From Flavobacteriaceae bacterium (GTDB taxonomy: Bacteria; Bacteroidota; Bacteroidia; Flavobacteriales; Flavobacteriaceae), in contig JAKITD010000004.1 in NCBI GenBank assembly GCA_021648265.1, forward strand, positions 24,350 to 88,349: DNA of 64,000 nucleotides, read 5' to 3'. A program made the translations under genes and the position numbers. The notes below the pieces were generated by a model. The model saw nothing but the letters and a program-made list of their open reading frames with translations. It was not told the origin of the DNA and made no database searches. Positions 1 to 64,000 of this stretch are shown one piece after another. How positions within the stretch are numbered: position 1 is the first letter of the stretch; every line of letters starts with the position of its first letter.

Positions 1-1
1 T

Positions 2-49
2 TGGTTAGAAGCTTTTGTAAATGCTCGCAAATGGTTGGAGAGCAAATAG
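2..49 (+). CDS. C-terminal end of a CDS that begins before the window (..WLEAFVNARKWLESK*)
   Basis: Open frame 2 from the window edge to TAG at 47-49. Confidence 0.5.
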   Translation, partial: WLEAFVNARKWLESK

Positions 50-60
50 TAAAAATGAAC

Positions 61-84
61 TACCCCGAGGCAGAGCGTCGAGGA
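61..84. repeat. Palindromic interspersed repeat (CCCCGAGGCAGAGCGTCGAGG)
   Basis: Imperfect inverted repeat between genes; resembles Flavobacteriaceae intergenic repeats. Confidence 0.5.
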
Positions 85-114
85 ACTCTATAGATTAAAT
101 ATTTTAAATAACGT

Positions 115-148
115 AAAGACTATCAAGTTTTGGTAGTCTTTTTTTTGT
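115..148 (+). terminator. Rho-independent terminator
   Basis: AAGACTA..TAGTCTT stem followed by a T-run. Confidence 0.8.
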
Positions 149-277
149 TAAAAATTATTATTCAATACAATTTCAAATAAAATATAATGGCTTAATTTAT
201 TCTACTTCAATATTTCATAGTAACTTTACACTAAATTAACGTCTGCTACGTTAACGATATAAAATATATCAATTGCT

Positions 278-2671
278 ATGAAAAAATTACTACTCCTCAT
301 ATTGTTTGTAACGATACAATTTACGTTTGCTCAAAATGTTCAAGAAAAATATCAAAGAGCAAAAATAAATTACACACAACCTAATGATTTAAGTAAGTTA
401 GAGTCTCTAGGAATACCTGTAGATCACGGAACTCATAAACGCGGTTATTTTGTTATTTCAGATTTTTCGATTTCAGAAATTAAAAAGGCTAGAAACGCAG
501 GTTATCAAGTAGATATTTTAATTGAAGATTCCAAAGAGTATTTCCTTCAACAAAACAGTTTAAACAAAGCACCAGAAAGAAACCTTACTTGTAGTGAAGA
601 AGTTAATGATTACCAAACTCCTGCCAATTTCAACTTAGGAAGCATGGGAGGTTATTTAACCTACCAAGAAATGTTAGATGAGCTAGACCAAATGAAAGCA
701 TTGTATCCAAATTTAATAACCGCCAAAGAAAACATTAGTACCTTTTTAACCGAAGGGCAAGCCGATAACTCCACAACACCTTCTATTGGTGGCAACGGAA
801 TTAAATGGGTAAAAATTAGCGATAATCCCAATACTTCATCAGAAGGTGAGCCACAGATATTATATTCAGCCATTCATCATGCTCGTGAGCCTGCCTCCTT
901 GTCGCAGTTAATATTTTATATGTGGTATTTGTTAGAAAACTATGATAGCAGTCCAGAAATACAAAGTATCGTAAACAACACCGAATTATATTTTGTTCCT
1001 GTTCTAAACCCTGACGGGTATTTATATAATGAAAAAACAGATCCTAATGGTGGTGGTTTTTGGAGAAAAAATCGTAAAAATGGCTACGGAGTAGATAATA
1101 ACCGTAATTACGATTATTATATTAACGGAGATCCAAATGATAATGTTTGGGGAGGAGAAGGAACCTCAACAGACCCTTCCAGTGGAGTATATGCAGGAAC
1201 AGGTCCTTTTTCAGAAATTGAAAATCAGGCAATGAAATGGTTTGTAGAGAACCACGATTTTGTAATGGCTTTTAATAATCATTCTTATGGTGAATTATTA
1301 TTATTACCGTATGGTTATACTAGTAATGTTCCCACTCCTGAACATGATTTATTTGTTGGGGTTTCTGAAGAATTAGTATCTCAAAATGGATATAACAATA
1401 TTTTATCCTCAGAATTATATCCAGCTGCTGGCGATAGTGATGATTTTATGTATGGAACCACTGGTACTCATAATAAAATATATGCTTTTACTCCAGAAAT
1501 TGGATCTTCATTTTGGCCACCATCAAACCAAATAGAAAATATTTGCAAGGAAATGATGTATCTTAATATAACCGCAGCAAAAATGGTTAATAATTACGCT
1601 GCTTTAACAGATACTTCAGAAAATTTTATAGGAATAGGAACTACAAACGAATTTACTTTTAATTTAAAAAGATTAGGGGTTTCTGGAAATGGGAATTTTT
1701 CAGTAAGCATTAACCCTATCTCTTCAAATATTATTTCTGTGGGAAATCCTGTCAATTTTAATAATTTAGATCCATTAGAAGAGGTAAATAGCGAGATAAC
1801 TTATACTCTAAATACAGGTATTAATTCTGGTGAATCTATTTTATTTGAAATAACTGTTACTAATGGGAGTTATGATGAGATTACTCTAATTACTAAATTT
1901 TATGGTTCTTTAATTGCTATTTTTGAAGATAACGGAGATAGCGCAACAGCTAATTTTAATAATAATGGCTGGGACACTACCAACACTACTTATGTTTCGC
2001 CACCAAGCTCAATTACAGATTCTCCAAACGGCAATTATCAAAACAATGAATATAAAACAATTACTCTCTTAAATGAAGTAGATTTATCTTCTGCTATTGG
2101 TGCAAATATTACATTTCATGCTAAATGGGATATTGAAAATAATTGGGATTATACACAGTTTGAAGTTTCTATAGACAATGGAAATACTTGGATTCCTCAA
2201 TGTGGAAAATATACTAATGAAGGAAGTAGTAATAATGGACAACCTACAGGAGAACCCTTATACGACGGAACTCAAAACGATTGGGTATTGGAAGAAATTA
2301 ATTTAAGTGATTATTTAGGAGAACAAATTTTGGTTCGTTTTCAATTTGAATCGGATGGGTTTCAAAGAGCTGACGGATTCTATTTTGATGATTTAAAAAT
2401 TAATATATTGGATGAAACTCTTGGTGCTTCCAGTTTCTCTGAAACGGTATTTACTGTATATCCAAATCCTGTTAAAAATTTACTAAATATCAATACCAGT
2501 TCCACTAATTATTCTGTTGAAATCTATACTATACAAGGGCAATTAATTACTAAAATTAAGAATGTTTCAACAACACAAACTATCGATTTTAGTGCATATA
2601 CTACTGGCATTTATTTTATGAGAATCGTTTCAGGAAGTACTTCTAGAACTTTTAAGATTGTGAAGGAGTAG
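278..2671 (+). CDS. M14-family zinc carboxypeptidase, secreted, with T9SS C-terminal sorting domain
   Basis: Signal peptide; HHAREPAS zinc-binding motif, NPDGYLY, RKNRKN; C-term FTVYPNPVKNLLNI..GIYFMRI. Confidence 0.93.
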   Translation: MKKLLLLILFVTIQFTFAQNVQEKYQRAKINYTQPNDLSKLESLGIPVDHGTHKRGYFVISDFSISEIKKARNAGYQVDILIEDSKEYFLQQNSLNKAPERNLTCSEEVNDYQTPANFNLGSMGGYLTYQEMLDELDQMKALYPNLITAKENISTFLTEGQADNSTTPSIGGNGIKWVKISDNPNTSSEGEPQILYSAIHHAREPASLSQLIFYMWYLLENYDSSPEIQSIVNNTELYFVPVLNPDGYLYNEKTDPNGGGFWRKNRKNGYGVDNNRNYDYYINGDPNDNVWGGEGTSTDPSSGVYAGTGPFSEIENQAMKWFVENHDFVMAFNNHSYGELLLLPYGYTSNVPTPEHDLFVGVSEELVSQNGYNNILSSELYPAAGDSDDFMYGTTGTHNKIYAFTPEIGSSFWPPSNQIENICKEMMYLNITAAKMVNNYAALTDTSENFIGIGTTNEFTFNLKRLGVSGNGNFSVSINPISSNIISVGNPVNFNNLDPLEEVNSEITYTLNTGINSGESILFEITVTNGSYDEITLITKFYGSLIAIFEDNGDSATANFNNNGWDTTNTTYVSPPSSITDSPNGNYQNNEYKTITLLNEVDLSSAIGANITFHAKWDIENNWDYTQFEVSIDNGNTWIPQCGKYTNEGSSNNGQPTGEPLYDGTQNDWVLEEINLSDYLGEQILVRFQFESDGFQRADGFYFDDLKINILDETLGASSFSETVFTVYPNPVKNLLNINTSSTNYSVEIYTIQGQLITKIKNVSTTQTIDFSAYTTGIYFMRIVSGSTSRTFKIVKE

Positions 2672-2713
2672 TAGCAGTCTCTAATTGATAATTGTATTTA
2701 GATGAAAATTGAC

Positions 2714-2747
2714 TCTCGCTGATTGCGCAGATGTTCGCAGATTTTTT
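2714..2747. repeat. Dispersed imperfect repeat CTCGCTGATTGCGCAGATGTTCGCAGATTTTTT
   Basis: Internal GCAGAT(T) repetition in an intergenic spacer. Confidence 0.5.
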
Positions 2748-2963
2748 AGTTTGTGAGGTGATTGATGAAGCACCGATACCGCTATCGCCTACTCAATTAC
2801 TTTTGTTGGTGATTAATATTGATTTTGGAAGGTTCATGAGTTTGCTTCGTCGTATCCTCCTCGTAAAGACATTTGATTTTTCAACTTATATTATGTGCAC
2901 GTTTTTTATTTCAAAAATCGGAAGTTTTTTCCTATTTTGCAGTCTATACAAAAACACGCCTTT

Positions 2964-4739
2964 ATGACCGATGTAAAACGCCTCTTCGACTTTCCTTATT
3001 ATCAATTAGAAAATTATGAATTAAAGGAATCGTTGGTTTCAAAAGTGGATGGAAAGTGGGAAGCTACTTCCACTAAAGAATATTTAGCCAAAGCAAATGC
3101 GATAAGTAGAGGGTTAATACGTCTTGGAGTTCAGCCCAACGATAAAGTAGCGATTATATCGTTGACCAACCGTACCGAATGGAATATTTGTGATATTGGT
3201 ATTTTACAAACAGGTGCACAAGATGTACCTATTTATCCGACCATTTCTGAAGAAGATTATCTATACATTCTTAACCATAGCGAAAGTGTGTATTGTTTTG
3301 TTTCGTGTGAATTTGTATTGGAAAAAATAAATAAAATAAAAGAACAAGTACCTACTCTAAAAGGAGTGTATTGTTTTGATGAACAAGAAGATTGTGATCA
3401 TTGGACGGAAGTTTTAAAACTAGGTGCTGACGAAAGTAATCAAGATGAGGTAGAGAAACGGAAAGCAGCTATTGTTGAAACCGATTTGGCTACTATTATT
3501 TATACTTCAGGAACTACAGGTCGTCCAAAAGGTGTAATGCTTTCACATAAAAATATTGTGAGTAATGCTATAAGCAGTACGTACCGTTTACCCATGCAAT
3601 TAGGAAATTCTAAAGCTTTGAGTTTTTTGCCTGTATGTCATGTTTTTGAACGTATGCTCTTATATATGTACCAATATACGGGCGTTAGTATTTATTTTGC
3701 CGAATCTATTGAAACGATAAGTGCTAATTTGCAAGAAGTAAAACCGCAAATAATGACAGTGGTTCCGCGTTTATTAGAAAAAATATACGATAAAATATAT
3801 GCCAAAGGCACTGACTTAACAGGAATAAAAAAGAAATTATTTTTCTGGGCAATCGATCTTGGGTTGCGTTACGAACCTTACGGTCAAAATGGTTGGTGGT
3901 ATGAGAAGCAATTAGGTCTTGCTCGTAAGCTTATATTTAGCAAGTGGCAAGCAGCTTTGGGTGGTAATTTACAAGCTGTAGCTTCTGGAAGTGCTGCTTT
4001 ACAACCACGTTTAGCAAGAGTTTTTAACGCTGCTGGCATCCCTGTAATGGAAGGTTATGGTTTAACTGAAACATCGCCAGTAGTTACGGTAAATGATATG
4101 CGTGATTTCCATTTTAGAATTGGAACCGTAGGGAAAGCAATTCATGATACCGAAATAAAAATTGCTGAAGACGGCGAGATATTAGTAAAAGGACCACAAG
4201 TAATGATTGGTTATTATAAAGAACCCGAACTTACCAGTGAAACTATAAAAGACGATTATTTTCATACTGGAGATATTGGCGAAGTAGATAGTGATGGCTT
4301 CTTGAAAATTACCGATCGTAAAAAAGAAATGTTTAAAACCAGTGGTGGTAAATATGTTGCTCCTCAGCTATTAGAAAATGTTATGAAGGAATCTTTCTTT
4401 ATCGAACAGATTATGGTTGTTGGTGATGGCGAAAAAATGCCTGCTGCCTTTATCCAACTTAACTTCGATTTTGTAAAGGAATGGGCACATAGAAAAGAGA
4501 TTGATCTAGGAAATACACCTGAAGAAATGGTAACTAACGAGCGTTTGATAAAACGTATTCAGAAAGAAGTAGATATCCATAATGAGCAATTTGGAAATTG
4601 GGAAAAGATAAAACGTTTTGAATTAACTCCAGATACTTGGAGTATTGAAGCAGGACACCTTACTCCTACTATGAAATTAAAACGTAAAATTATAAAGCAA
4701 AAATATATTGTTCTTTATAATAAGATATACGGACATTAA
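2964..4739 (+). CDS. Long-chain fatty acid-CoA ligase (AMP-binding)
   Basis: IIYTSGTTGRPKGVMLSH, GYGLTETSP, YFHTGDIGEVDSDGFLKITDRKKEMFKTSGGKYVAP; MTDVKRLF start preferred over 2895. Confidence 0.95.
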   Translation: MTDVKRLFDFPYYQLENYELKESLVSKVDGKWEATSTKEYLAKANAISRGLIRLGVQPNDKVAIISLTNRTEWNICDIGILQTGAQDVPIYPTISEEDYLYILNHSESVYCFVSCEFVLEKINKIKEQVPTLKGVYCFDEQEDCDHWTEVLKLGADESNQDEVEKRKAAIVETDLATIIYTSGTTGRPKGVMLSHKNIVSNAISSTYRLPMQLGNSKALSFLPVCHVFERMLLYMYQYTGVSIYFAESIETISANLQEVKPQIMTVVPRLLEKIYDKIYAKGTDLTGIKKKLFFWAIDLGLRYEPYGQNGWWYEKQLGLARKLIFSKWQAALGGNLQAVASGSAALQPRLARVFNAAGIPVMEGYGLTETSPVVTVNDMRDFHFRIGTVGKAIHDTEIKIAEDGEILVKGPQVMIGYYKEPELTSETIKDDYFHTGDIGEVDSDGFLKITDRKKEMFKTSGGKYVAPQLLENVMKESFFIEQIMVVGDGEKMPAAFIQLNFDFVKEWAHRKEIDLGNTPEEMVTNERLIKRIQKEVDIHNEQFGNWEKIKRFELTPDTWSIEAGHLTPTMKLKRKIIKQKYIVLYNKIYGH

Positions 4740-4807
4740 TTTAAAAAGAATCACTGTTGTCCAATAAAAGATTAAAGACCGCTTCGCTGAAAGACAAAAG
4801 ATGAAAA

Positions 4808-4825
4808 CCCCAATAACTATCGGGA
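4808..4825. repeat. Palindromic repeat CCCCAATAACTATCGGGA
   Basis: Near-palindrome; related copy at 61846-61863. Confidence 0.5.
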
Positions 4826-5014
4826 TGATTTTAACTAACTGACAATCATTTTAGTGATGATTTAATGTTTTTTTTTCTAATCTTAAAATCCTTTTTTAGG
4901 GGAAGCTTACAAACAATGTAGCACTTTAAACAGAGTTAAATTATTTTAGTTGGATAACAAAAAAGTTGCATTTGTGACTTGAATTCAATAAATAATCTTA
5001 GTTTGTTTTAAATT

Positions 5015-5193
5015 TAATCTGATACCAAATTGAAAGCAAAGTGACCAATATAAATAGCTTTACTTTCACTTATTCAGCTTCAAAAAATAGAACCATAACT
5101 ACGGCTATGCTTATATTTTTATCATTGTCTAAGTAAAACTAAATTCTATTTATTTCTCGGCAATTTTGCATCCAAATTGGTATGACTAGATTA
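5015..5193. mobile_element. MITE-like non-coding element with imperfect terminal inverted repeats
   Basis: Left GATACCAAATTGAAAGCAAA matches the reverse complement of right TTTTGCATCCAAATTGGTAT; TAATCT/AGATTA just outside; no ORF. Confidence 0.55.
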
Positions 5194-5200
5194 TAAGCAT

Positions 5201-5237
5201 AAAAAAATCTCTGAACAATTAAGTTTAGAGATTTTTT
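5201..5237 (-). terminator. Terminator, probably bidirectional
   Basis: AAAAAATCTCT..AGAGATTTTTT. Confidence 0.75.
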
Positions 5238-5254
5238 CATTTAATTAATACCTT

Positions 5255-8200
5255 TTATTTCTTGACAATCTTTTTGATAATACTAAAATCGTTTGATACT
5301 ATTTTTACGAAGTATAAACCCGTTGCTTGATTTTCAATAGAGAAATTACTTTCTAAATTACTCCCATTAATTGAAATTTCGTTAATTACTCTTCCGTTAA
5401 TATCGAATATAGTTACTGTCTTAATCAATATGTTAGAGTTATTCAACAAAGTAACATCACCATTTGTAGGATTAGGATATAAAACAATAGCGCTATTATA
5501 ATCAACATCGGTTGTACTCAAGCTAAATTCTACCGTAATTATAAAAGTACAAATAGTTACATTACCAGCATCATCGGTAACCGTAATTGTGATGGTTGTA
5601 TCGCCTTCACCAATTTCTGTTCCTACAATTGGCTCTTGAGTAATTAAAGGTGATGCAGTACAATTATCTGTTGCAGAAACTGTAATAGTAAAATCTGGAA
5701 TGGTATATAAATCTCCTTCATTAATTGTTTCAACACTATCAGCTGGACAAGTTACTTCGGGGGCAACATCATCAACAACTGTAACTATTTGAGTACAAGT
5801 ATTTGTATTTCCAGCAGAATCTGTTACTGTCCAAATAACATTTGTATCTCCTAATGGAAAACTAGCAGGAGCATCGTTTGTAAGTGATTGAACCGCACAA
5901 TTATCTGTTACCGTCGGATCAATTAAACTAACACCTGTTGCTGTACAACTATTTGTATCTGTGCTTATTTGTATATCTTGTTCGCAAGCAATTGTAGGTG
6001 CTAGTTGATCTGCTATAACTTCAGCTACCGTTCTGTCGCCAAGACAACCTAACACTCCAAGATTAATATCACTATTAGCTACACCATAATCTGAAGTTTC
6101 GCAAATACCAGACCAATCTGAAGCAGAATTAGTGTCTCCATTTCTTCTAAAAGAGTTATTGCAATCTATTGTTAATGCAGCACCATCACCTGTCCAATCT
6201 AAATCTGCAGCTGTGATGTTAAAACCATTAATAATTACGTTTAAACCAGCAATTTCAGCTGAAGTAAAGTTCCAAAAAACTGAATCTACCACGTTTCCGT
6301 TATCATCTATAATAATGATCCATCCTGTACCATCATTATCCCACCATATATTATTTCCCCAATATCCTGCGCCACTATCATCATTATAGTCTACCACCGA
6401 GTTTGCACCCATATTTCCAAGGGGCTGTACAATACTATTAATTGCATTAACATCTGGGTAAGGTTCTTTACTTACGGCAACACTATAACCTGTATAATCA
6501 AAAGCTTCCCCTACATTCTGTATTTCAAGACGATCTGGAGTTTCTAAGGTAATTTCTGAAATTACTAGTTGTGAAATTGGCCCTGGAGGAACTTCTTGTG
6601 CGTAAACATCTATAGAACCAGTAGGAGTAAATGTATATGATTCTCCTTCAAAAAGAAAATTACCACCTATTTGTGCATCATACCAACGAATTACATTTAG
6701 AGGATCGGCTAAAGTAGCAGTTACTGTTACTTCATCTCCAACACAAAAATCTGCAGCACCCGTTGTGGTAGGTCCAGGAGGTATTGCTAATACTTCAATA
6801 GTATCAGTTGCTGTTGAAGCTACAGAACAAGTTCCTGCTTGAACTTCATAACTAATAATATGTATTCCAACTCCTGCAACAGCAGGATTAAAAGAATAAG
6901 TAGCACCATTACCATCATCAGTAACACCTGTTCCGCTATAAACACCTCCAGAAGGTGATCCTCCACCTAATCCTGTTAATTCGGGTTCATTTTCACACAC
7001 ATCTACAGGTGCGATAAAAGCCGCAAGACCAGAAGGAGTATCAAATGCTTCAGTTCCATCAGAAACACTATTGGATGAACCTTGATTTGCACTTACTCCA
7101 AGACCTCTTTTGGCAAAGGCATCCCAAATAATACATTCGTTTGCGCCTCCATAAATAGCTTGATCTGCAGCTAATATTGCATCTCTTCCATCTACAAAAC
7201 CTGGACTACAAGGTTGTAGTTTTAAAGCTTCGGTTACAAGTGCTAATGCTGCTATATTTCCTGCATCTAAGTTTGTGCTTCCAGAAAAATTATAAATATC
7301 ACTATCAAAACCATGCTCATCGACTAATGCCCAAGTTAACTCCCAAAGCATTGTTGCCCACACAGAGCCTACTCCGTGAGGTACTGTTGAAGTTTTAATA
7401 TCATCATAAGTTTGTGGGTTCACTCCCAAATCTGTACTATAAGGAAATGGTCTAATACCATTGCCTCCTAATCCTTGGTTAAACAAATAGGTTCCTACTC
7501 CTCTTGCGTCAGTACCTGTATCACCAGACTCGTAAGTCATCATTACTCCATACCAATCACTCCAACCTTCTCCCATTTGCTCTGAATTTCCTAAACACCC
7601 TGTATTTCCAGGACCTCCTGTTAATCTATTTGATATGCCATGACCATATTCGTGAATAACTACCAAGTTATCAAAACATCCATCTTGAGCTCCGCATATA
7701 AACATATTCATACTTGGGCTTGATCCATCTGGTGGCGTTCCGAATGTAGCGTTACAAAATTGATCTATTTGAGAATTTGCTTCAACCGAGTCGTTACCCA
7801 AACCGCCATTACCATAGTTGTTTACTTGAAAGTTTCCTCCTGCTTCATCCATACCATATATATATAACACATCGTGTATGATATTGTTCCAATAAAAAAG
7901 ATTGGTGATTGAAGCGTCTTCATATTGATTGGCGTTGGTGTACATTTGATCAAAAGGGTATCCCGTAAAATCTAATGTTGCACCTCCATCTGGGCGATAC
8001 CCGAAATTATCACCAGCATCAATTGCATCAACATTATTTCCTCTGGTATCAGTAAATTCTGCTCCTACTACACCATCGGTATCATGCCATCCAAAAGGGG
8101 AAGCTGTTGTGTTTGCAGGATTTACTGTTGCTGTTCTGCTTCCGTAATATGGGCTTTCAAGAGGCATTGCAAGTACTTCATAACAATCACTACAAACAGA

Positions 8201-8929
8201 AGCTTCTTCTAATATTTCATTATAATTAGGAATATCAAAAAGGTTTTTATTATAGTCTAATACTTCGTGAATACTATGGTCGTGGTCGAAAGAACAGCTT
8301 ACCATCCAATTATTTTTATTTAATATTTGACCAGAATTTGCATCTACCCGAATGCTCCACCAATTCTGCTGGCTTTTTTCTTGAATTGAAATATCCCAAG
8401 CTAAAACCAATTGATTATCGTCACTAATATGATAAACTAATCTTGCAGGGATTGGACTCAATGAAATTCCTCCGTCACTTAGGAGTGTTTTTCTATTTGT
8501 TCCTTTAGCATTCTCAATCACTGAAATATTTTCTGAAACCAAATAATTTAATTGATTTGCTACAGAAGATACTGCTTGAGATGCAGAAATTGAAGGGCTA
8601 GAAATTCCAGCAGACTTTTCTACACTATTTTTCACAAACACTATACTTGAAGAAAGTGTTTTCCCATTTGATAAAACATGAATGCTTGACTCGGTACCAT
8701 ACACCTCTATACCATTAATGGTTTGTGTAAAGTAAGTATGGTGAATATTACTCGTGCTACTTAGATGATCTGAAGTAACTCGATACTGAACATCACTTGT
8801 TTTTAATTGATTTTGTTCTAATTGTTGTTCAAGCTGATAGACAATATTAGAATTAAAATTTTGAGCCTTTAGTTGAAATACAAAGGTACTGATTAGCCCA
8901 AAAGCCAAGCAAAAAGTTAGTTTTTTCAT
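5255..8929 (-). CDS. M36 fungalysin-type metallopeptidase with HYR-like repeats and T9SS sorting domain
   Basis: HEYGHGISNR zinc motif, GEGWSDWYGVMMT; FTP-like propeptide; VTDNC..FPLGDTNVIWTVTDSAGN repeats; C-term YPNPTNGDVTLLN. Start MKKLTFCLAF preferred over 8980. Confidence 0.93.
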   Translation of the reverse strand: MKKLTFCLAFGLISTFVFQLKAQNFNSNIVYQLEQQLEQNQLKTSDVQYRVTSDHLSSTSNIHHTYFTQTINGIEVYGTESSIHVLSNGKTLSSSIVFVKNSVEKSAGISSPSISASQAVSSVANQLNYLVSENISVIENAKGTNRKTLLSDGGISLSPIPARLVYHISDDNQLVLAWDISIQEKSQQNWWSIRVDANSGQILNKNNWMVSCSFDHDHSIHEVLDYNKNLFDIPNYNEILEEASVCSDCYEVLAMPLESPYYGSRTATVNPANTTASPFGWHDTDGVVGAEFTDTRGNNVDAIDAGDNFGYRPDGGATLDFTGYPFDQMYTNANQYEDASITNLFYWNNIIHDVLYIYGMDEAGGNFQVNNYGNGGLGNDSVEANSQIDQFCNATFGTPPDGSSPSMNMFICGAQDGCFDNLVVIHEYGHGISNRLTGGPGNTGCLGNSEQMGEGWSDWYGVMMTYESGDTGTDARGVGTYLFNQGLGGNGIRPFPYSTDLGVNPQTYDDIKTSTVPHGVGSVWATMLWELTWALVDEHGFDSDIYNFSGSTNLDAGNIAALALVTEALKLQPCSPGFVDGRDAILAADQAIYGGANECIIWDAFAKRGLGVSANQGSSNSVSDGTEAFDTPSGLAAFIAPVDVCENEPELTGLGGGSPSGGVYSGTGVTDDGNGATYSFNPAVAGVGIHIISYEVQAGTCSVASTATDTIEVLAIPPGPTTTGAADFCVGDEVTVTATLADPLNVIRWYDAQIGGNFLFEGESYTFTPTGSIDVYAQEVPPGPISQLVISEITLETPDRLEIQNVGEAFDYTGYSVAVSKEPYPDVNAINSIVQPLGNMGANSVVDYNDDSGAGYWGNNIWWDNDGTGWIIIIDDNGNVVDSVFWNFTSAEIAGLNVIINGFNITAADLDWTGDGAALTIDCNNSFRRNGDTNSASDWSGICETSDYGVANSDINLGVLGCLGDRTVAEVIADQLAPTIACEQDIQISTDTNSCTATGVSLIDPTVTDNCAVQSLTNDAPASFPLGDTNVIWTVTDSAGNTNTCTQIVTVVDDVAPEVTCPADSVETINEGDLYTIPDFTITVSATDNCTASPLITQEPIVGTEIGEGDTTITITVTDDAGNVTICTFIITVEFSLSTTDVDYNSAIVLYPNPTNGDVTLLNNSNILIKTVTIFDINGRVINEISINGSNLESNFSIENQATGLYFVKIVSNDFSIIKKIVKK

Positions 8930-9053
8930 AGTAAAATTATTAATTGATTTATAAATGCTATTTATGAAGAGGTTATGCAAAAATAGTTTATTTAATTATG
9001 CTAAATAACTGGGCTAAATATACAATTTTTATTAAATAGGTAAGAATTGTTAT

Positions 9054-10337
9054 TTAAAGGTTTTTTATAGAGTTATTCAACACATTACCCAATTCAATAG
9101 TTGAATTATTTAATGTTGCCTTTAAGTCATTAACTTTTTTAGTTTTATGTGTTGCTTTAAACACTATAGCTTGATAATACAAAGAACGTGGGTTGTTTGT
9201 TTTTCCTTCCACTTTTTCTTCTATTAATAAAAGTGCTTTTTCTTTATCCATATTTTTTAATAATGAATAGGCTAACAAAGCATAAGAATCTGGTGTGCTA
9301 CAGTTTTTTATTTCTTCTTTTGCAAGTTGCAAGGCTTTTACAGGAGCTGTTTCTGAATAAATTTTAATCAAATTTTCACTATACATGCTTCCATATTTTT
9401 GAGCTGAAACGATTTCAATAAACCTGTTTTTAAGTTTGTTACTTTCAGATGTGTTTCCCTCAAATTCCTCAATTTCAGCTTTAAACAACAATAATTCTGG
9501 AAGCTTATTTGTGGTCAATAATGAATTTAATATTCGCTTTGCTTCCATCGATTTTTTTTCATAAGAATATAAAATCCAAGCAAGTTGCTTTTTTGCATTT
9601 ATATGATCTGGTTGCAGTTGAAGTGTTTTTAAAATTAGTTGATATGCTTCCTCTACCCTTCCAGAATTGGTATATAAATTTGCTAAATGTGTATATGTCC
9701 AAATTTGCAAAATCTTACTTTTTCGGGAATCTGCAATTTTCATTGCCTCCTCTAAATTACGAATGGATGCTTTCTTATTACCTTTATAGTCCATCCATTT
9801 TGATAAACGCAATAGGTAATTATAATCGTTTGTGTTTTTTAACAAACCCAAAAGTTGAAATGCTTTCGTGTAATTTCCTAATTCTATATTTACATCAAAA
9901 AGCAAAAATTGGGTGGCCCTTTTGTTAGATTTCCCATTAATACTTTCTTCTAAAATAAATTTAGCTTCCGTATATTGTCGTTGAATGATAAGGTTTTTAG
10001 CTAACTTTCGTACATACGTATCCTTATTTTGAGCTGAAATATTTATGGCTTTTCGGTATAGGTTTTTGGCTTCTATTAAATGCTGAATGTCACCCGAAGC
10101 ATTATACATTGCAGTATATGATTTTGCTAAAGGGCCTAAATCTCCAATACCGCTTGAGTCTGGTCGTAAGCGTTTTGACCAAAATTCTTTTTCAGAATTA
10201 GCATTATTAAAAGCACTATTATTGGAGTCTAATATATATATGTCATACTCTTTTGGATTGGTAATTGAAATGACTTTTTCTTCCTTTTTACAAGATGAAA
10301 AAAGAGTTAAAATTAGTAGTATATAAAAATACTTCAT
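9054..10337 (-). CDS. TPR-repeat lipoprotein
   Basis: Lipobox LFSSCKKEE; tandem TPR-like helices. Confidence 0.8.
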   Translation of the reverse strand: MKYFYILLILTLFSSCKKEEKVISITNPKEYDIYILDSNNSAFNNANSEKEFWSKRLRPDSSGIGDLGPLAKSYTAMYNASGDIQHLIEAKNLYRKAINISAQNKDTYVRKLAKNLIIQRQYTEAKFILEESINGKSNKRATQFLLFDVNIELGNYTKAFQLLGLLKNTNDYNYLLRLSKWMDYKGNKKASIRNLEEAMKIADSRKSKILQIWTYTHLANLYTNSGRVEEAYQLILKTLQLQPDHINAKKQLAWILYSYEKKSMEAKRILNSLLTTNKLPELLLFKAEIEEFEGNTSESNKLKNRFIEIVSAQKYGSMYSENLIKIYSETAPVKALQLAKEEIKNCSTPDSYALLAYSLLKNMDKEKALLLIEEKVEGKTNNPRSLYYQAIVFKATHKTKKVNDLKATLNNSTIELGNVLNNSIKNL

Positions 10338-10467
10338 TTATTAAAAAATTTAAGTTCGATAAAAATACTATTATTTACTTATCCTGATTAATTTTTATTA
10401 AAATTACACCTACTTTTATATGCATTAAAAAATTCAGTATATTTAACCATTAACAGTTAAATTATAT

Positions 10468-10929
10468 ATGATGAAAAATATTACACTCACACTCACAGCT
10501 TTATTATTTTCAGTTACTTTATTACAAGCTCAAGATAATGATAAAACAAAAAATGTACAAAAAGAAACTATTACCAAAACCACAACGGTTAAAGGAGTTA
10601 CTGACAAAACAACCGTAACGAAAATAGTAAAAGAAAAAGAACAAATAATTAATATAAGCGATACAGGTTCCGAAAACCAAGACATTAATTACGCAACAAA
10701 AAGAGACCAAACAATCAAACATACTTCATCAGAAATTAGAGTAAACAAAGAAAATCAAGCTGCAATTGAAGGTGAAAAGCTCAAACAAGAAGCAGAAATT
10801 AAAGCATCAAAAGAGGCGCAAAAAGCAAAATATGAAGCAGAAGGAATAGCACTAAAGAAAAAAGAAGCTGCAGATGTAAAAAGAAAAAAAGATTCTATTC
10901 ATAAAAAATATCAAAAAGAAAACAATTAA
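10468..10929 (+). CDS. Secreted K/E/T-rich hypothetical protein
   Basis: Signal peptide, charged coiled-coil-like tail. Confidence 0.7.
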   Translation: MMKNITLTLTALLFSVTLLQAQDNDKTKNVQKETITKTTTVKGVTDKTTVTKIVKEKEQIINISDTGSENQDINYATKRDQTIKHTSSEIRVNKENQAAIEGEKLKQEAEIKASKEAQKAKYEAEGIALKKKEAADVKRKKDSIHKKYQKENN

Positions 10930-10930
10930 A

Positions 10931-11281
10931 CTATTCTCTGTGTAGAAATTGTTTTTTTACGAGTAGTTCTGTTTCTGACTCTACTACATCTAAATTAGGC
11001 ACACAACAATCCACAGGGCAAACAGCAGCACATTGAGGTTCGTCATGAAACCCTTTACATTCCGTACACTTATCAGGAACTATATAGTACACATCATCGT
11101 CTATAGGTTCCTGATTTTTTGATGCGCTTACTTTTTTTCCGTTAGGGAGAATTACATCCCCTTTAAGTTCGGTACCTTCTTCAAAATTCCATTCTTCAGA
11201 GCATTCATAAATGGCATTATTAGGACATTCGGGTTCACAAGCACCACAATTTATACATTCGTCGGTGATAATAATTGCCAT
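10931..11281 (-). CDS. 4Fe-4S dicluster ferredoxin
   Basis: [16 protein letters not shown] and [22 protein letters not shown]; start at MAIIITDE. Confidence 0.92.
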
Positions 11282-11345
11282 CGTATTTTCTTTTTTTAAC
11301 TTTGCTGCAAATTTAATTAGATAGAAAGCTAACACCAAACAAAAT

Positions 11346-12410
11346 ATGCAATTAGAAAAAAGAATTCAAGCCTTTGTAATGCTGGGAAAATTTATGAGTC
11401 AGTTTACTACTGAAACTTATTTAAAAAAAGAAAACATTCCTAACAACGATAATTATTTTGATGAAATGGTTTCTCTCATTCAATTATCTAAATCGTATAA
11501 TGGATGGTTTTCGGAAGATAATATACAGTTTGCATTTAGTAGTTGGGCAGAAGCCTTAACGGAAGAAAATTTAGGTAAATGGCTTTCAAATTATTCTATT
11601 GAAAATACAGCAAACAAAACAATAGCTTTGATTTTGGCTGGAAATATACCATTGGTAGGCTTTCACGATTTTCTTTCGGTATTAATTACTGGAAATAAAG
11701 TGTTGGCAAAACTATCTTCCAATGACAAGTTATTGCTTCCGTTTTTGTCAAAGTATTTAATTTCGGTAGCACCAGAATTTGAAAATAAAATAAAATTTAC
11801 AGAAGAAAAACTAGAAAATTTCGATGCCGTAATCGCCACAGGAAGTAACAATACCGCTCGTTATTTTGACTATTACTTCGGAAAATATCCTAATATCATT
11901 CGGAAGAACAGAAATTCCGTAGCCATTTTAACAGGAAAAGAAACTCAAGAACAACTCGAAAAACTTTCTGACGATATTTTTCGATATTTTGGCTTGGGAT
12001 GCCGAAATGTTTCCAAACTATACCTTCCAAAAGATTATAATTTTGATAATTTTTTCAATGGAATGTTCAAATGGAAAAAAGTAATAAACGATAACAAATA
12101 CATTAATAATTACGACTATAATAAGGCAGTGTATTTAATGAGTCAATTAAATCTTTTAGACAACGAGTTTTTATTGTTAAAAGAAGACCCGAATTTCTCA
12201 TCACCTGTTTCGGTAATATTCCACGAAACCTATGAAAACATTGATGATTTAAAAGAAATAATTAAGTCTGAAACGAACAATATTCAATGTGTAGTTTCAA
12301 TTATTGGAATAAAAAACGAAATTGCATTTGGAGAAACCCAAAACCCACAACTCTGGGATTATGCCGATGATGTTGATACACTTGATTTTTTGTTAAAACT
12401 AACTGAATAA
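11346..12410 (+). CDS. Acyl-CoA reductase (LuxC-like)
   Basis: [61 protein letters not shown]. Confidence 0.85.
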
Positions 12411-12476
12411 TTTATTGATAATTTAACTTTTAAAAACGATAGATTTTACATCTTTGTATCGCGACATAAATGAATT

Positions 12477-13544
12477 ATGAAAAAACACAATTTTAGTGCA
12501 GGACCTTGTATTTTACCACAATCGGTACTACAAAAAGCTTCAGAAGCAATACTTAATTTTAATAATTTAGATCTTTCATTAGTAGAGATTTCTCACCGAT
12601 CGAAAGACTTTGTTGACGTAATGGAAAATGCGAGAAGTTTGAGTTTAGAATTACTCGGGCTTCAAAATAAAGGATATAAAGCTTTGTTTTTGCAAGGTGG
12701 AGCTAGTTTAGAATTTTTAATGGTTGCCTATAATTTATTAGAAAAAAAGGCAGCGTATTTAAATACAGGAACTTGGGCAAACAAAGCAATTAAAGAAGCT
12801 AAACTATTTGGAGAATTAATTGAAGTAGCGTCATCTAAAGACTATAACTTCAACTATATACCAAAAAATTATTCTATCCCTTCAGATGTAGATTATTTTC
12901 ACTGTACAAGTAATAATACTATTTTCGGAACACAAATAAATCACTTCCTAAAAACAGATGTAGTGAAGGTTTGTGATATGAGTAGTGACATTTTTTCGAG
13001 ACAAATGGACTTCTCTCAATTCGATTTAATTTATGCTGGAGCTCAAAAAAATATGGGTCCTGCAGGAACTACTTTAGTAATTGTAAAAGAAGAAATTTTA
13101 GGAAAAGTTTCTAGAACTATCCCTTCCATGTTAGATTATCGAGTACATATTGGCAAAGACAGTATGTTTAACACTCCTGCTGTTTTTCCAGTTTACGTTT
13201 CAATGTTGACACTGGAATGGCTAAAGGGTTTGGGAGGAATTTCAGCAATTGAAAAAATTAACAATCAAAAAGCAACTTTATTATATTCAGAAATTGACAG
13301 AAACCCATTATTTAAAGGTTTTGTAACAGATAAAGAAGATCGTTCAAAAATGAATGCTACTTTTAATTTAACCAACGATTCATTCAGTGAAACATTTAAT
13401 AATCTTTGGAAAGAAGCAGGAATTAATGGTTTAAAAGGTCATAGAAGCGTTGGAGGTTATCGAGCTTCTATGTATAACGCCTTACCTTTAGAAAGTGTTC
13501 AAGTATTGGTGGATGTAATGAAGGAATTAGAACGTAAAGCATAA
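12477..13544 (+). CDS. serC: 3-phosphoserine aminotransferase
   Basis: KKHNFSAGPCILPQSV, SHRSKDF, GGASLEF, YAGAQKNMGPAG, GGYRASMYNA. Confidence 0.95.
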   Translation: MKKHNFSAGPCILPQSVLQKASEAILNFNNLDLSLVEISHRSKDFVDVMENARSLSLELLGLQNKGYKALFLQGGASLEFLMVAYNLLEKKAAYLNTGTWANKAIKEAKLFGELIEVASSKDYNFNYIPKNYSIPSDVDYFHCTSNNTIFGTQINHFLKTDVVKVCDMSSDIFSRQMDFSQFDLIYAGAQKNMGPAGTTLVIVKEEILGKVSRTIPSMLDYRVHIGKDSMFNTPAVFPVYVSMLTLEWLKGLGGISAIEKINNQKATLLYSEIDRNPLFKGFVTDKEDRSKMNATFNLTNDSFSETFNNLWKEAGINGLKGHRSVGGYRASMYNALPLESVQVLVDVMKELERKA

Positions 13545-13552
13545 AATAAAAA

Positions 13553-13597
13553 CCTTAGCGAACTTTGTGTAAAACCTTTGTGAGCTTTGTGGTTAAA
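13553..13597. repeat. Dispersed repeat CCTTAGCGAACTTTGTGTAAAACCTTTGTGAGCTTTGTGGTTAAA
   Basis: Three CTTTGTG units in an intergenic spacer. Confidence 0.55.
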
Positions 13598-13621
13598 AAT
13601 ATAAAGTTTAATTAAAAGATA

Positions 13622-13635
13622 CCCGCTTTCGCGGG
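13622..13635. repeat. Palindrome CCCGCTTTCGCGGG next to the serA start
   Basis: 5-bp GC-rich stem, 6 bp before the ATG. Confidence 0.5.
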
Positions 13636-13641
13636 CATATT

Positions 13642-14595
13642 ATGAAAGTATTAGCAAACGACGGAATATCACAAACAGGAATAGACAAATTAGAAGCTGC
13701 TGGTTTTGAAGTATCTACAACAACCGTAGCACAAGAGCAATTAATAAATCATATCAACGAAAACGACATTACCGTTCTCTTGGTACGAAGTGCTACCAAA
13801 GTCCGTAAGGATTTAATTGACGCTTGTCCTTCGATAAAAATCATAGGTCGTGGTGGCGTTGGAATGGATAATATAGACGTTGATTATGCAAGAAATAAAG
13901 GGTTAAGTGTAATCAACACACCTGCTGCTTCATCAGCTTCGGTAGCCGAATTGGTATTTGCACATTTATTTGGCGGTGTTCGATTTTTATACGATTCTAA
14001 CCGTAATATGCCATTGGATGGTGACTCTAGATTTAAAGAATTAAAGAAGAATTATGGTGGTGGAAGAGAACTTCGTGGAAAAACATTGGGAATTATTGGT
14101 TTAGGGCGAATTGGTCAAGAAGTAGCAAAAATTGGTTTAGGCTGCGGAATGAAAGTTATTGCCAGTGATTTATTTATAGAAAAAGCTACTATTGAAGTGA
14201 AATTCTTTGATGGTCAATCTGTAAATTTCGAAATCGCATCACAACCTTTTGAAGATGTTTTAAAGGAAAGTGACTTTATAAGTGTTCACGTTCCTGCACA
14301 AAAAAATTATGTTTTTAGTAAGAAACAATTTAATTTAATGAAAGATGGTGCTGCCATTGTAAATGCTGCTCGTGGTGGCGTTATAGATGAAGTAGCTTTA
14401 ATTGAAGCAATAGAAAGTAATAAATTATCCTTTGCTGCAATCGATACTTTTGAAAACGAACCGACACCTGCAATCAAGGTTTTGATGAATGGTAAACTAT
14501 CATTAACTCCGCACATTGGAGCTGCAACTAATGAAGCACAAGATAGAATCGGTACTGAATTAGCAGAACAAATAAAAAGTATATTATTAAGTTAA
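13642..14595 (+). CDS. serA: D-3-phosphoglycerate dehydrogenase
   Basis: GRGGVGMDNIDV, LGIIGLGRIGQEVAKIGLGCGM, NAARGGVIDE, LTPHIGAAT. Confidence 0.93.
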   Translation: MKVLANDGISQTGIDKLEAAGFEVSTTTVAQEQLINHINENDITVLLVRSATKVRKDLIDACPSIKIIGRGGVGMDNIDVDYARNKGLSVINTPAASSASVAELVFAHLFGGVRFLYDSNRNMPLDGDSRFKELKKNYGGGRELRGKTLGIIGLGRIGQEVAKIGLGCGMKVIASDLFIEKATIEVKFFDGQSVNFEIASQPFEDVLKESDFISVHVPAQKNYVFSKKQFNLMKDGAAIVNAARGGVIDEVALIEAIESNKLSFAAIDTFENEPTPAIKVLMNGKLSLTPHIGAATNEAQDRIGTELAEQIKSILLS

Positions 14596-14637
14596 TTTTA
14601 GTATATTTAGGCATTCAATAATTAAAAAAAACAAGAA

Positions 14638-15267
14638 ATGACAGGAATATTAGATTTATTAAATAGTGATTTAGGAAAACAAATAATTAGTGGTGTTAGT
14701 AGCGACAGCAATCAATCTGAAAGTAAAACTGCAGATATAATGTCAATGGCATTGCCTTTATTAATGGGAGCAATGAAAAAAAATGCCACTACGCCAGAAG
14801 GTGCAGAAGGTTTAATGAACGCTTTAAACACAAAACACGACGGAAGTATTCTAGATAATTTAGGAAGTCTTTTTGAAGGCGGTGTAGATGCGAATGTAAA
14901 ACAAGATGGCGCAGGAATATTAAAGAATATCTTAGGAAATTCAGAAAATAATGTCACTAATGCAATTTCTCAAAAATCGGGAATAGATACTAGTACAGTA
15001 ATGAATATTTTAAAAGTAGCTGCTCCTTTAGTATTGGGTTATTTAGGAAAGCAAAAAAAACAGCAACAAGTACAATCTTCTTCTGGAATTGAAGGACTAC
15101 TAGGAGGAATTCTAGGAGGCGATAACAAGCAACAAAGTATGATCGAATCTTTATTAGACGGCAATAACGATGGTAGTGTTATCGATGATATAGCCGGAAT
15201 GGTATTGGGAGGAAGTAAAGGAAAGAACGGCGGCTTAGGAAGTTTACTAGGCGGATTTTTAAAGTAA
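14638..15267 (+). CDS. DUF937-type protein
   Basis: Repeated SLLGG / GGILGGD glycine-rich helices. Confidence 0.75.
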   Translation: MTGILDLLNSDLGKQIISGVSSDSNQSESKTADIMSMALPLLMGAMKKNATTPEGAEGLMNALNTKHDGSILDNLGSLFEGGVDANVKQDGAGILKNILGNSENNVTNAISQKSGIDTSTVMNILKVAAPLVLGYLGKQKKQQQVQSSSGIEGLLGGILGGDNKQQSMIESLLDGNNDGSVIDDIAGMVLGGSKGKNGGLGSLLGGFLK

Positions 15268-15292
15268 AATAGATTTAATTAAATTTATATAC

Positions 15293-15323
15293 AAACCATC
15301 TATTCATTAGATGGTTTTTTTTT
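15293..15323 (+). terminator. Rho-independent terminator
   Basis: AACCATCTA..TAGATGGTT plus T-run. Confidence 0.85.
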
Positions 15324-15388
15324 GTTAAAGAATGAAAAAATTGATTATAACCATTCAATTATTTATTAATTTTGTGAAAAATATTTAT

Positions 15389-15796
15389 ATGAAATACTTT
15401 ATTCTAGTATCATTAGTAACAACGTTTATTCTTAGCTGTAACACAAACAAAATCAGCATAGAAAGAAATAATACTACTAAAATTAGTACCGTTAAAAACG
15501 ATACTATTCGTATTGCAAATGATAAATTGGAATATGAAATTTTTATTTATGAACAAGGGTTTGAGGCTTGGCTTCCACAACAACCAACAATGGGATATTA
15601 TAGTATTAATTTTTTAGAAAGAAAAAATAGATTGTTAGTGCAATCATATAATAATAAGGTATTTAATGATACAACAAGGCAATTATACGAGCAGGAAATT
15701 AATTATGATCCTAACTTACATTATGGCTTAGAAGTAAATTATTTGCTTTTTAACTACTTTAAATATTTTCAACAAAAATATAAGCAGAAGTTATGA
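15389..15796 (+). CDS. Small lipoprotein (DUF6146-like)
   Basis: Lipobox TFILSCNTN; YDPNLHYGLEVNYLLFNYFKYFQQKY. Confidence 0.65.
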   Translation: MKYFILVSLVTTFILSCNTNKISIERNNTTKISTVKNDTIRIANDKLEYEIFIYEQGFEAWLPQQPTMGYYSINFLERKNRLLVQSYNNKVFNDTTRQLYEQEINYDPNLHYGLEVNYLLFNYFKYFQQKYKQKL

Positions 15797-16095
15797 TGGA
15801 AAGGCTTAAAAAACGCTGGGGCATTAACTCGAACTGGCAAGTTATCATCATTTTAATTGTTTTTACTGTCACAGGTAGTACTTCCGTTTACATTGCAAAA
15901 CCTGTTATTGAGTTTCTTGGAATCACCAAAGATCTTGGTGGTTTTATCTATTGGTTATTACGAATTTTGGTTATTTTTCCTCTTTATCAAATCCTTTTAA
16001 TAAGTTATGGTTGGCTGTTTGGGCAATTTAATTTCTTTTGGAAATTTGTTAAGAAATTTTTAAGCAGAATGGGATTGGGCTTTTTATATAAATAA
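15793..16095 (+). CDS. Small membrane protein (DUF6787-like)
   Basis: Overlaps the upstream stop; RWGINSNWQ and three TM-like segments. Confidence 0.65.
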   Translation: MMERLKKRWGINSNWQVIIILIVFTVTGSTSVYIAKPVIEFLGITKDLGGFIYWLLRILVIFPLYQILLISYGWLFGQFNFFWKFVKKFLSRMGLGFLYK

Positions 16096-16105
16096 TTTCA
16101 ATCCA

Positions 16106-18313
16106 ATGAAAAAACAATTTATTTTGGTTTTCTTACTTTCAGTAAGTGTCTCTCTTTTTTCTCAAAATTCTTTAAAAGGAATTATAACAAATCATAACAA
16201 TCCTATACAAGCAGATATTTATATTTCAAAGTTAGAAAAAGGTGCTATTACAGATTTTGACGGGTATTATAAATTTTTAAATATTCCCGATGGTACTTTT
16301 ACAATTGTCTATTCTTCATTAGGGTTTACATCGGTTTCAAAAACAATTACGTTTATAAATAACGAAAAAGTAGTAATTGATATTGAAATGAAGGAAACTG
16401 CTGTTGAAATGGAAGAAATCATTATCTCTACTCCTTTTCATAAATTACAAAGAGAAAATGTGATGAAAGTAGAGCGAATATCTGCCCAAGACATTACCAA
16501 CTCTGGTGCATTAACTTTAGCTGAAGGAATTACAGAAATCCCTGGAGTTTCCACCATAAGTACAGGTGCAGGCATAGGAAAACCAGTAATTAGAGGTCTT
16601 AGTTCTAACAGAGTTTTAACCTATACACAAGGAGTTCGGTTAGAAAACCAACAATTTGGAGGCGAACATGGATTGGGAATTAATGCAGAAGGTATTTCGA
16701 GTATTGAAGTCATTAAAGGTCCCGCGTCCCTCCTTTACGGAAGCGATGCCCTTGGTGGGGTTTTATACTTAAATCCAGAAAAATTTGCTCCCGAAAATAA
16801 AACTCAAGGTTCTATAAAAAGTAATTATACAACCAATACTCTAGGGTCTTCAACTTCTTTAGCGGTAAAAAATTCACAGGAGAAATTTAAATTTATTGTT
16901 AGAGGAACCTATGCAACTAACAGCGATTATAAAACGGGAAATAACGAACGAGTTACGCTAAGTAGGTTTAACGAAAGTGATTTTAAAACAGGTTTTCGTT
17001 TTCAAACTAAAAAATTTAAATCAACTGTACGTTATAATTACAATCAATCTAAAATTGGGATTCCAGAAGAAATCGGCACACAAACCACTTCAAAAAAAAT
17101 GGAACTTCCTTATCAGAAAATTGATAATCATATTTTATCATTTAATAATAAAATATTCCTAACCAACTCTAGTTTAGATATTACTTTAAGTTATTTATTT
17201 AATGATAGAAATGAATTTGAAGACGATTTATTTACTCCAGCCTTGCGATTACGGTTAAATACTTTTGGTTATAATGTAAAATACAATCTTCCAGAATTTA
17301 AAGATTTTGAAACTATTGTTGGTGTGCAGGGAATTTATCAAACCAATACAAATTTAGGCGAAGAATTGTTGATCCCGAATGCAACTAAAAACGATTTTGG
17401 AGTTATGACAACTACCCATTATCATATTGGCGATGTTGGGCTACAAGGAGGTGTCCGATTTGATACCAGAACTATTACAACTGAAAAAGCAGGAACCTTT
17501 GGTGGGCAAGATTACATTGCTCCAATCGATAAGAATTTTTCAAGTTTTAATGCTGCTATTGGAGCAAAATTTAATGTTTTAAAATATATTTTAACTCGTA
17601 TAAATTTTGCATCAGGTTTTAGAGCTCCTAATTTAGCAGAACTTGCTTCAAACGGTATTCATGAAGGAACCAATAGATATGAAATAGGAAATACAAACTT
17701 AAATAATGAACAAAATTTTCAAGCCGATGTAGCGTTGGAATTTAATAATGACCATATTGAAATTTTCGCAAATGGTTTTTACAATCATATTAACGATTAT
17801 ATTTTTATTGAACCAACAAACGAAATTATTGAAAACAAACAAGTATATCGTTATTCACAAAACAATGCTTATTTATACGGTGGCGAATTTGGTTTTCACT
17901 TTCATCCACATCCTTTAGATTGGCTTCATGTTAATAGTAGTTTTGAAACGGTAACTGGAAAATTAACTAATCTAGATTACCTACCCTTGCAACCAGCAAA
18001 TTCATTAAGTAATACAGTTAAAATAGATTTCAATGATTTCGGATTTCTGAAAAAATCATTCTTTTCAACAACTTATAAAAACACTTTTAATCAAAATAAT
18101 ATAAGCGAATTTGAAACATTAACTCAAGGTTACAACATTTTGAACATGGCTATCGGAACACAAATAACTTTGGCAAATTTTAAAGCGATTATTGGTATTC
18201 AAGCTACCAACTTAACTGACGAGGTATATATTTCTCATCTTTCAAGATTAAAAGTAAATGGAATTGAAAATATTGGTAGATCTATTAATTTTAGTCTTTT
18301 ACTTCAACTGTAA
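16106..18313 (+). CDS. TonB-dependent receptor with carboxypeptidase-like N-domain
   Basis: Plug motifs PVIRGLSSNRVL, IEVIKGPASLLYGSDALGGV; beta-rich C-terminus. Confidence 0.94.
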   Translation: MKKQFILVFLLSVSVSLFSQNSLKGIITNHNNPIQADIYISKLEKGAITDFDGYYKFLNIPDGTFTIVYSSLGFTSVSKTITFINNEKVVIDIEMKETAVEMEEIIISTPFHKLQRENVMKVERISAQDITNSGALTLAEGITEIPGVSTISTGAGIGKPVIRGLSSNRVLTYTQGVRLENQQFGGEHGLGINAEGISSIEVIKGPASLLYGSDALGGVLYLNPEKFAPENKTQGSIKSNYTTNTLGSSTSLAVKNSQEKFKFIVRGTYATNSDYKTGNNERVTLSRFNESDFKTGFRFQTKKFKSTVRYNYNQSKIGIPEEIGTQTTSKKMELPYQKIDNHILSFNNKIFLTNSSLDITLSYLFNDRNEFEDDLFTPALRLRLNTFGYNVKYNLPEFKDFETIVGVQGIYQTNTNLGEELLIPNATKNDFGVMTTTHYHIGDVGLQGGVRFDTRTITTEKAGTFGGQDYIAPIDKNFSSFNAAIGAKFNVLKYILTRINFASGFRAPNLAELASNGIHEGTNRYEIGNTNLNNEQNFQADVALEFNNDHIEIFANGFYNHINDYIFIEPTNEIIENKQVYRYSQNNAYLYGGEFGFHFHPHPLDWLHVNSSFETVTGKLTNLDYLPLQPANSLSNTVKIDFNDFGFLKKSFFSTTYKNTFNQNNISEFETLTQGYNILNMAIGTQITLANFKAIIGIQATNLTDEVYISHLSRLKVNGIENIGRSINFSLLLQL

Positions 18314-18593
18314 TAGGTTGCATTTTAGGCTGTTTTCCCCAAACAAAAGTATATAACCACATTAATGTAAATGTTGGTATAAAATCTAAGCCTGGAATTA
18401 ACTCTTCAAGAAACACAATCACCGAAGCAATTTTACCTTTTTTACCAGGGTACATTTCGGTCATTTTTTTAGCAGCATAAGGAGCCCAAAGTAAATCGAT
18501 AATAGTTCCAGCAACAGGAATTAACATCGTTGCCATGCCTATTGCATCTAATAAAATTCCTTTTTTTAATAATTTATTTTTTTGTGTATTCAT
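18291..18593 (-). CDS. Small membrane protein
   Basis: Hydrophobic ORF; 3' end overlaps the TonB receptor 3' end. Confidence 0.65.
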   Translation of the reverse strand: MNTQKNKLLKKGILLDAIGMATMLIPVAGTIIDLLWAPYAAKKMTEMYPGKKGKIASVIVFLEELIPGLDFIPTFTLMWLYTFVWGKQPKMQPITVEVKD

Positions 18594-18682
18594 TTTATAT
18601 CTTTGTCAATAATAACGCAAGAATCCTGCCATAAATTATGAAATATTATTAGTCCAATTTAATGTCGCTAGTTTGGAAATTA

Positions 18683-19210
18683 TTATTTTAATTTATCTGA
18701 AAACATTTTTTTCAATTTAGCAATTTTAGGCGTAATTGTAAAGTCACAATATTGTTGCTCTGAATTTTGATTGTAATAATTATGATGGTCTTCACCCGCA
18801 TCATAAAATACTTCAAAAGGAGTAATTTCTGTTACTATTGGGTTTTCAAAAAATTGCTGCTTTGTTAATGCTTTAATAAATACTTCTGCTTGTTGTTTTT
18901 GTTCTTCTGAAGTATAAAATATTCCGCTTCTGTATTGTGTACCAACATCTGCTCCTTGACGATTAAGTGTCGTTGGATCATGTGTTGCAAAAAACACTTC
19001 TAATAACGTTGTAAAAGAAACTTCAGCTTCATTATAAATAATTTCAATTCCCTCCGCATGTCCCGTTCCTCCAGTACAAACTTCTCTATAAGCAGGATTT
19101 TTTATTGTACCTCCAGTATAACCAGACTTGATAGACTCCACTCCTTTTAGGCGTTGAAATATTGCCTCAGAACACCAAAAACAACCACCTGCTAATATGG
19201 CTTTTTTCAT
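18683..19210 (-). CDS. msrA: Peptide methionine sulfoxide reductase A
   Basis: ILAGGCFWCSEAIFQRLKGV, GYTGG, CTGGTGHAE, YRSGIFY, EDHHNYY. Confidence 0.96.
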   Translation of the reverse strand: MKKAILAGGCFWCSEAIFQRLKGVESIKSGYTGGTIKNPAYREVCTGGTGHAEGIEIIYNEAEVSFTTLLEVFFATHDPTTLNRQGADVGTQYRSGIFYTSEEQKQQAEVFIKALTKQQFFENPIVTEITPFEVFYDAGEDHHNYYNQNSEQQYCDFTITPKIAKLKKMFSDKLK

Positions 19211-19354
19211 TAAATCATTTTTATTTTAAACAAATCTACAATTAATAAACGTAGTTAAAAATTGAACTTTCTTTTTAACTTTTTGTTAGTACAAGTAGTT
19301 GATTTAGTGTGGTAATTTTGTTATTCACCAATCATTTTTATCAAAAAAACAGTA

Positions 19355-21778
19355 ATGCTCAAACATATTGTATCTTTTTTTATTTTATTAAGTTGTTTTT
19401 CAGCTTTTTCTCAAGATAAAAAAACAATAGAAGCTACCAGAATAGAAATTCCACCAAAAATTGATGGTATTATAGACGATGAAATTTGGAAATCATTACC
19501 AGTAGCTAATAATTTTAATATGTGGCAACCTGGAAATGAAGGAACCATCCCTCCAGAGTATCAAACCGAAGTAAAAATTGCATACGATAATACGGCTGTG
19601 TATTTTGCAGTAGCTATGCTTGACCCTAATCCCGATGAAATTTTAAATCAACTGAGTCAAAGAGACGAAGTTTTTGTACAAGCAGATTTATTTTACATTG
19701 CATTAAACACATACAACGACGGTATTAACGAAACTCGTTTTTATATTACAAGTGCTGGTGCAATAGGCGATTCTCGAACTTCTCAAAATGGAGAAGATTT
19801 TAATTACGATGTAGTTTTTAGTGCAAAAATGTCAAAAGATAATAAAGGTTGGTATGCCGAGTTTAAAATACCCTACAATGCCTTGCGTTTTCCTGAAGTA
19901 GAAACTCAAGATTGGAGCGTTAATTTTTACCGTCAATTAAAAACAAAAAACGAAACTCATACTTGGAATTTTATTGATAATAAAGTGGGGAATTCTAAAC
20001 TCTACAACGGATTAATTTCTGGAGTTAAAAATATCGAAGCTCCAATTAGACTTACCTTCTACCCTTTTATTCAAGGGGTTGTTAGTACTTTTGATGGTAA
20101 TACTGAATTTAATTTTACCGGCGGAATGGATTTAAAATATGGATTGACCGACAGCTTTACTTTGGATGCTACATTAATTCCAGATTTTGGTCAAGCAGCC
20201 TTTGATAATGTGGTATTAAATCTAGGACCTTTTGAACAAACCTTCGATGAAAACAGAGCCTTTTTTACCGAAGGAGTTGAACTTTTTAACAAAGGACGAA
20301 TTTTCTTTTCTAGACGAATTGGCGGTCCTCCATCGGGAAGTATTGGAGAGTTGGAAGATACTGAAGAAATCACAGAATATCCTTCAAGTGTAAATATTGT
20401 AAACGCCATTAAGGTTTCAGGAAGGACTAAAAAAGGATTGGGTGTGGGGATTTTAAATGCGATTACCGAAAAAACCTATGCAAAAGTAACTGATATAGAA
20501 ACGGGGGAACACCGAAAAGTTTTACTAGAATCTTTAACCAATTATAATGTTTTTGTTTTAGACCAACAGTTTAATGGAAACTCGTCTGTATCGCTTGTAA
20601 ATACAAATGTTATAAGAAATGGAAGCGAGTTTAAAGACGCCAATGTTACCGCTGGAGTATTTGATATTTCCAACAAAAAAAATAGCTACAGAACTTCTGG
20701 TCGTGCAATTTTTAGCAATGTAAATTATGGAGACGGTTTTAAATCTGGTTTTCGTTCTGAAATAAATATTGCAAAAACTGAAGGGAATTTTCGTTACAGG
20801 ATTGGACACGATTTTGCAAATACAACACTAGATATTAATGATTTAGGCTTAAATTTTAGAAATAATTTTAATAATTTTGGTGGAGGTGTATCTTATGAAA
20901 TATTTGAGCCTACCAAAAAGTTTAATAAATATAGAATTAATTTATCTGCTAGACACAGAAGACTTTACAAACCCAGCATACAAACTGAAAACTCTATAAG
21001 TTTAAATATGTTTTTTTTTACAATTGAAAGGTTTGCATTTGGAGGAAGAACAAATTTCAGGTCTAAAAAAGAAGATTATTTTGAACCACGAGTAGATGGT
21101 AGGTTTGTAACTTTTGCTCCAAACTATGGAATTAACGGATGGATTTCTTCCGATTTTCGAAAAAAGTTTGCTTTGGATGCTGGATTGGGTTATCGGACTT
21201 ACATCGGTGATCCTCAGCAAAATTTTAATTTTAATTTTGAGCCACGTTATCGTTTTTCAGATAATTTTTTAATGGTTTGGCGAACTAACTATTTTGTTTC
21301 CAATCATAATAACGGTTTTATAGATTACGACGGTACCGACATCTTTTTCGGACAGCGAAATATTGCCAATCTTGAGAATTCCTTGACAGCAAGTTATAAT
21401 TTTGACCCCTATAAAGCCATCGATTTGCGTTTTAGAAATTTCTGGGGAACCGCAGATTATAGTAATAATTTATTTTACACCCTAAACGAAAATGGTTCGT
21501 TAACACCTGCCAATTATGACATATCGAAAAATAACCCAAATAGAAATTTTAATATTTGGAACATCGATTTAAGTTTTAGATGGCGATTTGCACCCGGAAG
21601 TGAAGCTACCTTATTATATAGAAATCAGATTTTTAATCAAGATAATCTTTCCTCGATTAACTATGGTGAAAGTTTGCAAAATTTATTCGATCAACCTGAA
21701 CAACATACGGTTTCGTTACGGGTAACTTATTTTATAGATTATAATAATATTACAAATTTACTAAAAAAGAATTCGTGA
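19355..21778 (+). CDS. DUF5916 / CBM9-like outer-membrane protein
   Basis: Signal peptide; IPPKIDGIIDDEIWKS; TLIPDFGQ..FDENRAFFTEG. Confidence 0.88.
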   Translation: MLKHIVSFFILLSCFSAFSQDKKTIEATRIEIPPKIDGIIDDEIWKSLPVANNFNMWQPGNEGTIPPEYQTEVKIAYDNTAVYFAVAMLDPNPDEILNQLSQRDEVFVQADLFYIALNTYNDGINETRFYITSAGAIGDSRTSQNGEDFNYDVVFSAKMSKDNKGWYAEFKIPYNALRFPEVETQDWSVNFYRQLKTKNETHTWNFIDNKVGNSKLYNGLISGVKNIEAPIRLTFYPFIQGVVSTFDGNTEFNFTGGMDLKYGLTDSFTLDATLIPDFGQAAFDNVVLNLGPFEQTFDENRAFFTEGVELFNKGRIFFSRRIGGPPSGSIGELEDTEEITEYPSSVNIVNAIKVSGRTKKGLGVGILNAITEKTYAKVTDIETGEHRKVLLESLTNYNVFVLDQQFNGNSSVSLVNTNVIRNGSEFKDANVTAGVFDISNKKNSYRTSGRAIFSNVNYGDGFKSGFRSEINIAKTEGNFRYRIGHDFANTTLDINDLGLNFRNNFNNFGGGVSYEIFEPTKKFNKYRINLSARHRRLYKPSIQTENSISLNMFFFTIERFAFGGRTNFRSKKEDYFEPRVDGRFVTFAPNYGINGWISSDFRKKFALDAGLGYRTYIGDPQQNFNFNFEPRYRFSDNFLMVWRTNYFVSNHNNGFIDYDGTDIFFGQRNIANLENSLTASYNFDPYKAIDLRFRNFWGTADYSNNLFYTLNENGSLTPANYDISKNNPNRNFNIWNIDLSFRWRFAPGSEATLLYRNQIFNQDNLSSINYGESLQNLFDQPEQHTVSLRVTYFIDYNNITNLLKKNS

Positions 21779-21833
21779 TAATTAAATTGCCAAATCAATC
21801 CTAAAATACTACTTTCACGCTATAATTATATGT

Positions 21834-22499
21834 ATGATTGAAGCAAAAAACATTCACAAATATTTCGATACTCTTCACGTTTTAAAAGGAGTAGATTTGC
21901 AAATTGCTAAAAGTGAAATTGTATCGATAGTTGGTGCTTCCGGAACTGGAAAAACGACATTGCTTCAGATTTTAGGCACTTTAGATACTTTTTCAAATGA
22001 AGAACATAAAAGCTCCCTTCATATAAATGGAACCGACATTGCCTGCTTAAGTAGGAATCAGTTAGCAAAATTCAGAAATAAAAACTTAGGATTTATATTT
22101 CAGTTTCATCAATTACTTCCTGAATTTACAGCCTTAGAAAATATTTGTATTCCTGCTTTTATAAAAAAAACACCTAAAGGAGAAGCCGAAAAACGAGCCA
22201 AAGAGTTATTGGCATTTTTAGATCTTTCTCATCGTGAAAACCATAAACCCAACGAATTATCTGGAGGTGAACAGCAAAGAGTAGCCGTTGCAAGGTCTTT
22301 AATAAACAATCCATCAATTATATTAGCAGACGAACCCAGTGGAAATTTAGATACTGAAAGCGCCGAAAATCTTCATAATTTATTCTTTAAATTAAGAAAT
22401 GAGTTTGGACAAACATTTATAATTGTTACTCATAATAACGATTTAGCAAACATGGCAGATCGAAAATTAGTGATGGTGGACGGAAAGATTGTTTCTTAA
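21834..22499 (+). CDS. lolD: ABC transporter ATP-binding protein, LolD-type
   Basis: [45 protein letters not shown]. Confidence 0.9.
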
Positions 22500-22500
22500 T

Positions 22501-23277
22501 ATGAATCAAATTGATTTAAAAGAATTTCTAGATTCTAAAGTCTTACTTTATAACAATCCTACCTTTATTGAGAGTGATCCTATTCAAATTCCACATCAAT
22601 TACAAAATCAAGGAGCAAAAAAAGAAGATGTTGAGATTATCGCATTTTTAGTTTCTATTATTGCTTGGGGAAACCGAAAAAGTATCATTAAAAACGGAAA
22701 AAAATTAGTTGAGATTATGGGAAATTCTCCATTAGATTTTGTTTCTAATTTTTCAGAAAAAGACGAAAAATACCTTTCTGGCTTTGTACATCGTACTTTT
22801 AACGAATTTGACCTCACTTATTTTATGTTTGCATTACAAGACATTTACAACAGACAAGGCGGAATGGAATTGCTGTTTTCAAAAAACATACAAAACAACT
22901 CCATTCAACCTGCTATTAACGAGTTTAAAAAACAGTTTTTTAGCTTGCCACACTTACAACGAACCGAAAAGCATATTAGCGACCCTTTAAAAAATTCAGC
23001 CGCAAAACGGATCAACATGTTTTTACGTTGGATGGTACGAAACGATACTGCTGGCGTAGATTTCGGACTTTGGAAAAGTATTTCACCCGCTGTTCTCTCC
23101 TGCCCTTTGGATGTTCATACTGGAAATGTTTCTAGAAAACTTGGCTTATTAACTCGAAAACAAAACGATGGAAAGGCTTTGGCAGAATTAGACATCGCTC
23201 TTAGAAGCCTCGACGCTGAAGATCCTGTAAAATATGACTTCGCTTTATTCGGTTTGGGAGTTTTTGAAAATTTTTAA
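22501..23277 (+). CDS. TIGR02757-type conserved protein
   Basis: IAWGNRKSIIKNGKKL, RINMFLRWMVRNDTAGVDFGLWKSI, PLDVHTGNVSRKLGLLTRKQND. Confidence 0.85.
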   Translation: MNQIDLKEFLDSKVLLYNNPTFIESDPIQIPHQLQNQGAKKEDVEIIAFLVSIIAWGNRKSIIKNGKKLVEIMGNSPLDFVSNFSEKDEKYLSGFVHRTFNEFDLTYFMFALQDIYNRQGGMELLFSKNIQNNSIQPAINEFKKQFFSLPHLQRTEKHISDPLKNSAAKRINMFLRWMVRNDTAGVDFGLWKSISPAVLSCPLDVHTGNVSRKLGLLTRKQNDGKALAELDIALRSLDAEDPVKYDFALFGLGVFENF

Positions 23278-23334
23278 TATGATTAAGCACCACAAAACAA
23301 TAGTTTATTTTATCTTTGAAAAATCTTAATTGGA

Positions 23335-25260
23335 ATGCAGTTTAAACACCCTGAACTTCTTTACGCGCTTTTCTTACTACTCATTCCTATTTTCATTCAT
23401 CTTTTTCAACTTAGACGATTTCAGAAAGTAGCTTTTACCAATGTTGCATTTCTTAAAAAAGTGACTATTCAAACCCGAAAAAGCTCGCAATTAAAAAAAT
23501 GGCTAACTTTATTAATAAGATTACTAGCATTGGCTTGTATTATTTTGGCTTTTGCACAACCCTTTTCGGCTTCCAAAACCGCATTAAATACAGAAAAAGA
23601 AACCGTCCTTTATATTGACAACTCTTTTAGTATGCAGCTTAAAGATGAAAATGGCTCCCTACTGCAACAAACACTTCAGCAGTTATATTCACAATCTGTT
23701 TTGTCTGAAAATATTAGTTGGTTCACCAATGACATCACTAAAAAAAAGGCATCCATTCAAGATTTTAAAAATGATATTCTTAGGGTTAATTATACTCAAA
23801 AGCAACTTCCTTTAAATGATGTTTTACTGAAAGCAAATAGACTGTTTTCTGAAAACAATTCGGCTTCAGAAAAAAGATTGATTCTAATTTCTGACTTCCA
23901 ACAAAAAGGAAATTTCCCAAATATCGAGAATGATTTAAAAGTTGAAGCCATACAATTAATTCCGAAAAACCCTAAAAATAGTGGTATTGACACTGCATAT
24001 ATTATTAAAAAAAATGCAACGACAAAATTGAAGGTTAAGATGTCTTCTACAGGATATTATCCGGAACCCATTCCAGTTTCATTATATAATGATAAAGTGT
24101 TAGTAGCAAAAACAGCAATAGATTTTTCTGAAAATACTAGCCAGTTAATTTCGTTTGACATTGATAACAACAAAGGTTTTAGAGGGAGAATAGAAATAAA
24201 CGATCCAAATTTAATTTTTGACAACAGTCTTTATTTTACTATTAATACTCCTGAAAAAATTAAAGTATTGGTTTTAAATAATGGGAAAACCGGTTATTTA
24301 CAACGCATCTTTAATTCGGAAGAGTTTGTTTTTAGTCAGCAGAATTTTGAGAATTTGAATTATAGTGAGTTTTCAAATCAAAATTTTCTAGTTCTTAACG
24401 AACTAGATACTATACCTGAATCACTGAGTACTGCCCTTCAAGTTTTTTCAGAAAATGGTGGTTCTATTTTCATTATTCCTTCAGAAAGCATTGAGATTTC
24501 AACTTATAATTCTCTTTTAAACAAGCTACAATTGGGTGCTATTTCAGAAAAGGTAGATCAAGAAAAAAAGATTACTCAAATTGTTTTTAATCATCCATTA
24601 TATGAAGGTGTTTTTGAAAAACAAGTAATCAATTTTCAGTATCCAAAAGTGAACTCTTTTTATACCATTTCGTCTTTAGGAACTTCAGTTTTAAAGTTCG
24701 AGGACAGCAAGCCTTTTATCATTCAAAAAGGAAATAATTATTTAAGTACGGCTGCTACCAATAAAGAAAACTCCAGTTTTCAAAATTCGCCATTAATTGT
24801 TCCGACCCTTTATAATATGGCAAAACAGAGTTTATCTTTGTCGAAATTATATTTCGAAATAGGAAAACAGAATCGTTTTTCGGTTCCTATTCAATTAAAT
24901 CAAGATGAAATTCTCACTATAAAAGATAGCACTTATAATTTTATACCCTTGCAGCAAACAAAGGCTACTCAGGTAATTATTACTACGGAAGAGGAACCTT
25001 CAAAAGCTGGTATTTATGCAATTGAAAAATCTTCAGAATTTATAGAAAATGTGAGTTATAATTTTAACAGAGATGAAAGTAAACTCATTTATTTAAATCC
25101 CAAAAACTGGGAGAATGTTACTGTTTATAGTACCATTAATGATTTACTGGAAACTATTTCAGAAGAGAATACAATTAATAGTTATTGGAAATGGTTTGTT
25201 ATTTTTGCACTACTCTTTTTAATTACTGAAATGTTATTATTGAAATATTTAAAGAACTGA
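23335..25260 (+). CDS. BatA/VWA-type membrane protein
   Basis: N-term FKHPELLYALFLLLIPIFIHLFQLRRFQKVAFTNVAFLK; YIDNSFSM. Confidence 0.88.
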   Translation: MQFKHPELLYALFLLLIPIFIHLFQLRRFQKVAFTNVAFLKKVTIQTRKSSQLKKWLTLLIRLLALACIILAFAQPFSASKTALNTEKETVLYIDNSFSMQLKDENGSLLQQTLQQLYSQSVLSENISWFTNDITKKKASIQDFKNDILRVNYTQKQLPLNDVLLKANRLFSENNSASEKRLILISDFQQKGNFPNIENDLKVEAIQLIPKNPKNSGIDTAYIIKKNATTKLKVKMSSTGYYPEPIPVSLYNDKVLVAKTAIDFSENTSQLISFDIDNNKGFRGRIEINDPNLIFDNSLYFTINTPEKIKVLVLNNGKTGYLQRIFNSEEFVFSQQNFENLNYSEFSNQNFLVLNELDTIPESLSTALQVFSENGGSIFIIPSESIEISTYNSLLNKLQLGAISEKVDQEKKITQIVFNHPLYEGVFEKQVINFQYPKVNSFYTISSLGTSVLKFEDSKPFIIQKGNNYLSTAATNKENSSFQNSPLIVPTLYNMAKQSLSLSKLYFEIGKQNRFSVPIQLNQDEILTIKDSTYNFIPLQQTKATQVIITTEEEPSKAGIYAIEKSSEFIENVSYNFNRDESKLIYLNPKNWENVTVYSTINDLLETISEENTINSYWKWFVIFALLFLITEMLLLKYLKN

Positions 25261-25278
25261 TACAAAAAATAATTTATT

Positions 25279-26538
25279 ATGAATGTATTAATAAAATCGG
25301 TAACTATTATAGATGAAACTAGTAAACATCATCTTAAAAAAAGAGATGTTTTAATAGAAAATGGGGTTATTAAAAAAATAGCAGTTTCTATTAATAATCC
25401 TAAAAATATAAAGGAGATTTCATTAGCAAATCTTCATATTTCTCAAGGTTGGTTTGATAGTAGTGTTTCTTTTGGCGAACCAGGTTTTGAAGAAAGAGAA
25501 ACTATAGCCAACGGTTTAAAAGTAGCTGCAAAAAGTGGCTTTACTCACGTTGCAGTTAACACCAACACCAATCCTGTAACCGATAATAAATCGACTATAA
25601 AATATTTAAAATCTGAAGCTTCCAAAAATCCGGTAAACCTCTATCCTATCGGTGCTTTAACCAGTAAATGTGATGGCGAAAATTTAGCCGAATTATACGA
25701 TATGAAAAACGAAGGAGCCGTTTCCTTCTACGATTATAAATTACCTGTTAAAAATCCGAATTTACTAAAAATTGCACTTCAATACACACAAACATTTGAT
25801 GGATTGGTGCAATCGTTTCCTTTTGAAAAAGCCATTGCACAAAATGGAATGGTCAACGAAGAAACCAATAGTACTTTACTTGGATTAAAAGGAATTCCCG
25901 CTCTTGCCGAAGAACTTCAAATTACTAGAGATTTATATATTTTGGAATATACGGGAGGAAAACTTCATATCCCAACAATCTCCACCAAAAAATCGGTTTC
26001 GTTACTAAAAGAAGCCAAGAAAAAAGGACTGAATGTGACTTGTAGCGTTGCTATTAACAACCTTATTTTAACAGACGATGTATTGGAAACTTTCGATACC
26101 AATTATAAATTACTTCCTCCTTTACGAACCAAAAAAGACATTAAAGCACTTTTAAAAGGGCTTGAAGATGGAACGATTGACGGCGTTACTAGCGATCATA
26201 ACCCTATAGACATTGAACATAAAAAAATAGAATTTGATCACGCTTTTTATGGAAGCATCGGATTAGAAAGTTGCTTTGGAGCATTAAATTCGGTTTTAAA
26301 TACTGAGGAAACTATAAATAAACTAACAAGCTTGAAAGAAACCTTTAACATTCCTCAACACCCTCTTAAAGAAGGAAATAAAGCAGATATTACTTTATTT
26401 AATCCAAGCCAAGAATGGAAGTTTTTAGAAGAAAATATTAGTTCAACTTCAAAAAACGCTGCTTTATTAAATTGTGAATTAAAAGGAAAAGTTTACGGAA
26501 TCATAGCTAATAACAAACTGGTTGTACATAAAAATTAA
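25279..26538 (+). CDS. pyrC: Dihydroorotase-like amidohydrolase
   Basis: HISQGWFDSSVSFGEPGFEERETI, GVTSDHNPIDIEHK; the canonical metal-binding DxHxH reads DSSVS here. Confidence 0.8.
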   Translation: MNVLIKSVTIIDETSKHHLKKRDVLIENGVIKKIAVSINNPKNIKEISLANLHISQGWFDSSVSFGEPGFEERETIANGLKVAAKSGFTHVAVNTNTNPVTDNKSTIKYLKSEASKNPVNLYPIGALTSKCDGENLAELYDMKNEGAVSFYDYKLPVKNPNLLKIALQYTQTFDGLVQSFPFEKAIAQNGMVNEETNSTLLGLKGIPALAEELQITRDLYILEYTGGKLHIPTISTKKSVSLLKEAKKKGLNVTCSVAINNLILTDDVLETFDTNYKLLPPLRTKKDIKALLKGLEDGTIDGVTSDHNPIDIEHKKIEFDHAFYGSIGLESCFGALNSVLNTEETINKLTSLKETFNIPQHPLKEGNKADITLFNPSQEWKFLEENISSTSKNAALLNCELKGKVYGIIANNKLVVHKN

Positions 26539-26575
26539 TTTTTAAAATAAGATTCCCTTTTAAAGGAAAATAATT

Positions 26576-26893
26576 ATGAAAAACAAAGGAAACTATAAAG
26601 CAATACTCGCTTACTTATTTTTTATTGGATTAATTATTGCCTATATTTTAAATATGGATGAAAAAGATAAGTTTGTGACTTTTCATATTAAGAACATGTT
26701 TGGATTGGTGTTGATTTCAATTTTCCCCATAACATTTGTAAATGACCCAACTTTTTATTCAACTGGAAAAGTAATTTTCACCCTTTTAATTATTTTATGG
26801 TCTTATTCTTTAGTAATGGCAATAACAGGAAAAATGAAAGGAATTCCCTATTTAAGTGACTTCTTTCAGAAATGGTTTAGATTTTTGAATTAA
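26576..26893 (+). CDS. Small membrane protein, DUF4870-like
   Basis: Paralogous to the next ORF (AYLFFIGLIIAYILN..KFVTFHIKNMFGL versus AYFTLIGWIIALVMH..EFGAFHLRQVLGI). Confidence 0.65.
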   Translation: MKNKGNYKAILAYLFFIGLIIAYILNMDEKDKFVTFHIKNMFGLVLISIFPITFVNDPTFYSTGKVIFTLLIILWSYSLVMAITGKMKGIPYLSDFFQKWFRFLN

Positions 26894-26940
26894 TTTCCCT
26901 ACTTTTAACATATAAATTACCCAAACAAAAATAAATAATT

Positions 26941-27270
26941 ATGACAGAAAACGCATCAAACAACGGGAAAACAGTAGGTCTTATCGCTTACTTCACTTTA
27001 ATAGGCTGGATCATCGCATTAGTTATGCATAATAAAGATAAAACTGAATTTGGAGCATTCCATTTAAGACAAGTTTTAGGAATTATGGTTACTGGTATTG
27101 CTCTTTCAATAGTAGCAAGTTTTATTGGTATTTCAATTATTTCTATGGCGGTTAATATTGCTGTTTTTGTTTTGTGGATTATTGGCCTTATTGGTGCAGC
27201 GCAAGGTGAGCAAAAGCTAGTTCCCGTTTTAGGGGAAAAATACCAAGAATGGTTTAAAGGAATTGGATAA
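26941..27270 (+). CDS. Small membrane protein, DUF4870-like
   Basis: AFHLRQVLGI, three TM-like segments. Confidence 0.7.
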   Translation: MTENASNNGKTVGLIAYFTLIGWIIALVMHNKDKTEFGAFHLRQVLGIMVTGIALSIVASFIGISIISMAVNIAVFVLWIIGLIGAAQGEQKLVPVLGEKYQEWFKGIG

Positions 27271-27288
27271 AAACAAAATTTTACAAGT

Positions 27289-27318
27289 AAGGCATCGTTA
27301 ATCTGATGCCTTTTTTTT
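27289..27318 (+). terminator. Rho-independent terminator
   Basis: GGCATC..GATGCC plus T8. Confidence 0.85.
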
Positions 27319-27975
27319 ATGGAAAAACAACAACTAACATTAGAACATAATTACAGATCTTCAAATTTAGTAACAGGTAAAAGCCCTGTTATCATAATGC
27401 TTCACGGATACGGAAGTGATGAAAACGACTTGTTTTCTTTTGCTACTGAATTACCTTCAGAATACACCATCATCTCCTTAAAAGCACCTTATGCAATGCA
27501 ACCCTACGGAAACGCTTGGTATGCCATTCATTTTGATAATGTAGATGGAAAATGGAGTGATGATGCTCAAGCAATAGAATCTAGAGATTTAGTTGCCAAA
27601 TGTATTGATGAAGTTATTGAAAAATACCAAGTAAACACAAACAATGTGACCCTTTTAGGTTTTAGTCAAGGAACCATATTAAGTTTTGCGGTAGCATTAA
27701 GTTATCCTGAAAAAGTAAAAAATGTAATTGGTTTAAGTGGTTATATTAATGAAGCCATCTTTAAAGAAAACTACGCTCAAAACGATTTTAATAACTTAAG
27801 CGTTTATACTTCCCACGGTAATGAAGACCAAGTGATTCCTGTGGATTGGGCTCGTAAAACACAACCTTTTTTACAAAACTTAGAGATAGATTGTGAATAT
27901 TCGGAATTTCCTGTGGGTCACGGTGTAGCTCCTCAAAATTTTTATGCGTTGAAGAATTGGTTGGAAAAGCATTAG
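27319..27975 (+). CDS. Phospholipase/carboxylesterase (alpha/beta hydrolase)
   Basis: IIMLHGYGSDENDLFS, LLGFSQGTILS, HGNEDQVIPV, VGHGV. Confidence 0.92.
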   Translation: MEKQQLTLEHNYRSSNLVTGKSPVIIMLHGYGSDENDLFSFATELPSEYTIISLKAPYAMQPYGNAWYAIHFDNVDGKWSDDAQAIESRDLVAKCIDEVIEKYQVNTNNVTLLGFSQGTILSFAVALSYPEKVKNVIGLSGYINEAIFKENYAQNDFNNLSVYTSHGNEDQVIPVDWARKTQPFLQNLEIDCEYSEFPVGHGVAPQNFYALKNWLEKH

Positions 27976-28030
27976 ACGATAATGTTTTAGCTACTGAACA
28001 TTGTTAGACTGTATTGGAAGTTACTTTATC

Positions 28031-28155
28031 AACGGTTTGTATAAGAATAGTAGCCGATTTCGGAAGTAGAATTTTTCAATTTATCACCAAATTTTATGCG
28101 TGCTACAATGTTTGTATCTACTATTATTTCGGCTATTATTTTTATACATTGTTGT
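28031..28155. repeat. Long imperfect palindrome (attC-like) at the 3' boundary of the R-M operon
   Basis: Left AACGGTTTGTATAAGAATAG..CCGA; right TCGGCTATT..TTATACATTGTTGT. Confidence 0.6.
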
Positions 28156-29830
28156 GTTTTCGTACATTATTTTCCGTTCTATTGATAGCGTTGGCAAAGA
28201 CATACTCTTTTGCAATTTTCGGCTTGTGCTGTTGGCTTTGAGCGAATTGCAAATGTGTATGGCTTTCAGGTTGGGAGTATTCAGTTTCAAAAATTTCGTT
28301 TATCTGGTCAATATAAGTTCGACTTTGCTCTTTTCTATATTCTTGGAACAAATTTAAAATTCTATTTACAGTTTTACTATTAAGTAAAGAAAGGTTTAAT
28401 ACTTTTGCTTTATTTAAGTCGTTTGGTTCAAATTTCTTTAATCCATTTCCATATTCCCGTCTGTTATCACTAAATATTTCTTTTGCTATATCTGTCAGTA
28501 AATATGCAAAAAGTAAATCGGGATTAATCGTAGAGAATAAATCTGATTGTTTTAAATATACACAATGAAATGTCGTTAAATTGGATATTTCGGCTTCATT
28601 TCGTATAAATTTCAATCCATTTCGGTTAAAAACTGAAACCCAAATGGGTGCAGGTGGACGGTTTTCCAATGAATACCATATTTTTCTACTTTTTGTTAAA
28701 TATTTTTCATTTACACCTTCTTCAATTCCTTTTTTAATATATTCATCAACTGCATTGTTATTTGATTTTACTGCGTCAAATAAATATGTTAATTCATCAT
28801 TTTTTTCAAGTTGCTTATAATCATTTGAAGTAAAAAACACATTCTTAACGTCTTTTGCTTTACAAATGCAAGGGAGTAAATTATCAGATTGAATTGAGAA
28901 TTCTTTTGCTTTAGATGGTCTGAAAGTAAAATAATCATTTGCTCCTGTAGCAATTCCTCTAACCACTTTTGCATATTTTGAAAAAGGGACAAGGTTTTTG
29001 TATTTATCGGAGTTTTGAACTTGATAATATTTACGCCATTTTATATTTGGGTCTAAATCTGTAGGTTTATATGTGAACTCTCCTTTTAATTTTGGATAAA
29101 AATTAATGTAACTTACTATTTTTGTTAAATCTGATTTTGATTTTATTGTAGAAATGTTGATTTCTTTATCATTATTATCTTTGGCTAATAAAAGGATAGA
29201 TGCGGTGGTTAAAGCGTCATCAAAAACATTTTCTTTAAAATCAATTATAAACAAATGTCTTAACGTGTTTGTTTTAACAAGGTATTCCTTGACCAATTTC
29301 CCATAATCAGAATTTAGAAATTCAGAAGGAATAATGTAAGCCATCCTTCCATTTGGTGCTAATTGGTAAATTGATTTTAAGAGAAAAAGAGTATATAAGT
29401 TTGTAAAACCATTAAACTTAAATTTTAATTTATTTTCGATTTCTTTTAGAATATTTTTATTATCGTAATCGTGAAATTTAAAATAGGGAGGATTACATAT
29501 AATTCCATCATATTCATTTGACCAATCATTAAACATATAATCTTCAAGGTTTAATGAAACATTGGAATTGACATTAAAGTATGATTGGGCTTCTTTAAAA
29601 ATGGTTTCATCAATATCGAAACCTTTAATATTTAGTTTAGGTTTCTTTTTGAGAAGGTTTCTTGAAAAAATACCTAAACCAAAAGCAGGTTCTAAAACTG
29701 TTTTTAGTTTTTTGTTTCCAATTAACCAATCAGACATTAAATCAGCAATAGTTTCAGGTGTAAAAAATTGGGCGAATTTTTTACGGTGTAAAAGACTGAT
29801 TTTTTTAGTATATATTTTTTCTAATACCAT
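28142..29830 (-). CDS. Type II N6-adenine DNA methyltransferase (gamma-like, Eco57I/TaqI-type)
   Basis: KKFAQFFTPETIADLMSDWLI, VLEPAFGLGIFSRNLL, DGIICNPPYFKF (NPPY). Confidence 0.92.
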   Translation of the reverse strand: MVLEKIYTKKISLLHRKKFAQFFTPETIADLMSDWLIGNKKLKTVLEPAFGLGIFSRNLLKKKPKLNIKGFDIDETIFKEAQSYFNVNSNVSLNLEDYMFNDWSNEYDGIICNPPYFKFHDYDNKNILKEIENKLKFKFNGFTNLYTLFLLKSIYQLAPNGRMAYIIPSEFLNSDYGKLVKEYLVKTNTLRHLFIIDFKENVFDDALTTASILLLAKDNNDKEINISTIKSKSDLTKIVSYINFYPKLKGEFTYKPTDLDPNIKWRKYYQVQNSDKYKNLVPFSKYAKVVRGIATGANDYFTFRPSKAKEFSIQSDNLLPCICKAKDVKNVFFTSNDYKQLEKNDELTYLFDAVKSNNNAVDEYIKKGIEEGVNEKYLTKSRKIWYSLENRPPAPIWVSVFNRNGLKFIRNEAEISNLTTFHCVYLKQSDLFSTINPDLLFAYLLTDIAKEIFSDNRREYGNGLKKFEPNDLNKAKVLNLSLLNSKTVNRILNLFQEYRKEQSRTYIDQINEIFETEYSQPESHTHLQFAQSQQHKPKIAKEYVFANAINRTENNVRKHNNV

Positions 29831-29832
29831 TA

Positions 29833-30927
29833 TTAAAAATCAGTTATGTTTAATAATGATGTTAGACTATCTATATCCAAATATGCTGTACCTTTCTCAA
29901 AACTAACATAAAACAATAATCTACCTCTTCCCATTTCTCGTCTAACACTTTTGTGTTCAGGTTCAATTATTTTATATGCGACTTGATTTGTGTTTCTGGT
30001 ATTAATTTTAACCGTAGTTTTATTTTGATTTTTTATATCTTGACTTATTTCATAATAATCCCCTTCTTTTTCAGGTTCTGTTAGTAAGGTTAGAATGTTC
30101 TTGAAAGAAATACCATAAGATTTATCGAAAAATACTTGAAAATAGTAATGTGGGACATCAAATGTTTCAGCCCATTTATAAACAACTTTTACATCCTCAA
30201 TTTTGGGCGTTATACTTAAATAATCTCTTTTTTGAACAATAATAATATTGTCTTTTAACTCTTTGAAAAGAAGTGATAATTCTTGCAACCTTTCTGTTGC
30301 TTTCCAACTTGGTCTTCTAAAACTAATTGAGGTTATCGTTTCAGAATTGATACTATTTAAAATATCAATGAAATGTTTTTTATTTGGGTGTTCAAGTAAG
30401 TCTGTAAAATTTTCAAGAATTTTATCTTTTACTAATAATGCTTGTTCAAGATGAGTTGCAGTTCTATCCTGCATTTCTTGTTCGTATTTATCTATCAGAA
30501 ATGCACTTGACCTAATTTCTAAACCTGCAATCGCCTTTTTGACATAATCCGCTATTTCAGAATGTGGAATATTACTTATGTCATAATCAAGGTTTATATC
30601 AAAATCTTCTTTCTTGAAAATAAGGAGGTCTGGTCGTTTGCCAATTGTATCTAATTCATCCTGAAATTCATTATAGAATTGGTCAAAACCTTTTTCTCCC
30701 GCAACAATATCGTCTGATTTTCCATATCTAACAGCAACATAGTTTTTAGAAGTTTCATTAATTGCTCTAAAGATTAAATCTTCCGCCCAATCTCCTTGCT
30801 CTTTGTTACTAATGAACATTGAAGATGCTTGAGTAGGTGGTGAAGTCCTATCTCTCGGTATTGAAAAATCAACTATTGTTTCTGGAATAAGTTTAGTTAA
30901 TTCCCTTAATTCATTAAAGTATGTCAT
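29833..30927 (-). CDS. Type II restriction endonuclease, AccI-like
   Basis: Between C and M genes in one operon; [22 protein letters not shown] and [13 protein letters not shown]; recalled resemblance to the AccI endonuclease family. Confidence 0.7.
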
Positions 30928-31217
30928 ATGTTTTTACCGTATTTTATTTCCTGTTCTGCAACTTTTAGTATTTGAATTGCTTGATTTTCATTTTTAATTA
31001 AGTCATATACTTTATTTGCCAACCACAGAGTTTCTAATTCATTGTAAGGGAAATTGAAGATTTTACTAATGGAAACTAAATGCTCTCTTTTAAGAACTTT
31101 TTGGTTTCGTTCAATCTTACTTAAAAAACCATCTCCAACATTTAGTTTAGAAGCAAGTTCTCGTTGTAACATTCCTTTACTTTCTCGTAATTCTTTTATT
31201 TTTTGTCCAATTGTCAT
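30924..31217 (-). CDS. XRE-family HTH regulator, probable R-M controller (C) protein
   Basis: [52 protein letters not shown]; stop overlaps the REase start. Confidence 0.88.
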
Positions 31218-31222
31218 CTTAC

Positions 31223-31257
31223 CTTATTTGACTTGACTTAATTTGGTCAAATGTAAG
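31223..31257 (-). promoter_or_regulatory. Candidate operator (C-box-like) for the R-M operon
   Basis: Inverted repeat CTTATTTGAC-N13-GTCAAATGTAAG just upstream of the HTH start codon. Confidence 0.65.
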
Positions 31258-31384
31258 AAAAATTTTCGAGTTTCAATCTGTGAGTTGGAAAGATTTTACT
31301 CTTTTATTTTTTAGTGTTGGAATTGAGCATTGGCAAAAAAATAAACGTGTAAAATGTGTGGATGGCTTTTTTCGGGTATGAAAC

Positions 31385-31440
31385 ACAACGCAAGTATATC
31401 ATCAGTTTCGCTTATCGATATTGATGATATACACTGTTGT
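31385..31440. repeat. Imperfect palindrome (attC-like) at the 5' boundary of the R-M cassette
   Basis: ACAACGCAAGTATATCATCA..TGATGATATACACTGTTGT. Confidence 0.65.
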
Positions 31441-31547
31441 AAAGTTAGATTAAAAAAATAAGAAAGTCAAGTGGTTTTAATAAGTATTAATAAGTAATTT
31501 CCTTAATTTAAGAATGCTATTGATCATTCTTCAGAAAAAATTGGAGA

Positions 31548-31636
31548 CCTTATTTAAACTACATTGAAGGATACATTAATGAAGAAACTTGATGAACTCT
31601 ATTTTTCGATTTTTGGTTAAAATATAATCTAAGGTT
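31548..31636 (-). pseudogene. Decayed copy of the 3' end of the 33317-33835 gene
   Basis: GGATACATTAATGAAGAAACTTGATGAACTCTATTTTTCGAT versus GGGTACATCAATGAAGAAACTTGATGAAATTCAATTTTTCGAT at about 33328. Confidence 0.75.
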
Positions 31637-31795
31637 TTAATTGGCTTTAAGTTATATTTTAAAGAAAACTATGCCAAAAACGATCTTAGTGTTTTAAACA
31701 TATATACTTCCTACGAAACTAAAAATCAAGTAATTCCTGTGGGTTGGACTCGTAAAACGTAGCCTTTTTTTTTTACAGAACTTAGGGATTGATTG
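31637..31795 (+). pseudogene. Decayed copy of the 3' part of the esterase gene (27319-27975)
   Basis: TTTAAAGAAAACTATGCCAAAAACGAT..AATTCCTGTGGGTTGGACTCGTAAAACGTAGCC matches 27760-27866; contains an in-frame TAG. Confidence 0.85.
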
Positions 31796-31816
31796 TTACC
31801 TCATTTGAAAGCAATA

Positions 31817-33241
31817 TTATATAATTTCCATTGCTTTATTAGTTATTAACTTCCAAGCTTCTTTAATATGATTTTGATTTACATTCGTTTGTCCAATTGA
31901 CATTCTTAACGTATAGGTTCCTTTAACTTTTGTATGTGTCAAATATATTTTACCCGTATCATTTAACTTTTGTAAAAGAACTTCGTTTATTTTATTGAGC
32001 TCTTCAATATCGCTGAATCCTTGAGGCTTAAAATGAAAACACACTAAATTAATATTACGTGGTACTACAAGTTTAAAATTAGTTGATTTCACTATTTCAT
32101 TTTCTAACCACTTCGCTAATTCAATATGATATCTAAGTTTGTTCTGTAATTCTTCTAAACCATAATAACGCATTACAAACCAAAGCTTTAAAGATCGAAA
32201 CCGCCTACCAAGAGGAATACCCCAATCACAATGATTACTAACCATACCATCTGTATTTGTTTTGAGATATTCAGGTAGAACCTCAAAAGTATTGACTAAA
32301 GCATTTTTATCTTTTACAAAATAAATTGAACAATCAAAATTTGTAAACAACCATTTGTGTGGGTTAAAAACGAAACTATCTGCTTTTTCTATTCCTTTAA
32401 TTAAATTCTGGTATTCAGGTAATAACAAAACAGAACCTGCATAAGCTGCATCTACGTGAAGCCATATATTAAATTTTTCAGCAATTTCAGCAATTTCATT
32501 TAACGGATCTATCGCTGTAGTTCCAGTAGTTCCAATAGCAGCAATAATACAGAGCGGTTGATAACCATTTTCGATATCTTGTTTAATAGATTGGAGCAAT
32601 AAATCGGGTCGCATTCTTAACACATTATCTGTCTTAATTTTTATTACATTCTCTTTTCCGATTCCTGCTATTTTAGTTCCTTTTTCAATGGATGAATGAG
32701 TTTCTTCAGAGCAATAGACACGAAAGTTTGTAAACCCTTTAAAACCCTCCTGATTTATTTTGTAATGAGATTTTTGCTCCCTTGCAGTTAAAATAGAAGC
32801 TAAAGTTGCTGATGAAGCTGAATCCTGAATTACTCCAGTCCAGTTTTTTGGAATTCCTAGTGCATTTTTAAACCATTCAGTCATTCTTTCTTCCAGTTCA
32901 GTAGATGCTGGTGAGGTATCCCATTTCATTCCTTGTACACCAAGTGTAGCTGTTAGCATTTCGGCTAATATAGATGGAGGGCTTGTGTTGGCTGGAAAAT
33001 ATGCGAAAAAATTTGGACTTTGCCAATGCGTAATTCCTGGCATAATAATTTTTTTAAAATCATCGAAAATAGTTTCAATATCTTCGCCTTGAGAAGGAAT
33101 ATTATCTTCTATTTGATTGTATATTTCCTTAGGCAATACTTGAGATTTTACTGGGTAATCTTCCACATTATCCATATAATCTGCCATCCAATCAACAAAC
33201 TGGTGGGCTTGTTTTCGAAACTCTTTTGATTTTATATCCAT
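31817..33241 (-). CDS. PLP-dependent decarboxylase, group II (aromatic-L-amino-acid decarboxylase-like)
   Basis: MTWFKNALG-type N-domain, GVIQDSASSATLASILTAR, HVDAAYAGS, FNPHKWLFTNFDCS. Confidence 0.93.
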   Translation of the reverse strand: MDIKSKEFRKQAHQFVDWMADYMDNVEDYPVKSQVLPKEIYNQIEDNIPSQGEDIETIFDDFKKIIMPGITHWQSPNFFAYFPANTSPPSILAEMLTATLGVQGMKWDTSPASTELEERMTEWFKNALGIPKNWTGVIQDSASSATLASILTAREQKSHYKINQEGFKGFTNFRVYCSEETHSSIEKGTKIAGIGKENVIKIKTDNVLRMRPDLLLQSIKQDIENGYQPLCIIAAIGTTGTTAIDPLNEIAEIAEKFNIWLHVDAAYAGSVLLLPEYQNLIKGIEKADSFVFNPHKWLFTNFDCSIYFVKDKNALVNTFEVLPEYLKTNTDGMVSNHCDWGIPLGRRFRSLKLWFVMRYYGLEELQNKLRYHIELAKWLENEIVKSTNFKLVVPRNINLVCFHFKPQGFSDIEELNKINEVLLQKLNDTGKIYLTHTKVKGTYTLRMSIGQTNVNQNHIKEAWKLITNKAMEII

Positions 33242-33250
33242 GTTGTGAAA

Positions 33251-33282
33251 TTAACTATAAAAAAGGATAACCTTATAGTTAA
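33251..33282. repeat. Perfect 10-bp inverted repeat TTAACTATAA..TTATAGTTAA
   Basis: Between the upstream gene's stop and the decarboxylase start. Confidence 0.6.
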
Positions 33283-33316
33283 AAAATAAAATAGATAACG
33301 TAGAATTTATTTAGCA

Positions 33317-33835
33317 TTACAATGATGGGTACATCAATGAAGAAACTTGATGAAATTCAATTTTTCGATCTTTAGTAACATAATACTCTAAAATCATTTC
33401 TCCCCAATAACGACCATCGGTAAAGTCGACCTGGATCCATTTGTGGTTTAGAAACTTTAGCTTGTTTATTTTCATATCCCCTTTCATTCCTTCATAAGGT
33501 ATTAAAGTATTGTTTCCTTTTTTAAGATTTTGATCGTAGATATATTCTGAAACAAAATTTTCTATATCTTTTGCTTCATAACCTAAACTTTCAATATAAG
33601 ACATGGCATTTTCATTACCTTGTAATGTGAAATAATTGATATCTGAAATTTCATTAGACAGTTTTTCAATAGAGTCGTTTAAAACTTTAAAATCTTTCTT
33701 ATATTTTTTAATCTTACTTCGTTGGGATTCAATTTTATTTTCTTGCTTTTCAAATATTTTCTTTTCATTCATATACTGAAATATCACAAACAGTAAAGCA
33801 AAAAAGAATAGGTACATAAAAAAGGAACGTTTCAT
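33317..33835 (-). CDS. Membrane-anchored coiled-coil hypothetical protein
   Basis: N-terminal TM, K/E-rich coiled coil. Confidence 0.65.
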   Translation of the reverse strand: MKRSFFMYLFFFALLFVIFQYMNEKKIFEKQENKIESQRSKIKKYKKDFKVLNDSIEKLSNEISDINYFTLQGNENAMSYIESLGYEAKDIENFVSEYIYDQNLKKGNNTLIPYEGMKGDMKINKLKFLNHKWIQVDFTDGRYWGEMILEYYVTKDRKIEFHQVSSLMYPSL

Positions 33836-33836
33836 A

Positions 33837-34613
33837 TTATATAAAGATTTTTAAAGTATCATAAGCTAAGAATACATTTTCGGGAAGTGTTTTTTCTACT
33901 TCCTCATGAAATCCTAAAATATGACTTATGTGAGTTAAATAGGCTTTTTCTGGTTTAATTTTATTAATGATTTCAAGTGCTTCAGATAGATTTAAATGAG
34001 AATGATGTGATTCGTGTCTCAAGGCATTTATCACTAAAACTTTGCTTCCTTTAATTTTTATAAGCTCTTCTTTAGTAATCGTTTTCACATCGGTTAAATA
34101 GGTGAAATCATCAATTCTGAAGCCTAAAATAGGCAATTTAGCATGGAACGCTTCAATTGGAATTATATTCTTATTGCCAATGGTAAATATTTCTGATTTA
34201 GAAATTTCAATTTCATCAATAGTCGGTGCTCCAGGATATTTGTTTTCGGTTTCAAAAATATAGGCGAAGCGTTGATGAAGGCTTTCAAAAACTCTTTTAT
34301 GTGCGTAAAAAGGAAAATAACCTTGTTTAAAATAATAAGGTCGAATATCATCAATTCCAGCGGTATGATCACTATGTTCATGAGTAAATAAGATTCCGTC
34401 TAATTTGCAAATATTTTCTCGCAACATTTGCTGCCGAAAGTCGGGACCGCAATCAATTACAAAATTAAAATCATCCCAAGAAAGTAAAACTGAAACTCTT
34501 AATCGCTTATCTTTGGAGTTTTTACTTTTACAAACGCAGTGATTACTAGCAATAACGGGGATTCCCTGTGAAGTACCCGTTCCTAAAAAAGTAATATTAA
34601 TTTGCGATTTCAT
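33837..34613 (-). CDS. MBL-fold metallo-hydrolase (PhnP-like)
   Basis: FLGTGTSQGIPVI, ILFTHEHSDHTAGIDDIRPY, LTHISHILGFH. Confidence 0.9.
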   Translation of the reverse strand: MKSQINITFLGTGTSQGIPVIASNHCVCKSKNSKDKRLRVSVLLSWDDFNFVIDCGPDFRQQMLRENICKLDGILFTHEHSDHTAGIDDIRPYYFKQGYFPFYAHKRVFESLHQRFAYIFETENKYPGAPTIDEIEISKSEIFTIGNKNIIPIEAFHAKLPILGFRIDDFTYLTDVKTITKEELIKIKGSKVLVINALRHESHHSHLNLSEALEIINKIKPEKAYLTHISHILGFHEEVEKTLPENVFLAYDTLKIFI

Positions 34614-34692
34614 TCACACAAAAATAACAGTATTTATTTTGTTTCCCTATGGTATTTCTTAACTTTGTTTTTTTAAATTTTTAAAAACTACT

Positions 34693-36123
34693 ATGGCTGT
34701 AACTATCTTAGGAGATAAGGAAATTGAGAGTATTCCTTCTATAAAAAGTAAAGCGCTTCGAATTAATTTAAACGAAAATATTTACGGTTCTTTTTCAGAA
34801 ATTGGTGCTGGGCAAGAAACTGTTCGTAATTTCTTTAGAGCTGGCGGAGCTTCTGGAACAATTGCTAAAACCATGTCTGCTTACGACAAGGATTTTAGTG
34901 ATGCCATTTATGGTATTGAAAAAGATGGCCGCTATGTAACAGAATCTCGTTTAAAAACAATGCTTTCCTACGAAATTGGTTTGATTGAACAACGAATTCC
35001 TAGAGAAAAACATCCCAACAAACTGTTTTTTTCCTATGCAAATACAGTGACAACTATCGATTTTGCTAAAAAATATAAAGGTCATGGTTGGGTTGGAATT
35101 CGTTACCAAGTAGAACCAAATGGTGATTACAACGAAATTTTACTTCATATTCGCTTTCATGAAAATGAAGCAACCTTACAACAAAACACTTTAGGAATTT
35201 TAGGTGTTAATTTAATTTATGGTGCTTACTATAAATTTGATGAACCTAAAAAATTACTTCGTTATTTATACGATCATATTGATAAAGAAAAAATAGAAAT
35301 TGATACTATAAATTTTTCAGGACCTCAATTTGAAAAAGTGGATAATCGATTAATGAGTCTGCAATTGGTAAAAAACGGAATGACTGAAGCAATTATGTTT
35401 GGTCCTGATGGAAATAACATTCTTCCTGCTTCTATTCTATATAAGAAAAATATTCTTGCATTACGTGGGAGTTTTAGACCTGTAACAAAGGTAAATATCG
35501 ATATGTACGAGAAATCGTTAGAAATGTTTAAAAAAGAAAAGCGTGTAGATGAAGATCGTACTTTGGTTATTTTTGAAATTACACTTTCTAATCTAAGAGC
35601 AGAAGGCGAAATTAATGAAGAAGATTTTATGTCGAGAGCTAGATTGTTGTGTTCATTAGGTCATACTGTAATGATTTCTAATTTTCAAGAATATTACAAA
35701 TTGGTAGAATATTTTTCAGCTTACACCAAAAAAAGAATGGGATTGGCACTTGGTGTTAATAACTTGATCGATATTTTTGATGAAAAATACTACCGTCATT
35801 TAAGTGGTGGGATTTTAGAAGCCTTCGGAAAGCTATTCTTTAAAGATCTAAAAGTGTATTTATATCCTATGCTAAACCCTAAAACAGGAGAATACACTAA
35901 TAGTGAAAACTTAAAAGTGCATCCAAGAATGAAAGAGCTTTATAAATTCTTTAAATATAACGGAAAAGTGGTAGATATTGAAGATTTTAACAAAGATCAT
36001 TTGAATATTTTCTCCAGAACGGTACTTAAAATGATTCAGAATAAAGAAGCAGGTTGGGAAGAATTATTACCAGAAGGAGTTGCCCGTATTGTTAAGCAAC
36101 AAAAACTTTTTGGTTGGAAGTAA
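34693..36123 (+). CDS. Conserved protein of unknown function, soluble
   Basis: 476 aa, no signal peptide; IYGSFSEIGAGQETVRNFFRAGGASGTIAKTMSAYDK, HPRMKELYKFFKYNGKVVDIEDF. Confidence 0.8.
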   Translation: MAVTILGDKEIESIPSIKSKALRINLNENIYGSFSEIGAGQETVRNFFRAGGASGTIAKTMSAYDKDFSDAIYGIEKDGRYVTESRLKTMLSYEIGLIEQRIPREKHPNKLFFSYANTVTTIDFAKKYKGHGWVGIRYQVEPNGDYNEILLHIRFHENEATLQQNTLGILGVNLIYGAYYKFDEPKKLLRYLYDHIDKEKIEIDTINFSGPQFEKVDNRLMSLQLVKNGMTEAIMFGPDGNNILPASILYKKNILALRGSFRPVTKVNIDMYEKSLEMFKKEKRVDEDRTLVIFEITLSNLRAEGEINEEDFMSRARLLCSLGHTVMISNFQEYYKLVEYFSAYTKKRMGLALGVNNLIDIFDEKYYRHLSGGILEAFGKLFFKDLKVYLYPMLNPKTGEYTNSENLKVHPRMKELYKFFKYNGKVVDIEDFNKDHLNIFSRTVLKMIQNKEAGWEELLPEGVARIVKQQKLFGWK

Positions 36124-36234
36124 AATTTCTAAATTTATAAAACTCTTAAATATTTATAGCGTATATTTATCGTTCTGAACTAAAGAAGTAAACAATATTC
36201 TTCAAAAAACAAATTATTAACTAAACTACTACAA

Positions 36235-38526
36235 ATGAAAAAACTATTATTATTACTAACTGTTTTATTTACAGTTAATTCATTCTCTCAAGTTACAAAC
36301 GAAGGGAAGCCCCATAGTTGGAAACAGTTAAACGATACTCAAAACATACAACCTAATCTATTACCAAGTTTTGATTTAAAAGCGATCCAAGATGAAGACA
36401 AAGTAAATGACGGTCTTTTTGATAGACCATGGCGATTTGGATTTATGCATAGTGTGGACTATGGTTTTGAACAAGGACAATGGGATGTTTTAGACAATGG
36501 AGACCGAATTTGGAGAATTCTAATCACTTCGCCAGGTGCACTTTCTTTAAACGTTATTTTTGATGACTTTTTTGTACCTGAAGGAAGTACAGTTTACTTA
36601 TATAACAACGACAAAACAGACCTTTTAGGAGCTTATACTTCAATACAAAATCAAGAAAGCGGAATATTAGGCACTTGGCTTGTACAAGGTGACTCTCTAT
36701 GGATTGAGTACTACGAACCTGCCAATGTTTCTGGCCAAGGAAGACTACACATTGCAAAAGCAACTCATGGTTACCGAAATGCAGAAACATTTAATTTAGC
36801 TAAAGGATTAAATGACTCTGGAGATTGCAATCTTGATGTTGATTGCCCAATAGGTTCTGACTGGGAAGTATTAAAAGACCTTAATAAAAGGTCCGCAGGA
36901 ATTTTATTATCAGGCGGTAGTGGATTCTGCTCTGGTGCCTTAGTAAACAATACCGCAAACGATGGGAAACCTTATTTTTTAACTGCCAATCATTGTTTTA
37001 GCAATCCAGGTGCTTGGGCGTTTAGATTTGGATGGATTAGTCCAGACCCAGTTTGTGCCGCTACTACTAACAGTACCAATGGACCAACTAATTTAACTAT
37101 TAGTGGGGCAACCTTAAAAGCTAGAAGCGCAAATGCCGATTTTTGTTTAGTAGAAATTAACAGTCCTATTCCTGTAGCTTGGGATAGAGTTTGGGCTGGT
37201 TGGGACAAGAGCGATAATTTTCCAGATTTTCAAGTAAGTATTCATCATCCAAGAGGCGATATTATGAAAGTTTGCCGTGATGATGATCCAGCAACCAAAG
37301 AAGTAAATGCCGGAGCACAAACCTGGGAAATTCTTGGAGGAGCTAGTGGAGGCTGGGAACTTGGTGTTACAGAGCCTGGATCTTCTGGATCGCCTCTTTT
37401 TGACCAAGACGGAAGAGTTATTGGTCAATTATTTGGTGGTGCTGCTGCCTGTTCTGGAACAAACGACAATGGAGCTTTTGATTATTACGGACGCTTTGGA
37501 GTATCTTGGGATACTGGAGCAACTGCTGCGACTCGTTTAAAGGAATGGTTAGATCCTGCTGGATTAAACCCAGATTTTATAGATAGTTTCCCCCCTTTAA
37601 TAGCTTATGCTCTAGATGGTGCTGTTGGTATTTCTATTCCAAATATAGTTTGTGGCGATACAGAAGTAAACCCTACTATTACATTAACTAATTTTGGTAC
37701 AGGAGACATTACAAGTGCTACAATTGAGTGGAATATTGACGGAGGTGCTAATACAACTATAAACTTTAATGGAAATTTAGCTCAAAACGAATCAGAAATT
37801 TATAATATTGGTCCCATAACAATTTCTGCAGGAACACTTGAAATCAATGCTACTTTAACAGATGTAAATGGGATTACCGATGAGAATACAGCAAACGATA
37901 ATGCTACCAATACTGCCAACATAGATGATAGCTATTTAACTACACAAGTTAATTTAGAATTAACTACAGATGATTATGCTGAAGAAACTAGTTGGGAGTT
38001 TAGAGATTCTAACGGAACCGTTTTATACAGTTTTGGTCCATATCAAGAAACCACAGATGATAATACAACCTTTAATTATTCTTTTGATGTTTCTGAAAAT
38101 GAATGCTATACTTTCGAAATTTTTGATGAATTCGGAGATGGAATTTGTTGTGGTTTCGGAAATGGATCTTATTCATTAACAACAGACAATTCAACTATTA
38201 TATTTAGTGGAGGAGAATTTAGTGGAGATAGTGAAATAACAGAAATTGGTATTGGCGATGACCTTGGTGTTTCTGATAATCTAGCTCAAAATATTATTAT
38301 GTATCCAAATCCAGCAAGTGAATTGTTAAATATAAATATTACAATTAATAATCAAGATTACACTTACTCTATAATTAATATCCTTGGGCAAGTAATTAGA
38401 GAAGGCTCACTTAATAATGGAGTAAATTCTGTTTCAATAAATAATATTGATACTGGTCTTTATTTTGTAAAAGTTGAAGATAATACAACAAATAAATCGG
38501 TTGTAAATAAGTTAATTATTAAATAA
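36235..38526 (+). CDS. Trypsin-like serine endopeptidase (lysyl endopeptidase-like), T9SS-secreted
   Basis: FLTANHCF (His), DFCLVEI (Asp), EPGSSGSPLFDQDGRVIGQLFGG (Ser); C-term YPNPASELLNI. Confidence 0.92.
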   Translation: MKKLLLLLTVLFTVNSFSQVTNEGKPHSWKQLNDTQNIQPNLLPSFDLKAIQDEDKVNDGLFDRPWRFGFMHSVDYGFEQGQWDVLDNGDRIWRILITSPGALSLNVIFDDFFVPEGSTVYLYNNDKTDLLGAYTSIQNQESGILGTWLVQGDSLWIEYYEPANVSGQGRLHIAKATHGYRNAETFNLAKGLNDSGDCNLDVDCPIGSDWEVLKDLNKRSAGILLSGGSGFCSGALVNNTANDGKPYFLTANHCFSNPGAWAFRFGWISPDPVCAATTNSTNGPTNLTISGATLKARSANADFCLVEINSPIPVAWDRVWAGWDKSDNFPDFQVSIHHPRGDIMKVCRDDDPATKEVNAGAQTWEILGGASGGWELGVTEPGSSGSPLFDQDGRVIGQLFGGAAACSGTNDNGAFDYYGRFGVSWDTGATAATRLKEWLDPAGLNPDFIDSFPPLIAYALDGAVGISIPNIVCGDTEVNPTITLTNFGTGDITSATIEWNIDGGANTTINFNGNLAQNESEIYNIGPITISAGTLEINATLTDVNGITDENTANDNATNTANIDDSYLTTQVNLELTTDDYAEETSWEFRDSNGTVLYSFGPYQETTDDNTTFNYSFDVSENECYTFEIFDEFGDGICCGFGNGSYSLTTDNSTIIFSGGEFSGDSEITEIGIGDDLGVSDNLAQNIIMYPNPASELLNINITINNQDYTYSIINILGQVIREGSLNNGVNSVSINNIDTGLYFVKVEDNTTNKSVVNKLIIK

Positions 38527-38559
38527 ACAACTTACTAGATAATATATAATCTTTGATTT

Positions 38560-38601
38560 AAAAAAAAGCTGTCTAAAAATTTATTTAGGCAGCTTTTTTT
38601 A
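38560..38601. terminator. Bidirectional terminator between convergent genes
   Basis: AAAAAAGCTGTCTAAA..TATTTAGGCAGCTTTTTTT. Confidence 0.85.
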
Positions 38602-38612
38602 AATAATAATCT

Positions 38613-39065
38613 TTATTCTAATATCTGAGCAGCGTGAGACTTAGTTTTAACTTTGTCTATCACTCGTTCTACAACTCCAGCTGTATTAATAATAAACGTT
38701 TTACGATGAATACCATCATATTCCCTTCCCATAAACTTTTTAGGACCCCAAACTCCAAATAAATTAATAACTTCCTTTTCTTCGTCAGCTAAAAGCGGAA
38801 ATGGAAATTTATATTTATTTCTGAAATTTGTTTGTTTCTTTTCACTATCGGCACTAACACCTAATAATTCATAGCCTTGTTCTTGCAAAATTGTATAGTT
38901 ATCACGTAAATTACAAGCTTCCATAATACAACCAGGTGTACTTGCTTTTGGATAAAAAAATACGATTACTCGTTTGCCTTTATAATCTGAAAAAGATATT
39001 TCAGTACCACCTTGATCTTTCGATGTGAAATTTGGCACCTTATCTCCTGCTTTTAATGTGTCCAT
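38613..39065 (-). CDS. bcp: Thioredoxin-dependent peroxiredoxin (Bcp)
   Basis: VIVFFYPKASTPGCIMEACNLRD; FGVWGPKKFMGREYDGIHRKTF. Confidence 0.94.
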   Translation of the reverse strand: MDTLKAGDKVPNFTSKDQGGTEISFSDYKGKRVIVFFYPKASTPGCIMEACNLRDNYTILQEQGYELLGVSADSEKKQTNFRNKYKFPFPLLADEEKEVINLFGVWGPKKFMGREYDGIHRKTFIINTAGVVERVIDKVKTKSHAAQILE

Positions 39066-39094
39066 TTCTTTACTTTTGTGTAAAAGTACATAAA

Positions 39095-39751
39095 ATGACG
39101 AAACAAGAAAAGGTAGATTTTATAATAAACACTTTAAATAATTTATTTCCCGAAACTCCTATACCTTTAGATCATAAAGATCCTTATACTTTATTGATTG
39201 CAGTATTGCTTTCCGCTCAAAGTACCGATAAAGGTGTTAATAAAATTACTCCTATTTTATTCGAAATTGCAGATAACCCTTATGATATGGTCAAACTTTC
39301 TGTTGAAGAAATTAGAGATATTATTAGACCCGCTGGACTTTCACCAATGAAATCGAAAGGAATTCACGGACTATCTGAAATATTAATTAAAAAGTACAAC
39401 GGACAAGTGCCAAAGACCTACGAAGCTCTAGAAGCATTACCTGCTGTGGGTCATAAAACTGCTAGTGTTGTCATGTCACAAGCCTTTAATATTCCTGCTT
39501 TCCCTGTAGATACACATATCCATAGATTAATGTATCGTTGGGGATTAACCAATGGAAAAAACGTAAAGGTTACTGAAAAAGATGCTAAAAGATTATTTCC
39601 TGAAGATTTATGGAACAAATTACATCTTCAAATCATCTTCTACGGAAGACAATACTCGCCAGCAAGAGCTTGGGATTTAGAAAAAGATTTGATTACTACA
39701 ACTATTGGAAGAAAATCTGTTATTAAGGAGTATTATAAAATGAAAAAATAA
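39095..39751 (+). CDS. nth: Endonuclease III; Fe-S cysteines not evident
   Basis: LLIAVLLSAQSTDKGVNKITP, LPAVGHKTASVVMSQAFNIPAFPVDTHIHRL. Confidence 0.92.
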   Translation: MTKQEKVDFIINTLNNLFPETPIPLDHKDPYTLLIAVLLSAQSTDKGVNKITPILFEIADNPYDMVKLSVEEIRDIIRPAGLSPMKSKGIHGLSEILIKKYNGQVPKTYEALEALPAVGHKTASVVMSQAFNIPAFPVDTHIHRLMYRWGLTNGKNVKVTEKDAKRLFPEDLWNKLHLQIIFYGRQYSPARAWDLEKDLITTTIGRKSVIKEYYKMKK

Positions 39752-39756
39752 AACAT

Positions 39757-39790
39757 ATAAAAAACCTCGAAAGTAATTTCGAGGTTTCTC
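39757..39790. terminator. Terminator hairpin
   Basis: AACCTCGAAA-GTAA-TTTCGAGGTT. Confidence 0.8.
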
Positions 39791-39796
39791 CAAAGT

Positions 39797-39949
39797 TTAG
39801 TTTAGAAGTGCTTCAAACTTCAATTTATTATAATCTATAACACTTAAAGCCTTAGAATAATCCAGAAGAAATTTTATTGTTTCTTCTTTTGGAACCATAT
39901 TTTTATTCACGTGCTCCGTGCGTGAGGTTTTAGAGTACATTTTTTGCAT
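39797..39949 (-). CDS. 50-aa small protein MQKMYSKTSRTEHVNKNMVPKEETIKFLLDYSKALSVIDYNKLKFEALLN, absent from the ORF track
   Basis: ATG at 39949, TAA at 39797; just downstream of the sigma factor on the same strand and before a terminator; soluble-looking composition. Confidence 0.65.
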   Translation of the reverse strand: MQKMYSKTSRTEHVNKNMVPKEETIKFLLDYSKALSVIDYNKLKFEALLN

Positions 39950-40013
39950 AAAATCGCTTTTTTAAGGTTAGTATTACCTCATAAACGCAGCAAAAGACTA
40001 TTTATTGTATTAG

Positions 40014-40598
40014 TTAGTTGGTTAACACAATATTATGTTTATCAATTACTTTCCGTAAATTAATAAGTGCATAACGCATTCTCCCTAAAGCGGTATTAAT
40101 ACTTACTCCTGTTTGTTCGCTAATATCTTTAAAACTCATTTCTTTATAAATACGCATTAACAGTACTTCTTTCTGATCATCTGGTAACTCTTGAATCAAC
40201 CTTCTTAAGTCACTTTCTACCTGACCTTTAATCATTTTCTTCTCTGCATTTAACGAACCGTCACATAGAACAGAAAAAATATTAAAATCTGAATTATTTT
40301 CAAATTTAGGCATTCTGTTATTTTTTCTAAAATGATCTATTACCAAATTATGAGAAATACGCATTACCCAAGGAATAAATTTTCCTTCTTCATTATAAGA
40401 TCCCTTTTTTAAAGTTCTTATAACTTTAATAAATGTGTCCTGAAAAATATCTTCAGTAACATCTCTATCATATACTTTAGAGTATATAAAACTGTAAATT
40501 CTTTGTTTGTGTCTGGTAATTAATTCGCTTATAGCACATTCATCACCTTTCATGTAAGCGCTAACTAATTGCGCATCTGTAGATTTGCTTTTCATCAT
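40014..40598 (-). CDS. RNA polymerase ECF sigma factor
   Basis: YDRDVTEDIFQDTFIKVIRTL, FIPWVMRISHNLVIDHFRK, LPDDQKEVLLMRIYKEMSFKDISEQTGVSINTALGRMRYALINL. Confidence 0.95.
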   Translation of the reverse strand: MMKSKSTDAQLVSAYMKGDECAISELITRHKQRIYSFIYSKVYDRDVTEDIFQDTFIKVIRTLKKGSYNEEGKFIPWVMRISHNLVIDHFRKNNRMPKFENNSDFNIFSVLCDGSLNAEKKMIKGQVESDLRRLIQELPDDQKEVLLMRIYKEMSFKDISEQTGVSINTALGRMRYALINLRKVIDKHNIVLTN

Positions 40599-40850
40599 AA
40601 CATTACTTTTAAATATAAAACAACTATATATGGGGGTTGTTTAGAGTTTTTATTTATAATTTAAAAAAGTAGTATTATCCTATAGGCAATGATTTTAATT
40701 ATTTTGTGAGGTGTAAATATAATAACAAAGTTTTAACAAATGCAAAAAAAATTGAATAAATCTATAAAAAAATATTAATTCTCCTTTTTTCTTTTCTCTA
40801 TTCCTAAGTAGTATCTTTGCTAAATTCCTATTAATTTTGAATAATATAAA

Positions 40851-43667
40851 TTGAATTTCGACAAACTAGATACCAAAAAACACATCATCATTCAAGGTGC
40901 AAAATTGCATAATTTGAAGAATATTTCTGTAGCCATTCCTAGAAATAAATTAGTGGTAATTACCGGCTTATCTGGAAGTGGAAAATCTAGTCTCGCCTTC
41001 GATACACTCTATGCTGAAGGACAACGAAGGTATGTGGAAAGTTTATCATCTTATGCACGTCAGTTTTTAGGAAGACTCAACAAACCTAAAGTAGATTCAA
41101 TCAAAGGTATTTCACCAGCGATTGCCATTGAACAGAAAGTAAATTCTACCAATCCACGATCGACCGTTGGAACTTCCACCGAAATCTATGATTACCTGAA
41201 ATTATTATTTACAAGAATTGGGAAAACTATTTCACCAATTTCAGGAAAAGAAGTGAAAAAAGATAACATTTCGGATGTAATCAATTACATAAAGCAGTTT
41301 TCTGAAGGCGAAAAACTCCTCCTCCTCGCTCCTATTCAATTAGAAGAAGGAAGAACAATGGAAAACAAATTAATAGCATTAGCACAACAAGGATATGCTC
41401 GTGTTAAGTTTGAAAATACCGTTTTTCGGTTGGATGAATTAAAAGGTAAATCACTTCCGAAGAAAATAGATGTAGTCGTAGATCGTATCATTACCAAAGA
41501 CAATGAAGATTTTTACAATAGATTGGCAGATGCAGTGGAAATGTCATTCTTTGAAGGAAAAGGTAAACTTTATATTGAGAAACTTTCAGGCATCTCTTCC
41601 GAAGCAAATGCGAAGGAATACGAATCAATAAAAGAATTTAATAATCGCTTTGAAGCAGACGGGATTACATTTTTAACTCCCAATGTGCATCTATTCAGTT
41701 TTAATAATCCGTATGGTGCTTGTGAAACTTGCGAAGGTTATGGCGATGTAATTGGTATTGATGATGATTTGGTGATACCTAACACTGCACTTTCCGTTTT
41801 TGAAAATGCCATATTTGCTTGGCGTGGCGAAAGTATGAGTTGGTATCGCGATCAATTGGTGAATTCAGCTTATAAATTTGATTTTCCTATTCATAAACCT
41901 TGGTTTGAGCTTTCCGAAGAGCAAAAACAATTAGTTTGGGACGGAAACAAACATTTTACTGGATTGAATGAGTTTTTTGAGGAACTGACTTCTAAAAGTT
42001 ATAAAATCCAAAATCGAGTGATGCTTTCTCGCTATCGAGGAAAAACAAAATGTAGCACTTGTAAGGGAAAGAGATTACGGATAGAAGCAAGTTATGTTAA
42101 GATTAACGGAACCGCTATTCAGGAATTAGTGGAACTTCCTCTAGAAAAAGCATCCCTATTTTTTAAAAATTTAAAACTTAATAAATACGATCAAGTAATT
42201 GCTAAACGATTATTGATTGAAATTAACAACCGTCTCAAATTCTTAATCGATGTAGGTTTGAGCTATTTAACATTAAACAGAAAGTCAAATACGCTTTCTG
42301 GAGGAGAATCACAACGAATTAATTTAGCAACCTCCTTAGGAAGCAGCTTGGTAGGCTCTATGTATATTCTCGACGAACCTAGTATTGGTTTGCATCCAAA
42401 AGATACTGAACGATTAATTGAAGTATTAAAAAATCTTCGTGATTTAGGAAATACCGTAATCGTTGTCGAACACGATGAAGATATTATGAAAGCTGCCGAT
42501 GAAATTATAGATATAGGTCCAGAGGCGGGAACTTTTGGCGGTGAAGTTGTAGCTTCAGGAAGTTATGAAGATTTATTAAAATCGAATTCCCTTACTGCCA
42601 ACTATTTAAATGGAGTACTTTCAATTGAAGTTCCAAGCAAAAGGAGAACTTCAAAAAATAATATTCAACTTTTTGGTGCCAGACATAACAATCTTAAAAA
42701 TATAGATGTTACTTTCCCTTTAGGTTGTTTTACGGCAATTACGGGAGTTTCAGGAAGTGGAAAAAGCACCTTGGTTAAAAAAATATTATATCCTGCAATG
42801 CTGAAAGAAATTGGAGGCTATGGTGAAAAGCCTGGGCAATTCAGTAAAATTGAAGGAGATTTTTCAAGTTTAAAAAATGTAGAATTTATCAATCAGAATC
42901 CTATTGGGCGTTCAAGTCGTTCTAATCCTGTTACTTACATCAAAGCTTACGATGATATTCGGAATTTGTATGCTCGTCAAAAACTTTCGAACATTCGAGG
43001 GTATAAAGCCAAGCATTTTTCTTTTAATGTAGATGGAGGTCGGTGTGAAAATTGTAAAGGGGAAGGCGAAGTGACTATCGAAATGCAATTTATGGCAGAT
43101 GTCCATTTAGAATGTGATGTTTGTAAAGGAAGGCGTTTTAAAAAGGAAGTACTAGAAATACATTTCAACAAGAAAAGCATTCACGATATTTTAAGTATGA
43201 CAGTTGATGATGCGATTGATTTCTTTAAACTTCACGGAGAAAAGAAAATCACCAATAAACTACAACCGCTTCAAGATGTTGGATTGGGTTATGTTCAATT
43301 AGGACAAAGTTCATCTACCCTTTCTGGTGGTGAAGCACAACGAATTAAATTAGCTTCCTTTTTAGTTAAAGGAAATACTAAAGAAAAAGCCTTATTTATT
43401 TTCGATGAACCAACTACTGGACTTCATTTTCACGATATTAATAAATTACTAGCCTCTTTCTATGCTTTGTTAGATAAAGGACATACCGTAATTGTAGTAG
43501 AACATAATATGGACTTGATAAAATGTGCTGACCATATTATTGATTTAGGATTAGAAGGTGGCGAAAAAGGTGGTAAAGTAATGGCGGAAGGAACTCCGGA
43601 AGAAGTTTCAAAAAGCAAAAAGTCACTAACTGCAAAATACCTTTTAGAGAAATTCATAGTTAAATAA
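40851..43667 (+). CDS. uvrA: Excinuclease ABC subunit A
   Basis: ITGLSGSGKSSLAFDTLYAEGQRRYVESLSSYARQFL, LSGGESQRINLA, ITGVSGSGKSTL; TTG start. Confidence 0.96.
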   Translation: MNFDKLDTKKHIIIQGAKLHNLKNISVAIPRNKLVVITGLSGSGKSSLAFDTLYAEGQRRYVESLSSYARQFLGRLNKPKVDSIKGISPAIAIEQKVNSTNPRSTVGTSTEIYDYLKLLFTRIGKTISPISGKEVKKDNISDVINYIKQFSEGEKLLLLAPIQLEEGRTMENKLIALAQQGYARVKFENTVFRLDELKGKSLPKKIDVVVDRIITKDNEDFYNRLADAVEMSFFEGKGKLYIEKLSGISSEANAKEYESIKEFNNRFEADGITFLTPNVHLFSFNNPYGACETCEGYGDVIGIDDDLVIPNTALSVFENAIFAWRGESMSWYRDQLVNSAYKFDFPIHKPWFELSEEQKQLVWDGNKHFTGLNEFFEELTSKSYKIQNRVMLSRYRGKTKCSTCKGKRLRIEASYVKINGTAIQELVELPLEKASLFFKNLKLNKYDQVIAKRLLIEINNRLKFLIDVGLSYLTLNRKSNTLSGGESQRINLATSLGSSLVGSMYILDEPSIGLHPKDTERLIEVLKNLRDLGNTVIVVEHDEDIMKAADEIIDIGPEAGTFGGEVVASGSYEDLLKSNSLTANYLNGVLSIEVPSKRRTSKNNIQLFGARHNNLKNIDVTFPLGCFTAITGVSGSGKSTLVKKILYPAMLKEIGGYGEKPGQFSKIEGDFSSLKNVEFINQNPIGRSSRSNPVTYIKAYDDIRNLYARQKLSNIRGYKAKHFSFNVDGGRCENCKGEGEVTIEMQFMADVHLECDVCKGRRFKKEVLEIHFNKKSIHDILSMTVDDAIDFFKLHGEKKITNKLQPLQDVGLGYVQLGQSSSTLSGGEAQRIKLASFLVKGNTKEKALFIFDEPTTGLHFHDINKLLASFYALLDKGHTVIVVEHNMDLIKCADHIIDLGLEGGEKGGKVMAEGTPEEVSKSKKSLTAKYLLEKFIVK

Positions 43668-43695
43668 ATCATAAACCAGCAGAAATATATTTTTA

Positions 43696-43711
43696 TGGCA
43701 CGGTGATTGCA
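43696..43711 (+). promoter_or_regulatory. Sigma-54 -24/-12 promoter TGGCACG-GTGA-TTGCA
   Basis: Exact match to the TGGCACG-N4-TTGCW consensus. Confidence 0.75.
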
Positions 43712-43721
43712 AACTGTATTT

Positions 43722-43814
43722 CCGTAAAGTAATAAGTTATACTTTCATATAAAGTTTTGGTTGGTTAGTTTTTAAAATCCGTTTTCAGATTTATTCTGAA
43801 GGCGGTTTTTTTAG
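43722..43814 (+). ncRNA. Candidate sigma-54-dependent small RNA of about 90 nt
   Basis: Consensus sigma-54 promoter upstream; hairpin AAATCCGTTTTCAG..CTGAAGGCGGTTTTTTT downstream; no substantial ORF. Confidence 0.45.
43776..43814 (+). terminator. Rho-independent terminator
   Basis: AAATCCGTTTTCAG..CTGAAGGCGG-TTTTTTT. Confidence 0.75.
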
Positions 43815-43891
43815 TTTTACAAATTATTTTCAGAAATCAACTAATTTTCAATTCACCTCTAAAGCACCGTATATATTGCCTTTATAATTTA

Positions 43892-43907
43892 TGGCACAAT
43901 CATTGAT
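43892..43907 (+). promoter_or_regulatory. Second sigma-54-like promoter TGGCACA-ATCA-TTGAT
   Basis: Intact -24 element, degenerate -12; 50 bp before the 43957 start. Confidence 0.5.
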
Positions 43908-43956
43908 ACTGTAACAATGAACAATTAAACGGAATGTTTAACCTAAAATTTGAATT

Positions 43957-45051
43957 ATGAAAAACTCAATCACATTAGCAATCGGAATTTTCTTTATAAG
44001 TATATTTTCAGTAATAGCTTCAGAAGAACAAAACAATAATTACTACGGAAACGGTTATGGGAAATCATACATTTTCACAGAACAAAATGTAGAGTTTTCA
44101 GTATATCCTGATGGACAATTTGATTTTACCTATTTAGGAAACTACAATGGTTCAAGTTCTAGTTTAATAATTAGTTCTCCAAATGTAAACATCAGTTATA
44201 ATTCGGGTTATAATTACGATATGTATGTGCAATATGATGATTATGGAGCGGTAATTCAAGTAGAAGATATTCCAATTTATTATGACGAATTTGGACGAAT
44301 TGCTCAAGCTGGTTCAGTAGAGATTAGGTATTATAATAGTCGTATAGTTCGTGTTGGAGGATTAAACGTTTATTATAACAATTACGGAAATTTTGCCTAC
44401 ACAATGGGCTATATAAATCCATATAATCATTACTATGTTTATAGACCTTGGCACTCTTATTATGTTCGCCCATTTTATGCGAGTTGTGTAGTATATAATT
44501 ATCCTTACAGAAGATATTATCAACCAACACGATATGATTTTAATGTTCATTCTAATTACTATTCTAACAGAGGAAGAAGCAATATTGCTTACACCAACGG
44601 AAGAAGAAGTTTTAACAACCCAGGAAGTCGTGTTCATTATAAAAACGGAAGAACTGCGGTTAATAAAGAGTATAAATCTAATAGAAGAAATACATCTGTA
44701 GCAACTACTAATTCAAGAAGTGGAAATTCAAGTACTAAAAGAAGTTATTCTTCAAGTAAAAATAACTCGAAAAGCACTAGATATAATGCTTCTTCCAATA
44801 ATTCGAATACTAGAAAAGTATCTTATAGTAGAAGCAATCATACGACAAAACCTGTTCCAAGATCTAATTATAAAAGATCTTCAAACACTACAAAACAAAA
44901 GAAAGCTGTGACAACAAACAAAAGAAACAGCTCGTATAAAAGTAATACTAGAAAAACTGTAGCAACAAACTCCACTAGAAGCAGTTCAAGCAACAGAAAA
45001 ACAAGTACAAATTCTCGAAGTAGCTCTTCAAAACTTAGCAGAGGATTATAA
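43957..45051 (+). CDS. Secreted Y/N-rich protein with a long basic S/R/K/N low-complexity tail
   Basis: Signal peptide; YDEFGRIAQ / YNNYGNF repeats; about 150-aa basic C-terminus. Confidence 0.8.
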   Translation: MKNSITLAIGIFFISIFSVIASEEQNNNYYGNGYGKSYIFTEQNVEFSVYPDGQFDFTYLGNYNGSSSSLIISSPNVNISYNSGYNYDMYVQYDDYGAVIQVEDIPIYYDEFGRIAQAGSVEIRYYNSRIVRVGGLNVYYNNYGNFAYTMGYINPYNHYYVYRPWHSYYVRPFYASCVVYNYPYRRYYQPTRYDFNVHSNYYSNRGRSNIAYTNGRRSFNNPGSRVHYKNGRTAVNKEYKSNRRNTSVATTNSRSGNSSTKRSYSSSKNNSKSTRYNASSNNSNTRKVSYSRSNHTTKPVPRSNYKRSSNTTKQKKAVTTNKRNSSYKSNTRKTVATNSTRSSSSNRKTSTNSRSSSSKLSRGL

Positions 45052-45068
45052 AACTTTGGTTAGTTAGT

Positions 45069-45108
45069 TTTGAAACCCTCGTTAGACAATATGTTTATCG
45101 AGGGTTTT
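45069..45108. terminator. Terminator between convergent genes
   Basis: AAACCCTCG..CGAGGGTTTT. Confidence 0.75.
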
Positions 45109-46435
45109 GTTTTAACTTTAATAGCAATTCACTCATTTTCTTAGTCAGTTCCCTCCTACTATATTTCGCAATATTTTTAGATTCTGAAACCAAATTACCT
45201 TCTTTAAATTTTTCATAATAAGTGAGAATTTGAGCTTTTAATTTTTTCTCTTCCAAATAGAGAAAATAATTACCTGAATTTGTTTCAGTAAGAATAGTTT
45301 CTACATCACTTCCGTTTGGTCCTAATGCAATAATAGGTCTTTTAGCAGCTAAATATTCAAATAATTTCCCCGGAATAATTGCTTTGGTTTCCGGAGTATC
45401 CATTTCAACTAATAATAAAATTTGAGCATTATATTGAAATTGAATTGCTTCTTGATGCGAAACATAACCAACTATTTCACAGTTTTCTGTTAATCCAAAT
45501 TCCCGAATACTTTCTGTAATTTCATCACCAACAATACCAACTAGTTTTATTTGTAAATCAGTTTTAAAACCAGTGTTGCTATTGGTTATTTCTGAAAGAA
45601 CTTTCCATAATATTTCAGGATTCCGATTGCTTAACAAAGAACCTATATGCACCAAGGTAAATTGAGTATCTAATTGAGTATAAATGCTATCTGAAGCTTC
45701 ATAACCATTGGTAATAACTTCAATTGGTTGAGTAGTAATAATAGAAAATTCATTTTTTGTATTCTGACTAGTAACTACAATCTGATCCGCTTTATTTAAA
45801 ACTTTTTGTTCTAAATATTTGTGTTTTTTTTGAGAGGATTTGCTTAATCGTAGTGATTTATGATAATGAATAGTTGTCCAAGGATCCCGAAAATCTGCCA
45901 ACCATTTTACATCCGTTTTTTCTTTTAATTGCATTCCTATTAAATGTAAACTATGTGGTGGTCCTGTAGTTATAATTGTATCTATTTTATTTTCTGAAAT
46001 GTATTTTTCAAGATATGCTACGGAAGGCTTCACCCAACCAATTCTAGCATCGGGAATAAAAAAATTACCTCGTACCCAAAGCATCAATTTTTCTAAAACT
46101 GATTGTTTTTTATTGGTGATAATTCCACTACTGACTTGCTTTGTTTTCTTTTTTGAAAACATTTTTGCAAATCCGTAGGGTTCTTTAATGGGTTGTTTTA
46201 TGATGGAAATTCCTTTGGGTACTTCAGAAAGAAGACTTTCATCTAATAAAGGATAATGTGGGTTTTCAGGAATATAAACAGTAGGTTCAATCCCGAACTC
46301 TCTAAAGTAAGCAACAAATTTTAACCAACGCTGTACGCCTGGTCCTCCTGCTGGTGGCCAATAGTAGGAAATTACCAACACACCTGCGGAGGCAGGTGTC
46401 TCATAATTATTAGTTGTAAATTCACTTCTCACCAA
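45095..46435 (-). CDS. Glycosyltransferase, GT4-like
   Basis: VISYYWPPAGGPGVQRWLKFVAYF, TGPPHSLHLIG, LADFRDPWT, PGKLFEYLAAKRPIIALGP. Confidence 0.9.
   Translation of the reverse strand: MVRSEFTTNNYETPASAGVLVISYYWPPAGGPGVQRWLKFVAYFREFGIEPTVYIPENPHYPLLDESLLSEVPKGISIIKQPIKEPYGFAKMFSKKKTKQVSSGIITNKKQSVLEKLMLWVRGNFFIPDARIGWVKPSVAYLEKYISENKIDTIITTGPPHSLHLIGMQLKEKTDVKWLADFRDPWTTIHYHKSLRLSKSSQKKHKYLEQKVLNKADQIVVTSQNTKNEFSIITTQPIEVITNGYEASDSIYTQLDTQFTLVHIGSLLSNRNPEILWKVLSEITNSNTGFKTDLQIKLVGIVGDEITESIREFGLTENCEIVGYVSHQEAIQFQYNAQILLLVEMDTPETKAIIPGKLFEYLAAKRPIIALGPNGSDVETILTETNSGNYFLYLEEKKLKAQILTYYEKFKEGNLVSESKNIAKYSRRELTKKMSELLLKLKQNPR
46379..46404. repeat. Palindromic repeat inside the glycosyltransferase 5' end (ATGAGACACCTGCCTCCGCAGGTGTG)
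   Basis: Related to the 47052-47074 repeat. Confidence 0.65.
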
Positions 46436-46437
46436 AC

Positions 46438-46716
46438 CTATTTATAAAATTTTTTATGATGCAGAACCTTTACAATAAAAACAGATTTTTCTTCAATTAA
46501 GAAATGCAAACCAAATGGAAATTTATTAGTATGAGCAATCCTGATGTCTCGATATCTTTTTTGAAAATGCAACGGGTTTGTTTTTAATTTTTCAATTATT
46601 TGGTTTATTTCAAATGAATATTTTATTGCTAAAGATTCTGAAATTAATTGATAATAATTGAATGATTCCTTAATATTAGATTGTGCTACACCAGAAACAA
46701 ATACTTTGTATTCCAT
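46438..46716 (-). CDS. RelE/ParE-family toxin
   Basis: 92 aa; ESFNYYQLISESLAIKYSFEINQIIEKLKTNPLHFQKRY; downstream of a small candidate antitoxin. Confidence 0.82.
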   Translation of the reverse strand: MEYKVFVSGVAQSNIKESFNYYQLISESLAIKYSFEINQIIEKLKTNPLHFQKRYRDIRIAHTNKFPFGLHFLIEEKSVFIVKVLHHKKFYK

Positions 46717-46967
46717 TATTTTTGGAATACTTTATTTTTCACATCTTCCCAAGGAGCATAATTTAATTCTCCTTTTTTATGTTTTTCTAACATTTCATCC
46801 ATCATCAATTTATATTCATTAGATAATTCGAAATCTTGGGCTTTCTTTATTAAAATTTGCTCCATAAAATTTTTTAAGTTTCGACCTTCTTTTTCAGCTT
46901 GAATCTTTAATAGTACAATCGTTTCTTCATTTAAAGAAACTTCCTTTCTTTTTTTTTGTAGCATCAT
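46716..46967 (-). CDS. Candidate antitoxin of the ParE/RelE pair
   Basis: RHH-like EVSLNEETIVLLKIQAEKEGRNLKNFMEQIL; overlaps the toxin start. Confidence 0.75.
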   Translation of the reverse strand: MMLQKKRKEVSLNEETIVLLKIQAEKEGRNLKNFMEQILIKKAQDFELSNEYKLMMDEMLEKHKKGELNYAPWEDVKNKVFQK

Positions 46968-47025
46968 CGTAATTTATACAGCTAATATACGTATAAAATA
47001 CAATTATTTGATGTTTTTGGTTTTC

Positions 47026-49476
47026 TTAGGCTTTTAAGCTTTCTGTTTCATGAGATTCCTGCCTGCGCAGGAATACTACCCCACCAACAAATACCAGTAC
47101 AAACAAAATACTACTCGCTAGACTTATTTTACTTCCAGTTGCAACTACTTGAGGTTCAAATTTAAACTCGATCGTATGTTTTCCCTCAGGAATTGTCATT
47201 GCTCGTAAGATATAATTTGCTCTAAAATAATTTGTTAATTCTCCATCTATATAGGCATTCCAACCTTTTGGGTAATATACTTCAGAAAAAAGAGCTAATT
47301 GTGGAGAGTTGGTTTCAGATTCGTATTTTAAATGATTTGGACTGTGACTTAGTAACTTAATAGTGGCTGTAGAATCTCTTTGAATATTTTCTAAAGGCAA
47401 TAAGACTTTAAACTCCCTATTAATAATGGCTGTTTTCTTGGTATCTAAGCTATCTAGAAATTTAATTTCTTCATTGGCATTTTCAGCAAACATCACATTT
47501 TTCACCAACCAAGCTGGGCCGTTTGCATAGGGATTTCGTTGTGGAACTTCAGTACCATTTTTACTTTGAGTAATGATGTATTTCACATTCATCATATTCA
47601 AAATTCCAACATCTCCTTTACTCAAATAAAAATCATCAATATCCTGCATTCTTCCTGGTTTTGCAGCGTGATAGCCTCCTAAAGCATTGTGATAATAACT
47701 TGCTCTTCCACTGTTAAAAGGATTTGAAGTGATATCATAAACTCTATAATAACCGTTGTCTTTAAGTATCTCTTTATCTGCAAAGTTTTCCTGAAATGGG
47801 TGATCCATTACTCGAGCCATTACAAAATCATCGTTATTTACGTAGCGTCTATCCACTCCAACTAAATCAATAATGATTAATAATCCTAAAATGCCAATGG
47901 CTAAACTTAGTTTTAATTTTTCTTTTAAAAACAACCAAAGTACTCCTGCTGAAATCAACACAAATACTAGTGAGCGAATTGAATCTGTCATAAACAAAGT
48001 CATTCGATCTTCTCGCATAGCATCCACAAATCCAGGTCCTAAATCCTTCATAAAATAAGAGTCGTAAGGACTTGAAAAACTAAATAAGGAAGATTTAAAT
48101 AAGATAAAAATTAAAGCAACTCCACCTGTAATTCCTGTGGCATATAGCAATGCTTTTTTTCTTGTTTCTGATTTTCCTGAAGCCTTAAAAAAGAAATGAT
48201 GCAATCCAACAATCGCTAAAATTGGTAAAATCATTTCCAATAAAACCTGAATAGAAGAAACCGCTCTAAACTTGTTGTATAAAGGAATATTATCAATAAA
48301 AAAGTCGGTAAGTAAACTGAAATTCTTTCCCCAAGACAAAAATAAGCTAAGTAAAAAACCAGCAGTTAGCCACCATTTCATTTTTCCTTTTATCAGAAAT
48401 AAAGCAAGAATTGCTAAAAATATAATTACTGCACCCACATAGGCTGGAGCAGCAACAATAGGTTGGTCTCCCCAATACATTGGCACTTGATTTAGCAATT
48501 GATTAGCTTCTTGAGGAGAAGCACCCAATTGCATCACAGCATCTAAAGTTTTTGGATCATCTGGGAGTGGTTCTGAATTACCACCGCCCATAAATCTAGG
48601 GATAAATAAGTTAAAACTTTCTAGTTTTCCGTAGCTATATTCAGTAATGTAATTATAATCTAAACCTTTGTTAGCTTCTTTTGGGCTTCCGTCTGCATTG
48701 ACGGTTAATTCACTTTTTCCTCTGGTAGAAGTATCTGCATACTCTTTGGTAGCCAAGATGTTAGTGGCGTTCATCCCAATAGCTAATAAAACTCCAGCTG
48801 CCATAATCCCGACTGCTTTAAAATACTGCGGAAGGGTTTTATTTTTTACCGAATCTATTAAATAAACAATTCCTATAACAATTACTAAAAGCATTAAATA
48901 ATAGGTCATTTGAAAGTGATTTGTAACCAATTCCAATGCCATAGCGATGGTAGTAAGTAAGAACCCGTAGAGATATTTTTTTCTGAAAGTGAGTATAATT
49001 CCACTTAAAACCAAGGGCATATAGGCAATCGCATGGGCCTTTGCATTATGTCCTACTCCCAATATTATTATTAAATAAGTAGAAAAACCAAAAGCCAAAG
49101 CACCTACAAAAGCTAATTTATAATTAATTTTTAAGACTAAAAATAAAATATACATACCTATAAAATACAGAAAAAGATAATCGGCAGGTCTTGGTAAAAA
49201 CCGAATAGTTAAATCTAATTTTTTAATATAATTATGTGGATATTTAGCTCCTAATTGGTAGGTTGGCATACCACCAAAAGCCGAATTGGTCCAATAGGTT
49301 TCTTCTCCAGTTGTTTTTCTGAAATCGTTTTGCTGCTTTGCCATTCCAGTATATTGTACAATATCACTCTGAAATATTTTTTTTCCTTGCAAAACTGGAC
49401 TAAAATAAGCGAGTGAAATAATTACAAATAATACGAATACACCAATATGTGGGAGATACTTTTTAAAACGTTGCAT
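47026..49476 (-). CDS. YfhO-family membrane protein
   Basis: Multi-TM; SEVYYPKGWNAYIDGELTNYFRANYILRAMTIPEGKHTIEFKFEP. Confidence 0.92.
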   Translation of the reverse strand: MQRFKKYLPHIGVFVLFVIISLAYFSPVLQGKKIFQSDIVQYTGMAKQQNDFRKTTGEETYWTNSAFGGMPTYQLGAKYPHNYIKKLDLTIRFLPRPADYLFLYFIGMYILFLVLKINYKLAFVGALAFGFSTYLIIILGVGHNAKAHAIAYMPLVLSGIILTFRKKYLYGFLLTTIAMALELVTNHFQMTYYLMLLVIVIGIVYLIDSVKNKTLPQYFKAVGIMAAGVLLAIGMNATNILATKEYADTSTRGKSELTVNADGSPKEANKGLDYNYITEYSYGKLESFNLFIPRFMGGGNSEPLPDDPKTLDAVMQLGASPQEANQLLNQVPMYWGDQPIVAAPAYVGAVIIFLAILALFLIKGKMKWWLTAGFLLSLFLSWGKNFSLLTDFFIDNIPLYNKFRAVSSIQVLLEMILPILAIVGLHHFFFKASGKSETRKKALLYATGITGGVALIFILFKSSLFSFSSPYDSYFMKDLGPGFVDAMREDRMTLFMTDSIRSLVFVLISAGVLWLFLKEKLKLSLAIGILGLLIIIDLVGVDRRYVNNDDFVMARVMDHPFQENFADKEILKDNGYYRVYDITSNPFNSGRASYYHNALGGYHAAKPGRMQDIDDFYLSKGDVGILNMMNVKYIITQSKNGTEVPQRNPYANGPAWLVKNVMFAENANEEIKFLDSLDTKKTAIINREFKVLLPLENIQRDSTATIKLLSHSPNHLKYESETNSPQLALFSEVYYPKGWNAYIDGELTNYFRANYILRAMTIPEGKHTIEFKFEPQVVATGSKISLASSILFVLVFVGGVVFLRRQESHETESLKA
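47052..47074. repeat. Palindromic repeat inside the YfhO-family 3' end (GAGATTCCTGCCTGCGCAGGAAT)
   Basis: Inverted repeat translated as FLRRQES. Confidence 0.65.
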
Positions 49477-49561
49477 AATTATATTGAAAATAAAACTGGG
49501 GGAATTTATGAAAATTTGCTCAATTTTATTCCATAAAAGAAAAATAGTATTTAATTACGAA

Positions 49562-49828
49562 CTATTCTATTTCTTCAAAATCTACATATTCACCGACAGT
49601 AGATTTAGAAGTTTTTGTTTTGGCGTTTTTGGGGTCAATGCTAACCTTTCCCTCTTCTTGATTCTGACTAGGTGTATTAAAAGGATTATTACCAAAAGCC
49701 TGACCAAATCGCTCATTTGCTTTCTTTGCAACATATCGCATTAAGTAAGGTTTTGAAAACTTTAAAATAATCTTCAAGGCATAATATACCAGAAGTATAA
49801 TTAAAATCGTTTCTAAAAAAGAATTCAT
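49562..49828 (-). CDS. DUF4834-type small membrane protein
   Basis: N-terminal TM, RYVAKKANERFGQAFGNNPF. Confidence 0.75.
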   Translation of the reverse strand: MNSFLETILIILLVYYALKIILKFSKPYLMRYVAKKANERFGQAFGNNPFNTPSQNQEEGKVSIDPKNAKTKTSKSTVGEYVDFEEIE

Positions 49829-49907
49829 AGTTTTTTAATTCTTGTCAAAAATACAAATAGTCTATTTAATTTTAAAAAAAACTACTATTAAATAAACGAT
49901 AAATATA

Positions 49908-49915
49908 TATCTTTG
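49908..49915 (+). promoter_or_regulatory. Bacteroidota -7 box TATCTTTG
   Basis: Matches TAnnTTTG, 18 bp upstream of the likely ATG 49934. Confidence 0.5.
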
Positions 49916-49933
49916 AACTTAACTGAATTTTTT

Positions 49934-50974
49934 ATGAAAGCAACCCAAAACAGCATACTTTTAATTTTACTATTTAGTTTTTTTAGTGTTTCAGCACAAT
50001 ACACTGAAACCATCAACTCCAACCGCCCTGGCTTCTCGCAAGGAGCTTTTTCTGTAGGAAAAAAAATCTTACAACTTGAAACAGGTTTTGGCTACGGAAC
50101 TGAAGATCATCGCCTTAAAAACACTGAAACCAACGTTTTCTTAATCGATTACAATATTCGTTACGGAGTTTGGAAAGAAGAATTAGAAGTAAGTTTAACC
50201 GGTGGATTTCGTTCTGAAAACATTTCAGATAAAAACGGAACAAATGGTGAGTATAAGGTAAGTAATTTCACATCAAACACACTTGGAGCCAAATATTTAT
50301 TTTTTGATCCATATCGCAAAAAAGAATTAGAAAAACCGAACCTTTATAGTTGGAAAGCAAACAACTCTTTCCATTGGAGAGATTTAGTTCCTGCGATTTC
50401 AATTTATGCAGGTGCAAATTTTGATGCAAAAGACAATCCACTTACACATATTCAAAATAATAATTCTGTAATTGAAACAGGAATAGAAATTAGCCCAACC
50501 ATAGCAATAGCAACACAAAACAACTGGGGAAGTTGGGTTTTCGTAGTTAATATTATTGGTGACAGAGTTACTTTAGACGAAGCTTCTTATTCTTATATAC
50601 TAACTCTAACACATACTTTTAATGCAAAAATGTCTGCATTTTTAGAAAACCAAGGAATTAGTAGTGACTTTTATGCAGATCAAATATTTAGAGGCGGAGT
50701 TGCTTATTTATTTAACCAGGATTTTCAAATTGACGCATCTATATTAACGAATTTTAAAGATACTCCTTCAAGATTTATGGGAAGATTAGGTATTTCATAC
50801 CGATTTGATATGCACGAAAAAGATGAGTATATAGAAGACAAAGGGAGAGCAGGAAGAGAAAAAAAGAAAGAAAAAAAAGGTACTAGTAAAAAAGATAAGA
50901 ATAAGAAGAAGAAAAAGAGCAAACGAAAAGATAGCATTGATTTTGAAGATGACAGCGGCGATGGAAATCTTTAG
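49934..50974 (+). CDS. Outer-membrane transporter-like beta-barrel with Lys-rich C-terminal tail
   Basis: Signal peptide; TETINSNRPGFSQGAFSVGKKILQLETGFGY; tail KKKEKKGTSKKDKNKKKKKSKRK. Confidence 0.8.
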   Translation: MKATQNSILLILLFSFFSVSAQYTETINSNRPGFSQGAFSVGKKILQLETGFGYGTEDHRLKNTETNVFLIDYNIRYGVWKEELEVSLTGGFRSENISDKNGTNGEYKVSNFTSNTLGAKYLFFDPYRKKELEKPNLYSWKANNSFHWRDLVPAISIYAGANFDAKDNPLTHIQNNNSVIETGIEISPTIAIATQNNWGSWVFVVNIIGDRVTLDEASYSYILTLTHTFNAKMSAFLENQGISSDFYADQIFRGGVAYLFNQDFQIDASILTNFKDTPSRFMGRLGISYRFDMHEKDEYIEDKGRAGREKKKEKKGTSKKDKNKKKKKSKRKDSIDFEDDSGDGNL

Positions 50975-50986
50975 TGAAAAATAACC

Positions 50987-52105
50987 ATGATTGAATTAAA
51001 AAAAATTACTACTAAAAAGGAATTAAAACAATTTGTAAAATTCCCTTTTAAACTTTATAAAGATTGCAAATATTGGGTTCCTCCTCTTACTAAAGATGAA
51101 ATGGAAACCTTAGATATTGAAAATAATCCAGTTTTTAAAAATGCAGAAGCTTCCTACTATTTAGCCTATAAAAACGGAAAAGCAGCTGGAAGGATTGCTG
51201 TTATTATCAACCATATTGAAATCAATGAACTAAACAAGAAAAAAGTTAGATTTGGTTGGTTAGATATGATTGATGATATTGAAGTTACTAAAGCCCTACT
51301 AAACAAAGTTTACGAAATAGGAAAAGCAAACAACCTTGAATATGCCGAAGGTCCTGTTGGTTTTTCAAATATGGAAAAAGCAGGGATTTTAACATTGGGC
51401 TTTGAGGAGCTAAACACCATGATTACTTGGTATCACTATCCTTATTACGCAGAGCATTTAAAAAAATTAGGTTTCGTAAAACAAGCAACTTGGGTAGAAT
51501 TCAGACTTCAAAACCCAGCACAAACTACCGATAAAGTAAAGAAATTTGCTAAGCTAATTAAACAGCGATATTCTTTAGAAGTATTGCGTTTCACAAATAA
51601 AAAACAAATATTACCCTTTGTAGATGATATGTTTGGCTTACTTAATAAAACCTACAATTCCCTGCAAACATTTGTTCCTATTCAGCAATATCAAATAAAT
51701 CATTATAAAGAAAAATATTTCAATTTTATCAACCCAGAGTACATCACTTGTATTTTAGATCAAGACAAAAAACTCATTGCATTTTCAATCGTGATGCCTT
51801 CCTTTTCAAAAGCATTAAAAAAAGCAAATGGATCCTTATTTCCGTTTGGATGGTACTATTTAATGAAAGCACAAAAGAAAAACGATACTGCCGCTTTTTA
51901 TTTAATAGGAATTGACCCCGAATATCAAGGAAAAGGAGTTACTGCTATTATATTTGAAGAAATGCGCGAAATATTTGTACGCAAAGGAATTAAACAAACC
52001 GAAACAAATCCGGAGCTTGAAGAAAACGTTGCCGTACAACAACTTTGGAAATCTAACGGTCCCGTAAAACACAAAGAACGTTGCACATTCAGAATTAACT
52101 TATAA
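50987..52105 (+). CDS. GNAT-like acyltransferase
   Basis: FYLIGIDPEYQGKGVTAIIFEEM; FVKFPFKLYKDCKYWVPPL. Confidence 0.8.
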   Translation: MIELKKITTKKELKQFVKFPFKLYKDCKYWVPPLTKDEMETLDIENNPVFKNAEASYYLAYKNGKAAGRIAVIINHIEINELNKKKVRFGWLDMIDDIEVTKALLNKVYEIGKANNLEYAEGPVGFSNMEKAGILTLGFEELNTMITWYHYPYYAEHLKKLGFVKQATWVEFRLQNPAQTTDKVKKFAKLIKQRYSLEVLRFTNKKQILPFVDDMFGLLNKTYNSLQTFVPIQQYQINHYKEKYFNFINPEYITCILDQDKKLIAFSIVMPSFSKALKKANGSLFPFGWYYLMKAQKKNDTAAFYLIGIDPEYQGKGVTAIIFEEMREIFVRKGIKQTETNPELEENVAVQQLWKSNGPVKHKERCTFRINL

Positions 52106-52115
52106 TAAATAACCT

Positions 52116-52640
52116 ATGAAACTCAAATTACTTATCCCTGCATTATTTATATTTATTTCGAGCATCTCATTTGCACAACAACCAACTTCAGAAATTCTTA
52201 ATGAAGCCTATAAACAAGCTACATTAGAAAATAAAAATGTATTAGTTGTTTTTCAAGCATCTTGGTGCAGTTGGTGTAAAAAAATGGATCAAAATATAAA
52301 CAATGAAAAAATTAAAAAATCATTGGAAGCTAACTATGTGATTGTTCATTTAAGTGTTTTCGAATCTAAAAAGAATACACATCTCGAAAACCCTGGTGCT
52401 GAAGATTTATTAAAAGAACACAATGCTGTTAAAGCAGGATTGCCTTATTGGTTAATTTTTGATAAAGATAAAAATCTAATAGGAAACTCTTTAGGTTCCG
52501 ATAATCAAAATATGGGTTGTCCATCTACCAAACAAGAAGTTATTGATTTGAAAAACACATTAAAAAAGACTTCAAAACTATCTGAGGAAGAGTTGAATTT
52601 AATTGGTGAAGTTTTCTACATTGAAAAAAAAATAAAATAA
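52116..52640 (+). CDS. Thioredoxin-fold secreted protein
   Basis: Signal peptide; VVFQASWCSWCKKMD. Confidence 0.88.
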   Translation: MKLKLLIPALFIFISSISFAQQPTSEILNEAYKQATLENKNVLVVFQASWCSWCKKMDQNINNEKIKKSLEANYVIVHLSVFESKKNTHLENPGAEDLLKEHNAVKAGLPYWLIFDKDKNLIGNSLGSDNQNMGCPSTKQEVIDLKNTLKKTSKLSEEELNLIGEVFYIEKKIK

Positions 52641-52650
52641 GTATTTAGAA

Positions 52651-53025
52651 ATGAAACCAATCACTTTTTTATTATTCGTCTTCCTTTTAAGTACAATTTC
52701 TTGTAAAACGAATAAGATTCTTCCAGATCCCTTAAAAGCAGGTTGGAAAGGAAACACAGTATGTGAACTAGTTAAAGAGAATAAAGCGATTCGAGTTTTA
52801 AAATGCACCTTTCCTCCTGGTGTTGGACACGAACGTCATTTTCACAAAGCCCATTTTGGATATACACTAGCCGGAAGTAAATTTAGAATGAAAGATACTA
52901 CTGGAGTTAAAGAAGTTCAAGTTTTAACTGGAAGTGACTTTTATAGCAATGGAACTGAGTGGCATGAGGTTTTGAACATTGGAGACAGCACTGCTGTTTT
53001 TCTTATTGTGGAACCTAAACTGTAG
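52651..53025 (+). CDS. Cupin-domain lipoprotein
   Basis: Lipobox STISCKT; CTFPPGVGHERHFHKAHFGYTLAG. Confidence 0.8.
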   Translation: MKPITFLLFVFLLSTISCKTNKILPDPLKAGWKGNTVCELVKENKAIRVLKCTFPPGVGHERHFHKAHFGYTLAGSKFRMKDTTGVKEVQVLTGSDFYSNGTEWHEVLNIGDSTAVFLIVEPKL

Positions 53026-53055
53026 GCTGTAGGCTGTAGGCTGTAGGCTGTAGGC
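53020..53055 (+). repeat. Heptanucleotide tandem repeat (CTGTAGG)x5
   Basis: Five exact units; the first contains the cupin stop codon. Confidence 0.95.
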
Positions 53056-53059
53056 AAAA

Positions 53060-53104
53060 ATAAAAATCCAATGTTTAATATAATATTAAACATTGGATTT
53101 TTAT
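53060..53104. terminator. Bidirectional terminator, 21-bp perfect stem and 3-nt loop
   Basis: ATAAAAATCCAATGTTTAATA-TAA-TATTAAACATTGGATTTTTAT. Confidence 0.85.
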
Positions 53105-53125
53105 TGGGTTATAAATAGAAATAAA

Positions 53126-54388
53126 CTACTCTCCAAAAGCAGCAGCAACAGCAGCCGAAAGTCTTTTGTAAGTACCGTTTTCTAAGCGTTCTCTAATTGC
53201 CGAAAAAGCGGTTAAAGTTAGTTCAATATCTTCTAATGTATGAGTTGCCGTAGGAATCATACGTAATAAAATAAGTCCTTTTGGAATTACAGGATACACT
53301 ACAATTGAACAGAAAATTCCGTGGTTTTCACGTAAATCTTTCACTAATGCCATTGCTTCAGGTACAGACCCTTTTAAGTAAACTGGTGTTACACAAGATT
53401 GTGTAGTTCCAATATCAAAACCTCTTTCTTTAAGCCCTCCTTGTAATGCGTTTACGTTTTCCCAAAGTTTGGTTCTTAACTCTGGCATGGTACGCAACAT
53501 ATCCAAGCGTTTTAATGCTCCTTCCACCAATTGCATTTGCAATGATTTTGCAAACATCTGTGAACGTAAATTATATTTTAAATAATTGATAATCTCTTCT
53601 TCAGCAGCAATAAAAGCTCCTGTACTAGCCATAGACTTTGCAAAGGTTGCAAAATAAACATCTATATCTTTTTGTATTCCTTGCTCCTCACCTGCTCCAG
53701 CTCCTGTTTTACCAAGTGTTCCAAAACCATGTGCATCATCAACAAATAATCTGAAATTGTATTTTTTCTTTAAAGCAACGATTTCTTTTAATCTTCCTTG
53801 TTCTCCTCGCATTCCAAAAACGCCTTCAGAAATTAATAGGATTCCTCCGCCACTTGCTTTTGCCATTTTAGTGGCACGTTGCAAGTTTTTTTCTATACTT
53901 TCTAAATCGTTATGTCTATAGGTGAATCGTTTTCCTAAATGAAGACGAACACCATCAATAATACAAGCGTGTGCATCTACATCGTAAACAATTACATCGT
54001 CTTTTGAAACCAAAGCATCGATAGTCGAAACCATTCCTTGGTAGCCAAAATTTAATAAATAAGCGGCTTCTTTATTTACAAATTCAGCCAATTCATTTTG
54101 TAATTGTTCGTGTAAATCTGTATGACCACTCATCATACGAGCGCCCATTGGGTAGGCTGAACCGTACTTTACTCCTGCTTCTCCATCTACTTTTCGTACT
54201 TCTGGGTGATTTGCTAATCCGAGATAATCGTTAATACTCCAAGTAATCACTTCTTTTCCTTGGAATTTCATTCGGTTAGAAATCTCACCTTCTAATTTTG
54301 GAAACACAAAATAACCTTCTGCTACTTCTGCCCATTTCCCTAGAGGTCCTTTGTTTTTATAAATCTTTTCGAATAAATCTTTACTCAT
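53126..54388 (-). CDS. Alpha-oxoamine synthase-like PLP enzyme; candidate cysteate/serine acyltransferase (CFAT/SPT)
   Basis: NDYLGLANHPEV, YPMGARMMSGHTDLHEQLQ, FVDDAHGFGTLGKTGAG, ATFAKSMASTGAFIA. Confidence 0.85.
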   Translation of the reverse strand: MSKDLFEKIYKNKGPLGKWAEVAEGYFVFPKLEGEISNRMKFQGKEVITWSINDYLGLANHPEVRKVDGEAGVKYGSAYPMGARMMSGHTDLHEQLQNELAEFVNKEAAYLLNFGYQGMVSTIDALVSKDDVIVYDVDAHACIIDGVRLHLGKRFTYRHNDLESIEKNLQRATKMAKASGGGILLISEGVFGMRGEQGRLKEIVALKKKYNFRLFVDDAHGFGTLGKTGAGAGEEQGIQKDIDVYFATFAKSMASTGAFIAAEEEIINYLKYNLRSQMFAKSLQMQLVEGALKRLDMLRTMPELRTKLWENVNALQGGLKERGFDIGTTQSCVTPVYLKGSVPEAMALVKDLRENHGIFCSIVVYPVIPKGLILLRMIPTATHTLEDIELTLTAFSAIRERLENGTYKRLSAAVAAAFGE

Positions 54389-54469
54389 AATCTTTGGTTT
54401 CAATATAATCGACAAAAATACTCAATTTTTAGAAGTAAGCACTGAATTCAAAAAAAGAAATTACCAATA

Positions 54470-54503
54470 AAAAAAGCCATTACAATCAATTAGTAACGGC
54501 TTT
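54470..54503 (-). terminator. Hairpin between the two PLP-enzyme genes
   Basis: AAAGCCATTAC..GTAACGGCTTT. Confidence 0.7.
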
Positions 54504-54528
54504 CAATATATTTAAAATGAAATAGTTA

Positions 54529-55566
54529 TTATTTCACATATTGTATTTCTGATTTTTCAGTTACTTTTTCTTCAAAAAAGCCTTGTTGATCCATCCATTT
54601 ATCACTGTAAATTTTACTCATATAACGAGAACCGTGATCTGGAAAAACGACAACTACTATACTATCTTCATTAAATTCTCCTTCTTCACTTAATTGTTTT
54701 AATCCTTCAACAGCAGCACCACTTGTATAGCCTACAAACAATCCTTCTTTACTTGCTAATTCTCTCGCAGTGTGTGCAGAACCTTCGTCGGTAACTTTTA
54801 CAAAACGATCTATTTGATCAAAATCTGTAGCCGTTGGAATTAAGTTTTTTCCTAAACCTTCAATTCGGTAGGGATATATTTCATTTTCATCAAACTCACG
54901 AGTTTCATGGTATTTTTTTAATACCGACCCATAAGCATCAATACCAAACACTTTTACATCTTTGTTTTGTTCTTTAAGAAAACGAGCAATACCAGAAATA
55001 GTTCCTCCTGTACCACTACAAGCTACTAAATGTGTTATTTTCCCTTCTGTTTGTTTCCAAATTTCAGGACCTGTTGATTTGTAATGTGCTTCAGAATTTA
55101 ACTGATTAAAGTACTGATTAATATATATTGAACTAGGCGTTTCTTTATGAAGCCTTTTAGCAACTTCATAATAAGATCTCGGATCATCTGCTGGAACGTG
55201 AGCTGGGCAAACATAAACCTTCGCTCCCATTGTTTTCAGCATATCAATTTTATCTGGAGACGATTTTGAACTCACCGCCAACATACATTTATATCCTTTA
55301 ATAATACTCACCATTGCTAAACTAAAACCAGTGTTTCCGCTCGTAGTTTCAATAATAGTATCTCCGGGTTTTAAAATGCCTTTTTTCTCGGCATTTTCAA
55401 TAATATGTAAAGCAATTCTGTCTTTGGTAGAATGTCCTGGATTGAATCCTTCTACTTTGGCGTAAAAGTTTCCATTATAATTTGAAGTTATTTTGTTAAG
55501 CTTAATAAGAGGTGTGTTTCCAATAAGTGATAACACATTGTCATAAACGTTTAAATCTTCTTTCAT
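54529..55566 (-). CDS. PLP-dependent cysteine synthase / cystathionine beta-synthase-fold enzyme
   Basis: [54 protein letters not shown]. Confidence 0.92.
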
Positions 55567-55645
55567 AAAGGGGATTTTATTTAATAAAAACCTTCAATTA
55601 AAATGACGGTTTTTAAACCGCACAAATTTACGATAAAAATATTAA

Positions 55646-57700
55646 TTACTCTTTAATTCCTTCTAAATCTAATAAAAAAGCATAGGTTCTTGCGTGCTTC
55701 TTTAATGCATTAAATCTTCCTGAAGCTCCACCGTGACCTGCTTCCATATTAATATGAAGTAACAATAAATTATCATCTGTCTTCATATCCCGTAGTTTTG
55801 CCACCCATTTTACTGGTTCCCAATATTGTACTTGAGAATCGTGTAAACCTGTTGTTACTAATAAGTTTGGATAATCTTTAGCTTCTACTTGATCGTAAGG
55901 CGAATAGGAATTGATATAATCGTAATATTCTTTTTCATTCGGGTTACCCCATTCGTCATATTCTCCTGTTGTTAGAGGAATGGTATCGTCCAACATCGTT
56001 GTAGTTACATCTACAAAAGGAACTACAGCCACTACTCCATTATATAATTCGGGTGTCATATTGCAAATTGCTCCCATTAATAATCCACCAGCCGAGCCTC
56101 CATAAGCATATAAATGATCTGCTGAAGTGTATTTTTCTTGAATCAAATATTTTGAAACATCTACAAAATCGGTGAAGGTATTTTTCTTATGAAGCAGCTT
56201 TCCATCTTCGTACCAACCTCTTCCTAAATACTCTCCTCCTCTAACGTGAGCAGTTGCATAGATAAACCCTCTGTCCAACAAACTCAATCTTACAGTAGAA
56301 AAATAAGGGTCTGAAGTACTTCCGTAAGAACCGTAAGCATATAATAATAGTGGAGTATTACCATCCATTTTGATTCCTTTTTTGAAAACCATCGTTACTG
56401 GAATCTTAGTTCCATCTTCGGCAGTAGCCCATATTCTTTTGGAATCGTAATTATTTTTATCAAACTTACCTCCAAGAACTTCTGTTTCTTTTAAAATCGT
56501 CTGCTCTTTGGTTTCCATATTAAAATCAATCACGGAAGCTGGAGTTGTCAAAGAGTTATAACCATAACGAAGTGTTTGAGAATCGAATTCAGGGTTTACA
56601 GATACATAAGCGGTATAGGTTTCATTGCTAAAAGGAAGGTAATATTCATTAGTCCCATCCCAACGGGTTATTTTAATTTCATTTAAACCATTTTTACGTT
56701 CACTAACTACCAAATAATCTTTAAAAATATCGATATCCTCCAATAATACATCTTTTCGATGCGGAATCATCTCAGCCCAATTTTCTTGAGTTGTATTTTC
56801 CTCTGAAGTTTTCATCAATTTGAAATTGGTTGCTTTGTCTTTATTTGTCAAAATGTACCAACTATCTTCAAAATGTGAAATGCTATATTCCAACCCTCTT
56901 TCTCTTGACTGAAATATTTTAAATTCATCAAATGGAGTATCTGCATTTAATACGCTAAATTCTGAAGTTAAAGTACTGTAACAGCCAATCACTAAGAATT
57001 TTTTAGATTTTGTCTTATAAATAAATGTCCCAAAAGTTTCATCTTTTTCCGTGAAAATAAGTTTATCTTTTTCGGAAGAGGTTCCTAATCGGTGTCTGTA
57101 AATTTTATCAGATCGTAAGGTTTGCTCGTCTTTTTGTGTGTAAAACAAAGTCTGATTGTCATTTGCCCAAGTTGATCCACCAGTCGTTAATGGAATGTTT
57201 TCTTCTAACAATTTACCTGAAACTAAATCTTTTATATAAATCGTGTAATTTCTTCTACTTACCGTATCAACTCCAAATGAAACCTTCGTATTATCAGGGC
57301 TTACACTTAATCCTGAAAGATTGTAATAGCTATGTCCTTCAGCCATTTCATTTACATTAAACAGCACTTCTTCTTCGGCTTCTAGACTATCTTTTTTACG
57401 TGTATAAATTGGATAGTCTTTTCCTTTTTCAAAACGAGTGATGTAATAATAACCGTTGTATTTATAAGGTACCGACTCATCATCTTCTTTAATTCGGCTC
57501 TTCATTTCTTCAAACAAATCGGTTTGAAAATCGTTGGTATGCGCCGTCATTTTATCGTAGTAATCGTTTTCTCGTTCAAGGTAATCGATTACTTCTTCAT
57601 TTTCGCGTTGGTTCAACCAATAATAATTATCGATTCGAACATCACCGAATTTTTCGAGATGTTTTTCAACTTTTTCTGCCTTAGGAGGTTCTATATTCAT
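55646..57700 (-). CDS. Oligopeptidase B-like S9 peptidase
   Basis: DVRIDNYYWLNQREN, YATAHVRGGEYLGRGWYEDG, YGGSAGGLLMGAICN, NMEAGHGGASGRF. Confidence 0.93.
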   Translation of the reverse strand: MNIEPPKAEKVEKHLEKFGDVRIDNYYWLNQRENEEVIDYLERENDYYDKMTAHTNDFQTDLFEEMKSRIKEDDESVPYKYNGYYYITRFEKGKDYPIYTRKKDSLEAEEEVLFNVNEMAEGHSYYNLSGLSVSPDNTKVSFGVDTVSRRNYTIYIKDLVSGKLLEENIPLTTGGSTWANDNQTLFYTQKDEQTLRSDKIYRHRLGTSSEKDKLIFTEKDETFGTFIYKTKSKKFLVIGCYSTLTSEFSVLNADTPFDEFKIFQSRERGLEYSISHFEDSWYILTNKDKATNFKLMKTSEENTTQENWAEMIPHRKDVLLEDIDIFKDYLVVSERKNGLNEIKITRWDGTNEYYLPFSNETYTAYVSVNPEFDSQTLRYGYNSLTTPASVIDFNMETKEQTILKETEVLGGKFDKNNYDSKRIWATAEDGTKIPVTMVFKKGIKMDGNTPLLLYAYGSYGSTSDPYFSTVRLSLLDRGFIYATAHVRGGEYLGRGWYEDGKLLHKKNTFTDFVDVSKYLIQEKYTSADHLYAYGGSAGGLLMGAICNMTPELYNGVVAVVPFVDVTTTMLDDTIPLTTGEYDEWGNPNEKEYYDYINSYSPYDQVEAKDYPNLLVTTGLHDSQVQYWEPVKWVAKLRDMKTDDNLLLLHINMEAGHGGASGRFNALKKHARTYAFLLDLEGIKE

Positions 57701-57780
57701 GTTTTTTTTGAAGATTCATTGTTTTTACAAGCGCTGGCAAAAGTAAGCGTTACTAATGAAATAATTAGAAATTTTTTCAT
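57697..57780 (-). CDS. Lipoprotein signal-peptide ORF MKKFLIISLVTLTFASACKNNESSKKT*, out of frame with the S9 peptidase
   Basis: 27 codons with signal sequence and Cys; stop overlaps the peptidase ATG (ATGA); A8 tract at the junction. Confidence 0.7.
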   Translation of the reverse strand: MKKFLIISLVTLTFASACKNNESSKKT

Positions 57781-57844
57781 AATGAATTTTTGATTAATTG
57801 CATCACAATGTAGTAATTTCGCATCAATAATAAATATTAAAAAT

Positions 57845-58165
57845 ATGTTTGGAGATTTACAAGGAATGATGGCTAAACTAAAAGATGCTCAAGCAAAAGT
57901 GGAAGCTACAAAACAACGAATGAATACCGTTTTAATTGATGAGCAAAGTAATGACGGACTTTTAAAAATCACTATCACAGCCAATAGAGAATTGAAGAAT
58001 ATTGAAATCAGCGATACTTTATTAGAAGATAAAGAACAATTAGAAGATTACTTAATTCTTACCTTAAATAAAGCTATCGAAAAAGCTACTAAAATTAACG
58101 ATGCGGAAGTTTCTGCTGTTGCTAGCGAGGGAATACCAAATATTCCTGGGATGGATATGTTTTAA
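57845..58165 (+). CDS. YbaB/EbfC-family nucleoid-associated protein
   Basis: [32 protein letters not shown]. Confidence 0.92.
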
Positions 58166-58621
58166 TTAAATATTTCGGTTTATAAAATCGAAATGATTAG
58201 AGGTATCACCATAATAACTATAACCTGCCATTTCATCAAGAACTTTCCCTTTACTGTTTAAAATTAACATTTTTGGAAATGTTTTTTTTGGATTATATTT
58301 AGAAATAATCTTGTTATTGTATTCCAATTGTTTTTCAGAAATAATATCTACTCGAAATGGTTTATCGATTAATACCAATATCAATTTATCAGATTTATCA
58401 ATAAATTCTTTTGAATTAAAAAAGTCTTCTTTAAGTTTTATACAAGGAGCACACCAATCACTTCCTGTAAAATAAACTAAAATTGGTTTTTTGGTTTTTT
58501 TAGCTTCTTTTTTTGCCTTTTCTAAATTCGTTAGCCAATTAAGGTTTGAGGTTACAGTATCTTGTGCTAATAAAGACGCAGTAGAAACTAGAATGAATAG
58601 TATAGTAAAAAGATTTTTCAA
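58166..58621 (-). CDS. Thioredoxin-fold secreted protein
   Basis: ILVYFTGSDWCAPCIKLKEDFF; likely TTG start at 58621, since 58687 lies inside a terminator hairpin. Confidence 0.85.
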   Translation of the reverse strand: MKNLFTILFILVSTASLLAQDTVTSNLNWLTNLEKAKKEAKKTKKPILVYFTGSDWCAPCIKLKEDFFNSKEFIDKSDKLILVLIDKPFRVDIISEKQLEYNNKIISKYNPKKTFPKMLILNSKGKVLDEMAGYSYYGDTSNHFDFINRNI

Positions 58622-58672
58622 AATATTATTTTTTATATGATAATCATATTTAATGCCAAACTTAATGAATAC

Positions 58673-58707
58673 AAAAAGAACTTTCAAATAAATGAAAGTT
58701 CTTTTTT
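58673..58707 (-). terminator. Terminator of the OmpA gene or upstream hairpin
   Basis: AAAAAGAACTTTCA-AATAAA-TGAAAGTTCTTTTTT. Confidence 0.75.
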
Positions 58708-58737
58708 AAAATTTATTCTTTATTAAATTATGCCTAC

Positions 58738-59835
58738 TTATTTATTAATAACTCTAAATTGTGTTCTTCTATTAACTCTGTGATCTCTTTCTGTACATGA
58801 AACTCCATCTGAACAACGATTTAACAATTGAGACTCTCCATATCCATTAGAAACTATTCTACTTGTATTAACTCCTTTTGAAATAAGGTAGTTTGTAACA
58901 GCTTGAGCTCTTCTTTCTGATAAATCTCTGTTGTTTTCTTTAGTTCCTCTAGAATCTGTATGTGAAGCAATTTCAACAGATACGCCTTGTGCTAATACTG
59001 GCAATAATTTTGTGTCAATTTCACTTTTAGCAGATGGAGTAAGTGTAGCACTATTTAAATTCCAATTGATATTTAAATCACTGTATTCTAACAGTTGACA
59101 TTCAACTTCTTTCCAAGTAGTTAAGCCTCCCTTTGTCTGTAAAACTTCTTTCGTAACTGTTTCGTAAACAGCTGGTACTGAAATTTCAGTAGTATAAGCA
59201 TCTTTAACCATTACGGTTCTTTTAATAGTAGTAAACTTAGCAGGAATCACAACTTCCTCAACTCTTGCTTGTTCTGTCACCACTTTTTTGGTGTAAGTAG
59301 TTGGCACTTCGTTTACAGGTGTTCTAGTTTCGCTTGCATCTGCAGCAAGAGTCTTTAAAGGAACTGTAACATATTGTGCAGGATACCCTTTATAACACCA
59401 ATATCTACAATCATCTGGATTACTAGAAGCACAATCAGGTGCTGGTGCTCCTAATTCCCATAATGCATATTTTGGTTTAATTTCTATTGTTTCTGAATCA
59501 TCTCCAAAAGTAGCCTTACTTGTTTTTAAAGTGGAATACTTTTCTTTTTTTATGTAACTAATTGTTTCTGTTCCCCATTTTTCTGGAATAATAACTAATT
59601 TTTTTCCTTCCGCTTTAACCATTACTCTATCTGTAACTGTTTCAAAAGTTGCTGGAACTATCGTTAACTTTTTATAAGCTGGCGCGACCATTACTTCTAC
59701 AGTTTCATTTACATATACATCCGGTGTGGTACAACGAACATAACATTTTCCAGGTTCTGGATTAGGAGGTAAATCTTGTGCAAAAGAAAAAGAGGTAATT
59801 GCTAATGAAATACCAAGTAAAATAATTTTTTTCAT
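58738..59835 (-). CDS. OmpA-family protein with repetitive N-terminal half
   Basis: C-term VEIASHTDSRGTKENNRDLSERRAQAVTNYLISKGV..GYGES; N-half repeats of V.PA.[FY]ETVT..V. Confidence 0.9.
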   Translation of the reverse strand: MKKIILLGISLAITSFSFAQDLPPNPEPGKCYVRCTTPDVYVNETVEVMVAPAYKKLTIVPATFETVTDRVMVKAEGKKLVIIPEKWGTETISYIKKEKYSTLKTSKATFGDDSETIEIKPKYALWELGAPAPDCASSNPDDCRYWCYKGYPAQYVTVPLKTLAADASETRTPVNEVPTTYTKKVVTEQARVEEVVIPAKFTTIKRTVMVKDAYTTEISVPAVYETVTKEVLQTKGGLTTWKEVECQLLEYSDLNINWNLNSATLTPSAKSEIDTKLLPVLAQGVSVEIASHTDSRGTKENNRDLSERRAQAVTNYLISKGVNTSRIVSNGYGESQLLNRCSDGVSCTERDHRVNRRTQFRVINK

Positions 59836-59861
59836 AATTGTTGATGTTTTTATATATCTTA

Positions 59862-59869
59862 CAAAGATA
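59862..59869 (-). promoter_or_regulatory. -7 box TATCTTTG for the OmpA gene
   Basis: Matches TAnnTTTG upstream of the start. Confidence 0.5.
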
Positions 59870-59931
59870 TGTATGTTTTAATAAATAATTATGTTATTTA
59901 GATTAAATGCCAAATATATGGGTTAACTAAC

Positions 59932-60954
59932 TTAAGAGTAACTACTCAATATCTCCAAAAGTCGTTCGTGCATTTCTTGAGAATAATCCAAATGTGTTAC
60001 CATTCGTAATTTCCCTTGCCCCATATTACTGAATTTTACATTTTTATCATTCATATCGTTTATAAATTTATCCAAAGGTAATTCATCAATTAAATTGAAT
60101 ATCACAATATTGGTTTCGGTGGGTTCTACATTTTTAATATAGGATTGTTTTCCTAAAACTTCAGCGATTTCACCTGCTTTTTTATGATCTTCTGCCAATC
60201 TTTCTATTTGATAATCCAGTGCATATAATCCCGCAGCAGCCATAAAACCTATTTGTCGCATCGCTCCTCCAAATACTTTTCTTATTCTAATAGCACGTTT
60301 CATTAACTCTTTATTTCCCAATAAAACGGTTCCTATTGGCGAGCCCATTCCTTTACTTAAACAAATGGAAATAGAATCGAAAACCCTCCCATATTCTTTA
60401 GGGTCTTCTTTTTTTGCAACGATTGCATTCATCAATCTGGCACCGTCTAAATGAAGTCCTAAATCATACGCATCACAAACTTTTCGAATCTTTTTAATCT
60501 CATTAAAATCGTAACAAGCGCCTCCTCCTTTATTAGTGGTGTTTTCTAAACAAACCAAAGTCGTATTTGGAGTGTGATAATTGGAGATTGGACTTATTTC
60601 TTCCTCAATTGCAGCGGCAGTAATCATTCCTCGATTACCATCGATTAATTTACAAGTAACACCACTGTTAAAAGCAGCTCCACCAGCTTCAAAATTATAA
60701 ACGTGCGCCCATTTATCACAAATTAATGAATCTCCTGGTTGTGTATGAAGTTTTATTGCTGCTTGATTAGACATAGAGCCTGTTGGAAAATACAAGGCAG
60801 TTTCCATTCCGAATTCTTCTGCAAAACGCCTTTCCAATTCGTTTACTGTTGGGTCTTCTTTAAAAACATCGTCTCCTGTTTTTGCGCTTAAAATAGCATC
60901 TAACATTCCGGGAGTGGGTTTAGTTAGCGTGTCGCTTCGTAGATCAATTATCAT
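59932..60954 (-). CDS. ltaE: Low-specificity L-threonine aldolase
   Basis: DLRSDTLTKPTPGM, GDDVFKEDPTVNELE, LENTTNKGGG, LHLDGARLMNA, CLSKGMGSPIGT. Confidence 0.94.
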   Translation of the reverse strand: MIIDLRSDTLTKPTPGMLDAILSAKTGDDVFKEDPTVNELERRFAEEFGMETALYFPTGSMSNQAAIKLHTQPGDSLICDKWAHVYNFEAGGAAFNSGVTCKLIDGNRGMITAAAIEEEISPISNYHTPNTTLVCLENTTNKGGGACYDFNEIKKIRKVCDAYDLGLHLDGARLMNAIVAKKEDPKEYGRVFDSISICLSKGMGSPIGTVLLGNKELMKRAIRIRKVFGGAMRQIGFMAAAGLYALDYQIERLAEDHKKAGEIAEVLGKQSYIKNVEPTETNIVIFNLIDELPLDKFINDMNDKNVKFSNMGQGKLRMVTHLDYSQEMHERLLEILSSYS

Positions 60955-60966
60955 TTTTAATAGGTT

Positions 60967-61236
60967 TTAAAATTGTCTTCTAAAAATAGATTCCATTTCT
61001 GAAATTAAGCTTTCTAACATTTTTCCTAATGTTACAATTTTTAGCTTATTATTATTTTCAAAATTAATGTTTTTGTATTTAGAATTGTTGGTTAAATAGT
61101 ATAAGTTATAGCTTTGCCCAAAAGAATTATTTTTATTATTAAACTGAAACTCACGGAAGCAAGAATGAATCTTAGAACTTTTAGCTGGAACGTTTTCAGG
61201 ATTTTCAACTTCCTGTTTTTTTAACGACTCTTTCAT
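60967..61236 (-). CDS. Distal part of a possibly frameshifted secreted hypothetical protein
   Basis: Overlaps the 3' end of 61205-61597 in another frame at an A7 tract. Confidence 0.5.
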   Translation of the reverse strand: MKESLKKQEVENPENVPAKSSKIHSCFREFQFNNKNNSFGQSYNLYYLTNNSKYKNINFENNNKLKIVTLGKMLESLISEMESIFRRQF

Positions 61237-61597
61237 TTAATTGCTTTCTATTTATACCTACAAAATCCATGACATCGGGATTAGATAAAGGTAATGAAAA
61301 ATACATCCCGCAGTTATTAATTTTCTTAATCATTGCTTGTCCTACTTCTTTCCAAAAAATGTAAACTTGATAATAAGTACCTTTTGAAACGCACATATTT
61401 CCGTCTTTTAATTTAAACATTTCTGTGGTTCCTAAACAATATTTATTTAAAGTGAAGTATTCGTCTATATCTCTATTTTCAAGACTATTGGTGAATTCTG
61501 AAACTAAACTATCTACATAGTCTTTATCGTTCTGTGCAACTGCTGAAATAAAAAATATTCCGAAGATAAATAGGAAACAGAGGATGGTATTTTTCAT
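61205..61597 (-). CDS. Secreted hypothetical protein (proximal part)
   Basis: Signal peptide MKNTILCFLFIFGIFFISAVAQ. Confidence 0.65.
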   Translation of the reverse strand: MKNTILCFLFIFGIFFISAVAQNDKDYVDSLVSEFTNSLENRDIDEYFTLNKYCLGTTEMFKLKDGNMCVSKGTYYQVYIFWKEVGQAMIKKINNCGMYFSLPLSNPDVMDFVGINRKQLNERVVKKTGS

Positions 61598-61845
61598 AGA
61601 ATTTTTTATTGAGTGCCTAAAGTATGTTAAAGTTCTAAGTGACTAAAGTTTACAAACAATTAAAATATTTTTAAAACACACAAATTTAGAACAATTAAAT
61701 ACTTTTAACTTTAAGTGCTTTTATAAATCCCTTAAAACTATAAAAAAAATGGCAATTTCCTTTTAAGATGATGAGTTTAATTTTACTTTTGAAGGGAATT
61801 AGAGTTTGAAAATAATAAAGTAGTTTATTTTGTCTGTTCGAGTGC

Positions 61846-61863
61846 TCCTGATAGTTATCGGGA
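61846..61863. repeat. Palindromic repeat TCCTGATAGTTATCGGGA
   Basis: Related to 4808-4825; lies within the doubtful ORF 61695-61895. Confidence 0.55.
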
Positions 61864-61911
61864 CGAGAACTAATTTTTGTTAAATTATAGTTCACTTATT
61901 TATTAATAAGA

Positions 61912-61956
61912 CCCCCATTTTCACGGGGAGTTAAAAAGATCCCTGCCTTCGAAGGG
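61912..61956. repeat. Two short hairpins just upstream of prfB
   Basis: CCCCATTTTCACGGGG and CCCTGCCTTCGAAGGG, ending 6 bp before the ATG. Confidence 0.5.
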
Positions 61957-61962
61957 AATGTT

Positions 61963-63069
61963 ATGATAACAACAGATCAACTCAACGATCTTAAAAAGCG
62001 TCTGGATGCATTAAGGAGATTTCTTGACTTAGCGAGCAAAGAAATCGAAATCGCTAACGACGACGAAAAAACATTCGACCCCAATTTTTGGAACAAACCA
62101 AAGGAAGCGGAACTTTTTATGAAAGAACTCCGTACCAAGAAAAAGTGGGTCACCGACTTTCAAAAAGCGGAGTCTCTCACCGATGATGCCGAAGTACTGT
62201 ACGAATTCTTTAAAGAAGGCGAAGGAACTGCCGAGCAAGTAGAAATGCGTTTTAATGAAGCTTTTGAAGCTATCGAAACGCTCGAGTTTAGAAATATGCT
62301 CAGTGAAGAAGGTGATAGTTTAAGTGCCGTATTACAAATTACCGCAGGTGCCGGTGGTACCGAAAGTTGTGATTGGGCAGAAATGCTGATGCGTATGTAT
62401 TTAATGTGGGCAGAAAAGCATAACCTGAAAGTAAAAGAACTCAACTTTCAATCGGGAGATGTTGCTGGAATTAAAACCGTCACCTTAGAAATTGATGGCG
62501 AATATGCTTTTGGTTGGTTAAAAGGTGAAAATGGTGTACATCGTTTGGTGCGTATTTCTCCATTTGATAGCAATGCCAAGCGTCATACTAGTTTTGCGAG
62601 TGTTTATGTGTATCCGTTAGCAGATGATACGATTGAGATTGACATCAATCCTTCCGATATTTCTTGGCAATTTGCCCGAAGTGGTGGTGCTGGAGGGCAG
62701 AATGTAAACAAGGTAGAAACCAAAGCGATTTTAACACACGAACCCTCAGGGATTATCATTCATAATTCTGAAACACGTTCGCAATTAGAAAACCGTGAAA
62801 AAGCAATGCAAATGCTGAAATCGCAGTTATATGAAATCGAATTACGGAAACAACAAGCACAACGTAACGAGATTGAATCTGGTAAAATGGCGATAGAATG
62901 GGGTTCACAAATAAGAAATTATGTGCTACATCCTTATAAATTAATTAAAGATGTACGAACCGCTCACGAAACCGGAAATGTAGATAATGTATTAAATGGA
63001 GATTTGGATGATTTTTTAAAAGCTTATTTAATGATGAATGGGCAGGAGGAAAAATTGGATGAATTGTAA
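61963..63069 (+). CDS. prfB: Peptide chain release factor 2, uninterrupted frame
   Basis: GAGGTESCDWAEMLMRMY, RSGGAGGQNVNKVETKAILTH (GGQ), SQLENREKAM. Confidence 0.96.
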   Translation: MITTDQLNDLKKRLDALRRFLDLASKEIEIANDDEKTFDPNFWNKPKEAELFMKELRTKKKWVTDFQKAESLTDDAEVLYEFFKEGEGTAEQVEMRFNEAFEAIETLEFRNMLSEEGDSLSAVLQITAGAGGTESCDWAEMLMRMYLMWAEKHNLKVKELNFQSGDVAGIKTVTLEIDGEYAFGWLKGENGVHRLVRISPFDSNAKRHTSFASVYVYPLADDTIEIDINPSDISWQFARSGGAGGQNVNKVETKAILTHEPSGIIIHNSETRSQLENREKAMQMLKSQLYEIELRKQQAQRNEIESGKMAIEWGSQIRNYVLHPYKLIKDVRTAHETGNVDNVLNGDLDDFLKAYLMMNGQEEKLDEL

Positions 63070-63275
63070 AATCTGCAACTATTACTAAAAGTATAAAATG
63101 ACTGTAACAAAGAAACTATCAACATTATCGATAAATTTTGTTTCTGGATAAAAACAATCGAAATTCAATTTTAATATATTACTTCAGACTATGTTGATTC
63201 AACTTCACAAAAAAGTGTTGTGCTATTTTTGCTGTGACTCCGATATAAAAAAAGACTTCCCGCCCTATTTTGGGT

Positions 63276-63421
63276 ATGAAATTAACTTATCGAATAAACG
63301 ACCAAGAAATTGAGACTATAGTTAACATTCAAAAACAAACTAAAAAGAAGGTTTCAATAGTAATTTATGGAAGCTTGGTTTTGAAGCACCTACTGCTTCA
63401 GAATTAGATAGAAACATTTAA
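63276..63421 (+). pseudogene. Short decayed coding remnant
   Basis: MKLTYRINDQEIETIVNIQKQTKKKVSI then, after a frame change, WKLGFEAPTASELDRNI*. Confidence 0.35.
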
Positions 63422-63439
63422 ATGCTTAAAATTAGCATT

Positions 63440-63471
63440 AAAAAACGCCCAAGATTACTCCTAGGCGTTTA
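63440..63471 (-). terminator. Terminator-like hairpin
   Basis: AAACGCC..GGCGTTT. Confidence 0.55.
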
Positions 63472-63497
63472 ACAAATAACTCCCCAATTATTTGCTT

Positions 63498-63857
63498 TTA
63501 CAGTTTGTCTTTGTTTTCTAATAAATACACATAGCGTAGTTTACTACTTACAATTGTTTCGGTATAATTGGTGTATTTCCATCCATTATCATTCATAAAG
63601 TTTAATGCATGGATCATAGAGTTAAACTTCATTGTTTTTCCAGTAGCATTTTTTATTGCATCTGCTTTCATCAGCTTAGCTTCTTGACCATAATCAACAA
63701 AAACTTTAATTTTAACGCCAAACATTGATGTATTTACACCTACTAATTGTACATACTCTATGTCTAGATCGTTAATATTAACATCCTGAACAAACACTTG
63801 TGAATAAGACAAATGGGTTATAAACATTACAGTAATAAATAATACAATTTTTCTCAT
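63498..63857 (-). CDS. Secreted small hypothetical protein
   Basis: Signal peptide MRKIVLFITVMFITHLSYS; AMKFNSMIHALNFMNDNGW-like C-half. Confidence 0.75.
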   Translation of the reverse strand: MRKIVLFITVMFITHLSYSQVFVQDVNINDLDIEYVQLVGVNTSMFGVKIKVFVDYGQEAKLMKADAIKNATGKTMKFNSMIHALNFMNDNGWKYTNYTETIVSSKLRYVYLLENKDKL

Positions 63858-64000
63858 AATTGGCTAAGTTCTAATTATAACAGCATTTTGTTTAAATAAT
63901 TCAAAAAGACCATACGCTTGGTCTGCCAATAACATTGTAACAAACCACTGTTTGAGCATAGTTTTGCTATTTCTTATTTTGTCCATATAAGCATACCAGT

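Follow-up and report, generated by a model that had tools for sequence, protein, structure and literature searches.

A candidate sigma-54-controlled noncoding RNA gene with a conserved core, next to an exported-protein gene in Flavobacteriaceae

The candidate RNA gene and its neighbourhood

The interval between uvrA and a gene of an exported protein in a Flavobacteriaceae bacterium quite probably contains a sigma-54-controlled noncoding RNA gene outside Rfam, whose product most likely acts in trans via a short conserved core. The gene occupies positions 43696-43812 of the window, that is, of the whole 64,000-nt stretch that was analysed (assembly GCA_021648265.1, contig JAKITD010000004.1, positions 24,350-88,349 of the forward strand). 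Judging from sequence comparison, we have little doubt that there is a real gene at this locus. The RNA probably represents an undescribed family of regulatory RNAs, since the promoter, the near-invariant core and the terminator recur in many genera of the family. Sigma-54-dependent, terminator-ended small RNAs are a known kind, of which few are known in this phylum. The features of the locus are as follows.

40851-43667, plus strand: uvrA, DNA-repair gene, the conserved upstream neighbour (synteny)
43696-43711, plus strand: P1, exact sigma-54 -24/-12 site TGGCACGGTGATTGCA (motif, conservation)
43721-43812, plus strand: predicted noncoding RNA of about 92 nt (start placed by the usual distance from -12 to +1)
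43726-43745, plus strand: possible weak 5' hairpin AAAGTA...TACTTT (from sequence; weak in the window's own fold)
43755-43773, plus strand: conserved core TTTTGGTTGGTTAGTTTTT (mean identity 0.91 in the genus, near-invariant across genera)
43774-43812, plus strand: intrinsic terminator (stem 43779-43805, T-run 43806-43812)
43892-43907, plus strand: P2, sigma-54-like site TGGCACAATCATTGAT before gene X (TGGCACGGTCGTTGGT in relatives)
43957-45051, plus strand: gene X, exported Tyr/Asn/Arg-rich protein of unknown function, 364 aa
45054-45108, plus strand: 3' UTR of X with core-like CTTTGGTTAGTTAGTTTT and terminator CCCTCG...CGAGGG

The uvrA-X neighbourhood is also present in an F. psychrophilum genome. 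Together with T9SS-type genes and the base composition of the window's genome, it suggests membership of Flavobacteriaceae. The C-terminus of the window UvrA (43640-43667) reads KFIVK* and resembles the tail of T9SS type-A sorting domains. In a sister genome (L004/L075) a gene with a KFIVK*-like tail lies between uvrA and the RNA, and a remnant of it is seen in L013; the last codons of the window uvrA seem to have been gained by deletion.

The candidate promoter P1

An exact match to TGGCACGN4TTGCW at 43696-43711, reported in an earlier note made from the sequence of this region, was reproduced with no mismatches. When up to two mismatches are allowed, the window contains seven such sites against 3.8 expected, and thus only the exact match at P1 is remarkable. 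P1 is also the sole occurrence of TGGCACN5TTGCW in the bacterium's own genome, the 2.83-Mb draft G000, the reversed control yielding none. It has GG at -24, GC at -12 and the fixed spacing of sigma-54 promoters (TGGCAC-N5-TTGC), and it is conserved in relatives. G000 encodes RpoN (one match, E = 8e-52). Sigma-54 control of the candidate RNA is very likely.

The loose pattern TGGCAYN5TTG shows no excess in G000 (34 sites vs 32 in the reversed control), and therefore most of its matches there are due to chance. A broad sigma-54 regulon defined in G000 by this pattern was rejected on the same counts. In F. psychrophilum DSM 3660 (G439) the pattern occurs at 57 sites vs 19 in the reversed control, a threefold difference. 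The sigma-54 regulon is perhaps smaller in G000 than in F. psychrophilum.

Structure and conservation of the RNA

The predicted transcription start is at about 43721, 12 nt past the GC of the -12 element, and the predicted transcript extends to 43812. The earlier note had described a hairpin with a T-run after P1 and a terminator-ended candidate sRNA of about 90 nt with no real ORF. Both descriptions agree with what was found: the stem and the T-run were located as listed above, the predicted length is about 92 nt, and no small ORF within the RNA is conserved among relatives. A coding small ORF was rejected on the latter ground. The Rfam search produced no match at the gathering score and chance-level matches only, at E up to 10.

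The window RNA has a folding z-score of -3.95, and none of 200 dinucleotide shuffles is as stable; most of the stability comes from the terminator. The prediction also shows weak pairs between the 5' part and some of the core. In a set of 36 folded RNA sequences the mean z-score is -4.1, and the core is more often unpaired (0.61) than the RNA overall (0.41). The 5' part forms at many loci a hairpin of unrelated sequence, with z-scores down to -6 and a mean of -1.6.

The unit was traced by a DNA search with the region 43650-43960 and then by a covariance model, R1, built from 15 sequences with the helix of the terminator only and with the promoter columns included. The pairing of the -24 with the -12 element suggested by RNAalifold was obtained because the promoter was included; it was rejected as an artefact and left out of the model. 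P1 followed by some 92 nt and the terminator is strong in 15 of the 19 genomes of the genus; in the other four there is nothing (three genomes) or weak matches only (one genome). The footprint, defined as the mean majority identity over 12 genus mates, is 0.88 at P1 and 0.97 at P2. Within the RNA it is 0.71 in the 5' part, 0.91 in the core and 0.80 in the terminator, and it falls to 0.59 in the 79-bp spacer between the terminator and P2. These values thus delineate two conserved units that are set apart by unconserved DNA.

Full-length matches of R1 with promoter, core and terminator were found in many genera among 400 evenly drawn genomes of the family. Weak matches at the family level, with E near 1e-3, were not counted as members; many of them are plain terminators preceded by a GGTTAGTT-like lead. 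Among 395 genomes drawn across the class, only G000 passes the threshold of 1e-5 with R1. Thus, within the reach of R1, the RNA seems limited to part of the family. The earlier note had made its proposal depend on conservation beyond this strain, and the promoter, the core and the terminator are indeed conserved across the genus and in many genera.

The note had also suggested looking for covariation in relatives, which proved to be strong in the terminator. Across the 46 aligned matches, 96.5% of the terminator cells are paired and all 14 pairs are changed on both sides, and neither any of 500 shuffles nor any slid version is comparable; this alignment was fitted to R1, which favours structure, and the contrast with the shuffles is nevertheless large. 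The stem letters differ fully between loci, and TTGGTTGGTTAG hardly varies. The segment UUGGUUGGUUAG ahead of the terminator is near-invariant, and the core GGTTGGTTAG recurs across many genera. The promoter, the core, the covarying terminator, the lack of an ORF and the synteny are all read directly from the sequences.

Gene X and its upstream regions

The promoter is part of R1, and its conservation among the R1 matches is therefore partly built in. For this reason 70 upstream regions were chosen by protein X alone. A sigma-54 site lies 48-100 nt before the start codon of X in 69 of these regions, and in 67 of them it fits the strict pattern, the reversed controls giving 3 and 2 (strict) and the shuffles 0.2. 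This makes X a candidate for nearly universal membership in the sigma-54 regulon of flavobacteria. Its homologues are present in 314 of the 400 family genomes, and the protein has no Pfam match. A second sigma-54-like site at 43892 had been noted earlier. It stands, as P2: in the window TGGCACAATCATTGAT has two mismatches, and relatives carry TGGCACGGTCGTTGGT at this position.

The core was observed in 31 of the 70 regions. In 29 of these 31 the strict site TGGCAYN5TTG precedes it by 20-140 nt, against none expected from shuffles; of the other two, L319 has a site with one mismatch and in L355 the site is at the edge of the tested interval.

In some genomes (e.g. L114, L116, L121) the X leader after P2 contains conserved GTACTNAGCTGACCAAAAAA...AAAGCAAGTACAACC with a possible stem GTACT/AGTAC. 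This conserved leader was lost in the clade of the window.

The candidate RNA lies on the same strand as X, 150 bp upstream, and has the same sigma factor, and one could imagine that it is an attenuated leader of X, with transcription from P1 reading through the terminator under some condition. However, a conserved sigma-54 site precedes X itself in 67-69 of 70 genomes, the spacer between the terminator and P2 is not conserved, and the RNA is kept without an adjacent X in two sister genomes (L010/L082 and L011/L084). We regard an attenuated leader as very improbable.

Candidate core-bearing RNAs at other loci

Sigma-54 RNAs with the same core and a terminator were found at other loci in other genera. 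In L106, L112 and L126, for instance, a hydrolase-like gene is on one side and a band-7 gene on the other; a band-7 gene also follows the RNA of L102. The neighbour is a dipeptidase-like gene in L104 and L113, and a lipA-like gene in L118 and L123. The names hydrolase, dipeptidase and lipA were assigned by reading the sequences rather than by a search. A second syntenic site (L102, L106, L109, L112, L126) mostly adjoins band-7/SPFH and hydrolase-like genes, and in L109 there are two core-bearing RNA copies in tandem.

G000 contains a second core-bearing, terminator-ended RNA candidate at C92:20556-20646 (L093 1501-1591). It has a sigma-A-type box TATATTTG, precedes a convergent rluF-like gene, is conserved in two genus mates (L098, L086) and can be aligned with an RNA candidate of F. 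psychrophilum DSM 3660 (L154, at G439:C45:38597-38708). The 3' UTRs of X and of a small number of further genes carry the core as well, directly before the terminator, and it could be a general element of 3' ends.

Possible origin from a paralogue of X

The earlier note had pointed to the similarity between GTTTTGGTTGGTTAGTTTTTAAAATCC (43754-43780) and the sequence after X, CTTTGGTTAGTTAGTTTTGAAACCC (approximately 45054-45078). R1 indeed matches this 3' UTR (E = 0.007). The further suggestion, that the unit is a duplicate with a deleted body, gains support from relatives in which a gene, X1, lies where the RNA would be and has the same promoter-like site, core and terminator at its 3' end. X1 is a paralogue of X with about 30% identity and was found in some ten genomes (L323, L325, L329, L331, L334, L337, L340, L341, L344, L347). 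It usually has its own upstream sigma-54-like site. At the position of P1 the coding end of X1 has WH[DE]DW or one of its variants, encoded by TGGCACGATGATTGG or a close version of it, and the core and terminator known from the RNA usually follow after the stop codon. Given these relatives, a duplicated unit that lost its body and retained the sigma-54 site would be the most economical account of the RNA gene. Loss of X1, rather than its gain, would then be the direction of change.

A sigma-54 consensus lies inside the coding end of X1 approximately 80-130 nt before the core (L337, L323, L325, L329, L331, L334, L341, L344, L347). CAC encodes the histidine of the site in 9 of 10 X1 genes, compared with 61 of 133 histidine codons elsewhere in these genes (p = 0.005, only indicative as the sequences are related).

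The same genomes could be read in another way, the unit being a decaying remnant of X1: P1 would then be left over from the WHDDW codons, the terminator would serve uvrA or nothing, and the RNA would be a by-product. In favour of this, some ten genomes do have X1 where the RNA would be, with the site within the coding end of X1, and apparent traces of the X1 3' end were seen in RNAs of genomes without X1 (L327 and L338: FWHEDW, and runs of RRK or RKRK ahead of the core). However, after the loss of X1 the letters typical of sigma-54 promoters, TGGCAC and TTG, stayed fixed, whereas the five letters between them changed and WHDDW was lost. Besides, conservation at P1 and in the core far exceeds that of the adjacent spacer, and the same type of RNA occurs at unrelated loci. 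We consider a mere remnant quite unlikely.

Possible function

We infer transcription, sigma-54 dependence and action in trans, and the following scheme is conditional on them. An enhancer-binding activator would switch on RNA polymerase with sigma-54 at P1, and transcription would start near 43721 and stop near 43812. The product would consist of a variable 5' part, the near-invariant UUUUGGUUGGUUAGUUUUU and the strong terminator hairpin, and would share its sigma factor with the adjacent gene of the exported protein X. Action in trans would be the most likely mode, and a trans-regulatory role is fairly likely. One possibility is base pairing of the core with sites of the AACCAACC type in mRNAs for surface or secreted proteins; another is that the core holds an RNA-binding protein.

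In G000 the 9-mer TAACCAACC, the complement of the core, is not enriched just upstream of start codons or in 5' UTRs, and the core as a seed for 5'-UTR targets in this genome was rejected for lack of such enrichment. For pairing of the core with the X leader, 22 related pairs give a mean z-score of -0.87; the window has -0.18, and some pairs go down to -3.4. Such pairing is no better than in shuffles in the clade of the window and is suggestive in some genera. As G000 shows neither a preference of the 9-mer for 5' UTRs nor pairing with the X leader that is better than in shuffles, we regard pairing and protein holding as about equally probable, with the core as the likely active part.

A variant of protein binding is that the RNA is a decoy or scaffold: GGUUGGUUAG would be a protein-binding site that also marks the 3' ends of some mRNAs, and the RNA would titrate the protein or be stabilised by it. 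The identical position of the core just 5' of the terminator in some 3' UTRs, that of X among them, and the missing enrichment of complementary 5'-UTR sites in G000 are consistent with such a role. We know of no flavobacterial binder of GGUUGGUUAG. In Bacteroides the RRM protein RbpB binds single-stranded parts of sRNAs (PMC11697453). However, the reported RbpB motif, cited in PMC12119571 as GUAGGAUA, differs from the core, and the core as the known RbpB motif was rejected accordingly. The decoy or scaffold is a possibility that we put appreciably below an even chance.

Relation to known RNAs

Several sigma-54-dependent sRNAs are known in proteobacteria, such as Qrr, GlmY/GlmZ and CrcZ, which are linked to Hfq or Crc. 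The RNA of the window resembles them as a short terminator-ended RNA with a -24/-12 promoter, but has no sequence relation to them (no Rfam match).

FopS/GibS of Bacteroides thetaiotaomicron (PMC11697453) are similar in being encoded at multiple loci and in combining a conserved single-stranded element with an intrinsic terminator; they are held by the RRM protein RbpB (PMC11697453). However, their conserved element is at the 5' end, their promoters are not sigma-54 promoters, and there is no similarity at the Rfam level.

In the transcriptome of F. psychrophilum, sigma-54 promoters were mapped for chaperones, Lon, gliding genes and exported proteins of unknown function (PMC9723704). One putative RNA, Rfp36, has a mapped start of the sigma-54 type (PMC9723704, Table 2A). 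It is likewise a short flavobacterial RNA with a -24/-12 promoter, and its co-expression cluster includes exported proteins and gliding genes. Rfp36 was compared with the RNA of the window by locus and description. The uvrA-X interval of F. psychrophilum DSM 3660 contains no such RNA; instead, there is a sigma-54 site before an X1-like gene. Nor does this genome have a noncoding TGGCAYN5TTG site ahead of a GGTTGG or GGTTAGTT core, and an identification of the window RNA with Rfp36 was not adopted.

The RNA candidate of F. psychrophilum DSM 3660 mentioned above (L154) is short and has hairpins, the core GGTTGGTTAA and a terminator. It differs from the RNA of the window in having a sigma-A-like promoter, TACTTTTG, and another locus, about 4 kb from two adjacent T9SS metalloprotease genes. 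The 106-bp gap between these genes contains TTAACCAACC, a perfect complement of GGTTGGTTAA, 16 nt before the second start codon. In the same species Rfp18 is a trans-acting sRNA for metalloprotease mRNAs. Its pairing is predicted for the fpp2-fpp1 gap of 107 bp and was placed in the third stem-loop, and the level of fpp1 mRNA falls when Rfp18 is deleted (all PMC9723704). By these descriptions L154 may be Rfp18, and the metalloprotease pair may be fpp2-fpp1. The fit is imperfect with regard to the third stem-loop.

Implications

On a wider view, family-wide sigma-54 RNAs sharing GGUUGGUUAG might form the post-transcriptional arm of the flavobacterial envelope-stress/gliding regulon. At the uvrA-X locus the RNA gene would have been born from the end of X1, with a promoter that doubled as WHDDW codons and outlived the gene. 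We offer this tentatively, as somewhat short of an even chance.

Regulatory RNAs are little explored in flavobacteria, which are major polymer degraders and include fish pathogens. An RNA made of promoter, core and terminator, found over many genera beside X with its near-universal sigma-54 site, is a concrete and easily deleted target. It opens the question of whether sRNAs and 3' UTRs of the family share GGUUGGUUAG as a handle, and that of how an RNA gene may arise from the end of a protein gene.
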